Assembly (NCBI GenBank): GCA_021783695.1
Contig: JAJXTO010000005.1
Span: 1 to 64,000, forward strand
Direction: 5' to 3'
DNA from: Pseudomonadota bacterium
Lineage (GTDB): Bacteria > Pseudomonadota > Gammaproteobacteria > Burkholderiales > Burkholderiaceae_C
DNA length: 64,000 bases
A program made the translations under genes and the position numbers. The notes under the pieces were generated by a model that searched no databases, was not told the DNA's origin, and saw nothing but the letters and a program-made list of their open reading frames with translations. Below, piece after piece: positions 1 to 64,000 of the stretch (the stretch's first letter is position 1; every line of letters starts with the position of its first letter).

Positions 1-50
1 CGACCCTCTGCTCCCAAAGCAGATGCGCTACCAGACTGCGCTACGCCCCG
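1..50 (-). tRNA. tRNA-Pro (anticodon TGG), 3' end truncated by window edge
   Basis: Reverse complement reads CGGGGCGTAGCGCAGTCTGGTAGCGCATCTGCTTTGGGAGCAGAGGGTCG, with D-arm and anticodon loop CTTTGGGAG (TGG). Confidence 0.9.
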
Positions 51-65
51 ACTAAAATGAGCATT

Positions 66-1202
66 CTACCGTCTCGCCGCATTCGGCCTCTCTACGGCTT
101 GCGACAGGGCCCAGTCCATGTGTTCACGCAGCAGCACACTCGCATTCGGCGCACCACACTGCAATGCCTGGATAGTCGCCAGGCGCCACGCCGCATCGGA
201 GCTTTCACGCAGGCCGTTGCCCATGGCGACCGCCAGATTGCGCTGCCAGCGCGCAAAGCCGATGCGACGGATGGCACTGCCTTCGGTGCGCTGAAGAAAC
301 TGCGCTTCAGTCCAGCCCCACAGATCCAGCAGACCGGCTTGATCGAGGCCTTGTCGCGGGTCGAAATCAGGCAGGGTGCTGCGCTGGGCGTAGCGGTTCC
401 AGGGGCAGACCAGTTGGCAGTCGTCGCAACCGTAGATGCGGTTGCCCATCAGGCGGCGGAGTTCCACCGGAATGGGCCCGGCATGCTCGATGGTGAGGTA
501 GGAAATGCAGCGGCGGGCGTCGAGTTGTTCGGGCCCGAGGATGGCCTGGGTCGGGCAGACGGTGATGCAGCGGGTGCAACTGCCGCAGTGCGCGCGCACC
601 GGGTCATCGACTGGCAGCGGCAGGCCGACGAAAATTTCTCCGAGAAAGAACATCGATCCGCCGTCGCGGTGGAGCAGCAGAGTGTGTTTTCCGCGCCAGC
701 CCAGACCGGCGCGCGCGGCCAGTTCCACCTCGAGCACCGGCGCGGAGTCGGTGAAGACGCGCACGATCCCCGGCTCGATCCGCGTGGCGATGAAATCGGC
801 CAACTGTTGCAGCCGCGCACGCAGCACCTTGTGATAGTCGCGCCCCCTGGCGTAGAGCGAGACGGTGGCGACCGCCGGCTGTTCCAGTCGCCGCCACTCC
901 GCATCGCGCCAGCCTGGTTCTGCATGGCGCGGCAGATAGTCCATGCGCGCGGTGATGACGCGCAGCGTGCCTGGCACCAGTTCTGCGGGCCGGGCGCGCT
1001 TGAGGCCATGACGCCGCATATAGTCCATCTCGCCATGATGACCTGCGGCCAGCCACGCAAGCAGCGGCGCTTCGGCTGCGGCAAGCTCCACGCCGCTGAT
1101 GCCGATTTGCGAGAATCCCAGCGCACGGCCCTGCAGTTTGATGTCTTGCACCAGCGTCTGCAGGTGTTCGGGCGATGCGCTGCGTTGCTCCATCCTGATC
1201 AT
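66..1202 (-). CDS. queG: epoxyqueuosine reductase QueG
   Basis: 4Fe-4S motifs CGSCTRCITVCPT and CDDCQLVCPWN with typical QueG layout; start chosen at MIRMEQ rather than the ORF-track start. Confidence 0.92.
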   Translation of the reverse strand: MIRMEQRSASPEHLQTLVQDIKLQGRALGFSQIGISGVELAAAEAPLLAWLAAGHHGEMDYMRRHGLKRARPAELVPGTLRVITARMDYLPRHAEPGWRDAEWRRLEQPAVATVSLYARGRDYHKVLRARLQQLADFIATRIEPGIVRVFTDSAPVLEVELAARAGLGWRGKHTLLLHRDGGSMFFLGEIFVGLPLPVDDPVRAHCGSCTRCITVCPTQAILGPEQLDARRCISYLTIEHAGPIPVELRRLMGNRIYGCDDCQLVCPWNRYAQRSTLPDFDPRQGLDQAGLLDLWGWTEAQFLQRTEGSAIRRIGFARWQRNLAVAMGNGLRESSDAAWRLATIQALQCGAPNASVLLREHMDWALSQAVERPNAARR

Positions 1203-1216
1203 TTTAGAAACCCGCC

Positions 1217-1741
1217 ATGCCCCTTGCCGCCCTGGACTTCCAGCTTGCAGACGAATCCGCCACCTGCGCACTGGCGCAGGCCCTGGCATTGGCGTGGACG
1301 CAACACCCCGCCCCCCGCCTGCTCATCACGCTCGAAGGCGACCTCGGCGCAGGGAAAACCACCTTTGCACGCGCGTTTCTGCGCGCGCTGGGCGTGCAGG
1401 GGCGCATCAAAAGTCCGAGTTTCAGCCTGGTCGAGGAGTACACCATCGACATTCCCGATCTACAATTCAAGGGAACTCTTCGAACTACCGCCTATCACAT
1501 TGATCTTTATCGCTTTTCAGACCCGCAGGAATGGGAAGATTCCGGGTTGCGCGATGTGGTTGGCGGGCCGGGGATCAGTCTGGTCGAGTGGCCGCAGCGC
1601 GCACTGGGCTTGTTGCCCGCCGCCGATCTGACTGTGCATCTGGAGCCGGCAGCAGAACGACGCCATTGCATCGTTCAAGCTGCAACGGAAGTGGGATCGA
1701 CCTTGTTACACGCCTTGCCGGAGCGACTGGAGTCCGGCTGA
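1217..1741 (+). CDS. tsaE: tRNA threonylcarbamoyladenosine biosynthesis ATPase TsaE
   Basis: Walker A GDLGAGKTTFARAFLRALG, SPSFSLVEEY, HIDLYRF. Confidence 0.92.
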   Translation: MPLAALDFQLADESATCALAQALALAWTQHPAPRLLITLEGDLGAGKTTFARAFLRALGVQGRIKSPSFSLVEEYTIDIPDLQFKGTLRTTAYHIDLYRFSDPQEWEDSGLRDVVGGPGISLVEWPQRALGLLPAADLTVHLEPAAERRHCIVQAATEVGSTLLHALPERLESG

Positions 1742-1789
1742 TGCCGTGGTTGGCGCCTGCAACCCCGGCTTATGAGCAGGAGCTGAAGA

Positions 1790-3184
1790 ATGACCACGCC
1801 ACGCCGCCGCTTTCTCGTGCAATCGTCCAGCATGGTGCTGCTGCTGACCACTCCCATGCTCGCGCGCGGGGCTACGCTGATGTCTATCCGCGTCTGGCCC
1901 GCCCCCGAATACACGCGGCTGACCCTGGAGTCCGACGGCCCCCTGAGCGCCGCGCATCAGGTGCTGAACGATCCGCCCCGGCTCGTGGTCGACATTCAGG
2001 GCCTGCAGCTTGACAACCCGCTGCGCGAACTCGCGGGCAAGGTGAAATCGGACGATCCGTTCATCAAGGACGTGCGTGTTGGCCAGTACAAGCCCGATGT
2101 GGTGCGCCTGGTGATCGACCTGAAGCAGGCGGTCAAGCCGCAGGTGTTCAGTCTGTTGCCCGTAGCCGCCTATCAAAACCGGCTGGTGTTCGATCTCTAC
2201 CCCGCGCATTCCGGCGACCGGCTGATGGCCTTCATGCAGCAGCAGGAGGCGCTCGACCGGGACCGCCAAGTCGGCACGGGCACGGCTCAGACGGCCCCGC
2301 CCCAATCCCTGGCCCAGGCCCAGACCGGACAGCAGGACTCGCTCGGCGACTGGATACGCCAACACCGCAGCGAACTCGACAATCCGCAAACGGCACCGCA
2401 GCCACCTCATGTCCTGGCCGACAACACGCCCACGCAGCGCCCCGACCCGGTACGCCGCGACCGGCGCAACTTCCGCAGCGTGCTGCTGGCCATCGATCCC
2501 GGCCACGGCGGCGAAGACCCTGGCGCCACTGGACCCAGCGGTGTGCATGAAAAGGACATGGTGCTGCTCATCGCCCGCCATCTGCGCGATCTGGCGATGA
2601 ACACTCCGAACATGCGGGTGATGATGACACGCGACAGCGACTACTTCGTCCCGCTGTGGACGCGGGTGGAAAAGGCGCAGTCGGCCAATGCCGATCTGTT
2701 CACCTCCATCCACGCCGACGGCTGGTTCACTCCGGAGGCGCGCGGCGCTTCGGTGTATTGTCTGTCGGACGGCGGCGCCTCCAGCGTGGAAGCGCGGCTG
2801 ATGGCGCAGCGCGAGAACGCAGCCGACGCCATTGGCGGCATCGACATCAACTCGCGCAGCTATCAGGTGGCCAAGGTGCTGCTCGACATGTCCACCACGG
2901 CCAAGATCAACGCGAGCCTGAAAATGGCGCGTCCGACCCTGGGCAAGATGGGGGAACTGGTGCATCTGCATTCCAAACAGGTGCAGCAGGCCAGTTTTGC
3001 GGTGTTGAAGTCGCCCAGCATTCCGTCCATGCTGGTGGAAACCGCCTTCATCAGCAACCCGGAAGAAGAAGCGCGGCTGCAGACCCCGGCGTATCGCAAA
3101 CAGATTGCGCGCGCTATTTTCGAGGGTCTGCGCGCCTATCTCGACACCAACCCGCCGCTGGCGCGTCGCCGCGTTCTGACCTGA
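1790..3184 (+). CDS. N-acetylmuramoyl-L-alanine amidase (AmiC-type, AMIN + Amidase_3)
   Basis: AMIN-like N-terminus and LLAIDPGHGGEDPGATG / SIHADGW / ETAFISNPEEE motifs. Confidence 0.92.
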   Translation: MTTPRRRFLVQSSSMVLLLTTPMLARGATLMSIRVWPAPEYTRLTLESDGPLSAAHQVLNDPPRLVVDIQGLQLDNPLRELAGKVKSDDPFIKDVRVGQYKPDVVRLVIDLKQAVKPQVFSLLPVAAYQNRLVFDLYPAHSGDRLMAFMQQQEALDRDRQVGTGTAQTAPPQSLAQAQTGQQDSLGDWIRQHRSELDNPQTAPQPPHVLADNTPTQRPDPVRRDRRNFRSVLLAIDPGHGGEDPGATGPSGVHEKDMVLLIARHLRDLAMNTPNMRVMMTRDSDYFVPLWTRVEKAQSANADLFTSIHADGWFTPEARGASVYCLSDGGASSVEARLMAQRENAADAIGGIDINSRSYQVAKVLLDMSTTAKINASLKMARPTLGKMGELVHLHSKQVQQASFAVLKSPSIPSMLVETAFISNPEEEARLQTPAYRKQIARAIFEGLRAYLDTNPPLARRRVLT

Positions 3185-3205
3185 GGCGCCCTCCGTCTGC
3201 GGGAT

Positions 3206-3721
3206 TCAAAGCGCGAGTCCGAGCTGCTCGCGGCTGACGATCACGCCGTCTTCGTCGGCATAGAGCCATTCTCCGGGCCGCACAATGACGTCCTGAATGC
3301 TCACCACGGCATCGGTCATGCCCTTGCCGTGTTTGTCCGGCGGGGCGGGAATGCTCGCCAGCGCCAGCACGCCGATAGGCACTTGCTGGATTTCGCTCAC
3401 ATCGCGCACACAGCCGTTGATCAGCACGCCAGCCCAGCCATTCCGATTGGCCAGCGCGGCGAGGTTGCCGCCGAGCAGTGCACGCTTCATGGACGCCGCC
3501 CCATCCACCACGAGCACCCGCGCCAGACCCGCAGTCTCCAGCGTGGCGCGCACCAGGGCGTTGTCGTCGCGACATTGCGCGGTGACGATCTGGCCGCGAA
3601 AACGGGTGATCTTGCCGTAGGACCGAAACACCGGAGGCAGCACGCGCAGCACATCGCTATGCAAGGCGTCTCGGTGCGCATCGCATAAATCACAGGTTGA
3701 AAACAAAGGGTGCATCTCCAT
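3206..3721 (-). CDS. rraA: RraA family protein (ribonuclease E activity regulator / HMG aldolase-like fold)
   Basis: VLVVDGAASMKRALLGGNLAALANRNGWAGVLINGCVRD is characteristic. Confidence 0.85.
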   Translation of the reverse strand: MEMHPLFSTCDLCDAHRDALHSDVLRVLPPVFRSYGKITRFRGQIVTAQCRDDNALVRATLETAGLARVLVVDGAASMKRALLGGNLAALANRNGWAGVLINGCVRDVSEIQQVPIGVLALASIPAPPDKHGKGMTDAVVSIQDVIVRPGEWLYADEDGVIVSREQLGLAL

Positions 3722-3846
3722 TCCTCCGGGTGCAATGGCACCGCTTGAAACCATTGAAGCAGACACCCTGCGCCCTCAGGCTGTGTCAGGTCAAGTCCTC
3801 TACGATGTCGGCCTGCTTACTTGGCCTGCCCGTCTGCTGCATTCCC

Positions 3847-4746
3847 ATGCCCACCATTGCGCTCAAAATCGATGTCGACACCCTGCGCGGCACACACGAA
3901 GGGGTGCCGGCCCTGCTCCGGCTGCTCGACCGCCATCAGCGACGCGCCACGTTTCTGTTCAGCCTGGGGCCAGACCATACCGGTCGGGCGCTCAAACGTG
4001 TGTTTCGACCCGGATTTCTCGCCAAGGTGCAGCGCACCTCGGTCACCAGTCATTACGGCCTGAAAACCCTGCTGTACGGCACCCTGCTGCCCGGACCAGA
4101 CATCGGCAAACGCGCCGCAGCGCCGATGCGCAACACGCAGCTTGCGGGCCACGAAACCGGCGTCCACACCTGGGACCACATCCTGTGGCAAGACTCTGTG
4201 GTGCGCAAGGATGCCGACTGGACCCGCCGCCAGCTCCAGCTGGCCATCGACCGCTACGGCGAGATTTTCGGCGCCCCACCGCGCGTGCATGGGGCAGCCG
4301 GCTGGCAGATGAATGACGCCGCCTACCTGCTGGAGCAGGAGTTGGGCTTCACCCTCGCCTCCGACGGCCGCGGCACCCATCCCTTCCTCCCTGTGGTCCA
4401 GGGCCGCACTTTGTCCGTGCCGCAGTTGCCCACCACCCTTCCAACGCTCGATGAGCTGATCGGCGTGGATGGTCTGAGCGCCGACAACGTCGCCGACCAC
4501 CTGCTGCGCCTGAGCTGCGATGGTCGCGACCATGTTTACACCCTGCATGCGGAACTCGAAGGCGGGCAGCTCGCGCCTGTGTTCGATCGCCTGCTGCAAG
4601 GCTGGAAGGCCGTCGGCCTGCACTGCACCACCCTACGCGACTACGCCGACACCCTGGACCTGTCCGCCCTGCCCCGCCACCGCGTCGGCCTTGGCAGCAT
4701 TGCCGGACGCAGCGGCACGCTCGCGCTGCAAGGTGCGGCGGCATGA
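3847..4746 (+). CDS. polysaccharide deacetylase family protein, ArnD-like
   Basis: IALKIDVDTLRGTHEGVP, TFLFSLGPDHTGRALKR, HETGVHTWDHILWQD; start set at ATG 3847. Confidence 0.85.
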   Translation: MPTIALKIDVDTLRGTHEGVPALLRLLDRHQRRATFLFSLGPDHTGRALKRVFRPGFLAKVQRTSVTSHYGLKTLLYGTLLPGPDIGKRAAAPMRNTQLAGHETGVHTWDHILWQDSVVRKDADWTRRQLQLAIDRYGEIFGAPPRVHGAAGWQMNDAAYLLEQELGFTLASDGRGTHPFLPVVQGRTLSVPQLPTTLPTLDELIGVDGLSADNVADHLLRLSCDGRDHVYTLHAELEGGQLAPVFDRLLQGWKAVGLHCTTLRDYADTLDLSALPRHRVGLGSIAGRSGTLALQGAAA

Positions 4747-4949
4747 ACGAAGAAGCGTCGCCAGACGACCAGGACGAGCCGGACACGCCCTGTGTCGGCG
4801 TCTGCTCCACTGGCTTTGACGACGTCTGCCGCGGCTGCCTGCGCACCGCTGTCGAAGTGGGTCGCTGGGTGGAAATGAGCCACGCCGAAAAACGCGCCGT
4901 GTGGACGCGCATCCTCGCAGCAGGCTACAAGCCCCGTCGGATCGACTGA
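4743..4949 (+). CDS. DUF1289 domain-containing protein
   Basis: Short Cys-rich protein [26 protein letters not shown] overlap with upstream CDS. Confidence 0.75.
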
Positions 4950-5053
4950 ACCCTGCACTGGCACGCAAATGGAAACACCCGTTTCCAGTGGGATGCTGCG
5001 CCGCGCAATCGCGCAGTCCCCTTGTTAGTATCGGTGTCATCTCTTCACACACG

Positions 5054-5935
5054 ATGATGACCATGCCACCGACCATCACCAAAGCCGTCTTCCCCGTCGC
5101 TGGCCTTGGAACGCGTTTTCTGCCCGCGACCAAAGCCACCCCGAAAGAAATGATGCCCGTGGTGGACAAGCCGCTGATCCAGTACGCGGTCGAGGAGGCC
5201 TATGCCGCGGGCATCACCGAAATGATCTTTGTCACCGGCCGCCACAAGCGCGCCATCGAAGACCATTTCGACACCGCGTATGAGCTGGAGCACGAACTCG
5301 AAGCCGCGGGCAAACAGGCGCTGCTCGACATCGTGCGCAGCGTCAAGCCCGACACTGTGCAATGCGTGTTCGTGCGCCAGCCGGTGGCCAACGGGCTGGG
5401 TGCGGCGGTGCTGTGTGCCGAGCGCCTGGTGGGCGATGAGCCGTTCGCCGTCATCCTCGCCGACGACCTGCTGGTGGGCGAGCCCCCCGTCATGGCACAG
5501 ATGGTGGACATTCACAGCCGCCATGGCCGCAGCGTCATTGCCACCGAAGATGTGCCGCGAGAACACACCAAACGCTATGGCATCGTCAGCGGTCAGGAAA
5601 TCACCCCAGGGCTGACCTCGCTGACCGGCATCGTCGAAAAACCCGCGCCCGACGTGGCACCGTCCACCCAGGCCGTCGTCGGCCGCTACATCCTCAGCCC
5701 GCGTGTGTTTCACCATCTACGTCACGGCAAGCCCGGGGCCGGCGGCGAAATCCAGCTCACCGACGGCATTTCCGCGTTGTTGCGCGAAGAGGCCGTGTAC
5801 GCCTACCGCTACGTCGGCCGCCGCTTCGACTGCGGCAGCAAACTCGGCTACCTCGAAGCTACCGTGCAACTCGGCATGGAGCACCCGGAAACCGGGCCCG
5901 ATTTCACCGCCTATTTGCGCGGCCTGACATTCTGA
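5054..5935 (+). CDS. galU: UTP--glucose-1-phosphate uridylyltransferase
   Basis: [40 protein letters not shown]; start internal to the ORF-track frame. Confidence 0.95.
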
Positions 5936-5983
5936 TCCGGCATGGCGGCTGGCATGCCGCCCGCCAAAGGCAGCCGGTCGCCC

Positions 5984-6232
5984 TCAGCGGCGCCGCAGAA
6001 TGTGGTGATATTCGCCGCCCTCGGTCTTTTGCTCGACCATGGTGTTGCCGGTCTGGCGGGCAAAGGCCTGAAAGTCCTTGACCGAGCCGCCATCAGTGGA
6101 CACCACGCGCAGCACTTGGCCGCTCTGCATCTGCGCCAGCGCCTTTTTCGCCTTGAGGATGGGCAGCGGGCAGTTCAGGCCGCGCGTATCCAGGTCGACA
6201 TCAATCACGGGTTGTTCCACACGAGTCTCCAT
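5984..6232 (-). CDS. TusA family sulfurtransferase
   Basis: DTRGLNCPLPILKAKKAL signature with CPxP. Confidence 0.88.
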   Translation of the reverse strand: METRVEQPVIDVDLDTRGLNCPLPILKAKKALAQMQSGQVLRVVSTDGGSVKDFQAFARQTGNTMVEQKTEGGEYHHILRRR

Positions 6233-6323
6233 AGTTTGAATCTACTGTTCCGATTCTAAGAGTCACTTTGCAAGCGTTCGTTTCCCTGCGGACAATGGCA
6301 GATATCACCCCATTCAATATGCC

Positions 6324-7331
6324 ATGAATCTGACCTCGCTGTTTGCCATGCCAGGCCTGGCGCGCAACACCGCCACGCTGGAATTTTCCAAACTCACCGA
6401 GCAACAGTTGCTCGCGCTGGCCATCTCGCTGGAGGAGGACGACGCGCGCATCTACAGCCAGTATGCCCAGGCCGTCCACGCCGACTATCCCGACACTGCC
6501 GCCCTGTTCCGCGGCATGGCCGCCGAAGAAAATACCCATCGCCACCGCCTGCTTGACCTGTACCGCAAGCGCTTTGGCGAGCAGATCCCGCTCATCCGCC
6601 GCCAGGACGTGCGCGGCTTCATCGAGCGCAAACCGCTGTGGCTGCTGCAACCCATTGATCTGGACAAATTCCGCGCCCAGGCCGAGGTGATGGAGGCCGA
6701 GTCGCGCATGTTCTACGCCAAGGCCGCGCGCCACGCCACCGACACCGGCATCCGCCAGTTGCTGGGCGATCTGGCCGCGGCGGAGGCCATCCATGAACAG
6801 CAGGCGGAGTCGCTGGGCAACGCGTTCATCACGCCGCAAGCCATTCATTCCGAGCGTGAAACCCAGCGCCGCGCCTTCGTGCTGCAGTTCGTCCAGCCGG
6901 GGCTGGCCGGGCTGATGGACGGGTCAGTGTCTACCCTTGCACCACTGTTCGCCGCCGCCTTTGCCACCCATGACACCTGGGCGACATTTCTCGTCGGGCT
7001 GGCTGCGGCCATCGGCGCCGGCATCAGCATGGCCTTCGCCGAGGCCATGTCCGACGATGGCACGCTCACGGGGCGCGGCAGCCCGTGGCTGCGCGGCGGC
7101 GTCACCGGCCTGATGACCACGCTGGGCGGTCTGGGCCACACACTGCCTTATCTCATTCCTCAATTCCACGTTGCAACCTCCCTGGCCTTTCTGGTCGTCG
7201 GGGTCGAACTCATTGCCATCGCATGGATCCGCAAACGCTATATGGAAGCCTCCTTCGGCATGGCCATACTGCAAGTGGTGGTCGGTGGCGCGCTGGTGTT
7301 TGCCACTGGCATCCTGATCGGCAGCGCCTGA
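6324..7331 (+). CDS. rubrerythrin/ferritin-like domain fused to VIT1/CCC1 transporter (MbfA-like)
   Basis: N-terminal ferritin-like helices ([10 protein letters not shown]) followed by VIT1-type membrane region ([16 protein letters not shown]). Confidence 0.85.
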
Positions 7332-7379
7332 TGCGCTGAAATCCATCAAGAAAAAGAAAGTCCTTGTATTATTTCTATA

Positions 7380-7405
7380 TTTCCATAAACTTTGAAATAT
7401 GGAAA
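7380..7405. promoter_or_regulatory. candidate ArsR operator: TTTCCATA-N10-TATGGAAA, overlapping the arsR start codon
   Basis: Perfect 8-bp inverted arms read directly at 7380-7387 and 7398-7405, in an AT-rich patch upstream of arsR. Confidence 0.6.
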
Positions 7406-7752
7406 CGAAAGCTGCTTTGCTCGCCCTCGCCGCGTTGTCTCAGGACTCGCGTCTGCGTGTGTTCCGCACCCTGGTGCAAGCCGGACCGACGGGACTGGCC
7501 GCGGGCCAGATTGCCGAGTTGACGGGCATCGTGCCGTCGTCGCTCTCGTTCCACCTGAAAGAGCTCGCCCATGCCGATCTGGTCGAGTCCCGGCAGGACG
7601 GGCGTTTTGTGATCTACACCGCGCGCTTTGCCACCATGAACCGTCTGATCGGCTATCTCACCGACAACTGCTGCGGCGGCAACCCCTGCGGCCCGGACGA
7701 AGCCGCTTGCGACACGGCTCCAGCCGCTCATCCAGAGGACCTCGCATCATGA
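7399..7752 (+). CDS. arsR: ArsR/SmtB family transcriptional regulator
   Basis: wHTH: QDSRLRVFRTLVQAGPTGLAAGQIAELTGIVPSSLSFHLKELAHADLVESRQDGRFVIY; first gene of ars block. Confidence 0.88.
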   Translation: METKAALLALAALSQDSRLRVFRTLVQAGPTGLAAGQIAELTGIVPSSLSFHLKELAHADLVESRQDGRFVIYTARFATMNRLIGYLTDNCCGGNPCGPDEAACDTAPAAHPEDLAS

Positions 7753-8243
7753 AACGCTTCCATGTCCACGTCAGTGTGCCCGCGCTGGACGACGCCATTC
7801 GCTTCTATTCCACCCTGTTCGCTGCCGAGCCCACCGTGCGCAAGCCGGATTACGCCAAGTGGATGCTCGACGATCCGCGAGTGAATTTCGCCATATCCCA
7901 GCGCGGCGCGCTGCCCGGTCTGAATCATCTGGGCATCCAGGTGGAAAGCGAAGACGAACTACAGGACATGCAACAACGGCTCGAAGCCACCGAAGACGGT
8001 TACACCGCGGAGATCGGCGCCGCCTGCTGCTACGCCCGCTCCGACAAGTATTGGGTCAACGATCCGGTGGGCATCGCCTGGGAGACGTATCACACGCTGG
8101 ACACGATCCCCATGTTCAATGACGCCGCAGAAGCTGGGGGCTGCTGCGTGCCTGCCGCCGCCGCGCCTGCAACGGTGCATAACAAGCCCGCCAGCACGTT
8201 GTGTTGCGGGCCGGCCACCGGCGCCAAATCATCCTGCTGCTGA
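7749..8243 (+). CDS. ArsI/CadI family VOC metalloenzyme
   Basis: MKRFHVHVSVPALDDAIRFYSTLFAAEPTVRKPDYAKWMLDDPRVNFAIS with IGAACCYARSDKYWVNDPVGIAWETYHT; ATGA overlap with arsR. Confidence 0.85.
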   Translation: MKRFHVHVSVPALDDAIRFYSTLFAAEPTVRKPDYAKWMLDDPRVNFAISQRGALPGLNHLGIQVESEDELQDMQQRLEATEDGYTAEIGAACCYARSDKYWVNDPVGIAWETYHTLDTIPMFNDAAEAGGCCVPAAAAPATVHNKPASTLCCGPATGAKSSCC

Positions 8244-8264
8244 TTTCCACCTCAAGGAACTTTC

Positions 8265-8813
8265 ATGGACAAGGTTTACAACGTGCTGGTGTTGTGCACC
8301 GGCAATTCCGCCCGCTCCATCATGGGCGAAGGGCTGATCAACGTCATGGGCAAGGGGCGGTTCAAAGCCTACAGCGCGGGCAGCCATCCAGGCGGTGTGG
8401 TCAACCCGTTTGCCATCGAACAGCTCAAGGCCATCGGCTACCCCACGGACACCCTGCGCAGCAAGAGCTGGGATGAGTTCTCCGCACCCGGTTCCCCAGT
8501 CATGGACTTTGTGTTCACCGTGTGCGACAAGGCCGCAGGCGAAACCTGCCCCTACTGGCCTGGGCACCCGCTCACCGCACATTGGGGCTTTGAGGACCCT
8601 GCCGCGGCACAGGGCAGCGACGAGGAAAAGCGCCGCGTGTTCCAGACCATCTTCCGCCAGATCATGTGCCGTGTGCGCGCTTTCGTCAGCCTACCGCTGG
8701 ACAAACTCGACGAAGCGGCCATCAAGCAGGAAATCGTGGCCATCGGCAAGACCCCGGTCATGCCCCTGCCCGAACAGTGCGAGCAAGAACCGCTTTCGGC
8801 AGCGCGCCAGTAA
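8265..8813 (+). CDS. arsC: arsenate reductase, low-molecular-weight phosphatase-type (ArsC)
   Basis: VLVLCTGNSARSIMGEGLINVMGKGRF P-loop and downstream DFVFTVCDKAAGETCPYWPG. Confidence 0.9.
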   Translation: MDKVYNVLVLCTGNSARSIMGEGLINVMGKGRFKAYSAGSHPGGVVNPFAIEQLKAIGYPTDTLRSKSWDEFSAPGSPVMDFVFTVCDKAAGETCPYWPGHPLTAHWGFEDPAAAQGSDEEKRRVFQTIFRQIMCRVRAFVSLPLDKLDEAAIKQEIVAIGKTPVMPLPEQCEQEPLSAARQ

Positions 8814-8888
8814 CGTCGCATCTTTCTGGCGGCAGGTCACGACGCCCTGCCGTCCTCATGTCTCCCCAATCGTCCTGTTGCCGCCCGC

Positions 8889-10190
8889 ATGCTTGCCGCC
8901 CTGCTGATTTTCATCGTCACCCTCATCTTCGTCATCTGGCAGCCCCGCGGCCTGGGCATCGGCTGGAGCGCGCTGGGCGGCGCGGCGCTGGCGCTGATGA
9001 CGGGCGTGATCCAGTGGAGCGACATTCCCGTGGTGTGGCACATCATCTGGGATGCCACCTTCACCTTCGTCGGCCTGATCATCATCTCCCTCATCCTCGA
9101 CGAGGCCGGTTTCTTCCACTGGGCGGCGCTGCATGTGGCGCGCTGGGGCGGAGGACGAGGTCGGCTGCTGTTTCCGCTCATCGTCCTGCTGGGCGCGGTG
9201 ATCTCGGCCTTTTTCGCCAACGACGGCGCCGCGCTCATCCTCACCCCCATCGTGCTGGCCATGCTGCTGGCGCTGGGTTTCGGGCCTGCGTCCGCGCTGG
9301 CCTTCGTCATGGCCTGCGGCTTCGTCGCCGACACAACCTCGCTACCGCTGGTGATCTCCAATCTGGTCAACATCGTCAGCGCAGGCTATTTCCAGATTCC
9401 GTTCGACCGCTACGCCGCCGTCATGGTGCCGGTCGATCTGGTGGCGCTGGCGGCCACGCTGCTGGTGCTGTCTGTCTACTTCCGGCGCGACATCCCGCTG
9501 CAGTACGACATGGTCAGGCTGGACGTCCCGGCCAGCGTCATCAAGGACCCGCTGGTCTTCCAGTGGACGTTTCCGACGCTGACCGTGCTGCTCATCGCCT
9601 ACTTCGTCACCGCCGCGTATGGCGTGCCGGTGTCGGTGGTCACGGGTCTGGCCGCACTGCTGATGCTCGCGCTTGCCGGTCGCTGGTGGCGCGGCGGGCA
9701 AGGGGCGCAGATCAATGTGCGCGGCGTCATCCGGCATGCGCCATGGCAGATCGTGCTGTTCTCGCTGGGCATGTATCTCGTGGTCTACGGCCTGCGCAAC
9801 GCCGGGCTCACGGCTTACCTTGCGCATGTGCTGCAAGCCATCGGCCGGCATGGCGTGCTCGCCGCAGCCGTGGGCACGGGCCTCATCAGCGCCCTTCTGT
9901 CTTCGGTCATGAACAACCTGCCCATGACCTTGATCGGCGCGCTGGGCATCCACCACGCGCAGGGGCTGGACCCGGCGGTGCGCGAGGCCATGATCTACGC
10001 CCACGTCATCGGCTGCGACCTCGGCCCCAAGTTCACCCCCATTGGCAGCCTGGCCACGCTGCTGTGGCTGCATGTGCTCGACCGCAAGGGCATGCACATC
10101 GGCTGGGGCTATTACATGCGCGTCGGGCTGGTGTTGACCACGCCGGTGCTGCTGATCACTCTGTTGGCACTGGCGTGGCGTCTGAGCTGA
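8889..10190 (+). CDS. arsB: arsenite efflux transporter ArsB family
   Basis: ~433 aa polytopic protein, [58 protein letters not shown]. Confidence 0.93.
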
Positions 10191-10263
10191 ATGGCGACGC
10201 GTCGCAGAGAGTGAACGCCGAGCCGCGCCAAGCCCTCCATCCCTGACCTCTTGAGAAGCCACC

Positions 10264-10728
10264 ATGACTTCCTCGCCCACATTCCCATCCGCCCACGAAT
10301 TCCACATCAGCCTGCGCGTCTCCGACCTGGAGCGCAGCACCGCGTTCTACACCGCGTTTTTCGGCCTTCCGCCCAAAGACCGCACCGCCCGCTACAGCAC
10401 CTTCATCGTGCCGCACCTGCACCTCAATCTGGTGCTGCTGGTCAATGATCGCGGCGAGGCGCTGGACACCTACAGTCTCTATCACCTCGGCATCGGCGTG
10501 GCGGGCAAGGCCGAAGTCATCGCGTCCCACCATGCCGCTGAGGCGGCGGGCGCCGAGATCGTCAAGCCCCCGCGCACCACCTGGCGCGGCACGCCACTGC
10601 ATGAACTCTGGCTGCGCGACCCGAGCGGCTATCTGCTGGAGGTGTATGCCCGGCTGACCGATGCCGAGCTCGCGCAGATGCCCGCCGACAAGGAACCAAC
10701 CTTCCTGCTGAATACTGGAGAGAATTGA
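10264..10728 (+). CDS. VOC family protein (second, in ars operon)
   Basis: FHISLRVSDLERSTAFYTAFFGLPPKDR ... LWLRDPSGYLLEVYA; glyoxalase fold. Confidence 0.8.
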   Translation: MTSSPTFPSAHEFHISLRVSDLERSTAFYTAFFGLPPKDRTARYSTFIVPHLHLNLVLLVNDRGEALDTYSLYHLGIGVAGKAEVIASHHAAEAAGAEIVKPPRTTWRGTPLHELWLRDPSGYLLEVYARLTDAELAQMPADKEPTFLLNTGEN

Positions 10729-10731
10729 GCC

Positions 10732-11187
10732 ATGACGGATACCCGCGTCTATCACAACCCGCAATGCGGCACCTCGCGCAACGTGCTGGCGCTGATTCGC
10801 CATGCCGGGATCGAGCCGCAGATCGTGGAGTACATCAAAACACCGCCGGACCGCGCGACGCTGCTGGCCCTGCTCGCGGCCCTCCACATGCGCCCGCGAC
10901 AACTCCTGCGGCGCAAAGGCACCCCTCACGACGCGCTCGGCCTGGATGACCCGACGTTGACGGACGACGCGCTGCTTGATGCCATGCTGGCCCATCCCAT
11001 CCTGATCGAGCGTCCCATCGTTGTGTCTCCAAAGGGCACACGGCTGTGCCGCCCATCCGAGACCGTGCTAGAACTGCTGCCAGCGCGGCCGCTTGCGCCG
11101 TTCAGCAAGGAAGACGGCGAAGTGGTGATCGGTGCGCAGGTCAACGCGCACGCCGATGCATGCCGTCATGCCGACCTCCCATCGTGA
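10732..11187 (+). CDS. arsenate reductase, glutaredoxin-dependent type (ArsC/YffB fold)
   Basis: YHNPQCGTSRNVLALIRHAGIEPQIVEYIKTPPDRATL ... LIERPIVVSPKGTRLCRPSETVLELL. Confidence 0.92.
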   Translation: MTDTRVYHNPQCGTSRNVLALIRHAGIEPQIVEYIKTPPDRATLLALLAALHMRPRQLLRRKGTPHDALGLDDPTLTDDALLDAMLAHPILIERPIVVSPKGTRLCRPSETVLELLPARPLAPFSKEDGEVVIGAQVNAHADACRHADLPS

Positions 11188-11246
11188 TGCAGCTGCCGGT
11201 CCAGCGCGTCACGATGCCCCCTTGCTGTCAACCCTTCCTCATTGCC

Positions 11247-11786
11247 ATGACTCAGCACCCCATCCTGCACCGTCTCGTCCTTTCCTGCCTTGTGGTGTGC
11301 CCCGGCATGCCCCTCGCCCTGGCGCAATCCGCAGCGCCGATGCCAGACATGGCGCAGCACGGCATGCATCTGCACAATCAGGCGCCAGCCTCCCCCGCCA
11401 AGCAAGCCGTATCCAAGACCGACGCGCGCACCCTCGTGCACTTCCCCGCTGCGGCCAAACGCGCGACTCTGGCCGAGATGCGCGCGCACCTGCAGGCGCT
11501 GGGCGAGATCCAGATGGCCTTGTCCAAGAGCGAATTCGAGCTCGCTGCGCAGCTCGCAGAAAATAAGCTTGGGCTCAGCTCCATGCATGGCGATATGTAC
11601 GCGTCGGCCCGCTATATGCCCGCTGGCATGCGAGAAATGGGCTATGCGATGCACCAGAGCGCCAGCCAGTTCGCCGTTGAGGCACAGAACGCCAGCGCGA
11701 GCGGCGACCTGCACCCCGCACTTGCGGCGCTGGCCAAGGTCAACCAGAACTGCGTGGCCTGCCATGCGGCCTACAAGCTGAAATAA
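11247..11786 (+). CDS. exported cytochrome c/c'-like protein
   Basis: Signal peptide-like N-terminus (CLVVCPGMPLALAQS), C-terminal heme motif NCVACHAAYK. Confidence 0.65.
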   Translation: MTQHPILHRLVLSCLVVCPGMPLALAQSAAPMPDMAQHGMHLHNQAPASPAKQAVSKTDARTLVHFPAAAKRATLAEMRAHLQALGEIQMALSKSEFELAAQLAENKLGLSSMHGDMYASARYMPAGMREMGYAMHQSASQFAVEAQNASASGDLHPALAALAKVNQNCVACHAAYKLK

Positions 11787-11806
11787 ATCAATCCAGGGAG
11801 CCCACC

Positions 11807-12745
11807 GTGTTCAAGCCCCTCCTCAAAGCACTCGCCACTGCCGCCTTCGCGGTCTCTGCCCTCGCCGCACAGGCCAGCGTGCTGCAGCCGGTGAAAGTCG
11901 CCGACGACATCTACGCCCTCGTCGGCCCGCTCGGCCAGCGCGACGCGGCCAACGCGGGCGACAACGCCACCTTCGGGGCCATCGTCACACCGGACGGCGT
12001 GATTCTCATCGACAGCGGCGCGACCAAGGTTGGCGCCGAACACATCGAGACCGCGCTGAAAACCATCACGCCCAAGCCCGTGCGCTGGGTGATCAACACC
12101 GGCAGCCAGGACCACCGCTGGCTGGGCAACGCCACTTTCGCGGCGCAGGGCGCGAAGATCATCGCACTGGACAGCACCGTCAACGTGCAGCAGGCCAACG
12201 CCACACAGGAAATCCAAGGGCTGAAGATGCTGTTGGGCGAAATAGCCGCTGGCACAGTGCCCATGAGCAGCCCCGACCCGCTGCCCGGCAACGCGGCCAG
12301 GCTCAACCTGGGCGGCGTCGATCTGGAACTGCGCCACTTCGGCGCCGGCCACTTCCCTGGCGATGCCGTCGTCTGGCTACCCAAGCAACACATCGCCTTC
12401 AGCGGCGATCTGGTGTTTGCCGACCGCATGCTCGGCTTGCTCGACAACGGCAGCCGCGTCGATCAATGGGCGCAGACTTTCAGTACCTTTGCCGCCGCCC
12501 TCAAACCCAAGATCATCGTGCCCGGCCACGGCAAACCCTGCTCGCTGGCGCAGGCCCAGGCGCAGACCGGCGACTACCTCGATTGGCTGGTGCGCGAGGT
12601 CCAGCCTGCCGCGCAAAACATGGACGACCTGGAAAAGACCGTGCAACGCGTGCATGCTGCAACGCCCGAAGCTTTTCGCAAACTCGACAACTTCGAGAAC
12701 ATCGACAAAAAAAACATCAACCGCGCGTATCTGGAATTTCAATAA
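11807..12745 (+). CDS. exported MBL-fold metallo-hydrolase-like protein
   Basis: Signal peptide, TPDGVILIDSGATK, GAGHFPGDAVVWLP, FSGDLVFADRM, PGHGKPC; HxHxDH position reads NTGSQDHRWLGN. Confidence 0.8.
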   Translation: MFKPLLKALATAAFAVSALAAQASVLQPVKVADDIYALVGPLGQRDAANAGDNATFGAIVTPDGVILIDSGATKVGAEHIETALKTITPKPVRWVINTGSQDHRWLGNATFAAQGAKIIALDSTVNVQQANATQEIQGLKMLLGEIAAGTVPMSSPDPLPGNAARLNLGGVDLELRHFGAGHFPGDAVVWLPKQHIAFSGDLVFADRMLGLLDNGSRVDQWAQTFSTFAAALKPKIIVPGHGKPCSLAQAQAQTGDYLDWLVREVQPAAQNMDDLEKTVQRVHAATPEAFRKLDNFENIDKKNINRAYLEFQ

Positions 12746-12773
12746 GCCCGCAGCCCGGACTGCGCACTAACCA

Positions 12774-12839
12774 GGCTCCCTGGATCGGCCGCCCCCTGGG
12801 GGGTCAGGACAGCCTGGGCCGACCTTGCGTTTCCTTGAC
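12774..12839. repeat. GC-rich dispersed repeat, copy 1 (opposite orientation to the 30.9 kb copy)
   Basis: GGCTCCCTGGATCGGCCGCCCCCTGGGGGGTCAGGACAGCCTGGGCCGACCTTGCGTTTCCTTGAC aligns by eye along most of its length with the reverse complement of 30889-30950. Confidence 0.55.
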
Positions 12840-13475
12840 GGCATGAGTGCGCAATTCGGCGCTGGCCAGGCGCATCACCCTCCAGCCGGCGCTGATGCCC
12901 AGCGTGGCCATGACGACAGCAACAGCCAAATCCGGCCAGCGCGTTCCGGTGCCAGACACACCCACGGCAGCCAGCAGCACGGCAATGTTGCCGAGCACGT
13001 CATTGCGAGTGCACAGCCAGACCGAGCGCATGTTCGCGTCACCATCGCGCCAGGCGTAGAGCAGCACGGCGACGATGCCGTTGGACAGCATGGCGGCGAT
13101 GGCGATCGCGCCCATGGTCACAGCCTGCGGCGGCTGGCCCGCCCATGCGCCCCATAGCGCCCGCGCCAGCACGAACACGCCGAATGCCAGCAACGACGCG
13201 CCCTTGACCCACGCCGCGCGCGAGCGCCAGTGCAGCGCCATTCCCAGCACCGCCAGCGACAGGCCATAGTTGGCGGCGTCTGCGGCGAAGTCGAGCGCGT
13301 CGGCCAACAGCGACGCGGAGTGCGCCTGCAGGCCACCGAACACTTCGACGCCGAACATCGCGGCATTGATGAACAGCGCAATCCACAGCACCCGCCGCCA
13401 CATCGGGCTGGCGGCGCGGGTGGCGTTGGCCGTCGCGCCAGTCGCGCAGTGATCGTTCTGACAACAGCCGGGCAT
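12804..13475 (-). CDS. cation transporter, CDF-like without C-terminal cytoplasmic domain
   Basis: Cys/His N-terminus MPGCCQNDHC, six-TM CDF-like helices (SLLADALDFAADAANYGLSL; RSVWLCTRNDVLGNIAVLLAA). Confidence 0.8.
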   Translation of the reverse strand: MPGCCQNDHCATGATANATRAASPMWRRVLWIALFINAAMFGVEVFGGLQAHSASLLADALDFAADAANYGLSLAVLGMALHWRSRAAWVKGASLLAFGVFVLARALWGAWAGQPPQAVTMGAIAIAAMLSNGIVAVLLYAWRDGDANMRSVWLCTRNDVLGNIAVLLAAVGVSGTGTRWPDLAVAVVMATLGISAGWRVMRLASAELRTHAVKETQGRPRLS

Positions 13476-13505
13476 CGCAAAACTCCTTGTGTGGAACAAG
13501 GCTGC

Positions 13506-13536
13506 ATTGCACAGCCTGGAGCCGCTCCAGGGTCAA
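13506..13536 (-). promoter_or_regulatory. MerR-type promoter of the CDF gene: -35 TTGACC, 19-bp spacer, -10 TGCAAT, operator CCTGGAGC-N-GCTCCAGG (13515-13531)
   Basis: Perfect 8+1+8 palindrome almost filling a 19-bp spacer, divergent to the adjacent MerR gene. Confidence 0.75.
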
Positions 13537-13575
13537 GACCTACACTGCAAGCCCCTGAATTGGACGAGGTCAACC

Positions 13576-14004
13576 ATGCGTATCAGTGAACTGGCGGCGC
13601 AAGCCGACACAGAGGCGGATACCGTCCGGTATTACGAAAAGGCAGGTCTGCTGCCAGCGCCGCAGCGCTTGGCAAACGGCTACCGCGCGTATTCCACGGC
13701 GCATTTGCAGCGCTTGCTGTTCATTCGCCGCTGCCGCCTGCTGGATCTCGGCCTGACCGACATCGCGCGTTTGCTGGACGACGCGGAGCACCCGCAGGCG
13801 GATTGCGCCAAGGTGGACGCACTGATCGAGCTGCAACTCGGCAAAGTGCGCGAACGCATGGCGCACCTGCAGGCCCTGGAGGCGCAACTCGCCACTCTGC
13901 GCAACCAGTGCAGTGCGCAGCGCAGCAGCCCGCGCCCGGTTGCGGAGTGCGGCATTCTGCACGAACTCGGCAGACCTCAAACTCCCAGCGCGGCAATCTC
14001 CTGA
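13576..14004 (+). CDS. MerR family regulator, Cd(II)/Pb(II)-responsive (CadR/PbrR-like)
   Basis: MRISELAAQADTEADTVRYYEKAGLLPAPQR with conserved Cys positions (DCAKVD, NQCSAQ, ECGIL). Confidence 0.88.
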   Translation: MRISELAAQADTEADTVRYYEKAGLLPAPQRLANGYRAYSTAHLQRLLFIRRCRLLDLGLTDIARLLDDAEHPQADCAKVDALIELQLGKVRERMAHLQALEAQLATLRNQCSAQRSSPRPVAECGILHELGRPQTPSAAIS

Positions 14005-14666
14005 TCGGCGTTTTTCAGCCAGATTTTCACCCGCTGCCGCTCCAGAATGCCCATCTCGTGCGCGGCGCGGCCTTGCGTGGCGGCCCAGAAGCTGCTGCTG
14101 GCGGCGTCGATCTTGATCATGGTGGCTTCATGCAGGCGCTTGAGCGGCATGAAGCGGGCGCCGAGTTCAAGCGCGCGCTGCTTCTGGCCCGACTGGTCGA
14201 GAATGCCGAAGTCGTCGCCGCGCAACTGGTTGAGCACCAGCACAATATCCAGACGGCCGCCGAAGCGGTCGAGCAGCACGCGCAGCAGATCGACCGAGTC
14301 GCGGCCAGAATCCATCACATGCCAGTAGCGGATCTGCAGGCCGAGTTCCGGGGCGAGTTCGAGCAGACCGGAATCCATCATCCACTGCACCAGCGCAGCC
14401 TGGGTCTGCGCAGCCAGATCGACCAGCACCCTGCGCTCCGGCACCGCGCTGGCCGCCTCGACAATGCGGTCGAGGCTCTCGTAGCGATCCACAACCACGG
14501 GCGAGGTGTAGTCGGCGTAGAAGCGCAACAGCGCGCCATGCGATTTGTCGGAATCGAAGCCAACAAACGGCAACGCGTTGTCAATGCAATGCTGCGCCAG
14601 CAGGCGAGCGAACAGCGATTTACCGACGCCGCCTTTTTCCCCGCCGATCAGGTGAATCATTCCCAT
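13977..14666 (-). CDS. ParA/MobD-like P-loop ATPase (orphan)
   Basis: MIHLIGGEKGGVGKSLFARLLAQHCIDN deviant Walker A. Confidence 0.7.
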   Translation of the reverse strand: MGMIHLIGGEKGGVGKSLFARLLAQHCIDNALPFVGFDSDKSHGALLRFYADYTSPVVVDRYESLDRIVEAASAVPERRVLVDLAAQTQAALVQWMMDSGLLELAPELGLQIRYWHVMDSGRDSVDLLRVLLDRFGGRLDIVLVLNQLRGDDFGILDQSGQKQRALELGARFMPLKRLHEATMIKIDAASSSFWAATQGRAAHEMGILERQRVKIWLKNADQEIAALGV

Positions 14667-14815
14667 CATTTCCCCCAAAGTCATGCCGACACGCGGCGCC
14701 GCAACCTCTGCGCACCAAAGCGGCGATCAGCGGCAGGCGCGAGGAATCTCGCGCAAAGTCCCGGGGTCAACACAAGCAAAATGCATGCCCTGTTTTGAAC
14801 AATCGTTGGGATTCC

Positions 14816-15418
14816 ATGCACGCTTTCCTTTCTGGCTTTCTTCTCGGGCTCTCACTCATCCTCGCCATCGGGGCGCAAAACGCCTTCGTCCTCAAGCAGG
14901 GTCTGAAGGGCGAACATGTGTTCTGGGTGGTATTGGTCTGCGCCGTCTCGGATGCGCTGCTCATCGGCGTGGGAGTCTCCGGGTTTCATGTGCTGGTGGA
15001 GCGTGCGCCCTGGCTCACCACAGCCAGCCGGTTTGCCGGTGCCGCGTTTCTGCTCTGGTACGGAGCACGGAGTTTTCGCGCCGCGCTGCGCTCTTCCGCC
15101 GTGCTGACGCCGGCAGACGCCTCGCCCCGCGCTCTGCTCCAGACGTTGGCCGCGACGCTGGCCTTCACCTTTTTGAACCCGCATGTCTATCTCGACACCG
15201 TGGTGTTGCTCGGCTCGGTATCCACCCAGTTTGCCGGTCAGACACTGGCATTCGGCTTCGGCGCCGCGTCCGCCTCGTTCGTGTTCTTTTTCAGCCTGGG
15301 ATATGGCGCGCGGTTGCTGCGCCCGTTGTTCGCCCGGCCCATCACATGGAAACTTCTCGAAGCCCTGATCGGACTGACCATGTGGAGCCTTGCGGCCAAG
15401 CTGATTCTGGGCGGATGA
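14816..15418 (+). CDS. LysE/ArgO family amino-acid exporter
   Basis: FLLGLSLILAIGAQNAFVLKQGLKGEHVFWVVLVCAVSDALLIGVGV. Confidence 0.9.
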   Translation: MHAFLSGFLLGLSLILAIGAQNAFVLKQGLKGEHVFWVVLVCAVSDALLIGVGVSGFHVLVERAPWLTTASRFAGAAFLLWYGARSFRAALRSSAVLTPADASPRALLQTLAATLAFTFLNPHVYLDTVVLLGSVSTQFAGQTLAFGFGAASASFVFFFSLGYGARLLRPLFARPITWKLLEALIGLTMWSLAAKLILGG

Positions 15419-15446
15419 GTCGGGGCGATCGCCAGCGCCCGCGCCT

Positions 15447-16693
15447 TCAAGTCTTGCTGGTTCGCAGGGAAGCGGCCGCAACCGGATCGCGCGCGATACA
15501 GGTGAGATTGCGCCCCAGTTCCTTGGCGCGATACAGGGCAAGATCGGCCTGATCGAGCAGTTTGGCGGCTGATGCCTGCTCGTGGGGAAAGCAGGCCAAG
15601 CCAATGCTCACGGTCACCGCGTCCAGCCCCAGATCACTGTCCCAATCCGTGCTTTCCAGTGCTGCGTGCAGGTCTGCGGCGATGTCATACGCGGTGTCGG
15701 GCGCCACGTCTGGCAGCAGCAGGATGAATTCTTCGCCACCCGAGCGAAACACATAGTCGCAGGGGCGCAAGGTCTGGCGCAGCAGCGTGGCCACTTGGTG
15801 CAGCACCGCGTCCCCCATGGCATGGCCGAACTGGTCATTGACGGACTTGAAGGCGTCGATGTCGAGTACACCGACACACAGGGGCAGCCCACTGCGCTGC
15901 GCCCGTTCGATGTGATGCGACAACACGGCCATGCCGGCGCGGCGGTTGGGCAGCTGGGTCAGATCGTCGATGCTGGCCATTTTTTCCAGCCGCAGTTCGA
16001 GCAGTTTGCGGTCGGTGACGTTCTGCACCATGCCGACCATGCGCGTGGGCAGGCCATGCGCATCGCGCTCGCAGACCTGGCCGCGGTCATGCACCCAGAT
16101 GTCGTGGCCGTTGCGGTTGCGCAGGCGGTATTCAGCCTCGAAACGCAGCAGGCGCCCCCGCAGATGCTGTTCGATCAGCGACATGACCTGATCGCGGTCG
16201 TCCGGGTGGATATTGCGCGACCAGGTCTCGACATGCGGAGTCATTTCGTCCGGGCCATAGCCCAGCATGCGCTTGAGTTGCGGACTGAAATACACCTCAC
16301 CGCTGAGCACGTTCCAGTCCCACAGCCCATCCATGGCCTGATCCAGGGCGAAACGCAGGCGTTCGTCGCGTGTGCTGGTCTGCGGGTCGAGCGTCAGGCG
16401 CTTGCTGATATTGCGCGCCACGGAAAGAAAGTCATTGCGCCCGCCCCTGGCAAAGTGCGTGGTGTTGACCTCCACCGCAATCTCGCCGCCGTCCTTGTGA
16501 CGATGACGCCCGACAAAGGTGTAGCACGCCGAACCGCGAATCGCCTCGGCGATGCAAGCCCGAGGTCGGCACAGGCGGCGCGGTTGCACCACAGAATATG
16601 CGAGGTCTCCGGGTCGAGCAGATACACCGCATCGGCCATGTGCTCGAACAGAATGTCCAGTGAGGGCGTGCCGCCTTGTTCCGCAATAGCCAT
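15447..16693 (-). pseudogene. PAS-PAS-GGDEF diguanylate cyclase-like gene, interrupted by frameshift/deletion in first PAS
   Basis: N-terminal PAS start (MAIAEQGGTPSLDILFEHMADAVYLLDPETSHILWCNRAACADLGL) is in a different frame from the rest (IAEAIRGSACYTFVGRHRHKDGGEIAVEVNTTHF...RSGGEEFILLLP). Confidence 0.75.
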
Positions 16694-16844
16694 GATGGAT
16701 TGCTCAGACAGGATCTCCCGGAGAATTTCGCAGCGTCGGCCCGGGATGACCTGACGATCGCCGTGCACTGGCGCAATGCAGCGAGGCTGAGCAGTTTAAC
16801 CACAAACTCGGTAGGGTCGACGAACGCGACCCGGTCGCCGCTGC

Positions 16845-17942
16845 TCAGTCGTGACGATGGCGGTGATGCGCGTCCGGCACATGGGCATGCTGATGACTCA
16901 GCGCCGCATGCGCGTGCGCATGGCTGTGCCGCGTACCGGGCGGCAGCGGTGGCGTATGCACATGGTCGTGATGACCATCATCGCCTGGTCCGCCATGCAC
17001 ATGGCCGTGATCATGTTGCAGGGCGCCATGCGTGTGCAGATGGTCATGGCGTTCGCTGACATGCAGCCACACGCCCCAGGCCATCAGTCCCCCGGCCAAC
17101 ACCAGCCCGAGTGTCAGCGCCTCGCCCAGCAGCAACACCGCCAGCACCGCGCCGAAAAACGGCGCCACCGCAAAATACGCGCCGCTGCGCGCCGTGCCCA
17201 GATGACGCAGTGCGAGCACGAACAGCACCAGGCTCACGCCATAGCTGGCAAAGCCCAGCAGGCCGGACGCCGCCACGATCGGCCAGGTCGGCCATTGCGC
17301 CCCCAGCAGCAGGGCGAGCAGCAGATTCACGCTGCCCGCCACCAGGCCCTTGCTCATGGCGATGAATCCGGCGTCGGACAGCGCGACTTTGCGGGTCAGG
17401 TTATTGTCCAGCGCCCACCCCAGACAGGCGCCGACGACCGCCAGAGCGGGCCAGAGGCTGGCCCAGCCGAGCGCCGCACTCTGCCCCGGCCAGCTCAGCA
17501 CCACGCTGCCCATCACGATCGCCAGCATGCCCAAGGCGATGCGGCGATCAAAATTTTCCCGGAATACGAACCATGCCAGCAAGGCGGTGAACACACTCTC
17601 CAGATTGAGCAGCAGCGAGGCCCCGGTCGCCGGCATGTGCGACAGACCTGCCATCAACAGCACAGGCGCGGCAACGCCGCCGCAGGCAATCGCTCCGGCC
17701 AGCCAGCGCCACTCTCCCGGCTGCAGGCGGGGCGACGACGCCACACCTCGCAAGGCGCGAAATGCACGCAGGCTTGCCAGACCGATTCCCGAGCCCAGAT
17801 AGAGCAGCGCAGCAAGCATCCAGGGGCTGGTGTCGGCCAGCAACAGCTTGGCGATCGGCGTGCTGGCGCCAAACAGCAAGGCGGCGGCAAGCGCCATGGC
17901 GATGCCCTGGTTGTGATGCCCTTGAGTATGGGAAGTGGACAT
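16845..17942 (-). CDS. EamA/DMT family transporter with His-rich C-terminal tail
   Basis: Two EamA repeats; tail ERHDHLHTHGALQHDHGHVHGG...HAHAHAALSHQHAHVPDAHHRHRHD. Confidence 0.85.
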   Translation of the reverse strand: MSTSHTQGHHNQGIAMALAAALLFGASTPIAKLLLADTSPWMLAALLYLGSGIGLASLRAFRALRGVASSPRLQPGEWRWLAGAIACGGVAAPVLLMAGLSHMPATGASLLLNLESVFTALLAWFVFRENFDRRIALGMLAIVMGSVVLSWPGQSAALGWASLWPALAVVGACLGWALDNNLTRKVALSDAGFIAMSKGLVAGSVNLLLALLLGAQWPTWPIVAASGLLGFASYGVSLVLFVLALRHLGTARSGAYFAVAPFFGAVLAVLLLGEALTLGLVLAGGLMAWGVWLHVSERHDHLHTHGALQHDHGHVHGGPGDDGHHDHVHTPPLPPGTRHSHAHAHAALSHQHAHVPDAHHRHRHD

Positions 17943-18105
17943 GGAATGGTTGGAAGTCAGGGCAGGATGTGGGGATCAGCGGCGAATGTGTTGCGAGGTA
18001 TTGTCAGCACGTATGCCTTGTGACCCTAGGTGATCCTGCCTTGCCTTCTGCGCCGCAGCAGGCAATTTCAAGTCAGCAGCGAGGCGATAGGCAACAACGC
18101 GCATC

Positions 18106-18183
18106 ATGAGAACAGAAATCTATCCGGCTATCCTAGGGGTTCTGCTCATCGTCTGCCTGTCCATCGGGTTGAGTGTGGGCTAG
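18106..18183 (+). CDS. possible 25-aa single-TM small protein MRTEIYPAILGVLLIVCLSIGLSVG
   Basis: Short ATG-to-TAG ORF with an uninterrupted hydrophobic helix; no strong Shine-Dalgarno. Confidence 0.25.
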   Translation: MRTEIYPAILGVLLIVCLSIGLSVG

Positions 18184-18282
18184 CGCCTCTGTTCAGAGTC
18201 GGCGCAGACGGCGCGCCCGATCAATGCATGTCGCAGGTGCCGATTGCACCCGCCAGCAGCCCGGCAAACAGTCGTTGCGCCT

Positions 18283-19185
18283 TCAGGCCGGAAACACTCC
18301 GGTGCTCAGGTAGCGGTCGCCCCGGTCGCAGACGACGAACACAATGGTGGCGTTTTCCACCTCGCGGGCGATACGCAACGCCACCTCGCAGGCGCCCGCT
18401 GCGCTGATGCCGCAGAACAACCCTTCCTCGCGGGCGAGCTTGCGCGCCATGTTCTCGGCAGCGGTCTGGCTGACATATTCCAGCCGGTCCACACGCTGTG
18501 GCTCGTAAATCTTTGGCAGATACTCCTGCGGCCATTTGCGGATGCCGGGAATGCTGGAACCTTCCTCCGGCTGCGCGCCGATGATCTGCACGGCCGGACT
18601 CTGCTCCTTGAGGTAATGCGATACCCCGGTGATGGTGCCTGTGGTGCCCATGGCGCTGACGAAGTGGGTGATGCGTCCGGCCGTGTCGCGCCAGATCTCG
18701 GGGCCGGTGGTTTCATAGTGCGCACGCGGATTGTCGGCGTTGGCGAATTGGTCGAGCATCAGCCCCTTGCCGTCGCGCTGCATCTGTTCGGCCAGGTCGC
18801 GGGCATATTCCATGCCGCCGCTCTTCGGGGTGAGCAACAGCTCGGCGCCAAAGGCCTTCATGGTCTGCGCCCGCTCGATGCTGAGGTTTTCCGGCATGAC
18901 GAGCACCATGCGGTAGCCGAGGATGGCCGCTGCCATCGCCAGCGCAATGCCGGTATTGCCCGAAGTGGCCTCGATCAGCGTGTCGCCGGGCTTGATGGTG
19001 CCGCGCTCCTGTGCGCGGCGGATCATGGACAGCGCCGCGCGGTCCTTCACCGACCCGGCAGGATTGTTGCCTTCGAGCTTGCCCAGAATGACATTGCCGC
19101 GCCGGGCATTGTCGGCACCGGGAATGCGCTGCAGCTGCACCAGTGGGGTGTTGCCGATCACCTGATCGATGGTCAGATAGTGCAT
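18283..19185 (-). CDS. cysM: cysteine synthase B
   Basis: LEGNNPAGSVKDRAALSMI, EATSGNTGIALAMAAA, SAMGTTGTITGVSHYLKE. Confidence 0.92.
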   Translation of the reverse strand: MHYLTIDQVIGNTPLVQLQRIPGADNARRGNVILGKLEGNNPAGSVKDRAALSMIRRAQERGTIKPGDTLIEATSGNTGIALAMAAAILGYRMVLVMPENLSIERAQTMKAFGAELLLTPKSGGMEYARDLAEQMQRDGKGLMLDQFANADNPRAHYETTGPEIWRDTAGRITHFVSAMGTTGTITGVSHYLKEQSPAVQIIGAQPEEGSSIPGIRKWPQEYLPKIYEPQRVDRLEYVSQTAAENMARKLAREEGLFCGISAAGACEVALRIAREVENATIVFVVCDRGDRYLSTGVFPA

Positions 19186-19221
19186 GCCTGTCTCCGTGTC
19201 CGAAGCCCGGCCCGTGCGGGC

Positions 19222-20436
19222 TCAGGCGTGTTTGCTCTGCGGCTCGATCGCCGCCAGATCGATCGCGGCGGCGCGCCAGTGGCGCTGCGCCTGATCTTCG
19301 CGTTCGATGCCTTCGAGCAGTTGCGCCAGCGCAGCGTGAATCTGGCCACGCAGCCGCCGTTCGTCCTCGCCGCAGGCCTGGATGGCTTTTTGCAGATGTT
19401 GCTGCGCCTTGCCCCAGAGCTGCAGTTCGGCGCAGGCCGCACCGGCCAGGAACAGGGCCTGCGCCTCCTGTGGCCAGCGCCCCAGCCACTGCTCGGTCTG
19501 CGAAACGAAACCCGCGTCGATGCCCTGCAGCATGCCGCGCAGGGTTGGCATGAACAGGGCGGGCTCGGCCTGCGGACGGTTGAGCGCGGCGATGAGCAAC
19601 TGTCGCGCCTCGTCCAGCGCGCCAGCGGCGGCAAACCCGCGCGCCGCCGCAACCACCAGGGCCGGTTCGGTGCGCTCTTGCGCGGTCAGTTTGTTCCAGG
19701 TGACGCGCAGGGCTTGCGGATCGTCGCCGGCCTGGCGCAGTAGCCCCGTTGCCGCTGTGTGCAGCATGGCCTGCGCCGCTGCGGGATGCAGCGCGCCATG
19801 CTTGAGCAGGGTGCGCGCCAGACGCAACACGTCCGCATGGTCGTTGATCTTGCGCGCGGCCTGCAGTTCGATGCGCAGGGCATGCGTGCGCCGCCGCACC
19901 CCGGCGGGCAGGCCGCGCAACAGCGACAGGGCATCGCGCGGCTGCTTGGAGTCGAGCTGCCACTGCGCCTGCAGCAGCACGGCGGCATCCCGGGCATCTT
20001 GCGGCAGCTGGGCGAGGTAGGCGTCGCGCCGGTCATAGGCCTGGAGCTGCTGCGCCGACTGAGCTGCGGTCAGCAGGGCTGCCGGAGCGAAATCGGTGAA
20101 CTCCGCAGCACGCTGCGCCGCGCGCTCGGCGCGGCGAAAGCGTCCGCCGAAATAGTCGGACATGCCGTTGTGCAAGGCCTGCGCCGCAAGCCGCAGGCGC
20201 CGCCGGGCGCGAAATTCCGCGGCAGCGCGCGGCATGCCGAACAACAGCGACAAGCCACGCATCGCCAGGTACAGCACAACAAACGCCAGCAGCAGCAGCA
20301 GCACAGCGAAGTTCAGCGACACATCCACCCGCCAGGGCGGAAGCAGCACGGCGACATTGCCGGAATTCAGGGTGGAGCCCAGCGCCAGCAGCACGGCGGC
20401 CGCGGCCAGTATCAAGACCCAGACGAGCCAGCGCAT
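19222..20436 (-). CDS. hemY: heme biosynthesis protein HemY
   Basis: HemY N-terminal (MRWLVWVLILAAAAVLLAL) and TPR-like body, in hemCDXY order. Confidence 0.88.
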   Translation of the reverse strand: MRWLVWVLILAAAAVLLALGSTLNSGNVAVLLPPWRVDVSLNFAVLLLLLAFVVLYLAMRGLSLLFGMPRAAAEFRARRRLRLAAQALHNGMSDYFGGRFRRAERAAQRAAEFTDFAPAALLTAAQSAQQLQAYDRRDAYLAQLPQDARDAAVLLQAQWQLDSKQPRDALSLLRGLPAGVRRRTHALRIELQAARKINDHADVLRLARTLLKHGALHPAAAQAMLHTAATGLLRQAGDDPQALRVTWNKLTAQERTEPALVVAAARGFAAAGALDEARQLLIAALNRPQAEPALFMPTLRGMLQGIDAGFVSQTEQWLGRWPQEAQALFLAGAACAELQLWGKAQQHLQKAIQACGEDERRLRGQIHAALAQLLEGIEREDQAQRHWRAAAIDLAAIEPQSKHA

Positions 20437-21575
20437 CAGGGCGCTCCGGTGTCCAGCGTGGAGAGCACGGCCAGCGACTCCAGATTGGCCGCCGGATTGG
20501 CCGACAGGTCGAGCTGCGCGGCCTGCCGCGCCAGCGACAGCGCCTGCACCATGCGCGGCTGCCGCCTGTCGAAGTAGGTATTGAGCGCCTCGGTGATGCC
20601 GCTCATGTCACTGCGGTAGGCCACGGCATTGCGCGACAGCAGGTCGAGCCGGGCGTTGAGGATGCGCAGCTTGAGGTTTTCGCGCAGGAACTCGCCTTGC
20701 TGCGGCGAAGCCAGCAGCGCATCACGCGAGCCGACGCGGGTAATGCCGAAGAGCTGCACCAGACTGGCGCGAAAACGCTCGAACCAATCACCCAGCCAGG
20801 GCGCCCAGTTTGGAGCGGGCGCCACGGCAGAGGCCCCATCCACCGGCAGCGGCTTGGCTGCGGTGCCCATCTGCAGCGGTGCGGCGGAAGACACCAGACG
20901 CAATTCATCCACCAGAGCGGTCAGGTCGTTGAGCTTGTGCGCCGCGGCGGCGATGTCGGGCGTGACGGCGCTGCGCAGGCGGGTGAGGTCGGCCTGCACT
21001 GCGCGGCGCAGGATCTGCGCCTTGGGATTGGGCGAGCGCGCCAGCCGCACATCGGCGCTTTGCAGCGTGGCGATCAGCGGCTGCACATTGCCGATGAGCT
21101 GCGCCTGCTGTTGCGCCAGGGCAATGAGTTGCCCGGTTTCGGACAGGCGGGCCTGATCGCGGCTTTTGGCAAAGTCTTCGTACAGGGTTTCCAGTGCCTG
21201 GCGCTGCGCGGCAAAGTCTTGCTGGCGCGATTCGAGTACGGCAATGCGCGCCGTCAGGTCGCGCACCGAGTCGCTGGCCTGCTTGGTCAGGGTCTTGGCC
21301 TCGATGGAATTCGTCGTCGCGGACTGCAGGCGCTGCGCAATCTCGGACTGCGTGGCATAGAGGCGGCTGTTGAGCCACCACGCCATGGCCACAAGCGCAA
21401 CGATGAGTGCAATGAGCACCGGCCAGATCAATCGGGCGCCCGGCAGTGCAACGGGCTCGGTCTTCTGCGTCGCAAGCTGCGGCGCTGGCGGTGCGGAGGC
21501 AGGCGCGCCTGTGGCGGCCGGATGGTCCTCTGCTGCCGGGGGCTGTGCGCCAGGGCTGGTGTTGAGCTCAGTCAT
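20436..21575 (-). CDS. hemX: HemX-family protein
   Basis: Single TM plus coiled-coil, adjacent to hemD and hemY. Confidence 0.85.
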   Translation of the reverse strand: MTELNTSPGAQPPAAEDHPAATGAPASAPPAPQLATQKTEPVALPGARLIWPVLIALIVALVAMAWWLNSRLYATQSEIAQRLQSATTNSIEAKTLTKQASDSVRDLTARIAVLESRQQDFAAQRQALETLYEDFAKSRDQARLSETGQLIALAQQQAQLIGNVQPLIATLQSADVRLARSPNPKAQILRRAVQADLTRLRSAVTPDIAAAAHKLNDLTALVDELRLVSSAAPLQMGTAAKPLPVDGASAVAPAPNWAPWLGDWFERFRASLVQLFGITRVGSRDALLASPQQGEFLRENLKLRILNARLDLLSRNAVAYRSDMSGITEALNTYFDRRQPRMVQALSLARQAAQLDLSANPAANLESLAVLSTLDTGAP

Positions 21576-21584
21576 ACGGTCATT

Positions 21585-22442
21585 CTAGGTCGCAGGGGCC
21601 AGCCGCCGCAGTGTGGAAAGCACCGCATCAGTCGACGAACTGGTCAGCTCCACCTGCCCAAAACCCGCCTCGCGCAGTGTTTGCGCGATGCGCGGGTGGA
21701 TGGCCAGGGCGCGCTGCTGGTGCAGCCGTGTCGGGGCGATTGCGGCCTGTACCAGTAGCCCCTGCAGGTTGCGCACGGCTTCGGAAGACGAAAACAGCCA
21801 CCAGCCGTCACTGTCCAGCGCGGCGCGCAATAGCGCGACGGTGTGGGCGTTGTATTCCGGGGCCAGGCGGCTGTAGGCCTCGACGATCTTGACCTTTGCT
21901 CCGGCCTCTTCGAGTTTGCGCGCGATCAGGTCGCGTCCCGCACCACCGCGAAAAATCTTCACATGCCGCCCTGCCCACGGGAAAGTCGCCACCGGCCCGG
22001 GGGCGAAAGCAAGCTGCAGGGCGTTCCACAAGGCTTCCGAGTCGCCCTCCCCGCCCAGTTCCTCGCGGGTTTCGGGCGCAACCAGCCGCGGCCACGGGAT
22101 GTCTTCGGGCTGCGCCGTCAGGGCGCGGCGCGCAGCACGCAGGCTGCCGTCGCCCACCACGCCGATGGCGCAGCGCGCAGGCCAGGGCCCAGGCAAGGCA
22201 GCAAACACTGCAGCCACCGCCGTGGGGCTGACAGGCACCGCCAGATCGGTCTGCGGCAAGGCGGCCAGTGCGGCATGGAAGCGCGCCAGATCAGGCGGCG
22301 GCCCGATATGCTGCAGCGGGAAGTCGATCAGCCGTACCCCGGCCTGGCCGCAGGCCTGCGCCAGCGCCCCGGACTGCGTCGGCACGCGGGTTACGATCAG
22401 TGTGGTGTGCAGCAAGATCGCCCCGCCAGCCGCTGGATCCAT
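21585..22442 (-). CDS. hemD: uroporphyrinogen-III synthase
   Basis: IVTRVPTQSGALAQACGQAGVRLIDFPL; LFSSSEAVRNL; between hemC and hemX. Confidence 0.88.
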   Translation of the reverse strand: MDPAAGGAILLHTTLIVTRVPTQSGALAQACGQAGVRLIDFPLQHIGPPPDLARFHAALAALPQTDLAVPVSPTAVAAVFAALPGPWPARCAIGVVGDGSLRAARRALTAQPEDIPWPRLVAPETREELGGEGDSEALWNALQLAFAPGPVATFPWAGRHVKIFRGGAGRDLIARKLEEAGAKVKIVEAYSRLAPEYNAHTVALLRAALDSDGWWLFSSSEAVRNLQGLLVQAAIAPTRLHQQRALAIHPRIAQTLREAGFGQVELTSSSTDAVLSTLRRLAPAT

Positions 22443-22446
22443 GCGA

Positions 22447-23400
22447 TCAATGCGCGCCGAGCTGCGCCAGCAGCGCGTCGGCGCCCTGATCGCGCAGTTG
22501 TTGCGCCACCTGCCGTCCGAGCGCCTCGGCCTGCACCAGATCGGTGACACATGCCTGCGCCTGCGCCCGCAAGGCGCGGCTCCCATCGGGCAGACCCAGC
22601 AGGGCGCGAAGCACCATGTCCTGCCCGTCCAGCGTGGCATGGCCCCCCATGGGGGTGGTGCAACTGCCGCCCAGTCCGCGCGACACGGCGCGCTCGGCAT
22701 GCGCGCACAGCGCGGTGGGCAGATGATTCAGCGGGGCCAGCGCCTGCGCCAGCTCCGGCCGGTCGGCGCGGATTTCAATGCCCAGCGCTGCCTGCCCGAC
22801 GGCCGGCAGCATGTCGTCGGTGTCGATCACGGCGCGCACGCGATCGCCCAGGCCCAGCCGCTTGAGCCCGGCTGCTGCCAGCAGAATGCCAGCGTATTGC
22901 CCTTCATCGAGTTTGCGCAGGCGGGTGTCGAGATTGCCACGCAAGGGCTCGACGCGCAGATGCGGGTGGCGCGCGCGCAACTGCGATTCGCGCCGCAAAC
23001 TGGAGGTGCCCACCACGGCGCCCGCAGGCACCTCGGCCAGACTGGCGTAGCGTGCGCTCACCCAGGCGTCGCGCGGGTCTTCGCGCTCCATCACAGCGGC
23101 GAGGGTGAAGCCAGGTGGCAGCACCATGGGCACATCCTTGAGGGAATGCACCGCGAGATCGGCGTGGCCCTGCTCCATGGCCACTTCGAGTTCCTTGACG
23201 AACAGGCCCTTGCCGCCAATCTTGGCCAGCGATTTGTCGAGAATCTGGTCGCCCTGCGTGGTCATGCCGAAAATCCGCACATCACACGCCGGATACAGCG
23301 CCTTGAGCACATCGCGCACATGCTCGGCCTGCCACAGGGCAAGACGGCTTTCGCGCGTGGCGATGACGAGAGACTGGGGTGGGGTGAAGGTCGAAGTCAT
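22447..23400 (-). CDS. hemC: hydroxymethylbilane synthase
   Basis: [46 protein letters not shown]. Confidence 0.95.
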
Positions 23401-23671
23401 TCCAGGATTCTATGAGTGCCCCCAGACCTGCCGCTGCGCGTCAGCCCCCCGATAGGGGTGAGAAACACTTGGAGCGGCCCTGCGCGTTTCTCAAAGCCTA
23501 TTCAGCAACCCGCTTCCGCAGCCGCGAAATTTTGCGCAATGCGAAACGCTGGCTACTCGTCCCTGCGGCAACGCAAATCCCGGTGCGACGCAGGCGCGCA
23601 TTTTGCTTCGGATTTGGCATGCGCTGATAGCATCACTGCGCCCCATTTTCGTCATACCCCATCCCCCCGCC

Positions 23672-26482
<2,811 letters not shown>

Positions 26483-26494
26483 CCGGCGCGCAGA

Positions 26495-27502
26495 TCAGCC
26501 GCGCCCGCGCGCCGCCACGGCGGGCTGCCAGCCCTGCAGCGCCTGCGCAGCGGCGGCATAGCCGATATCGATGGCCTCGGCAGCGCGGCCAAATTCGAGA
26601 AAACGAATATCGGCCAGCGGCGGGCGGATGAGCAGATCCGCGGGCTCGATGGCCAAGCGCATGCGTGTGAGGCTCATTTCCATCACGTTCACCGAGGCCA
26701 GCAGCACCTCGAACAGATTGGGCAGCGCGTCACTGCGGTCCGCCCAGCGCGAAAACTGCGCGCGCGTGTTGCTGCCAAGCAGCAGGCGCGATTTGAGGTC
26801 GCCCATCACCCGGCGGTAATCCGTCACCCAGCTCTGCGCCTGCTGGTCTGTGACCGCAAGGCGTTTGGGCGCACCGCGCTGCAGACGCGGCCGGCCGTCC
26901 ACCACGCCATGATTCAAGTCCACGGCAATGACCACGTCGGCCCCGAGCGCGCGCGCCACGCTCACCGGCAGCGGGTTGCTCAGGCCGCCATCGACCAGCA
27001 CCTGCGCGCCACGGCGCACCGGGGTGAAGATGCCGGGTACGGCAATGCTGGCGCGCACCGCGTCGATCACGTCGCCATCCTGCAGGATCACCTCGTCGCC
27101 GCTGAGCAGATCGGTCGCCACGGCGGCGAAGCGGGTGGGCAGATCAACAATCTGCGTGGCCGGCAGATGCTCGCGCACCAGCGCCGTGACCTTGGCGCCA
27201 TCGATCAGTCCTGAACGCGGGAACACCATGTCGAAAAACGACAGGGTCTTTTTCCAGTCGAAGGTCTTGAACGTGGCCTCCAGGCCATCGGTGCTGCCCG
27301 AAGCGGCAATCGCCCCCACCAGCGCGCCGATACTGCAGCCGGCGATGCAGTCGATCTGCACCCCGGCATCGGCCAAGGCCCGCAACACCCCCAGATGCGC
27401 CATGCCACGCGCAGAGCCGCCGCCCAGCGCCAGCCCCACGCGCTGACGCTTGCGGCTTTGCTCGGACGGCGCGGCTGATTGCGGCACAGGACGGGATGGC
27501 AT
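26495..27502 (-). CDS. patatin-like phospholipase family protein (RssA/NTE type)
   Basis: LALGGGSARGMAHLGVLRAL, GCSIGALVGA, DGGLSNPLPV. Confidence 0.9.
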   Translation of the reverse strand: MPSRPVPQSAAPSEQSRKRQRVGLALGGGSARGMAHLGVLRALADAGVQIDCIAGCSIGALVGAIAASGSTDGLEATFKTFDWKKTLSFFDMVFPRSGLIDGAKVTALVREHLPATQIVDLPTRFAAVATDLLSGDEVILQDGDVIDAVRASIAVPGIFTPVRRGAQVLVDGGLSNPLPVSVARALGADVVIAVDLNHGVVDGRPRLQRGAPKRLAVTDQQAQSWVTDYRRVMGDLKSRLLLGSNTRAQFSRWADRSDALPNLFEVLLASVNVMEMSLTRMRLAIEPADLLIRPPLADIRFLEFGRAAEAIDIGYAAAAQALQGWQPAVAARGRG

Positions 27503-27601
27503 GCCGCAAGGATACGGCCTGTGTCCTATGTCTTTGCTAAGACTGGCTCCCTAGAGTGGATCTCACGCCTGCCTCGACAGTCCATTTCAGGGAGTTTTAC
27601 C

Positions 27602-27748
27602 ATGTTCAAACGCAAATCCACCCTGGCCCTTGCGGCCCTTGTTCTCACCTCGGCAGCGGCTGGCGCGGGCGTATTTGCCGCAGGGCAGTCCGGCATCGCC
27701 GCCACCCAAGACAGGCCCGACTTCGACGACCACGATCAGCAGGACTGA
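27602..27748 (+). CDS. small exported protein (48 aa) with acidic C-terminus
   Basis: MFKRKSTLALAALVLTSAAAGAGVFAAGQSGIAATQDRPDFDDHDQQD; RBS-like GGGAG upstream and strong terminator downstream. Confidence 0.55.
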   Translation: MFKRKSTLALAALVLTSAAAGAGVFAAGQSGIAATQDRPDFDDHDQQD

Positions 27749-27760
27749 GCACTGCCCGCC

Positions 27761-27796
27761 GTCTTTGCTCCGCACCGGGAGCGGAGACTTTTTTTT
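27761..27796 (+). terminator. rho-independent terminator
   Basis: GTCTTTGCTCC-GCACCG-GGAGCGGAGAC followed by a T-run. Confidence 0.75.
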
Positions 27797-27828
27797 GATT
27801 CGAAGATTCCCCGAAATAACGCCGCCCC

Positions 27829-28446
27829 ATGCTCCATCTCCCCGCCCTCTGGAACGCGATCAATCTCGGTCTCTACATGCATTGGGCTGCCGTCGGCGGC
27901 GCGTCGCAAGTCAGCGTGGATGTGGCCTTGTTGTTCGCCGAATACGCCATCTATGCCGCGCCGCTGCTGCTGGTCTGGGGCTGGCTGCGCCGACCGGACG
28001 CGCTGCGCCTGCCGCTGGTGCAGGCAGCGGGCGCGGTGCTGCTTGCCCTGGGCATCAATCAGCTCATCGGGCTGATGGTGTTCGAGCCGCGACCCTTTGC
28101 GGTCGGTCTTGGCCCGGCGCTTTTGGCGCACGCGCCCGACAGCAGCTTCCCAAGCGACCACCTCACGGTGATGTGGGCCGTGGCGGCCAGCCTGCTGCTT
28201 TCTGCCCCGTGGCGCAGGGCGGGTCTGCTGCTGGCGCTGCTGGGCCTGCCCATGGCCTGGGCGCGGATCTATCTCGGTGTGCATTGGCCACTGGACATGG
28301 TTGGCGCCGCGCTCAGCGGTGCCGTGGCCGCGCTGGTCATGCACGGCGCGCGCGGCTGGCTTCTGCAGCCCGCCATGCCCCTGCTTTCCCGCCTGTATCG
28401 CAAGCTGTTCGCCCTGGCCATCCACCATGGCTGGGCGCTACGCTAA
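27829..28446 (+). CDS. PAP2 family phosphatase / undecaprenyl-diphosphatase-like
   Basis: FEPRPFAVGLG, DSSFPSDHLTVMWAV, RIYLGVHWPLDMVGAAL. Confidence 0.87.
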   Translation: MLHLPALWNAINLGLYMHWAAVGGASQVSVDVALLFAEYAIYAAPLLLVWGWLRRPDALRLPLVQAAGAVLLALGINQLIGLMVFEPRPFAVGLGPALLAHAPDSSFPSDHLTVMWAVAASLLLSAPWRRAGLLLALLGLPMAWARIYLGVHWPLDMVGAALSGAVAALVMHGARGWLLQPAMPLLSRLYRKLFALAIHHGWALR

Positions 28447-28451
28447 GACCC

Positions 28452-29855
28452 ATGACGTCCACGCCATTTCCCTTTCCCCACTTGCGCCGCAGCCTGCTGC
28501 TCGCCGCCCTGCTGCTGGGCGGTTGCGCCAGTTATCACCCGGACCCGCTGCCCACCGCGCCGCATCTGGCCGCGTCGGTGCAGGGCCTGCAGGTCGCGCG
28601 CAGCAGCATCGCCCTGCCAGCACTGGCGCACTATGCCTTCGACCCCGCAAAGCCGCTCGACGCCACCGGCCTGGCCATCCTCGCCGTGCTCAACAACCCG
28701 CAACTCAAGGCCGAGCGTGCCAAGCTGGGCGTGGCCCGTGCGCAGGCGTTCGACGCCGGTCTGCTGCCCGACCCGCAACTGAGCCTGACGCGCGACTTCC
28801 CCGGCAACAGCGTGGGCGCCACGACCTCGGCGTTCAATCTCGGCCTGTCCTACGACATCGCCGCGCTCATCACCCACCACGCCGCCTCCCGCGCTGCGCA
28901 GCACGCCGCGACGCAGGTCGATCTGCAGGTGCTGTGGGCCGAGTGGCAGACCGTGGCGCAGGCCCGGCTGCTCTACACCCAGATCAGCGGCAACAGCGCC
29001 CGCCTGGCGTTGCTGGAGCAGGAGCGCAGTCTGTTCCAGCAGCGCCTGCAGCGCAGCCAGGCGGCTCTGGCGCAGGGCAATGTCACCCGTCTGGACGTGG
29101 ACGCGCAGCTTGTGCCGCTGCAGGCGCTCACCCAGACCATCCAGGGCATCGAGCGCCAGCAGCTTGGCCTGCAATCACAGCTCCATGCTCTGCTCGGCCT
29201 GCAGGCGGATGTGCCGCTGCCCCTGGCCGCCCCCGGCATGCGTCCCGCGCCCGATGCGGCGCAGGTGGATACGGCGCTCGGGAATCTGCCGCGCATCCGC
29301 CCCGATCTGATGGCGCTGCAGGCCGGTTATGCGGCGCAGGAGCAGAAGGTGTGGCAGTCCGTGCTCGGCCAGTTCCCCGCGTTCAACCTCGGCTTCACCC
29401 GCGCGCGCGACACCGCGGGAGTGAACACCGTGGGCTTTGGTGTGAGCATCAGCCTGCCGCTGTTCAACCGCAACCAGGGCGTGATTGCCACGCAGCGCGC
29501 CACCCGCGCGCAACTGCGCGCCGACTATCAGGCCCGGCTCGACCAGGCCGATGCCGACGTGCGCCAGGCGCAGGCCGACCTCGCGCTGCTGCAGCAACAG
29601 CGCCAGGCGTTGCTGGCCGCGCTGCCCGCGCTGGAATCTGCCGAGGCCGCGGCGCAACAGGCGCTGCAGCACGGCGGCATGACCCTGCTCGAATTCATCA
29701 ACCAGCGCACCGCCCTGCTCGACCAGCGTCTGGCTCTGCAGGCCAACGCCCAGCAGACCGAAGAACAGGCGCTGGCGCTGCAGCTCCTCACCGGTCTGGG
29801 CCCGTACCGCCACGCTGCCGCCACGCCGTTCCTCCCCTCCAAGCAACAGCCATGA
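28452..29855 (+). CDS. TolC family outer-membrane efflux lipoprotein
   Basis: Lipobox LLLGGCASY; OEP-type coiled-coil; precedes RND adaptor. Confidence 0.88.
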   Translation: MTSTPFPFPHLRRSLLLAALLLGGCASYHPDPLPTAPHLAASVQGLQVARSSIALPALAHYAFDPAKPLDATGLAILAVLNNPQLKAERAKLGVARAQAFDAGLLPDPQLSLTRDFPGNSVGATTSAFNLGLSYDIAALITHHAASRAAQHAATQVDLQVLWAEWQTVAQARLLYTQISGNSARLALLEQERSLFQQRLQRSQAALAQGNVTRLDVDAQLVPLQALTQTIQGIERQQLGLQSQLHALLGLQADVPLPLAAPGMRPAPDAAQVDTALGNLPRIRPDLMALQAGYAAQEQKVWQSVLGQFPAFNLGFTRARDTAGVNTVGFGVSISLPLFNRNQGVIATQRATRAQLRADYQARLDQADADVRQAQADLALLQQQRQALLAALPALESAEAAAQQALQHGGMTLLEFINQRTALLDQRLALQANAQQTEEQALALQLLTGLGPYRHAAATPFLPSKQQP

Positions 29856-30982
29856 CCCTTCCAGCCCGCACCCGACTACTGCTCCTGGCCGCCTGCCTGC
29901 TGCCCGCCGTGCTTCCCGCAAGTCGCGCCGCCGAGCCCGCAATCTCCGCCCTGGTGCAGACCGCGCCCCTGCAACGCGGCGAACTGCTGCACACCCTGCG
30001 CGCCTACGCCGTGGTCCAAGTCCCGGCCAGCCAGACCCAGGCCCTCACCTTCCAGCATGCCATGCAGGTCCAGACCGTCGCCGTGCATGCCGGACAGGCG
30101 GTGCGCAAAGGCCAGCTGCTCGCCACCCTGCGCGGCGACGCCAGCAGCACGCTCGCCTACACCCAGGCGCAGACCGCCGTGTCGTTCGCGCAGGGTGAAC
30201 TCGACCGCATGACCGCGCTCAAGGCGCAGCAGCTCGCCACGCAGGCGCAGGTGGACGCGGCGCGCAGGGCGCTGCTCGATGCGCAGGCGCAGTTGCGCAG
30301 CCTGCAGCAACAGGGCGCAGGCCAGCCCGAGACACGGGTGGTGGCGCCGATCGACGGCATCGTGCTCGCCGTGAGCGCGGCACCGGGCGACCTGCTCGCC
30401 GCGGGCAGCCCGCTGCTGCAGCTCGGGCGCAACGGCAGCCTGCAGGCGCTGGCCGGTGTGGCGCCGGAAGACGCCGCGCGCCTGCAGCCCGGCCAGTCGG
30501 CGCGCCTGACCGCCGTGTTCGATCCCGCGCAGCATTGGCAGGGCACCATCCGCAGCATCGGCGCGGCCATCAACCCCAAGACTCAGCGGCTGGATGTGCA
30601 GATCGCCCTCCCAGCCCAGGCGAATCTGCCAGCGGCCGGAACCAGTGTGCAAGCCGACATGGTGCTCGGCCGCTGGCGCGGCTGGGTGGTGCCGCGCGAC
30701 GCGGTACTGCAGGATGAACGTGGCGCCTACGTCTTTCAGGACGACAAGGGCCGCGCCCGCCGCGTGCCGGTGCGCATCGCCATCGAAAGCGGACTGCAGA
30801 CCGGCATCACAGGCGCCATCGATCCTGCCCTGCCGCTGATCGTGGTCGGCAACTATGCACTGCGCGACGGCATGGCGCTGCGCGTGACGCCAGGAAACGC
30901 AGGGTCGCCCCAGGTTTCCTCGATCCCCACGGGGGGCGGGTCGGCGAGCCGGCCCTCGGAGCCCTCAGGAGCGACCCGATGA
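29852..30982 (+). CDS. efflux RND periplasmic adaptor subunit
   Basis: Signal peptide, biotin-lipoyl-like (VHAGQAVRKGQLLATLRG), VAPIDGIVLAVSAAPGDLL. Confidence 0.9.
   Translation: MTLPARTRLLLLAACLLPAVLPASRAAEPAISALVQTAPLQRGELLHTLRAYAVVQVPASQTQALTFQHAMQVQTVAVHAGQAVRKGQLLATLRGDASSTLAYTQAQTAVSFAQGELDRMTALKAQQLATQAQVDAARRALLDAQAQLRSLQQQGAGQPETRVVAPIDGIVLAVSAAPGDLLAAGSPLLQLGRNGSLQALAGVAPEDAARLQPGQSARLTAVFDPAQHWQGTIRSIGAAINPKTQRLDVQIALPAQANLPAAGTSVQADMVLGRWRGWVVPRDAVLQDERGAYVFQDDKGRARRVPVRIAIESGLQTGITGAIDPALPLIVVGNYALRDGMALRVTPGNAGSPQVSSIPTGGGSASRPSEPSGATR
30889..30977. repeat. GC-rich dispersed repeat, copy 2, with terminal inverted GGGTCGC/GCGACCC arms, forming the C-terminus of the adaptor
   Basis: GCCAGGAAACGCAGGGTCGCCCCAGG...GAGCC aligns to reverse complement of 12774-12839; arms at 30902-30908 and 30971-30977. 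Confidence 0.5.
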
Positions 30983-33900
30983 GCGGCGCCTCGGCCTGGC
31001 TGCAACGCCACCGGCGCTCCGTGCTGTTCCTGCTGGCGCTGCTGGCCGTCGGTGGCGTGTTCGCCGCGTTCAAGCTGCCGGTGGGCCTGTTCCCGAATGT
31101 GGACTTTCCCCGGGTGGTGGTCAGCGCCGATGCCGGCGACCGCCCGGCCAGCCAGATGATGCTGCAGGTCACGCAGCCCCTGGAACAGGCGGTGCGCCGC
31201 GTGCCCGGCGTGGTGGACGTGCGCTCGACCACCAGCCGCGGCACTGCCGACATTTCGGTGAGCTTCGACTGGGGCACGCCGATGGCGCTGGCCGCGGTGC
31301 AGGTCAACGAGGCCGTGACGCAGATGCTGCCGCAACTGCCGCCGGGCACGCAGGTGTCGAGCAAGCGCATGGACCCCACGGTCGATCCGGTCATTGCCTA
31401 CAGCCTGACCTCCCACAGTCTCACGCCCACCCAGCTCTACGATCTGGCCGAGTTCCAGTTGCGCCCGCTGCTCTCCAGCATTGGCGGTGTGGCGCGGGTG
31501 CAAATCCAGGGCGGGGCGCAGGAGGAATACCACGTCACCCTCGATCCGCTGAAATTGCAGTCGCTTGGCCTGGCGCTGCAGGACGTGAGCAACGCCGTGG
31601 CCGCGGCCAACGGCGTGCAGGCCGTGGGCCACCTTCAGGACCGCTACAAGCTGCTGCTGGCGCTGGCCGACGCACGGCTGCATGACGCGGCGCAGATCGC
31701 CGACATCGTGCTGCGCGCTGGCCCCGATGGCGTGGTGCGGCTGCGCGATGTGGCGCGCATCAGCCGCAGCACGGTGCCGCAATGGGTGCGCATCACCGCC
31801 GACGGGCAGGACGCCGTGCTGCTCAACATCTACCAGCAGCCCGGCGGCAACACCGTGCAGATCGCCCGCCATGTGCGCGACCTGTTGGCCAAAACCCCGC
31901 TGCCGCCCGGCGCGCATCTGGCGAGCTGGTATGACCAGAGCACCCTGGTGGTGGACAGCGCCGCCAGCGTGCGCGACGCCATTCTGATCGGTGTGGCGCT
32001 GGCCGGGCTGGTGCTGCTGTTCTTCCTGCGCAGTCTGAAAATCACACTCATTGCCATGATCACCGTACCGGCCGTGCTGGCGGCCACGGTGGTGCTGCTC
32101 TACGCCCTGGGCATGAGCTTCAACATCATGACCCTGGGCGGCATGGCCGCCGCCGTGGGCCTCGTGATCGACGACGCCATTGTGATGAGCGAGCACATCG
32201 TGCGGCGCCTGAGCGAGGCGCGGCACCGGGGCGCGGCGCAGGCGCGGCACAGCGGCATCCTGCACGCGGCGATGGAATACCTGCGGCCGCTTGCCGGGTC
32301 GAGCGCATCCACAGTGGTCATCTTTCTGCCGCTGGCGTTCCTGTCCGGCGTCACCGGGGCGTTTTTCAAGGCGCTGTCGTTCACCATGGCAGCGGCGTTG
32401 GTGATCTCGTTTTTCGTCGCCTGGCTGGCGGTGCCGCTGCTGGCCGACAAACTGCTTTCCCCCAAGGACATTGCCCGTGAGACGCAGCGCGGACATGGCC
32501 GCTGGCTGTCGGCCGTGCAGCGCGGCTATGCCCGCGTGCTCGGCGCCAGTCTGCGCCGTCCCTGGCTGGCCGTGCTTGGCGTGGCGCCGTTGCTGCTGGC
32601 GGGTTGGCTGGCTTACGGACAGGTGGGCAGCGGCTTCATGCCGCATATGGACGAAGGCGGCTTCATTCTGGATTACCGCACCCCGCCCGGCACCTCGCTC
32701 ACCGAGACCGACCGCATCCTGTCTCAGGTGGAGAACATTCTGCGCACCACGCCCGAGGTGCAGACCTGGTCGCGCCGCACCGGGGCGCAACTTGGCGGCG
32801 GCGTGACCGAGGCCAACGAGGGCGACTTTTTCGTGCGCCTGAAACCGCCGCCGCGCAAGTCCATCGACGTGGTGATGGAAGACGTGCGCCAGCGCATCGA
32901 AACCCAGGTGCCGGGGGTGAAGATCGAGCTGGCGCAGTTGATGGAAGACCTGATCGGCGACCTCACCGCCGTGCCGCAGCCGGTGGAGATCAAGATCTTC
33001 GACGACAACCCGCAGCAGCTCGCTCAGCTCGCGCATCGCACCGCGGCGGCCATCGGCAAGATCCCCGGCATCGTCGATGTGCGCAGCGGCATCAAGCCCG
33101 CGGGCGACGCGCTCGACATTCGCGTCGATCCCACCCGCGCCGCGCTCGAAGGCGTCGATCCGCAGCAGGTGCAGCAGCAGTTGCAGACCCTGATCGGCGG
33201 CAGCGTCGTCACCCAAATCCAGCAAGGCCCGAAGATGGTGGGCGTGCGGCTGTGGACGCCGCTGCCGCTGCGCCAGACCACCGACGACATCGCCCGCCTG
33301 CCGCTGCGCGCGGCTGACGGCCATGTGTTCCCTCTGCGCCGCATCGCCACCCTGACGGTGCTCACCGGCCAGCCGGAAATCCACCGCGACAATCTCAAGG
33401 CCATGGCCGCAGTGACAGCGCGCATCAGCGGGCGCGATCTGGGCTCGACCATCGCCGACGTGAAACGAATCATCGATGCCCCCGGCTACTTTCCGCCCGG
33501 GGTCTACGCCCAGCTCGGCGGGCTGTACAAGCAGCAGCAGATCGCGTTTCAGGGGCTGATCAGCGTGCTCGGCGCGGCGGTGCTGCTGGTGTTCCTGCTG
33601 CTGCTGTTTCTGTACGAGCGCTTCAAGGTGGCGATCGCCATCCTGGCCATGCCGCTGCTGGCGCTGCCCGCGGTGTTCATCGGCCTGTGGGCGTCGGGAA
33701 TCGAGCTGAACATCTCGGCCATGATGGGCATGACCATGATCGTGGGCATCGTCACCGAAGTCGCCATCTTCTACTTCAGCGAAGTGCAATCCCTGCTGCG
33801 CACGCAGCCGGAGCAAGGACTGGACGCCGCACTCGTCGCCGCCGGACAGAACCGCATGCGCCCCATCGCCATGACCACTCTGGCCGCCATGCTGACGCTG

Positions 33901-34101
33901 GCCCCGCTGGCCCTGGCGCTGGGGCAGGGCTCGGCGATGCAGCAGCCGCTGGCGGTGGCCATCATCGCCGGGCTCGCGGTGCAGATGCCGCTGGTGCTGC
34001 TGCTCATGCCCGTGCTGTTCAAGCTGCTGCGCGGCCGTCTGGACGACACGGAAGCGGACGACAATCCCTCCGTGTCAGCAGTCTCTCCCACCACGGAATG
34101 A
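30979..34101 (+). CDS. efflux RND transporter permease subunit
   Basis: ~1040 aa; FPNVDFPRVVV, GLVIDDAIVMSEHIVRRL, typical AcrB/CzcA-superfamily architecture. Confidence 0.93.
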   Translation: MSGASAWLQRHRRSVLFLLALLAVGGVFAAFKLPVGLFPNVDFPRVVVSADAGDRPASQMMLQVTQPLEQAVRRVPGVVDVRSTTSRGTADISVSFDWGTPMALAAVQVNEAVTQMLPQLPPGTQVSSKRMDPTVDPVIAYSLTSHSLTPTQLYDLAEFQLRPLLSSIGGVARVQIQGGAQEEYHVTLDPLKLQSLGLALQDVSNAVAAANGVQAVGHLQDRYKLLLALADARLHDAAQIADIVLRAGPDGVVRLRDVARISRSTVPQWVRITADGQDAVLLNIYQQPGGNTVQIARHVRDLLAKTPLPPGAHLASWYDQSTLVVDSAASVRDAILIGVALAGLVLLFFLRSLKITLIAMITVPAVLAATVVLLYALGMSFNIMTLGGMAAAVGLVIDDAIVMSEHIVRRLSEARHRGAAQARHSGILHAAMEYLRPLAGSSASTVVIFLPLAFLSGVTGAFFKALSFTMAAALVISFFVAWLAVPLLADKLLSPKDIARETQRGHGRWLSAVQRGYARVLGASLRRPWLAVLGVAPLLLAGWLAYGQVGSGFMPHMDEGGFILDYRTPPGTSLTETDRILSQVENILRTTPEVQTWSRRTGAQLGGGVTEANEGDFFVRLKPPPRKSIDVVMEDVRQRIETQVPGVKIELAQLMEDLIGDLTAVPQPVEIKIFDDNPQQLAQLAHRTAAAIGKIPGIVDVRSGIKPAGDALDIRVDPTRAALEGVDPQQVQQQLQTLIGGSVVTQIQQGPKMVGVRLWTPLPLRQTTDDIARLPLRAADGHVFPLRRIATLTVLTGQPEIHRDNLKAMAAVTARISGRDLGSTIADVKRIIDAPGYFPPGVYAQLGGLYKQQQIAFQGLISVLGAAVLLVFLLLLFLYERFKVAIAILAMPLLALPAVFIGLWASGIELNISAMMGMTMIVGIVTEVAIFYFSEVQSLLRTQPEQGLDAALVAAGQNRMRPIAMTTLAAMLTLAPLALALGQGSAMQQPLAVAIIAGLAVQMPLVLLLMPVLFKLLRGRLDDTEADDNPSVSAVSPTTE

Positions 34102-34104
34102 ACC

Positions 34105-34791
34105 ATGCGCATCCTCCTGGTTGAAGACGATCACATGCTCGGCGCCGCCACCCGCGAGGCGCTGCGCGACGCCACGCACGCGGTGGACTGGGTGCTCGAC
34201 GGCGCCTCGGCCCTCAGCGCCGCGCAAGGCGGCGAATATGAGGTGGTGCTGCTCGACCTGGGACTGCCCAAGCGCGATGGACTGTCGGTGCTGCAGGCGC
34301 TGCGGCAGGCGGGCAGTACCCTGCCCGTTCTCATCCTGACGGCGCGCGACGCGGTGGAAGACCGCATCCGCGGACTCGACCTCGGCGCCGACGACTATCT
34401 GGTCAAGCCGTTCGAGAGCGGCGAACTGCTCGCGCGCATCCGCGCCGTCGCCCGGCGCCGCGGCGGGCAGGCGCAGCCGGTGCTGTCCAACGGCGTGCTG
34501 GAACTCGATCCGGTCACCCGCGAGGTGCGCTTCCAGGGCCAGACACAACGCCTGACCGCGCGCGAATACGCCCTGCTCCATGCCCTGCTGCTGCGCCCCG
34601 GCGCCATCCTGTCGCGCAGCGAACTCGAAGATCGCATCTACGGCTGGAACGAGGAAGTCGAAAGCAACGCGGTCGAATTCCTCATCCACAGCCTGCGCAA
34701 GAAGCTCGCGCCCGAGGTCATCAAGAACGTGCGCGGGGTGGGCTGGATGGCGCCGCGCGAAACCGCGCCCGGCGCGGGACACCGCCCATGA
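34105..34791 (+). CDS. OmpR-family response regulator
   Basis: MRILLVEDDHMLG, VVLLDLGLPKRDGL, LTARDAVEDRIRGLDLGADDYLVKPF. Confidence 0.95.
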   Translation: MRILLVEDDHMLGAATREALRDATHAVDWVLDGASALSAAQGGEYEVVLLDLGLPKRDGLSVLQALRQAGSTLPVLILTARDAVEDRIRGLDLGADDYLVKPFESGELLARIRAVARRRGGQAQPVLSNGVLELDPVTREVRFQGQTQRLTAREYALLHALLLRPGAILSRSELEDRIYGWNEEVESNAVEFLIHSLRKKLAPEVIKNVRGVGWMAPRETAPGAGHRP

Positions 34792-36152
34792 AGCGTCCAC
34801 CGCCCTCCACGCCGGAGCCGTTCTCGACCCACTCGCTGCTGTGGCGGCTGTGGGTCTGGACCGCCGGGGTCGTGCTGCTTGCCGGAATCCTCGCCAGCGG
34901 CGTGTCCTACCTGCTGGCCTGGCAGGAGAGCAATGAACTGCAGGACACCCAGCTGCAGCAGATCGCGGCGCTGGTCGCCGCAGGCAGCGTGCGCCCGCAG
35001 TCGCTCGACCGCTCGCTGCAGGGCGACGTGGATCAGGACGCACGCATCGTCATCCAGTCGCTGCGCGCCGACGCGCCGCCCGGCCGACTGGCACTGCCGC
35101 ACACCCTCGGCTCGGGGTTTCACACCGTGATGGAGCCCGGCGGCAACACCTGGCGGGTGTTCGTGCAACACACCCCGCGCGGAACGGTGGCCGTGGCACA
35201 GCGCACCGATCTGCGATCCGACGCCGCCAGCGACAGCGCCTTGCGCAGCCTGCTGCCCATGCTCGCGCTGGTGCCGCTGCTGGTCTTGCTGGTCGGATGG
35301 GTGGTCGGCCGCGCACTGCGGCCGCTGCGGCTGCTGGCCCACGGCGTCGATGCCCGCGGCGAAACCGATCTGCAGCCGCTTTCCGAAAACGGCGTTCCGC
35401 GCGAAATCCTGCCCTTCGTGCGCTCGATCAACCGCTTGCTGGCGCGGCTGAATGCCTCGATGGAGCAGCAGCGCCGCTTCGTCGCCGACGCCGCGCACGA
35501 ACTGCGCACACCGATCGCCGTGCTCGGCATGCAGGTGGACAACCTCAAGCCGCTGCAACTCCAGCCACAGGCGCGAGAGCGCATCGACGCGCTGCGCCAG
35601 GGCCTGCAGCGCGCCCGCGCCGTGGTCGAGCAACTGCTCAGCCTGGCCCGCTCGCAGGGCGACCAGGCGGTGCAATGGCAGACCATCGACCCGACGCAAA
35701 TCGTGCGCGAGGTAATTGCCGATCTGCTGCCCTTGGCCGAAAGCCGCCAGATCGATCTCGGGCTGGACACCGCACAGCCCGTGCGCATCCGTACCGATCC
35801 GCACCAGCTCTACACCCTGTTGCGCAATGCCACCGACAACGCCGTGCGCTACACGCCGACTGGCGGTCGCGTCGATCTGCGCGTGCGTGTGGAAGACGGT
35901 CACCATCCGTGCGCAGTGATCGAAGTGCAGGACACCGGCCCTGGCATCCCGCCAGATCAACTCGCGCGCGTGTTCGAACCCTTCGTGCGCCTGCCCGAAG
36001 CCGCGGGAGAAGGCAGCGGGCTTGGCCTGTCCATCATCCGCCAGATCGCCAAGAGGCTGGGCGGGGAGGTCGCGCTGGAAAACGCCAAGGGCGGCGGATT
36101 GATCCTGCGGTACAGCCAGCCGCTCCAGTCTGCCAAATCAGATCAAAGTTGA
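34788..36152 (+). CDS. sensor histidine kinase
   Basis: FVADAAHELRTPIAVL H-box, NATDNAVRYTP, DTGPGIPPDQ, GSGLGLSIIRQIA. Confidence 0.95.
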   Translation: MKRPPPSTPEPFSTHSLLWRLWVWTAGVVLLAGILASGVSYLLAWQESNELQDTQLQQIAALVAAGSVRPQSLDRSLQGDVDQDARIVIQSLRADAPPGRLALPHTLGSGFHTVMEPGGNTWRVFVQHTPRGTVAVAQRTDLRSDAASDSALRSLLPMLALVPLLVLLVGWVVGRALRPLRLLAHGVDARGETDLQPLSENGVPREILPFVRSINRLLARLNASMEQQRRFVADAAHELRTPIAVLGMQVDNLKPLQLQPQARERIDALRQGLQRARAVVEQLLSLARSQGDQAVQWQTIDPTQIVREVIADLLPLAESRQIDLGLDTAQPVRIRTDPHQLYTLLRNATDNAVRYTPTGGRVDLRVRVEDGHHPCAVIEVQDTGPGIPPDQLARVFEPFVRLPEAAGEGSGLGLSIIRQIAKRLGGEVALENAKGGGLILRYSQPLQSAKSDQS

Positions 36153-36262
36153 TGAAGCGGCCCTCGCGCAGTGGGAAAATTTTGTAACAGTTCGCTCATT
36201 ATGTCCTAAGTTGTGACACCGATCATTCACCCGTCGATCATTGATAGGAAAGGAGTTTCGAC

Positions 36263-36613
36263 ATGAAACGCAAACTGTTGAGCATGATGGCGGGCACCGC
36301 GGTGGTGTTGGGCGGATTGGGCGCGGCGATGGCCGCCACGCAGCAAGGTCCGGGCGAGGACGACCTGAACATCGGCCAGGCCAAGGTCACGCTGACCCAG
36401 GCCATCGCTGCTGCCGAACAAAAAGCGGGCGGCCGCGCCGCCCACGCCGAGCTCAATGACGAGAACGGCAAGCTGGTGTTCGGAGTCGAGGTGGTGAACG
36501 GCCAGCAAGCCACCGACGTCAAGGTGGACGCCATGTCCGGCCAGGTGCTGTCCGCGCAGGCCGACCAGGCCGACGCCGAGCACGAGGGCAAGGGCGAGGC
36601 CAACGACGACTGA
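36263..36613 (+). CDS. exported PepSY domain-containing protein
   Basis: Signal peptide; VTLTQAIAAAEQKAGGRAAHAELNDENGKLVFGVEVVNGQQATDVKVDAMSGQVL. Confidence 0.88.
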   Translation: MKRKLLSMMAGTAVVLGGLGAAMAATQQGPGEDDLNIGQAKVTLTQAIAAAEQKAGGRAAHAELNDENGKLVFGVEVVNGQQATDVKVDAMSGQVLSAQADQADAEHEGKGEANDD

Positions 36614-36634
36614 AGGCGTTGACACCCTGTGTCC

Positions 36635-36667
36635 GGGGCGATTCGAAGCATCGGGTCGCCCTTTTTT
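36635..36667 (+). terminator. rho-independent terminator after PepSY gene
   Basis: GGGCGA-N14-TCGCCC followed by TTTTTT. Confidence 0.6.
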
Positions 36668-36704
36668 GTTTTGGTGGTTCGCGTTCCAAACCAGGGAGAT
36701 CATC

Positions 36705-37622
36705 ATGTTGGTCGAAGTGCGGGATTTGAAACTGTCGATCGGCCCGGTGCCGATCCTGCAAGGCGTGCAGCTCGGCATGGACGCGGGCGACATTTACGGC
36801 TTGCTCGGGCCGAACGGCGCGGGAAAAAGCACGACCTTGTCCGTGCTGACTGGATTGCGCCGGGCTGGCTCCGGCGCAGTGAGTGTGCTGGGCCTGGATC
36901 CGGCAACCCAGGCACAGGCACTCCGCCGCCGCGTCGGGGTGCTGTCCGAGGACTCTGGTTTTTATGGCTGGATGAAAGCGCGCGACTATCTGCGCTTCAT
37001 GTCCAGTCTCTACGGCCTCGACCTTGCGATGCAACAGATCGAGGCGCAACTGGAGCGCGTCGGCCTGTCGGGCGCATCCGATCACCCCGTCGGCGCGTTC
37101 TCGCGCGGCATGAAGCAGCGGCTGGGGCTGGCGCGCGCCCTGCTGCACAAACCCGAATTGCTCGTCCTCGACGAACCCACCAACGGTCTCGACCCGCGAG
37201 GGCGGCGTGAAATCCACGATCTGCTCATCGACCTCAGCCAGCATCACGGCGTGGGGATTTTGCTGTGCACCCACCTGCTCGACGACGTCGACAGGCTATG
37301 CAACCGCATCGGCATCCTCGCCGAGGGGCGCTCGGTCGTGGAGGGCTCGCTGGCCGATCTGCTCGCCACGCGCACCGGCGCGGGACGCTACCGGCTGCGG
37401 CTGCGCGGCGATCGCCCCCTCTCCGCAGCCTTGCCCGAAGGTGTCGCGCTGATCGCAAGCGAAGGTGAATGGATGCACGTCGCCCTGCCCGCAAAAGCCG
37501 ATCCCGGACAAGTCTGGGCCGCCCTGCTTGCGGCGGGCTGGGACCTGGTCGAAATTCACAACGAGTCCGGCGGACTGGAAGAGTTCTATCTGGACCTCAC
37601 CCACAAGGAGTTGACATCATGA
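36705..37622 (+). CDS. ABC transporter ATP-binding protein
   Basis: YGLLGPNGAGKSTTLSVLTGL, FSRGMKQRLGLARALLHKPELLVLDEPTNGLDP. Confidence 0.95.
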   Translation: MLVEVRDLKLSIGPVPILQGVQLGMDAGDIYGLLGPNGAGKSTTLSVLTGLRRAGSGAVSVLGLDPATQAQALRRRVGVLSEDSGFYGWMKARDYLRFMSSLYGLDLAMQQIEAQLERVGLSGASDHPVGAFSRGMKQRLGLARALLHKPELLVLDEPTNGLDPRGRREIHDLLIDLSQHHGVGILLCTHLLDDVDRLCNRIGILAEGRSVVEGSLADLLATRTGAGRYRLRLRGDRPLSAALPEGVALIASEGEWMHVALPAKADPGQVWAALLAAGWDLVEIHNESGGLEEFYLDLTHKELTS

Positions 37623-38374
37623 ATTCCATCCGTCTGATCGCGGCCAAGGAAACCGGGGAGTTGCTCGGCAGTGGCAGGGGCCTGGGCTGGCTCATCACCC
37701 TGGCGGTGGTGTTGTCGGCATTTTCCTTGCTGCTCGTGGGCAGCACCGAGTTGAGCCTGCTCGACAATGCGCAGGCCGTCTATATGGTGATGGGCACCAT
37801 CACCGCGCTGGGCGGGCTGCTGGCCGTGGTGGTCGGCAGCGACGCCATCGCCGGCGAGCGCGAACGCGGCACGCTCGTCCCGCTGCTGCTCACACCGGTC
37901 AGCAGCACCGGCATCGTGCTGGGCAAGATGGGCGCGCAGCTCGCCGCATGGCTGGCGGCCTACGTCGTCGCGCTGCCCTATTTATGGGCGGTGGGCAGCA
38001 GCGGGCAGAACCTGGGCGCTGCGGTGCTGTATCTGGCGCTGTTCGGCACGCCGCTGGTCATCGGCTTCGGCTTTTACGCACTCGGGCTGTCCGCCCGGCT
38101 GGGCAATGTGCGCAATGCCATGCTGGTGGCGCTGGTCACGCTCATCCTGGCTGCCAGCCCCCTGGTGCTCGGCCCCAGCCTGCGGCAGAGCGGAATCGGC
38201 AAGATGTTCGATGCGGTCAACCCCTTCTCCGCCGCTCTCAATGCCTTTGACAGCGTGGTGATCGACTCGGACCCCTTCGGGATGCAGATCGGCCGCCTCG
38301 GCGTGGTGCTCACTTGGCTGGCCGTCACCGCGTTGTTCGCGCGCGCCAGTGCCCGGCGGCTGGAAGGGACATGA
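37619..38374 (+). CDS. ABC-2 type transporter permease
   Basis: Polytopic; DAIAGERERGTLVPLLLTPVSSTGIVLGKM; ATGA overlap with ATPase. Confidence 0.9.
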   Translation: MNSIRLIAAKETGELLGSGRGLGWLITLAVVLSAFSLLLVGSTELSLLDNAQAVYMVMGTITALGGLLAVVVGSDAIAGERERGTLVPLLLTPVSSTGIVLGKMGAQLAAWLAAYVVALPYLWAVGSSGQNLGAAVLYLALFGTPLVIGFGFYALGLSARLGNVRNAMLVALVTLILAASPLVLGPSLRQSGIGKMFDAVNPFSAALNAFDSVVIDSDPFGMQIGRLGVVLTWLAVTALFARASARRLEGT

Positions 38375-38454
38375 CCATGGCCTCCATTCGACTCGGTTGC
38401 AGCCGCGAGTTCGCGCGGAGCAACCATCATCGCAACCTTCTTCAGGAGCCTGTC

Positions 38455-38982
38455 ATGAAACATTGGATCCTCGCCTTGGCCTTCGCCTGTGTCGGCGGCA
38501 TGGGACTGGCCCACGCGCAGACGGCACCCCAGCTCAGCATCGCGCTGAACCCGGCGCCCGGCAACCCGCCATCGCCGGAAATGGGCAATTGGATGCACTT
38601 TCGCAGTGTGGTGCGCAACACGGGCGCCGCGCCCGCGCAGTCGGTGGTCGCCTGGATCGGTCTGGTGCGCGTCGACGCGGGTCACGAGCAGCCGATGGAT
38701 CTGGAAGACTGGAGCGCGCACAAGGCGGTGGTGATCCCATCCCTCCAGCCCGGTCAGTCATTCACGACCGAGTGGCCGATGCGGTTGATCCAGAACGGCG
38801 ACTATCGCGTGGTCATCAGCGCCGCGGAGCGCCATGCGAGCAGGCTCGATTCCAGCCCGTTCCTGGACCTGCACGTGCGGGTCAAACCAACAGTCGAGTC
38901 CAGGCGCATCCTGCCGGTGGCGATCGGCGTGCCGCTGCTTCTGGCACTGATCGCCGGCTTGCGTTTGCGCCGGCGGGCCTGA
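38455..38982 (+). CDS. exported hypothetical protein with C-terminal TM anchor
   Basis: Signal peptide MKHWILALAFACVGGMGLAHAQ; C-terminal TM VAIGVPLLLALIAGLRLRRRA. Confidence 0.65.
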   Translation: MKHWILALAFACVGGMGLAHAQTAPQLSIALNPAPGNPPSPEMGNWMHFRSVVRNTGAAPAQSVVAWIGLVRVDAGHEQPMDLEDWSAHKAVVIPSLQPGQSFTTEWPMRLIQNGDYRVVISAAERHASRLDSSPFLDLHVRVKPTVESRRILPVAIGVPLLLALIAGLRLRRRA

Positions 38983-39006
38983 GCGAACGCCAACCCTTCG
39001 CCGATC

Positions 39007-42000
39007 TCAAGGCCCATGAAGGGCGGTTAGGGCTGGCTGCTGGACGGGCGTGATCATGGGCTGGGGCGCATAACGCAAGCGATCGGCATCGTGGCGCAAT
39101 GCGATATGCGCGCCTCCAGCGATCACCAGGGTCGCCAGCAGGAGGGCCGCAAATTTTTCGGGGCGCAGTTGTTCATGGGATTGGTATTCGTAAGCGATGG
39201 CCAAGGCGGCAATCCAGGCCACGCTGAAGCTCGCTCCGCCCAGCACGTCCGACAGCCAGTGTGCGCCGAGATAGAGACGGGAAAGGCTGATCAAGCCGAC
39301 CAGCGTGATGGTGAATGCGATGACGACCTTGCGCAAACCAGGGCGCGCATTGCGGCACAGCAAAAACGCCAGGAAGCCGTAGACCACCACGCTCATCGTG
39401 GCATGGCCACTCGGGAAGGAAAACTGTTCGATCCCGCCATAGAACGCCCCGGGACGCTGCCGATGCAGCGCCAGCTTCAGCACCTTGGCCAGCACCTCGG
39501 CGACGCCGATGGCCGCGAGCCAATAGCCCGCCGTCAACCAGAGCCGCTGGCTGAGGAACCACGCCAACGCGATGAAAATCATTGGCAGCAGGACTTGCGC
39601 ATCACCCAGCTCGGTGATGGCAATCATCACCCTGTCCATGACCGGTGTCCGCAGTGACTGCAGCAGGTGATAGGCGAAAACATCCACCTCGACCAGCGGA
39701 TCGTGGCTGATCACGTCCTCCAGCACGCCGAAAAACAGCCAGGCACCGCCCACGACGAGCACCGCCGCGGTCAAGAGAAACCCTTTCGGGCTGTCCGCGC
39801 TCAGGAGCCACGTCACGATGTCCTGTCTGCGCAGCGGCCGGGTTTTCATCGCTTCCGCAGGGACGTGGGTGGCGACCGCGGTGCTCCAATGCAGGACACC
39901 GGCAGCCGCGCTGGCGATCACGGCCACGGCGAGCCACGCTCCTGGCGGCAGGCGTTCCAGGGCAAAGAATGCGCGCAGCGGCGACGCGCCGAGCACGGTC
40001 ACGAACGCAGTCACCGTTCCGCCGAGAAGAAGCCAGCGGCGCGGCGTGAGCGGTCGCGCCACCAGGACGAGAACCCAGCTTGCGACGGCGAACAGGACCA
40101 CCGTCGCGGCGGTGCGAGCTTGCGCCAGGCTGCCGCCGGAATCGGTGTGGATGAGCGCGTAGGCGGCAAACGTCGCGCCGGCGACGAACAGGCCGCTGGG
40201 CACGGCGAAGCGCAGGACGCGCCCCACGAAGCCGGGCTGTGCCCGCTGGTCGTTTCGTTCGAGGGACAGGAAAAAGGCAGGGATGCCGATGGTCAACGCC
40301 CCGACCAGGGTCAGGTGGCGCGGCAGGAAGGGGAACGTGACATCGGCGATGCCGACAGCGAGCGCCAGGAGCATTGCATAGATTGTTTTGGTCAGGAACA
40401 GCGCCGCCAGCCGTTCGACGTTGCCGATCACGCGGCGGCCCTCCGCGATGACCGACGGCAGGCTCGCGAACCGATTGTCGAGGAGGACGAGGTGAGAGAC
40501 GGCGCGGGCGGCCCCGGCACCGGCGCCCATCGCGATGCCGATGTCGGCGCGCTTGAGCGCCAGGACGTCGTTGACGCCGTCGCCCACCATCGCGACCACG
40601 TGGCCTTTTGCCTGAAGTGACGCGATGAGCGACTGTTTCTGCTGGGGCGACAGCCGGCTGAAGACCGAGCGCGTTTCCACCAGTCCGGCCAGCGCTTGTG
40701 CGTCTTGCGGCAGCGCTCGTGCATCGACGGGATCGCTGCCCTGTGCGATGCCGAGTTGTGTCGCGACCTGGCTGACGGTGGCCGGATGGTCTCCAGAGAG
40801 GACCTTGATCGTGACGCCCTGGGCGTCGAAGTAGCGCAGTGTCTCGGCCGCATCGGCGCGAACCTGCTCGGTCAACAGAACCAGGGCGGCAGGAACGAGA
40901 GGGGCAGGCAGCTGGTCGGACATCAGTCTGCTCGCGGTCCTGGCGAGAAGAAGCACGCGCCGCCCCGACTCGGCATGCTCCTCCACGCGGCGTCGTATGG
41001 GGTCGCTGCCGGGACTATCCGCCAGCAACACATCAGGCGCGCCAAGCACCCAGGTGCCCAGCGCATCCAGCGTCGCGCCGCTCCATTTGCGCGCCGACGA
41101 GAACGGCACGGAATCGGTAACGGCATGGGCTTGTTCCCCGGGGTAGGCACGCCCGATCGCCAGCAAGGTGGCATTCGGCTTGGGCTCGGTGGCCGCCAGG
41201 GCCGCCAGCGCGTCCAGCGCATCGGGCTGATCGCCCAGCATTTCGACCTCTTCGAGCCAGGGCTCCCGCTCGGTCAGCGTGCCGGTCTTGTCGAGGCAGA
41301 TCACGTCGACCCTGGCCAGCGTCTCGGTCGCAGGGAGGTCCTGCACCAGCGTCCGATGGCGGGCCAGCCTGACGGCGCCTACCGCCAGGGCGAGGCTGGT
41401 CAGAAGCACCAGCCCCTCCGGCACCATCGCGACCACGCCGGCGGCGGAAAACAACAGGGCGTCGCCAACCGGCGCCTGGATGATGAATTGACCGGCAAAA
41501 AGTAGCGCAGCGGTGGGCACGATGGCCCAGGTGATATACCGCAGAATCCGGTTGATCCCTGCTCTCAGCTCGGAATGCGCCAGGCTGAAGCGTCTGGCCT
41601 CGCTGGCGAGGCGGTTCCCGTAGGCGGAGGCGCCCACGCGGGTCACGCGGCAGCGGCCCGTGCCGGCGACCACGAAGCTTCCCGACAGCACCTCCTCCCC
41701 GGGCCGTTTGGGAACCGCGGCCGACTCACCCGTGAGGAGAGACTCATCGACTTCGAGCCCCAAGGCGCTGAGCAGGACGCCGTCGACCACCACCTGATCG
41801 CCCGGCGCCAGCTCCAGGATGTCGTCCAGCACGATCGTTGCCGTCGGGATGTCGACGCTCCGCCCGGAGCGAACCGCGCGTGCCTTGGGCTGGCTCACCA
41901 GCGCGAGGCGATCGAGGGTCCGTTTTGCCCGGAGTTCCTGGACGATGCCGATCAGGGTGTTGACGACGAGCACCCCGCCGAACAGGGCGTCCTGCCAGGG

Positions 42001-42228
42001 ACCCGTCGTCACAATCACGACGAACAGCGCCCCCAGGATCGCGTTGAACCGGGTCAGGACGTTGGCGCGCACGATTTCCAGAGCCGTGCGGCTCGTCGGC
42101 ATCTCGACGCGATTGACATCGCCGCGTGCGATGCGTGCCCGTACCTCGGCGTCGGTCAGCCCCTGCACGTCGGCCGACATTGCACGACCCGACGTCTTGC
42201 CAGCCTCGGCCATTTCCACCGGCTTCAT
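39007..42228 (-). CDS. P-type cation ATPase (CtpE-like) fused to C-terminal PAP2 phosphatase
   Basis: LTGES, CLDKTGTLTE, MVGDGVNDVLALKRADIGIAMG; then C-terminal KLALHRQRP, FSFPSGHATMS, SRLYLGAHWLSDVLGG, continuous frame. Start at 42228 or 42180. Confidence 0.9.
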   Translation of the reverse strand: MKPVEMAEAGKTSGRAMSADVQGLTDAEVRARIARGDVNRVEMPTSRTALEIVRANVLTRFNAILGALFVVIVTTGPWQDALFGGVLVVNTLIGIVQELRAKRTLDRLALVSQPKARAVRSGRSVDIPTATIVLDDILELAPGDQVVVDGVLLSALGLEVDESLLTGESAAVPKRPGEEVLSGSFVVAGTGRCRVTRVGASAYGNRLASEARRFSLAHSELRAGINRILRYITWAIVPTAALLFAGQFIIQAPVGDALLFSAAGVVAMVPEGLVLLTSLALAVGAVRLARHRTLVQDLPATETLARVDVICLDKTGTLTEREPWLEEVEMLGDQPDALDALAALAATEPKPNATLLAIGRAYPGEQAHAVTDSVPFSSARKWSGATLDALGTWVLGAPDVLLADSPGSDPIRRRVEEHAESGRRVLLLARTASRLMSDQLPAPLVPAALVLLTEQVRADAAETLRYFDAQGVTIKVLSGDHPATVSQVATQLGIAQGSDPVDARALPQDAQALAGLVETRSVFSRLSPQQKQSLIASLQAKGHVVAMVGDGVNDVLALKRADIGIAMGAGAGAARAVSHLVLLDNRFASLPSVIAEGRRVIGNVERLAALFLTKTIYAMLLALAVGIADVTFPFLPRHLTLVGALTIGIPAFFLSLERNDQRAQPGFVGRVLRFAVPSGLFVAGATFAAYALIHTDSGGSLAQARTAATVVLFAVASWVLVLVARPLTPRRWLLLGGTVTAFVTVLGASPLRAFFALERLPPGAWLAVAVIASAAAGVLHWSTAVATHVPAEAMKTRPLRRQDIVTWLLSADSPKGFLLTAAVLVVGGAWLFFGVLEDVISHDPLVEVDVFAYHLLQSLRTPVMDRVMIAITELGDAQVLLPMIFIALAWFLSQRLWLTAGYWLAAIGVAEVLAKVLKLALHRQRPGAFYGGIEQFSFPSGHATMSVVVYGFLAFLLCRNARPGLRKVVIAFTITLVGLISLSRLYLGAHWLSDVLGGASFSVAWIAALAIAYEYQSHEQLRPEKFAALLLATLVIAGGAHIALRHDADRLRYAPQPMITPVQQPALTALHGP

Positions 42229-42434
42229 GCCGCGCGCTGGACACGCTGGATGCGGCCAGCGGCGCCGTCGGTGCCGAGGTCGATCGATCCGTCCGGCGCC
42301 TGGCGCACGTCGCGGATGCGTTCGTTCAGACCGGTGAACAGTGCTTCGCGGGCGGCGACTGTCCCCCCGTCGAGCCGCAGCCGCCAAGGGGCGCGGTGGC
42401 GTGGCAGATTCGCGCAATGGTTTGGGGGTTGCAT
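42225..42434 (-). pseudogene. C-terminal remnant of PQQ-dependent sugar dehydrogenase
   Basis: WRLRLDGGTVAAREALFTGLNERIRDVRQAPDGSIDLGTDGAAGRIQRVQ resembles only the C-terminal end of that family; the rest of the gene is absent because uvrB ends at 42480. Confidence 0.6.
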
Positions 42435-42479
42435 GATCGGCTCCTCTTTGGCTTCGAACGGCTGCGCAAACCGGCCGGG

Positions 42480-44573
42480 TCAGGCGCTTTGCTGGGCGTC
42501 GGTGTCGTGGTCGTCGCCGCCGCCAAACACCCGCTGCCGCAGTAGGCCGAGCTGGTCGCGCACGCGGGCGGCCTGCTCGAATTCGAGATTGCGCGCATGT
42601 TCGATCATGCGCTTTTCCAGACGCTTGATTTCGCGCGCCACGTCCTGCGGATTGTCGATCTGCAGTTCCGCGATTTCACGCTCCACACTGCCCGCGCGCA
42701 AGCCCTTGCCCGGGGTCTGCACCACGCCGTCGATCAGGTCGCGCACCGACTTGATCAGCGCCGTGGGCGTGATGCCCTGCTCGGCGTTGAAGGCAATCTG
42801 CCTGGCCCGGCGGCGCTCGGTTTCGTCGATGGCGCGGCGCATCGAATCGGTGATGCGGTCGCCATACAGAATGGCCATGCCATTCACATTGCGCGCCGCG
42901 CGGCCGATGGTCTGGATGAGCGAACGGGTGGAGCGCAGAAAGCCTTCCTTGTCCGCATCCAGAATGGCCACCAGCGACACCTCGGGAATGTCCAGCCCCT
43001 CGCGCAGCAGGTTGATGCCCACCAGCACGTCGAAGGTTCCCAGCCGCAGGTCGCGCAGGATTTCCACCCGCTCCACGGTATCGATGTCGGAGTGCAGATA
43101 GCGCACCTTCACGCCGTTTTCGTCGAGGTAGTCGGTGAGCTGTTCGGCCATGCGCTTGGTCAGGGTGGTAATGAGTACACGCTCGCCCTTGTCCACCCGC
43201 AGGCGGATTTCTCCGAGCACGTCATCCACCTGACTGGAGGCAGGACGCACCTCGATCAACGGATCGACCAACCCGGTGGGCCGCACCACCTGTTCGACCA
43301 CCTGATCGGCGTGCTGGCTCTCGTAGTCCGCCGGGGTGGCGGAGACGAACACTGTCTGCCGCATCTTGCGCTCGAACTCCGCGAACTTCAACGGCCGGTT
43401 GTCCAGCGCCGAGGGCAGGCGGAAGCCGTAATCGACCAGGGTCTGCTTGCGGGCACGGTCGCCGTTGTACATGCCGTTGAACTGGCCGATGAGCACGTGG
43501 CTCTCGTCGAGGAACATCAGCGCATCGGGCGGCAGATAGTCCACCAGCGTGGGCGGCGGCTCGCCCGGGGCCGCGCCCGACAGGTGACGCGAGTAGTTCT
43601 CGATGCCTTTGCAATGGCCGATTTCGCTGAGCATTTCCAGGTCGAAGCGGGTGCGCTGTTCCAAACGCTGCGCCTCCACGAGCTTGCCCATGCCGGTGAG
43701 TTCCTTCACCCGCTCGCGCAGCTCCAGCTTGATGCTCTCCACCGCTTCGAGCACCTTTTCGCGCGGGGTGACGTAATGCGAACTGGGGTAGATGGTGAAA
43801 CGCGGGATCTTCTGCCGCACCACCCCGGTGAGCGGGTCGAACAGGCTGAGCGACTCGATGTCGTCATCGAACAGTTCGATGCGCACCGCCAGTTCGGCAT
43901 GTTCGGCCGGGAAGATGTCGATGCGGTCGCCGCGCACGCGGAAAGTGCCACGGGTGAAATCCACTTCGTTGCGCTGGTACTGCATGCGCACCAGTTGGGC
44001 AATCACGTCGCGCTGCCCCATGCGATCGCCGGCGCGCACCGTGAGGATCATGGCGTGATAGTCGGCCGGATTGCCAATGCCGTAGATGGCGCTGACCGAG
44101 GCCACGATCACCACGTCGCGCCGCTCCAGCAGGCTCTTGGTCGCTGACAGCCGCATCTGCTCGATGTGCTCGTTGATCGCGCTGTCCTTTTCAATGAACA
44201 GGTCGCGCTGCGGCACATAGGCCTCGGGCTGGTAATAGTCGTAATAGCTGACGAAATACTCCACCGCGTTCTTGGGGAAGAACTCGCGGAATTCGCTGTA
44301 GAGTTGTGCCGCCAGCGTCTTGTTGGGCGCGAACACGATGGCCGGCCGCCCCAGTCGGGCGATGACGTTGGCCATGGTGTAGGTCTTGCCCGACCCGGTC
44401 ACGCCCAGCAGGGTCTGGAAGCTCAGGCCGTCGCCCAGACCCTCGACGAGTTGCGCGATCGCCGTGGGCTGGTCGCCGGCCGGCGGATAGGGCTGGTACA
44501 GCCGGAAGGGCGAGTCGGCATAGCTGACGAACTTGTCCGGGTCGAGCGAGGGAACGGGTTTTGGTGCGGACAT
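42480..44573 (-). CDS. uvrB: excinuclease ABC subunit B
   Basis: [54 protein letters not shown]. Confidence 0.97.
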
Positions 44574-44729
44574 GGGCGGAAGATAGGGGGTCGGATGTCG
44601 TCTGCACGGCGCAACAGCAGGCCGTCGGCCAACAGGCACGGGGCGTAAAATCGCAACTTTTTGCGGCCTCTTTACGGCACTGATTGTCCCGCAAGCCCGG
44701 TTTTCCCGTCACCTCACTCCTCAACTCCC

Positions 44730-45935
44730 ATGACCCAGTCGCTTTTTTCCCGCGTGGAAATGGCCCCGCGCGATCCCATCCTCGGCCTGAACGAACAATT
44801 TGCTGCCGACCCCAACCCGAACAAAGTCAACCTGGGCATCGGCGTCTACACCGACGCTGACGGCAAGCTGCCGCTGCTGGCCTGCGTGAAGGCGGGTGAG
44901 GCGCAACTCATGCAGGCCCCCAAGCCGCGCGGCTATCTGCCCATCGACGGCATCGCCGCCTACGACAAGGCGGTGCAGGGTCTGGTGTTCGGCGCCGACA
45001 GCGAGGCGGTGACCTCGGGCCGCATCGCCACGGTGCAGGGCCTGGGCGGCACGGGGGGGCTGAAGGTGGGAGCGGACTTTCTCAAGCGCATCAACCCCGA
45101 TGCGCAGGTGCTGATTTCTGATCCGAGCTGGGAAAACCACCGCGCGCTCTTTGAAGCTGCTGGTTTTACCGTGGGCACCTACCCGTATTACGACGCCGCC
45201 AAGCAGGGCGTGAACTTCGACGCCATGCTGGCCGCGCTCAACGCCGCCGCCGCGGGGACCATCGTCGTGCTGCACGCCTGCTGCCACAACCCGACCGGCT
45301 ACGACATCAGTCCGGCGCAGTGGGAGCAGGTGATCGCCGCGCTCAAGGCGCGCGGTCTGGTGCCCTTCCTCGACATGGCCTATCAGGGCTTCGGCGAAGG
45401 CATCGCCGAAGACGGCGCGGTCATCCAGCAGTTCCTTGCTGCCGGCATGGACTTTTTCGTCGCCACCTCCTTCTCCAAGAGCTTCTCGCTCTACGGCGAG
45501 CGCGTGGGCGCCTTGAGCGTGGTGTGCGCCAGCAAGGACGAAGCCGCACGCGTGCTGTCTCAGCTCAAGCGCGTCATCCGCAGCAATTACTCCAACCCGC
45601 CCACTCACGGCGCGCAGATCGTCGCCACCGTGCTCGGCTCGCCCGAGTTGCGTGCGCAATGGGAACAGGAACTCGCCGGGATGCGCGAGCGCATCCGCGC
45701 CATGCGCCGCACGCTGGTGGACAAGCTCACCGCCGCCGGAGTGAAGGGTGATCTGTCCTACATCACCCGGCAAAAGGGCATGTTCAGCTACTCCGGCCTC
45801 TCCGCCGCACAAATGGAACGCCTGCGCACCGAGTTCGGCGTGTACGGCGTGTCCACCGGCCGCATCTGCGTGGCGGCGCTCAATCTGCACAACGTGGACT
45901 ACGTCGCCAAGTCCATCGCGGCAGTGATGCAGTAA
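44730..45935 (+). CDS. aromatic amino acid / aspartate aminotransferase
   Basis: LGIGVYTDADGKLPLL, HACCHNPTGYDI, SFSKSFSLYGERVGAL. Confidence 0.93.
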   Translation: MTQSLFSRVEMAPRDPILGLNEQFAADPNPNKVNLGIGVYTDADGKLPLLACVKAGEAQLMQAPKPRGYLPIDGIAAYDKAVQGLVFGADSEAVTSGRIATVQGLGGTGGLKVGADFLKRINPDAQVLISDPSWENHRALFEAAGFTVGTYPYYDAAKQGVNFDAMLAALNAAAAGTIVVLHACCHNPTGYDISPAQWEQVIAALKARGLVPFLDMAYQGFGEGIAEDGAVIQQFLAAGMDFFVATSFSKSFSLYGERVGALSVVCASKDEAARVLSQLKRVIRSNYSNPPTHGAQIVATVLGSPELRAQWEQELAGMRERIRAMRRTLVDKLTAAGVKGDLSYITRQKGMFSYSGLSAAQMERLRTEFGVYGVSTGRICVAALNLHNVDYVAKSIAAVMQ

Positions 45936-46042
45936 GGCGCCAGCCCGTCCCGGCTCGCTGCGGACTCAGACGATAGCCCGGCGCAAAATGCTATGCGACG
46001 CTAAAATTGGTGCATTGCAACAAGAAAGAGTCGGAGCCCATC

Positions 46043-47335
46043 ATGGTGTATGACCTGTATGAAACCCAGCGGGCGCTGATGCGCCCGCTGGCCGACTTTG
46101 CCGAAGCTGCCGCCAAGTTCTACGCCAACCCGGTGTGGCCCGCTGTGCCGCATACCGTCACGCAACGGGTCTCGGCCAGCTACGACCTGATGCACCGTCT
46201 GCTCAAGGATTACGAAAAGCCGCAGTTTGAAATCGATTCGGTCACCATCCAGGGCAAGGCCGTGGCGGTGCAGCAACGGGTGGTCTTGGAGAAACCTTTC
46301 TGCCGTCTGTTGCGCTTCAAGCGGTTTTCAGACGATGCCGACCTGCTGGGCAAGCTCAAGGACGACCCGACCGTGCTCATCGTCGCCCCCCTGTCGGGCC
46401 ACCACTCCACCCTCCTGCGCGACACGGTGCGCACCATGCTGCAGGATCACAAGGTGTTCATCACCGACTGGACCGACGCCCGCATGGTACCCACCGAACA
46501 GGGCGGCTTCGATCTGGACGATTACGTCGCCTACATCCGCGCATTCATCGCCGCCATCGGCCCGGACGTGCATGTGATGTCGGTGTGTCAGCCCACGGTG
46601 CCGGTGCTGGGCGCCATTTCGCTGATGGCCACGGCAGGAGAGATCTCCCCCCGCAGCATGATCATGATGGGCGGCCCCATCGACGCACGCAAGTCGCCCA
46701 CGGCGGTGAACAATCTGGCAATGAACAAGAGCTACGCGTGGTTCGAGAACAACGTGATCTACCGCGTGCCCGCCAACTACCCCGGCGCGGGTCGGCGCGT
46801 CTATCCCGGTTTCCTGCAGCACACCGGATTCGTGGCGATGAACCCCGATCGTCACCTCACGTCGCACTACGACTATTTCCTCGACCTGATCCGCGGCGAC
46901 AACGACGATGCCGAGACGCACCGCCGCTTCTATGACGAATACAACGCCGTGCTCGATATGGACGCCGACTACTACCTCGACACCATCAAGCTCGTGTTCC
47001 AGGATTTCGGGCTGGTCAACGGTACTTGGACAGTGGATGGCAAGCCCGTGCGCCCGCAGGACATCCACCGCACCGCGCTGCTCACCATCGAAGGCGAACT
47101 CGACGATATTTCCGGTGCCGGTCAGACCGAAGCCGCGCACGACCTGTGCACCGGGATTGCCACGGTCAGCCGCCAGCATTACGTCGCCGAGGGCGCGGGA
47201 CATTACGGCATCTTTTCCGGGCGCCGCTGGCGGGAGAAGGTCTATCCGGTGGTGCGCGACTTCATTGCCGCGCATCCGCAAGGCGCAGCGGGCGATCCGC
47301 CCCGCAAACCGGCGCGTTCGCGCGCTCCTGCCTGA
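46043..47335 (+). CDS. phaZ: intracellular polyhydroxyalkanoate depolymerase
   Basis: [60 protein letters not shown] lipase-box-like. Confidence 0.88.
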
Positions 47336-47348
47336 GCCTGTTTTGCCC

Positions 47349-48005
47349 ATGCCGAACGCATCCGGCGCACTGGCCGCGCGAATCGACGCACTTTTGCCGC
47401 AGACACAGTGCACCCGCTGCGGCTACCCGGACTGCGCCGCCTACGCCCAGGCCATCGCCGAGGATCGTGCCGACATCAACCGCTGCCCGCCCGGCGGTGC
47501 GCAAGGCATTGCCAAACTCGCCACACTGCTGCGCCGCCCTGCACTGCCGTTGGACCCGGCATGCGGAACCGAAAGTCCGCGCGAACTGGCGGTCATCGAT
47601 CCGGCGCAGTGCATTGGTTGCACCTTGTGCATCCAGGCCTGCCCGGTGGACGCCATTGCAGGCGTATCCAAGCACATGCACAGCGTGATTGCGCAGTGGT
47701 GCACCGGCTGCGCGCTCTGTCTGCCGCCCTGCCCGGTCGACTGCATCCGCATGGAGCCTCTGCCCGACCCCGCTCTGGCCACCCAGACCGGCTGGAATGC
47801 CTGGACTGCGGCACAATCCACCGAGGCGCGCCAGCGCTACAGCCGCCATCTCCAGCGCCATCCGCGCCAGCTCGCCCAGACTGTCGCCGTAGCGCAAGCA
47901 TCTACGGTACTGCCCGCGCCTCCCGCCCCGTCTGCCGATCGCAAGGCTGCATTGCTGCAGGCCGCGCTGGAGCGTGTGCGACAACGGCAAGGCACTGCCA
48001 CCTGA
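47349..48005 (+). CDS. RnfB-like ferredoxin (orphan electron transport complex subunit B)
   Basis: [62 protein letters not shown]. Confidence 0.88.
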
Positions 48006-48035
48006 CCACAGAAATTCCCGGAATCAAACAACAAC

Positions 48036-48455
48036 ATGACGACAAAACCCAGCAAATCCCTGCAAACCTTCCCCAACCCGGCGCCAGAGCGCGACTATCA
48101 CATTCACATGCAGGTGCCTGAATTCACCTGCCTGTGCCCGCTCACCGGCCAGCCGGATTTCGCCCGTTTCGATATCGACTTCATCCCCGACAAGACATGT
48201 GTCGAGCTCAAGAGCCTCAAGCTCTATATGTGGAGCTACCGGGACGAAGGCGCGTTTCACGAAAAAGTCACCAACACCATCCTCGACGATCTGGTCAAGG
48301 CCATGTCGCCGCGCTTCTTGCGGGTCACCGCGCGCTGGTATGTGCGCGGCGGCATCTATACCAATGTGGTGGTCGAACACCGCAAGCGCGGCTGGAAACC
48401 AGCGCCGCGCATCGATCTGTCACAGTTCGATGCCGCCGAACCTGCAGCGAACTGA
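48036..48455 (+). CDS. queF: NADPH-dependent 7-cyano-7-deazaguanine reductase
   Basis: [39 protein letters not shown]. Confidence 0.95.
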
Positions 48456-48461
48456 CAAATT

Positions 48462-49559
48462 TCAGGTTTTAAGCGGCGTTTCCGACTGAATGCGCAAAAT
48501 GGCATTCATTCCAGTCACGAGGACCGACCCATCGGCCAGCGCCTGCACCCCGTAAGGCAGGTGCAGCGTGCCGGGCAGAGCGCCAAGGGTGACTTTCTCG
48601 CCCTCGCCATGTCCGGCCAGGGTGCTCACCGTGCCGTCGGGCGCGATACGGCGGACCCGATTATTGTCGGCATCTGCCACGATCAGGCTGCCATCAGGCG
48701 CGAACGACAGGGTTTGCGGATGCAAAAACTGCGCCTCGGCAGTCTTGCCATCGGCAAAACCACCTTTGCCGGGTTTGCCCGCAAAGGTGCTCACCACGCC
48801 GTCCGGGGTGATTTTTCGAATCACGTTGTTGAAGTATTCACTGACGTACACATTGCCCTGTGCGTCCAGAGCCAGGCCGACTGGGGTATTGAACCGGGCC
48901 TTCGCCCCAGTCCCGTCGCGCCAGCCGCTATCGCCCGGGGACCCCGCCAGGGTGCTGACCACACCCTCCGGGCTGATGCGGCGCACCGTGCTGTTATAGG
49001 CGTCAGCCACATACACACTGCCCTGCGCGTTCACGCCCAGCCCGACCGGATGGTTGAACCGTGCCTTGGCGCCGGGGCCATCGGCATAGCCCTCGGCTTC
49101 CAGCTTGCCCGCCAGCGTGCTGACCAAGCCGTCGCGCGCAATGCGCCGCACCGTGTTGCTGCCGGAATCGCTGACGAACAGCGTGCCGTCCGCGGCCACC
49201 GCAACGCACTCTGGCGAGTAGAACCGTGCCTGCTGCGCCGGGCCATTGCGCGCGTCGCGCTGCTCGACCTGGCCGGCGACGATGGTGACCTGGCCATCCG
49301 TGCCCAGCTTGCGCACCACGCTGTTGACGTAGTCCGCCACGAACACATTGCCCTGCGCGTCCAGCGCCATGCCGCGCGGGTCGTGAAACCGGGCCTGGGA
49401 GAAATTTCCGGCGTTGTATTCCCCAGGGCCGATGGCACCGGCGTAGACCTCCAGCGTGCCCGCCGCCTGGGCGGCCAGTGCGCGTGGCGAAAGCACAGAA
49501 AACAGGCCACTGGACAAAGCCAGCGCTGCGGCGGATTGCATGAATTGGCGTCGCTGCAT
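48462..49559 (-). CDS. exported NHL-repeat beta-propeller protein
   Basis: Repeated ~56-aa units of type ARFxxPxGxxxDAQGNVYVADxxNxxVRRIxPDGxVSTLAG; signal peptide. Confidence 0.88.
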   Translation of the reverse strand: MQRRQFMQSAAALALSSGLFSVLSPRALAAQAAGTLEVYAGAIGPGEYNAGNFSQARFHDPRGMALDAQGNVFVADYVNSVVRKLGTDGQVTIVAGQVEQRDARNGPAQQARFYSPECVAVAADGTLFVSDSGSNTVRRIARDGLVSTLAGKLEAEGYADGPGAKARFNHPVGLGVNAQGSVYVADAYNSTVRRISPEGVVSTLAGSPGDSGWRDGTGAKARFNTPVGLALDAQGNVYVSEYFNNVIRKITPDGVVSTFAGKPGKGGFADGKTAEAQFLHPQTLSFAPDGSLIVADADNNRVRRIAPDGTVSTLAGHGEGEKVTLGALPGTLHLPYGVQALADGSVLVTGMNAILRIQSETPLKT

Positions 49560-49635
49560 GATGGTTCAGGTGAGTGCGCCCGCGTCAGTGCGCGGGTCTG
49601 GGGACTCAAGCTTATTGCAGCCGCGTCAACCCTGC

Positions 49636-50247
49636 TCAGGTACCGCGCCGATCGACCAGGGCACGGGCGATGGTGCCCAGATCGACATATTCCAGTTCGG
49701 CCCCGGCTGGCACGCCGCGCGCCAGACGGGTGACCCGCAGGCCGCGCGGGCGCAGGGTTTCGGCGATGACGTGCGCGGTGGCCTCGCCTTCGTTGGTGAA
49801 GTTGGTCGCCAGAATCACCTCGTCCACTGTGCCATCGAGGGCACGGGCAATCAGGCGGTCAAGGCCGATTTCTTTCGGCCCCAGGCCATCGAGCGGACTG
49901 ATGCGTCCCATGAGCACGAAATACAGGCCGCGATAGGTGAGGGTCTGCTCCACCGCGGCCAGATCGGCGGGGCTTTCCACCACGCAGAGCTGACGGGCGT
50001 CGCGGCGGGGGTCGGTACAGATGCTGCACACCGTGTCTTCGGTGAGGGTGTTGCAGCGCGCGCAGCGCTGTAACACGCCCAATGCCGCGTCGAGCGCGCG
50101 GGCGATGCGCTGTGCGGCCTCCCGGTCGTGTTCGAGCAAGTGGTAAGCCATGCGCGACGCCGACTTCGGTCCGACGCCAGGCAACTGCCGCAGGGCGTCG
50201 ATCAGGGCGTCAAGCGCGGGAACATGGCCGGGGGCAGCCTCGTGCAT
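49636..50247 (-). CDS. recR: recombination mediator RecR
   Basis: [33 protein letters not shown]. Confidence 0.96.
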
Positions 50248-50265
50248 GGATGTGCGCTGCGCCGA

Positions 50266-50595
50266 TCAGAACGGCAGCTTCATGCCAGGCGGCAGCGGCA
50301 TGCCAGCGGTGGCCGCGCCCATTTTTTCCTGTGAGGTGGCTTCGGCCTTGCGCACGGCGTCATTGAAGGCGGCGGCCACCAGATCTTCGAGCATGTCGCG
50401 GTCTTCGGCCACCAGGCTGGGGTCGATGTTCACGCGCTTGACACCGTACTTGCAGGTCATCACCACCTTGACCAGACCGGCGCCGGACTGGCCTTCGACC
50501 TCGATGGTGGCAAGCTCGTCCTGTACGCGCTTGAGGTTGTCCTGCATCATCTGCGCCTGTTTCATCAGGCCGGAGAGTTGTCCTTTGTTGAACAT
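50266..50595 (-). CDS. YbaB/EbfC nucleoid-associated protein
   Basis: [52 protein letters not shown]. Confidence 0.94.
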
Positions 50596-50654
50596 GGGGT
50601 GTCCTTCGAGAGAGAGATGAAATCGCCGCGCTTGCAGCACCGCGACATTGTCGG

Positions 50655-52505
50655 TCAGGCCGATGACGCCTGTGCCGTGTGGGGCATGGGTTTGAGGCTG
50701 CCGGGAACGATTTGTGCGCCCAGTTCCTGCATGAGTTGCCGCACCAGCGGGTCGCTGCGGATGGCGGCCTCGGCGTCTGCCTGCGCCTGGGCCTTGGCAC
50801 GGGCGTCACGCTGGGTTGCGCTGTCGGTCACCTCGCCGGTCTCGGTGCGCAGGGTAATGTCTCGTCCCAGCGCGGCGCGCACGGCAGCCTGCAGTTTGTC
50901 GAGCGCGCCGGCACGGGTGAGTTGTTCATTCGGCACGCCCAGCAGCCAGTCGCTGCCGTCGATCGCCCGCAGCTCGCTTTGCTGCGCCAATGCTCGCGGC
51001 AATCCGGCGGGCAGTTCCAGACGTTGGGCCAGCGTCGGCCAGTCGGTGTCGGGCGCGACTCGCAAAGGCGGCTTGATGACGGCGGCGGGCTGCGCTGCGG
51101 GCGACAAAGCAGGCGAGATCTGGGAGGTTTGGGCTGCGGCCGGCAATGCCACTGTTGGCTCGACGTGTACCGCGTTGCCCGTGGCCTTCGCCTCTTGCGT
51201 GGCAGGCATGTGCGCTGCTGGCTCCAGCGGAACGCTCAAGGTCGCTGCGCGACGCTGCATGGCCTTGGCCGCAGTCTGCACTGGGGGCGTGGGCTTGGCA
51301 ACCGATGCGGCGGGTTCAGAGGCCGATGCGGCCTGACCCTGCGGCGTCGGCGCTGCGTTGTCCGCCCTGGGCAGGACCAGTCCGCCCGGCGGCACACTGC
51401 CCGCAACCATCGGGGCGAAGGCCAGCAGGCGCAGCAGGGTCATGGTGAAGCCGGTCCGGTCGTCCGGGGCGAGCGATAGCTCGTTTCTCCCGTGCAGAAC
51501 GGTGGTGTAGGCCAGTTGCACCAGCTCCGGGCTGAGCTGCCCGGCCAGCGCTGCCAGCGCCTCGTGCTGCGGGTCGTCGGCGTCGGCGGCCTGGGGCACG
51601 AGTTGCAGCAGGGCGATGGTCTGCAACAGTGCGGCCAGTTCTTCCAGCGCCGCGCCGAAGGACAGGCTGCGCGCCTCAAGCGCATCGGCCTGCGCGATCA
51701 GCGCCACGCCATCCTGCGCGGCCAGCGCCTGCAGGATGTGCAGCAGATCGCTGCGATCGACCGTGCCCAGCATCTGCTGCACCGCGGCGGCCTCCACCCG
51801 CCCGGCGCAATACGCCAGCGCCTGGTCGGTCAGCGACAGGGCATCGCGCATCGAGCCGTGCGCGGCGCGGGCAATGAGCCGCAGCGCGGCATCATCCGCC
51901 GGCACGCTTTCGGCCTGCAGCACCTGCTGCAGGTGGCTGACGATGGCCGACGGCATCATCTGCTTGAGATTGAACTGCAGGCAGCGCGACAGCACAGTGA
52001 CCGGAACCTTCTGCGGGTCGGTGGTGGCGAGCACAAACTTCACATAGTCGGGCGGTTCTTCCAGCGTCTTCAGCATGGCGTTGAAGGCGTGGTTGGACAG
52101 CATGTGCACTTCGTCGATCATGTAGACCTTGAAGCGCCCGGCCGTGGGCTTGTAGACCGCCTGCTCCAGCAGCGTGGTCATGTCTTCGACGCCGCGATTG
52201 GAGGCGGCATCGAGTTCGATGTAATCGACAAAGCGTCCGGCATCGATCTCGGTACAGGCCGGGCAGACGCCGCAGGGCTGGCTGGTCACGCCGCCCTGCC
52301 CGTCCGGCCCGGTGCAGTTGAGCGCCTTGGCCAGAATGCGCGACACGGTCGTCTTGCCCACCCCGCGCGTGCCGGTGAACAGATAGGCGTGGTGCAGGCG
52401 GTCGTGGTCGAGCGCGTGGGTGAGCGCCCGCACCACATGCTCCTGCCCCACGAGCGAGGCAAACGATTTGGGGCGCCACTTGCGCGCCAGCGCGACGGAA
52501 TTCAT
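50655..52505 (-). CDS. dnaX: DNA polymerase III subunit gamma/tau
   Basis: [64 protein letters not shown]. Confidence 0.97.
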
Positions 52506-52692
52506 GCGCCCGATTCTATGAAGACTGCGCCGCAGCCTTCGCTGAATCCAAAATTGCAGCAGGATCGTCGCGTTGGAGGAAGATATCCAGAGCCGTCCCC
52601 TGAGATCCAAACACTCCGCCATGCCCCATCCCCTCCAGCGGCCTGGCGCCCCCCTTGTTCACCGGGCAGCGAAACACACAAGGCGACCCCCT

Positions 52693-52730
52693 CACCGCAT
52701 CCATCGCAGCTTCCGGCGATGGATGCGGTG
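52693..52730. repeat. perfect 15-bp inverted repeat (hairpin) in the orn-dnaX intergenic region
   Basis: CACCGCATCCATCGC-AGCTTCCG-GCGATGGATGCGGTG. Confidence 0.8.
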
Positions 52731-52864
52731 TTTGCGGCTTGCGCAGCGCCTGGGCGTCGATGAGAGTGCGTCGGGCCGGGCATGCAGTGGTCTTCAAGCC
52801 ACATCCCCAACACGTCGGAATCGCTCCGATAGTCCGCGTTGGCGAGGGCTCAATTCCCTCCGCC

Positions 52865-53473
52865 TTACGCCACTTCCGGATCCACGCCCGCCACCGGCAC
52901 GCGCAGAAAGTGTTCGCGGTAATGGCGCAGTTCGTCGATGGATTCCTGGATGTCGGCCAGCGCGGTATGCGCCTGCTGCTTCTTGAAGGCGCTCACCAGT
53001 TCGGGCCGCCAGCGGCGGGCCAGTTCCTTGAGGGTACTGACATCCAGATTTCGGTAGTGAAAATAGGCCTCCAGCTCGGGCATGCCCCGGGCCATGAAGC
53101 GGCGATCCTGGCAGATGGTGTTGCCGCACATGGGCGACTTGCCTGGCGGCACATAGTTTTTGAGGAAGGCGATGATGGCCTTGCTCGCCTGCGCCTCGTC
53201 CACGGTGCTGGCACGCACCCGTTCGGTGAGACCGGATTTGCCGTGGGTGTTCTGGTTCCAGGCGTCCATGCCGCCGAGCACCGCATCGCTCTGGTGAATG
53301 GCCAGCACCGGCCCCTCCACGCGCACGGTAAGCTGCGGATCGGTGACGACCACGGCCACTTCGATGATGCGATCGGAGTCGGGATTCAGTCCGGTCATCT
53401 CCATATCCACCCAGACGAGATTGTCGTCATGGCAGGCAAGTGGGGGAGAAACAGGCGCGGCGAGGTCGGACAT
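52865..53473 (-). CDS. orn: oligoribonuclease
   Basis: [57 protein letters not shown]. Confidence 0.96.
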
Positions 53474-53575
53474 GGGCGGCATTCAGTGTGGAAAACGAGG
53501 CGGCGCGCAGCAAAGCGGGGCCGGGTGGAATAATCTGCGACTTGTCGATCGCGACAGATTGAGAAGGATTTTCGC

Positions 53576-54886
53576 ATGACCCCGCAACATCTTGCCCTGG
53601 CCTGGAGCGCACTGTTCGCCGCAGCGCTGATCGGCGGCACGGCCCTGAAACTCTGGCTGGCGCAGCGCCAGCAGCGCCATGTGCTCGCGCACCGCGACGC
53701 CGTGCCCGCGCCGTTTCGCGCCAGCATTCCGCTGGAAGCCCACCAGAAGGCCGCAGACTACACCGTGGCCAAACTGCGCTTTGGCTTGTGGACCACACTG
53801 TTTTCCGCCGTGATCGTGCTGCTGTGGACGCTCGAGGGCGGGCTGCAACTGCTCAACGGCTGGGTCACCGACACCTTCGGCACCGCTTTGGGCGGACAGC
53901 TTGCTCTGCTGGTAGCGTTCACCCTCATCGGGGCGCTGCTCGATCTGCCCTGGGACGTGGCGCGCACCTTCGGCCTGGAGGCGCGCTTCGGCTTCAACCG
54001 CCAGACGCCGCGCTCTTTCGTGCTCGATCTGCTGAAGAATACGCTGGTTGGTGCCGTGATCATGCTGCCGCTGGCGCTGCTGGTGCTGTGGATCATGCAG
54101 GTGGCCGGCGCCTGGTGGTGGCTGTGGGCCTGGGCCGGTCTCACCGCGTTCAGCCTGCTGATGATGGTGGTCTATCCGCTGGTCATTGCGCCGCTGTTCA
54201 ACAAATTCCAGCCCCTGCCCGACGGCGAGGTGAAAACCCGCGCGCAGGCGCTGATGCAGCGCTGCGACTTTGCGCTGGCCGGGCTGTTCGTCATGGACGG
54301 CTCGCGTCGCAGCGCGCACGCCAACGCCTATTTCACCGGCATGGGCGCGGCACGGCGCGTGGTGCTGTTCGATACCCTGCTCGGCCAGCTCAGCCCGGCG
54401 CAGATCGAAGGTGTGTTGGCGCATGAGGTCGGGCATTACAAGCGGCACCACATCCTCAAGCGCATGGTGGTGATGTTTGCGGTCAGCCTGGCCGGCCTTG
54501 CGCTGCTGGGCTGGCTGTCGAACCAGGTGTGGTTCTACGTCGGCCTGGGGGTCATGCCCAATCTGTTCGCCCCCAACCATGCCCTCGCGCTCATTCTGTT
54601 CAGCCTGGCGCTGCCGGTGTTCGGGGTGTTCTTCACCCCGCTGGGCGCGGCCACGTCACGCAAGCACGAGTTCGAGGCCGACGCCTACGCGGCGCAGCAC
54701 AGCGACGCCCGCGCGCTGGGCGAGGCGCTGATCACCCTGTACCGCGACAACGCCAGCACACTGACCCCCGACCCGGTGTATGTGCGGTTCTATTACAGCC
54801 ACCCGCCCGCGCTGCAGCGGCTGGAACGGCTGAGCGCGCTACCCGACGCGCCAGCCGCGTCCGCGCCGACGGCGGCCGCGGCTTGA
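53576..54886 (+). CDS. M48 family (Ste24-type) metallopeptidase
   Basis: VLAHEVGHYKRHH (HExxH), ATSRKHEFEADAYAA. Confidence 0.93.
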   Translation: MTPQHLALAWSALFAAALIGGTALKLWLAQRQQRHVLAHRDAVPAPFRASIPLEAHQKAADYTVAKLRFGLWTTLFSAVIVLLWTLEGGLQLLNGWVTDTFGTALGGQLALLVAFTLIGALLDLPWDVARTFGLEARFGFNRQTPRSFVLDLLKNTLVGAVIMLPLALLVLWIMQVAGAWWWLWAWAGLTAFSLLMMVVYPLVIAPLFNKFQPLPDGEVKTRAQALMQRCDFALAGLFVMDGSRRSAHANAYFTGMGAARRVVLFDTLLGQLSPAQIEGVLAHEVGHYKRHHILKRMVVMFAVSLAGLALLGWLSNQVWFYVGLGVMPNLFAPNHALALILFSLALPVFGVFFTPLGAATSRKHEFEADAYAAQHSDARALGEALITLYRDNASTLTPDPVYVRFYYSHPPALQRLERLSALPDAPAASAPTAAAA

Positions 54887-54904
54887 GCGCACAATGCTCC
54901 CGCC

Positions 54905-55249
54905 ATGACCGACCAAGACCTGCTCCACGCCCACTGCCAGCACCAGAGCGCCAGCCAGCGCCTGGACGATGCCGCGATTGCAGCCCATCTGCGCCTGGTC
55001 GACGGCTGGCGCGTCGAGGCGGGCAGCATCCGCAAGACCTTTGTCTTCGGCAACTACTACCAGACCCTGGCCTTCGTCAACGCGCTGGCCTGGATGATCC
55101 ATCGTGAAGACCATCACCCCGATCTGCTGGTGCAATACAACCGCTGCGGTGTGGCATTCAACACCCATTCGGCTGGCGGCATCACCCGCAACGATTTCAT
55201 CTGCGCCGCAAAGGCCGACGCGGTGTACGCGCAGGGCGCCGCGCGCTGA
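54905..55249 (+). CDS. pterin-4a-carbinolamine dehydratase
   Basis: RKTFVFGNYYQTLAFVNALAWMIHREDHHPDLLVQYNRCGVAFNTHSAGGIT. Confidence 0.93.
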   Translation: MTDQDLLHAHCQHQSASQRLDDAAIAAHLRLVDGWRVEAGSIRKTFVFGNYYQTLAFVNALAWMIHREDHHPDLLVQYNRCGVAFNTHSAGGITRNDFICAAKADAVYAQGAAR

Positions 55250-55257
55250 CCGTCTGC

Positions 55258-56223
55258 ATGGACGACCTGGAGCGCCCCAACCCCCAACGCCCCAAGGGCA
55301 AGCGCAGCACAAAATCCGCACCGCGGGCCGCCAGTGGCCTGGCCGCCCGCATCGTCGGCGCGTTCGGGCGGCACTATCTGGCACAGCTTGACGACGGCGC
55401 TGTGCTTGCCTGCGTGCCCCGCGGCAAGCGCGCCGAGGTGGTCTGCGGCGACCGCGTCACCCTCGCTCCCGGCAATGCGCCCCTGGCCATCGAACAGGTG
55501 CATGCGCGGCGCAATGCCCTGTGGCGCGAGGACATGTGGCGCAGCAAGATGTTCGCCGCCAACCTCGACCGCGTGCTGCTGGTCACCGCCACCTACCCCG
55601 GCATCCAGCATGGCCTGATCGGACGTGCGCTGGTGGCAGCCGACGCTGCCGACATTCCCGTGACCCTGCTGCTGAACAAATGCGATCTGCCGCAGGCCGA
55701 GGCCGCGCGTGCCGACATGGCGGCATACCGCAATCTGGGCTACAGCGTCATCGAGCTATCGGTGCGCACCGCGCCAGAGGCCGCGCTGCAGGCGCTCACG
55801 CCCTTGCTCAGCGGCCAGACCAGCCTGTTGCTGGGCGCTTCGGGCGTAGGCAAATCCAGCCTGACCAATCTGCTGGCGCCCCAGGCGCAAGCGCCCACGC
55901 GCGAAATTTCCACGGCCCTCTCGGCCGGCAAGCACACCACCACGGCCACGCGGCTGTACGACCTGCCCGGCTTTGCGCCGGGCAGTGTGCTGATGGACTC
56001 GCCCGGTTTCCAGTCCTTCGGACTGCATCATTTGTCGGTGTCGCAGCTGCAGCATGGCTTCCCGGAAATACGCGCGCGCAACGGCCAGTGCCGGTTTCAG
56101 AACTGCACCCACCGCGATGAGCCCGGCTGCGTATTCACCACCGATCCGCAAGCCATCACCCCGGCGCGGCTGGCGCTGTACCGCACCCTTTACACCGAGC
56201 TGACTTCGGCACCTGTGCGATGA
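55258..56223 (+). CDS. rsgA: ribosome small subunit-dependent GTPase A
   Basis: LLLGASGVGKSSLTNLL, LLLNKCDL, C-terminal zinc motif CRFQNCTHRDEPGC. Confidence 0.95.
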   Translation: MDDLERPNPQRPKGKRSTKSAPRAASGLAARIVGAFGRHYLAQLDDGAVLACVPRGKRAEVVCGDRVTLAPGNAPLAIEQVHARRNALWREDMWRSKMFAANLDRVLLVTATYPGIQHGLIGRALVAADAADIPVTLLLNKCDLPQAEAARADMAAYRNLGYSVIELSVRTAPEAALQALTPLLSGQTSLLLGASGVGKSSLTNLLAPQAQAPTREISTALSAGKHTTTATRLYDLPGFAPGSVLMDSPGFQSFGLHHLSVSQLQHGFPEIRARNGQCRFQNCTHRDEPGCVFTTDPQAITPARLALYRTLYTELTSAPVR

Positions 56224-56537
56224 AACGCGTGGACATCGCACCGAACATGGTCATCGCCACACTCTGGGCCGATGCACTCAACGCCGCGGGCATGCGCGCC
56301 GAGGTGTTCTCGCGCTATCTCACCAGCATTGCCGGGGAAATTCCGCCCGACCAGTGCAACCCGGCCGTCTGGGTGCTCGATGACCCCGATCTGCCGCGCG
56401 CCAGACAACTGCTGCGGGAATTGCGCACTCCCATTCGCGGTGCACTCTGGACCTGCCCCGGCTGCGGTGAACGTCACGGCCCGCAGTTCGCCCAATGCTG
56501 GAAATGCGGACGCTCCCGGCCCGACCCCGCCGCCTGA
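56220..56537 (+). CDS. DUF2007-like domain protein with C-terminal Zn-ribbon
   Basis: NAAGMRAEVFSRYL...[16 protein letters not shown] ... CPGCGERHGPQFAQCWKCG. Confidence 0.6.
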   Translation: MKRVDIAPNMVIATLWADALNAAGMRAEVFSRYLTSIAGEIPPDQCNPAVWVLDDPDLPRARQLLRELRTPIRGALWTCPGCGERHGPQFAQCWKCGRSRPDPAA

Positions 56538-57614
56538 TCAGCCCTGGAGCGTGGCCGTGGCGTCTTCCTGTGGCGATGCACCACGCAGCCAGCCTTGCGA
56601 CGCCAGCAAAAACAAAAAGAGCAGCGCATAGACCGTGGTCGTGCCGAGCACGTCGCCCTTGTTGCCGGTGAAACCGGGACCGTACGGGCCGCCGAACCCT
56701 TCGGCCGTACTCCACAGCAGCAGGCTGTAGATCAGTCCACACCACAGCACCAGGCGGCGCAACACATCCGGCAGCCAGGGCGCAAGCAGCAGCCCGGCAG
56801 CAATCGCGCTTTCAGTCAGCGCGGCCAGCACGGCGAAGTGTTCCATGCCCATGACATGGCCCAGGCCAATGAACACCGCAATCCATTCCGCGATCCAGGA
56901 CGGCTGCCCGGCCTGCGCGCCGATCAGTAAGCTAGAGAAATGCTGCAAAAAACCCGGCTGCCATTTCCACCATGCGTCGAAGGCCCAGAGCAGGCCAAAC
57001 AGCCAGAATGCCCAGCGCACCCGCAGGCGGTCCGGCCGCCGCAGCGCTGCATCTGACCAGGCCGCGCCCTGCCAGCCGCGCAGCAGCAAAAGCAGCCCAA
57101 ACCCCAGGGCATAGACGATGGCGGTGCCGGGATCGGTCGCGCCGCTGGTGTAAGGCCCGCCCAGACCACCCAGCGTGCTCCAGAGAAACAGCTCATACAC
57201 CAGCCCCGACCAGGCCAGCGCCGGAAATGCCCAGCCGACGAGCAGGCCGACGGTCAGTAGCGCCTCGATGCCGAACAGCAGCGCCACCGCCTTGCCCATG
57301 CCGACTGCCGCCATGACCTGCAGCACGCCTGCGGCCCAGACGCCGAGCCAATGCGGCTGCCCGGCCGCTTGCGCCGCGCGGCTGACTTCAGCCGCGAACT
57401 GCGCGGCGTATTGCGGGTTGAAATGCAGGCCGAGATTGATGGCGAAAAACACGCCGAATGCGATACGCGCCCAGCTCAAGGCCCGCATGGCGGCATGATC
57501 TTCCGCCACGAGCAGCGGAGCGCGGGACGCCTTTACCTCCAGCGGCAAAGTGACATGCCGCACCCCGAGGCCGGGCTGGGCAAGAGGGTTTGGTTGTTGT
57601 TCTGTGGACGACAT
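56538..57614 (-). CDS. DoxX/DoxD-like membrane protein with tandem duplicated domain
   Basis: Polytopic; two copies of L-Y-x-L-x-LWST-x-x-G-x-GGPY-...-VYAL-x-F-x-x-LLL. Confidence 0.65.
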   Translation of the reverse strand: MSSTEQQPNPLAQPGLGVRHVTLPLEVKASRAPLLVAEDHAAMRALSWARIAFGVFFAINLGLHFNPQYAAQFAAEVSRAAQAAGQPHWLGVWAAGVLQVMAAVGMGKAVALLFGIEALLTVGLLVGWAFPALAWSGLVYELFLWSTLGGLGGPYTSGATDPGTAIVYALGFGLLLLLRGWQGAAWSDAALRRPDRLRVRWAFWLFGLLWAFDAWWKWQPGFLQHFSSLLIGAQAGQPSWIAEWIAVFIGLGHVMGMEHFAVLAALTESAIAAGLLLAPWLPDVLRRLVLWCGLIYSLLLWSTAEGFGGPYGPGFTGNKGDVLGTTTVYALLFLFLLASQGWLRGASPQEDATATLQG

Positions 57615-57697
57615 GCTGCGCTCCCGGCAGCGCATTGCCAACACGCCGCCTGACGTCTGCATTCTCGTCAGCCGGACTTAAATCCGGCTTAGGACGC

Positions 57698-58633
57698 TCA
57701 GTCCAGGCGACCGAGCAGCAGGAATTCCATCAGTGCCTTCTGGCCGTGCAGGCGGTTTTCCGCCTCGTCCCACACCACGCTCTGCGCGCCGTCGATCACC
57801 TCGGCCGCCACTTCTTCGCCGCGATGCGCGGGCAGGCAGTGCATGAACAGCACATCCGGCTGCGCGCGGGACATCATGTCGGCATCGACCATGAAGCCCT
57901 TGAACGCCTGTTCACGCGCCTGCTTTTCCGCTTCATAGCCCATGCTGGTCCAGACATCGGTCGTGACCAGATGCGCCCCAGCGCAGGCCTGACGCGGATC
58001 GTCGAACGTGCGCAGGTGTGCCGCCTGCGCCGCGCTGACGGGGTAGCCAGGGCGATTGAGTTCCACGCCATAGCCCTTCGGCCCGGCGAAATGCAGTTGG
58101 AAGCCGAGCACCTCCGCGGCCTGCAGCCAGGTGTAGAACATATTGTTGGCGTCGCCTATCCAGGCCACGGTTTTGCCCTGGATGGGGCCGCGATGCTCGA
58201 TGTAAGTCATCACGTCGGCGAGGATCTGGCAGGGATGGAACTCATTGGTCAGGCCGTTGATGACCGGCACGCGCGAATGCGCGGCGAAGCGCTCGACGAT
58301 CTCCTGGCCGTAGGTGCGAATCATCACCAGATCGACCATGCGCGAAAACACCTGCGCGGCGTCTTCGATGGGCTCGCCGCGGCCAAGCTGGCTGTCGCGG
58401 GTGTTGATGTAGATGGCCGCGCCGCCGAGTTGATGCATGCCGGCCTCGAAACTCAGGCGGGTGCGGGTGGAGTGCTTCTCGAAAATCATCGCCAGGGTGC
58501 GATCGACCAGCGGCTGGTGCGGCTCGTAGCGCTTGAACTTGGCCTTGATCAGCGCAGCGCGGGCGAAGACATAGTCATATTCCTCCCGGTTCAGGTCGGA
58601 AAACTGCAGGTAATGCCGCAGCGTCGTGTTCAT
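57698..58633 (-). CDS. argF: ornithine carbamoyltransferase
   Basis: FEKHSTRTRLSFEAG, HPCQILADVMT, FMHCLPAHRGEEV. Confidence 0.96.
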   Translation of the reverse strand: MNTTLRHYLQFSDLNREEYDYVFARAALIKAKFKRYEPHQPLVDRTLAMIFEKHSTRTRLSFEAGMHQLGGAAIYINTRDSQLGRGEPIEDAAQVFSRMVDLVMIRTYGQEIVERFAAHSRVPVINGLTNEFHPCQILADVMTYIEHRGPIQGKTVAWIGDANNMFYTWLQAAEVLGFQLHFAGPKGYGVELNRPGYPVSAAQAAHLRTFDDPRQACAGAHLVTTDVWTSMGYEAEKQAREQAFKGFMVDADMMSRAQPDVLFMHCLPAHRGEEVAAEVIDGAQSVVWDEAENRLHGQKALMEFLLLGRLD

Positions 58634-58648
58634 GGTCCTCTCCCTTGC

Positions 58649-59863
58649 TTATTGTGCGGTGGCGGTCTGCAGGAAATCCTGCACGGCGGGCACCAGAGCC
58701 TGCACCAGCGCATCAGCCTGGTCGGCAGTGAAAATGAGCGGCGGCAGCAGGCGGATGACACGCTCCTGCGTGACATTGAGCAGCACGCCGCGTTCGAGCA
58801 TCAGGCGCACCAGATCACCCGCCGGACGGTCGAGTTCAATCCCGATCATCAGCCCTTGCCCGCGCACCTCCACCACGCCGTCCAGACCGGAGAAGGCGTG
58901 GCGCAAAGCATGCTGAATCTGGTCACCGCGTGCGGCGGCGTTGGCGAGCAGCGCGTCGTCCTCGATCACCGCCAGGGTTTCCAGTGCGGCGCGGCAGGCC
59001 AGCGGATTGCCGCCGAACGTCGTGCCGTGCTGACCGGGACCGAAGGTGGTGGCCGCCGCGCCGCGCGCCAGAATGGCACCGATGGGCACGCCCGAAGCCA
59101 GCCCCTTGGCCATGGCGATGACATCGGGCTTCACACCTGCCCATTGATGGGCGAACCACTTGCCGGTGCGGCCCGTGCCGCATTGCACTTCATCGATCAT
59201 CAACAGCCAGCCGTGACGGTCGCACAGGGCGCGCGCCGCCTGCAGGAAGTCCGCATGCGCCGGCTGAATGCCGCCCTCGCCCTGAATGGCCTCGACGAAC
59301 ACCGCAACGACATTCGGGTGGGTGTTGGCCACCTGCTGCAGGGCAGAGGCATCGTTCAGCGCAACGCGCACGAAGCCTTCCACCAGCGGCTCGAAACCCT
59401 TTTGCACCTTGGGATTGCCGGTGGCCGACAGCGTGGCCAGCGAGCGTCCGTGGAACGCGCGCTCGAATACCACGATTTCCGGACGGGCGATACCGCGCTT
59501 GTGACCATGCAGGCGCGCCAGCTTGATCGCCGCCTCGTTCGCCTCCAACCCGGAATTGCAGAAAAACGCCGTGTCCATCCCCCCCAGGGCGCACAACCGG
59601 TCTGCCAGTTGTTCCTGCAAGGGAATCTGATACAGATTGGACGTGTGGATCAGCTTGCCCACCTGGTCCGTGAGCGCCGCCACCAGTCGCGGATGGGCGT
59701 GCCCCAGCGTATTGACCGCGATGCCCGACAAGGCGTCCAGGTAGCGCCTGCCCTGCGTATCCCATACCCAGGCCCCCTCACCATGCGACAGGGCGATGGG
59801 GAGCCGGGCATAGGTTTGCATCACATGGGACGGCCCGGCGTTTTCTTGAGAAGACACGGTCAT
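58649..59863 (-). CDS. argD: acetylornithine aminotransferase
   Basis: NSGLEANEAAIKLAR, LMIDEVQCGTGRTGKWFAHQ, AMAKGLASGVPIGAILA. Confidence 0.95.
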   Translation of the reverse strand: MTVSSQENAGPSHVMQTYARLPIALSHGEGAWVWDTQGRRYLDALSGIAVNTLGHAHPRLVAALTDQVGKLIHTSNLYQIPLQEQLADRLCALGGMDTAFFCNSGLEANEAAIKLARLHGHKRGIARPEIVVFERAFHGRSLATLSATGNPKVQKGFEPLVEGFVRVALNDASALQQVANTHPNVVAVFVEAIQGEGGIQPAHADFLQAARALCDRHGWLLMIDEVQCGTGRTGKWFAHQWAGVKPDVIAMAKGLASGVPIGAILARGAAATTFGPGQHGTTFGGNPLACRAALETLAVIEDDALLANAAARGDQIQHALRHAFSGLDGVVEVRGQGLMIGIELDRPAGDLVRLMLERGVLLNVTQERVIRLLPPLIFTADQADALVQALVPAVQDFLQTATAQ

Positions 59864-60091
59864 CTCTCCTTTGCAAAAAAAGCAAACCCGGCGGGCAAAG
59901 CATGGAAAAGCGCTGCGCCACCGGGGGCAATCGCAAATTATAGAGAGCGGGAAATGACAAACGGCAGCACTCACAGGGTGGAGTATTTGTTGCAACTGCA
60001 ACACAGAATCACCCTTCGGGTTAACCCTGTAATATTGCGATGCAGCATAATTGCGGCACCGCAGCAAAACTGCCTCTTCAAGGATTCAGCC

Positions 60092-60493
60092 ATGAGCGCC
60101 ATTCCCCACTCACTGCAACTTGTCAAACCCCGAGAAATTTTCATACGCGGCATCACCGCGGACGGCCGCACTTTTCGTCCGAGCGACTGGGCCGAGCGGC
60201 TTGCCGGACTGATGGCACGCTTCCGCCCCGTTGGCCTGTGCCGCAAGGAAGCCCACCTGGGTTACTCGCCTTACTGCGTTCCCACCGTCGTCGAAGGGGT
60301 GCGCTGCCTGGTGGTGAGCGAGTCGCTGCGCGCCATCGAGCCGATGGCGTTCGATTTCCTGCTCAACTTTGCACGCGACAACCAGCTCGACGTGTTCGAA
60401 GCCTGCCTGACCCAGGTCGACACGGCAGAACCCGATTTGCAAGACCTGGGCCTCGCCCGCGATGCACTGCAGCGCGTGCTGCAGACGGTCTGA
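60092..60493 (+). CDS. DUF3579 domain-containing protein
   Basis: EIFIRGITADGRTFRPSDWAERLAGLMARFRPVGLC; start set at ATG 60092. Confidence 0.8.
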   Translation: MSAIPHSLQLVKPREIFIRGITADGRTFRPSDWAERLAGLMARFRPVGLCRKEAHLGYSPYCVPTVVEGVRCLVVSESLRAIEPMAFDFLLNFARDNQLDVFEACLTQVDTAEPDLQDLGLARDALQRVLQTV

Positions 60494-60597
60494 GTACGCG
60501 CCCCCTGCGCCCTCGATGGTTCACCGATCAGGGCGCCGCTTGCATTGGCATGGCTTGAAAGGGGGCGCCATGAAAGCCAGCTCAAAGCTGATTTCAC

Positions 60598-60626
60598 AAA
60601 AAAGCCCGCTTGAAGCGGGCTTTTTC
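60598..60626. terminator. bidirectional rho-independent terminator between DUF3579 gene and rpsT
   Basis: AAAAAAGCCCGC-TTGAA-GCGGGCTTTTTC. Confidence 0.9.
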
Positions 60627-60685
60627 ATTGGGTCTACACCAAGAACCCTCGGTTCTGGCGCCAGACCGGAGCAGGCAAACCGTAA

Positions 60686-60982
60686 TCAGGCGGCAAGCGC
60701 CTTGATTGCCGCATTCAGGCGGCTTTTGTGACGCGCAGCGGTGTTTTTGTGGAAAATCTTTTTGTCGGCGATCGAGTCGAGCACGGGAGCATTGAGCTTG
60801 AAGACTTCCATGGCTTTGGCATGGTCGCCAGCGGCGATGGCCTTGCGCACCGACTTCACTGCGGTGCGAAAACGCGAACGCAGAGCCGTGTTGGCGGCGT
60901 TGGCCTTGATGGATTGACGCGCGCGTTTGCGGCCCGATGGGGTGCGAACGCTCTTGTTCTTGGCTGCGGCTTTGGTTGCCAT
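60686..60982 (-). CDS. rpsT: 30S ribosomal protein S20
   Basis: [53 protein letters not shown]. Confidence 0.96.
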
Positions 60983-61095
60983 ATCAAAAATCCTTCTGTG
61001 TTGCCTGCTCGGAAAACCGGCCATTATAGACAAAATCAAGCCGGGCGCCAGTGCGCTTCCATATGGGCGACCATGCGTTCCTATAATGCCCCCGG

Positions 61096-62634
61096 GTGAA
61101 TCTTCTCAAGGCTGCGTCCACCATCTCCCTTCTCACCCTGACTTCGCGCATCACCGGGCTGGTGCGGGAAATCATGGTGGCTACCTTCTTCGGCGCCAGT
61201 GCCTGGACGGACGCGTTCAACGTGGCGTTCCGCCTGCCCAATCTGCTGCGCCGCATGTTCGCCGAAGGCGCGTTTTCGCAGGCTTTCGTGCCGCTGCTGT
61301 CGCAAACCCGCCAGACCAAGTCGCCCGAGCAGACGCAGGAGCTGATCGATCAGGTCTCGACCGCGCTGTTCTGGATTCTCGCGGTCATCAGCCTGGCCGG
61401 CGTGCTGCTCGCGCCGGTGCTGGTGTGGCTCACCGCGTCCGGCCTGCACCCCGAAGCGTTTGACGCTGCCATCTGGATGACCCGGCTGATGTTTCCTTAC
61501 GCCGGGCTGATTTCGCTGGTGGCGCTCAGCGCCGGCATTCTGAATACCTGGAAACATTTTGCCGTGCCCGCGGTGACTCCGGCCTTGCTCAATCTGGCCA
61601 TCATCGGTTCCGCAGTGGCGTTCCACAAACTGGTGCATCCGCCCATTGACGCCCTGGCGATCGGGGTGATGATCGGCGGCGTGGCGCAGCTGGCCGTGCA
61701 GTGGCCTGCGCTGCGCAGGTATGCGGTGGTGCCGCGCTTTCGGCTGAGTTTTCTCAAGGCCTGGCGATCGGAGGGCGTGCACCGCGTGGTCAAACAGATG
61801 CTGCCCGCCAGCCTGTCGGTGTCGGTGGCGCAGGTGTCCATCGTCATCAACACCCAGATTGCCTCGCATCTCCATGCGGGTAGCGTGTCGTGGCTGGCGT
61901 ATGCCGACCGGCTGATGGAATTCCCCACCGCGATTCTCGGCGTGGCGCTGGGCTCGGTGCTGCTACCCAGCCTGTCGCGCGCCAGCGCCACGCAGGATGT
62001 GGCCAAATACAGCACCCTGCTCGACTGGGGGCTGCGCCTGACCCTGGTGCTGGCGCTGCCCAGCGCCATTGCGCTGCTGATCTTCGCCCAGCCGCTGGTG
62101 GCGATGCTCTACAACTACGGGCGTTTCGACCACGCCGACGTGCTGGCCACCACCAGCGCGCTGCGGGCCTACGGCATCGGCCTGATTGCGCTGATCGGCA
62201 TCAAGATCCTCGCCCCCGGGTTCTACGCCCGGCAAGACCTGCGCACCCCGGTGAAAATCGCCCTGGTGGTGCTGGTCTGCACGCAGTTGATGAATCTGCT
62301 GTTCGTGCCCTGGCTGGGGCATGCCGGGCTGGCTCTGGCCATCTCCATCGGCGCGCTGCTCAACGCCAGCCTGCTGTTCCGGGGTCTGCGCAAACGCGGC
62401 ATGTTTCAGCCGCAGCCGGGCTGGGGGCGGTACGCAGGCAAGGTTACTCTGGCGCAGGTGCCGCTGGGTGGCTTGATGTTGTGGGGTGCCGTCGCCCTGC
62501 CCTGGGACCGGGCGCATGGCGACCTGCTGCGCCTGGGCATGGGACTTGGCCTGTTGGCCGGTGCTGCCGTGCTGTATTTCGCCACCCTGCGTCTGCTCGG
62601 TTTCCGTCTGAGGCAATTCATGCACAGCGAGTGA
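61096..62634 (+). CDS. murJ: lipid II flippase MurJ
   Basis: GTG start; [58 protein letters not shown]. Confidence 0.96.
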
Positions 62635-62721
62635 TGTGTTGCGCCAGCGCAAGCCGCTGACTGTGATGTCGCAACACAATGGGCGCATCATCTGCCGCTT
62701 CAGACCCACAAGGAGAACGAC

Positions 62722-63108
62722 ATGTCCCTCACCACCGACCAGCGCGAGACTCTGCGCGACAAACTGCAACAGCGCCGCATCCAGATGGTGGCCGATCTGC
62801 GGGATGAATCCATCAGCGAGGACGGCACGCTGGCGGTACGCAGCCACCGTGGTGAAACCGACGACGAGGCCGTCGTCGAGGCCATGGACGCGGTGGAAAT
62901 CGCCTCGACCGCGCGCGACGCCAGCGAGCTTGCCGCCATCGACCGCGCCCTGCAGCGTCTGGACACGCCGGACTTCGGCGTCTGCATCGACTGCGGCGCC
63001 GACATCGAACCCGCCCGCCTGATGGCCGAACCCACCGTGCTGCGCTGCACCGCCTGCCAGCAGCGTTTCGAACACCAGCACCACACACCGGGCGGCGCGC
63101 GGCTGTAG
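62722..63108 (+). CDS. TraR/DksA family transcriptional regulator
   Basis: C-terminal zinc finger CIDCGADIEPARLMAEPTVLRCTACQQRFE. Confidence 0.9.
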   Translation: MSLTTDQRETLRDKLQQRRIQMVADLRDESISEDGTLAVRSHRGETDDEAVVEAMDAVEIASTARDASELAAIDRALQRLDTPDFGVCIDCGADIEPARLMAEPTVLRCTACQQRFEHQHHTPGGARL

Positions 63109-63118
63109 CATCCGGGGC

Positions 63119-63460
63119 ATGTCTCAGCGTTCTGCCACGCCCCTTGGAAGCCCTGGCCTTGAGCGGGCGCTCACCCGCTGGCTGATTCCGGCGTATTTCA
63201 TCGGCGTTGGCCTGCCGTGGGTCATCGGCGCCTGGCTCAAAACCCGTTATCAGCCCGGCCTGGTGCAGGGCGACCCGCAGCCCTCGCGCGACCTCATCGA
63301 CATTTTTTGCATCGGCGTCAGCCTGTTCGACGCCACCCTGGTCTTCACCGTGGGCATTGGCTGCCTCGTGGTGTCCATCATGAAAGGCCCGGTGCACAGG
63401 GGCGATGTCTCCCACGCCACGCAACAGGTGCGCGAGCCAGGCGAGCGGGAGCGGTTTTGA
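63119..63460 (+). CDS. hypothetical membrane protein
   Basis: 113-aa ORF with two hydrophobic segments, between dksA-like and mobA. Confidence 0.6.
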   Translation: MSQRSATPLGSPGLERALTRWLIPAYFIGVGLPWVIGAWLKTRYQPGLVQGDPQPSRDLIDIFCIGVSLFDATLVFTVGIGCLVVSIMKGPVHRGDVSHATQQVREPGERERF

Positions 63461-63461
63461 A

Positions 63462-64000
63462 ATGCTGCACGCCATTGTCAAAGGCGACATCACCGGGCTG
63501 ATCCTTGCTGGCGGGCGTGGCAGCCGCATGGGCGGGGCCGACAAGGGTTTGCAGCTCTGGCGCGGTCTGCCGTTGGCGCAGCAGGTGCTGCAGCGGCTGG
63601 GGCCCCAGGTTGGCCCGGTGCTGCTGAATGCCAACCGTCACCTGGAAACCTATCGCGCCTGGGGGCTGCCGGTGCTGACTGACCGTCTGCCGCTCGATTT
63701 TTCCGGGCCGCTGGCCGGTTTTCTCGCCGGGCTGGATGTCTGCGCCACGCCGTATCTGCTCACCGCGCCCTGCGATTCACCGCTGCTCCCCCCCGATCTG
63801 GCGGCGCGGCTCGGCGCCGGGCTGCTGGCCGCGCAAGCGCGCATCGCGCTGCCACGTGCGGGAGATCGGCTGCAGCCGGTGTTCTGCCTGATGGAGGCCG
63901 GCCTGCGCGACGATCTGCGCGCCTTTCTCCAATCAGGCGGCAGCAAGATCGACGTGTGGACGGCGCGGCACCGCATGGCCATTGTGGATTTCGACGATGC
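63462..64000 (+). CDS. mobA: molybdenum cofactor guanylyltransferase, partial at window end
   Basis: ITGLILAGGRGSRMGGADKGLQLWRG ... LTAPCDSPLLPPDL; not in ORF track because the frame is open at 64000. Confidence 0.93.
   Translation, partial: MLHAIVKGDITGLILAGGRGSRMGGADKGLQLWRGLPLAQQVLQRLGPQVGPVLLNANRHLETYRAWGLPVLTDRLPLDFSGPLAGFLAGLDVCATPYLLTAPCDSPLLPPDLAARLGAGLLAAQARIALPRAGDRLQPVFCLMEAGLRDDLRAFLQSGGSKIDVWTARHRMAIVDFDD

Follow-up and report, generated by a model that had tools for sequence, protein, structure and literature searches.

The window, as the whole analysed stretch of 64,000 nucleotides is called here, carries on its minus strand at 39007..42228 a single open frame of 1,073 aa, in which a P6-type ATPase is joined to a PAP2 phosphatase; the annotation rests on the single frame, Pfam and at least 17 homologous fusions. 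A TolC-MFP-RND operon is located on the opposite strand at 27.8–34.1 kb, within about 5 kb of the fusion gene. Its first gene encodes a stand-alone PAP2 phosphatase (27829..28446), followed by a TolC-type outer membrane factor (28440..29855, start approximate), an RND periplasmic adaptor of the CusB/HlyD type (29852..30982, start approximate) and the RND efflux permease (30979..34101), all on the plus strand. Multidrug RND models outscored heavy-metal models on this permease, both scoring under cut-off. Downstream on the same strand are a response regulator and sensor kinase (34105..36152; nearest PmrA and QseC, with heavy-metal types matching too and all matches under cut-off) as well as an ABC ATPase, an ABC-2 permease and a 222-aa protein (36666..38982). 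A PepSY gene also follows the efflux operon, together with the two-component and ABC genes. Three unrelated ORFs had suggested a repeated 365-aa insertion element in the window, an idea that was rejected.

The fusion frame runs from an ATG at 42228 to a stop at 39007–39009 (−) without internal stop and measures 1,222 codons from stop to stop. The start is uncertain, with candidate ATGs at 42228, 42213 and 42180, of which the third is favoured by relatives and would shorten the product to about 1,057 aa. Pfam assigned E1-E2_ATPase to residues 112–291, Hydrolase to 307–562, Cation_ATPase_C to 632–778 (marginally under cut-off) and PAP2 to 902–1014 (E 4e-19). With NCBIfam, solely the general HAD-IC P-type ATPase model passed; no substrate-specific model reached its cut-off, and the model nearest to the C-terminus, SepP (undecaprenyl-diphosphatase), scored far under cut-off. 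The sequence-only reading had described an in-frame ATPase-PAP2 fusion of about 1060–1075 aa with the P-type ATPase motifs and three intact PAP2 motifs, and all of these were found.

The P6 family of P-type ATPases was recently proposed; CtpE is its sole characterised pump, and the inward direction of transport is unexplained. In P6 ATPases an Ile substitutes for the TM6 Asp of Ca2+ efflux pumps, and inward transport has been reported (PMC10654040); for CtpE, Ca2+ import in Mycobacterium smegmatis was assayed directly with radioactive Ca2+, and the pump also helps to maintain surface integrity (PMC5615198). The ATPase half of the window protein comprises residues 18–785 (39874..42177, −) with ten predicted TM helices. 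It contains the full catalytic motif set, consisting of the actuator motif LTGESA (165–170; 41719..41736), the phosphorylation motif DKTGTLT (313–319; 41272..41292) and the hinge motif GDGVND (549–554; 40567..40584), all on the minus strand; in the other fusions these motifs are kept or conservatively varied (LSGEA). TM4 carries PEGL (270–273; 41410..41421, −), a CtpE motif (PMC5615198, PMC10654040), and TM6 reads TIGIPAFF (646–653; 40270..40293, −) with the hallmark Ile for Asp, so that the P6 pattern of TM4 and TM6 is present in full. The protein thereby resembles the CtpE/P6 family (family 23) as a 10-TM P-type ATPase with both motifs.

Phylogenetic placement agreed with the motifs. In a quick tree with some long branches, rooted on other P-type ATPases and calculated with M. 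smegmatis CtpE itself absent, the ATPase halves of all 18 fusions formed one clade (SH-aLRT 100) within the P6 family, placed among stand-alone pumps of ~800 aa, mostly actinobacterial, and apart from other P-type ATPases. The closest sequences, about 50–60% identical, are those of stand-alone P6 pumps from actinobacteria. From motifs and tree together the ATPase half is P6-type, as its earlier description as CtpE-like had anticipated. In contrast to the stand-alone P6 pumps, which end after M10 at about 800 aa, the fusion continues into the PAP2 domain; it also differs from the CtpE/P6 family in its hosts, mostly Burkholderiales, and in its locus, where an RND efflux operon is frequent. The polar TM residues conserved in M2–M5, plus T646 in M6, are common to the fusion and the stand-alone pumps, and the two differ at the end of M6 (S655, E657). 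Since the polar TM residues are shared, the transport site of the fusion looks unchanged from that of stand-alone P6 pumps, and the reaction it carries out may be the same as well.

A basic linker, predicted to be cytoplasmic from hydropathy, the positive-inside rule and the structural model (residues 786–817; 39778..39873, −), leads to the PAP2 membrane domain with 6–7 TM helices (residues 818–1052; 39073..39777, −; Pfam and model). Its three active-site motifs (K...RP, PSGH and SR-x5-H-x3-D) are all present in the window protein, namely C1 KLALHRQRP (918–926; 39451..39477), C2 PSGH (939–942; 39403..39414) and C3 SRLYLGAHWLSD (983–994; 39247..39282), each on the minus strand. By hydropathy, the ten ATPase helices bring the chain back to the cytoplasm, where the basic linker follows, and PAP2 helices are predicted at 818–836, 874–892, 903–921, 940–958, 968–986 and 995–1013. 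On this hydropathy prediction C1–C3 would lie in periplasmic loops and the PAP2 site would face the periplasm, which fits the extracytoplasmic action of PAP2 C55-PP phosphatases (PMC12826051).

Structure prediction with AlphaFold2, one of the checks that had been suggested, gave a mean pLDDT of 83 for the whole fusion and 93 for the PAP2 half. The whole-chain model is cation-pump-like, its best structural matches being SPCA1, LMCA1 and MgtA, and no lipid flippase occurred among its top 50 matches. For the PAP2 half, the best solved fold was B. subtilis PgpB (5jki; TM 0.82 by target length, E 7e-7).

The same end-to-end fusion was found in at least 17 other loci at 50–88% identity. Together with that of the window this makes at least 18 distinct fusions, and one Paraburkholderia genome has two of them. 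The hosts are Burkholderiales, Paraburkholderia and Trinickia among them, apart from one genome that belongs to a different order. The 151 genomes of the window's family yielded no second copy; five further fusions were obtained from 400 genomes of the order, a class-level search returned one outside the order, and a phylum-level sample of 399 genomes contained none besides the window's. At least 12 named loci were obtained from a scan of 85,462 species genomes, two of which were contigs already matched. The phages searched gave no match, and a phage origin was rejected. A complete Burkholderia contaminans plasmid encodes a homologue of 1,257 aa with an additional C-terminal LssY_C domain, annotated merely as 'HAD-IC family P-type ATPase'. 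The idea that an assembly or annotation error had merged two separate genes could draw on the state of the window's genome, a 51-contig assembly of 89% completeness; it is contradicted by the same join in at least 17 independent loci, the complete plasmid among them, and is practically negligible. The window protein is a genuine join of a complete P-type ATPase and a PAP2 phosphatase with intact active-site motifs.

The PAP2 half is most closely related to the PAP2 region of DedA(VTT)-PAP2-LssY_C proteins, with similarity from about residue 816. The fusion PAP2 halves all fall within one clade (99/96), adjoining DedA-PAP2 proteins, and this clade also takes in two unfused PAP2 genes, L065 and L071; the PAP2 half of L059 groups with L071 and not with the PAP2 halves of L059's ATPase neighbours. 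A clade made up of fusions only was rejected by a first AU test of the PAP2 tree, in which the rows L065 and L071, labelled DedA-type, are stand-alone PAP2 genes. Likeness to the DedA-PAP2-LssY_C proteins (COG0586 fusions) extends to the PAP2 type and to a junction helix common to both, and in B. cenocepacia pBCEN1232 a DedA-PAP2 gene sits at the operon position taken by the fusion in B. contaminans. Unlike these proteins, the fusion has a P-type ATPase in the position of DedA, a C55-P flippase: no VTT_dom was matched by Pfam in the window protein, whose N-terminal half is the P-type ATPase. LssY_C was likewise absent from the window protein by Pfam, and the whole genome gave no hit to it. Four fusions of 1,253–1,259 aa keep an LssY_C-type tail, recognised as LssY_C by Pfam in L036, and because of these four the ancestral fusion was probably ATPase-PAP2-LssY_C, i.e. 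a protein in which DedA was swapped for a P6 ATPase. DedA/VTT-PAP2 fusions, which the sequence-only reading had set aside, thus appear to be the likely parent.

As all ATPase halves form one clade beside the actinobacterial stand-alone P6 pumps, the fusion probably arose once; several independent fusion events are unsupported for the ATPase half. The proposed search for split versions as neighbours gave little, for a motif scan located PAP2 or UppP near just 2 of 62 stand-alone P6 pumps, so that these pumps have no general PAP2 neighbourhood.

The exchange of DedA for a P6 module raises the question of a lipid substrate, namely that the ATPase half would move C55-P or another lipid phosphate inward with ATP after the PAP2 step. 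Known PAP2 fusions do have a C55-P translocase as partner, DedA or DUF368 (PMC10127716, PMC9876793), the P6 ATPase is the PAP2 partner here with the LssY_C-type tail kept in four members, and P6 pumps lack the TM6 Asp and have reported inward transport (PMC10654040). The cation-pump Glu of PEGL is, however, kept in nearly all aligned rows, the structural matches named above are cation pumps with no lipid flippase in the top 50, and for CtpE a direct radioactive Ca2+ transport assay exists (PMC5615198), so that a flippase function of the fusion is considered unlikely. The broader proposal, that undecaprenyl phosphate or a similar lipid phosphate is, or can be, moved inward by P6 ATPases at the expense of ATP, as in the fusion, where PAP2 would release C55-P in the outer leaflet and the ATPase in place of DedA would return it to the inner leaflet, is judged slightly more doubtful still.

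Purifying selection acts on both halves: between the window's fusion and its closest relatives, dN/dS is about 0.19 in the ATPase portion and about 0.15 in the PAP2 portion. The PAP2 motifs are intact in 16 of 18 fusions (a tally that includes L131, whose motifs were checked separately) and damaged in two: L040 has lost its catalytic motifs (PSGD, LGANW, HP) and L041 has an altered motif, PISH. In the trio containing these members, dN/dS of the PAP2 half is relaxed to 0.24–0.36. These two proteins and the relaxed trio count against the preferred interpretation given below, and would suit a PAP2 half whose catalysis is dispensable and which mainly gives the pump a structural or regulatory extension. 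Catalytically dead PAP2 domains are also found in the DedA-PAP2-LssY_C proteins of L036, L063, L135 and L136. Such a scaffold role is rather improbable, given that 16 of 18 fusions retain the motifs and that the dN/dS of the window's PAP2 half is as low as that of its ATPase half. In B. contaminans and Trinickia, a gene of the DedA-(catalytically dead PAP2)-LssY_C type directly follows the fusion; a division of labour between the fusion and the dead DedA partner was rejected, as DedA-PAP2 is also dead at the fusion-less locus L135. The window's genome has two UppP (BacA) genes, so that housekeeping C55-PP dephosphorylation does not have to depend on the fusion.

A TolC-MFP-RND operon lies directly upstream of the fusion on the same strand in 8 of the 13 loci with enough flank (L036, L054, L056 and L059–L063), usually with a gap of tens to a few hundred bases, and of 20 bp in B. 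contaminans. In L056, homologues of the window's ABC ATPase, ABC-2 permease and 222-aa protein directly follow the fusion, and for this reason the gene arrangement of the window looks like a local rearrangement. No RND operon was found adjoining the fusion in L053, L055, L057 and L058. Other fusions neighbour NicO and GDT1 (L058, L059; GDT1 adjoins L058 and is near L059), a chromate transporter (L059), a P1B pump (L062), DUF2282/DUF692 genes (L036) or a Tn3 transposase (L052). As for the relatives, the PAP2 gene of L065 starts 20 bp after a CopA-type ATPase gene, the relatives in L071 and L133 come after RND-MFS genes, and the DedA-PAP2 relatives L134 and L136 are near DmeF and beside a heavy-metal two-component pair, respectively.

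The closest functional parallel comes from Cupriavidus, where PbrA exports lead and the C55-PP phosphatase PbrB supplies phosphate for the exported lead (PMC4790310, PMC8195591). On pMOL30 of Cupriavidus metallidurans, a P-type ATPase is likewise paired with a PAP2 C55-PP phosphatase, with a 4-bp overlap between their genes; PbrA and PbrB were identified there by position and domain content, as the record annotates just P-type ATPase and signal peptidase II. PbrA differs from the fusion in being a P1B pump with HMA domains, whereas the fusion has no HMA domain and a P6-type TM6; PbrA and PbrB are moreover two chains, with the PAP2 domain of PbrB fused to a type II signal peptidase, and the fusion is one. 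The PAP2 domain of PbrB is 36% identical to that of the window over 99 aa. By analogy the logic of the fusion appears similar to that of PbrA/PbrB, and the fusion falls outside that system. Membrane transporter and C55-PP phosphatase are also united in one protein in DUF368-PAP2 and DUF368-BacA fusions (PMC9876793); the DUF368 translocase belongs to another family and, unlike the partner here, is not a P-type ATPase.

The preferred interpretation, to which we assign a probability of roughly 0.5, is that of an envelope module for metal or cation stress, consisting of a P6 cation pump and a periplasm-facing lipid pyrophosphatase with a single origin. A P6-type ATPase would have been joined, via the short basic linker, to the PAP2 portion of an envelope phosphatase of the DedA-PAP2-LssY_C type, a portion that at first was probably PAP2-LssY_C. 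The ATPase would move a divalent cation across the inner membrane using the site of the stand-alone P6 pumps, and the PAP2 site, facing the periplasm in the same membrane, would dephosphorylate a lipid pyrophosphate, most likely C55-PP. Together, pump and phosphatase may support the envelope when cations or metals cause stress, with a PbrA/PbrB-like logic in one chain. The sequence-only reading had suggested coupled lipid recycling and cation homeostasis; the link between the halves is probably co-localisation and co-expression, not obligate catalytic coupling, PAP2 motifs being damaged in 2 of 18 fusions, one of them badly.

Several observations weigh against the stress module. Import of Ca2+ is reported for CtpE, the sole P6 pump to have been characterised (PMC5615198), and this is opposite to the metal export by PbrA; from its model scores, the window's RND permease is not clearly of the heavy-metal type; and at the four loci named above no adjoining RND operon was found. 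Calcium could be the substrate, the fusion importing Ca2+ like CtpE while PAP2 recycles C55-PP, with Ca2+ supply and recycling of the cell-wall carrier adjusted together and heavy metals being incidental. The P6 hallmarks and polar TM residues shared with stand-alone pumps, Ca2+ import and support of surface integrity by CtpE (PMC5615198), a genetic interaction of pneumococcal ctpE with the wall gene cozEa (PMC11371651) and the GDT1 genes at L058 and L059 are all in line with this, but RND, NicO, chromate, P1B and MFS genes dominate the fusion loci, and we regard calcium homeostasis as a tentative second candidate of fairly low probability.

Already known are transporter-PAP2 fusions (DedA, DUF368), a P-type ATPase and PAP2 as two genes, and stand-alone P6 ATPases; new here, as far as no report was found, are a P-type ATPase and PAP2 in one chain. 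No description of such a fusion was found in the open-access literature searched. The statement of the sequence-only reading that there is no established P-ATPase-PAP2 system thus holds for the fused architecture and not for the separate genes, for which PbrA/PbrB was known; the phylogenetic spread it had proposed to tabulate amounts to at least 18 fusions, all from Burkholderiales except for one genome outside that order. A natural fusion of a P6 ATPase to a lipid-carrier-type phosphatase, in the place of a C55-P flippase, is a testable clue to an envelope role of P6 pumps, and a pump and a phosphatase in one chain within efflux loci extend the PbrA/PbrB idea. As culturable hosts (Paraburkholderia, Trinickia) carry the fusion, the question is accessible to experiment.

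A second copy of the ATPase-PAP2 fusion was found in Paraburkholderia UYCP14C (locus L059, 7249-10374). Its ATPase half clustered with the fusions bearing the C-terminal LssY_C domain, and the PAP2 half with the stand-alone PAP2 protein at locus L071; this grouping of the two halves with different partners suggests that the PAP2 part was exchanged. On a Rhodoferax MAG contig (L065:3-1353), a CopA-type P1B ATPase gene ends 20 bp before a stand-alone PAP2 gene, whose product belongs to the fusion-type clade, and the two constitute an independent pump-phosphatase pairing. A stand-alone P6 ATPase (L132:1420-3744; 48% identity), from a genome of the same class as the window but a different order and family, is one more such proteobacterial pump.

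At the efflux locus of the window, a gene for a patatin-like phospholipase (26495-27502), a lipid hydrolase of a second kind, adjoins the PAP2-TolC-MFP-RND operon. Multidrug and heavy-metal models place the RND permease (30979-34101) between the two types. In loci L056, L060, L061 and L063, the RND permeases adjacent to the fusion have an unusual sequence in TM4, GEVVDDAI(V/I)DVEN.

The PAP2 part lacks catalytic residues in the DedA-PAP2-LssY_C proteins at L036:9784-11823 (B. contaminans plasmid), L063:11007-13079, L135:6284-8329 and L136:6290-8329. This loss also occurs at loci without the ATPase fusion, and a pseudo-phosphatase form of the module seems common.
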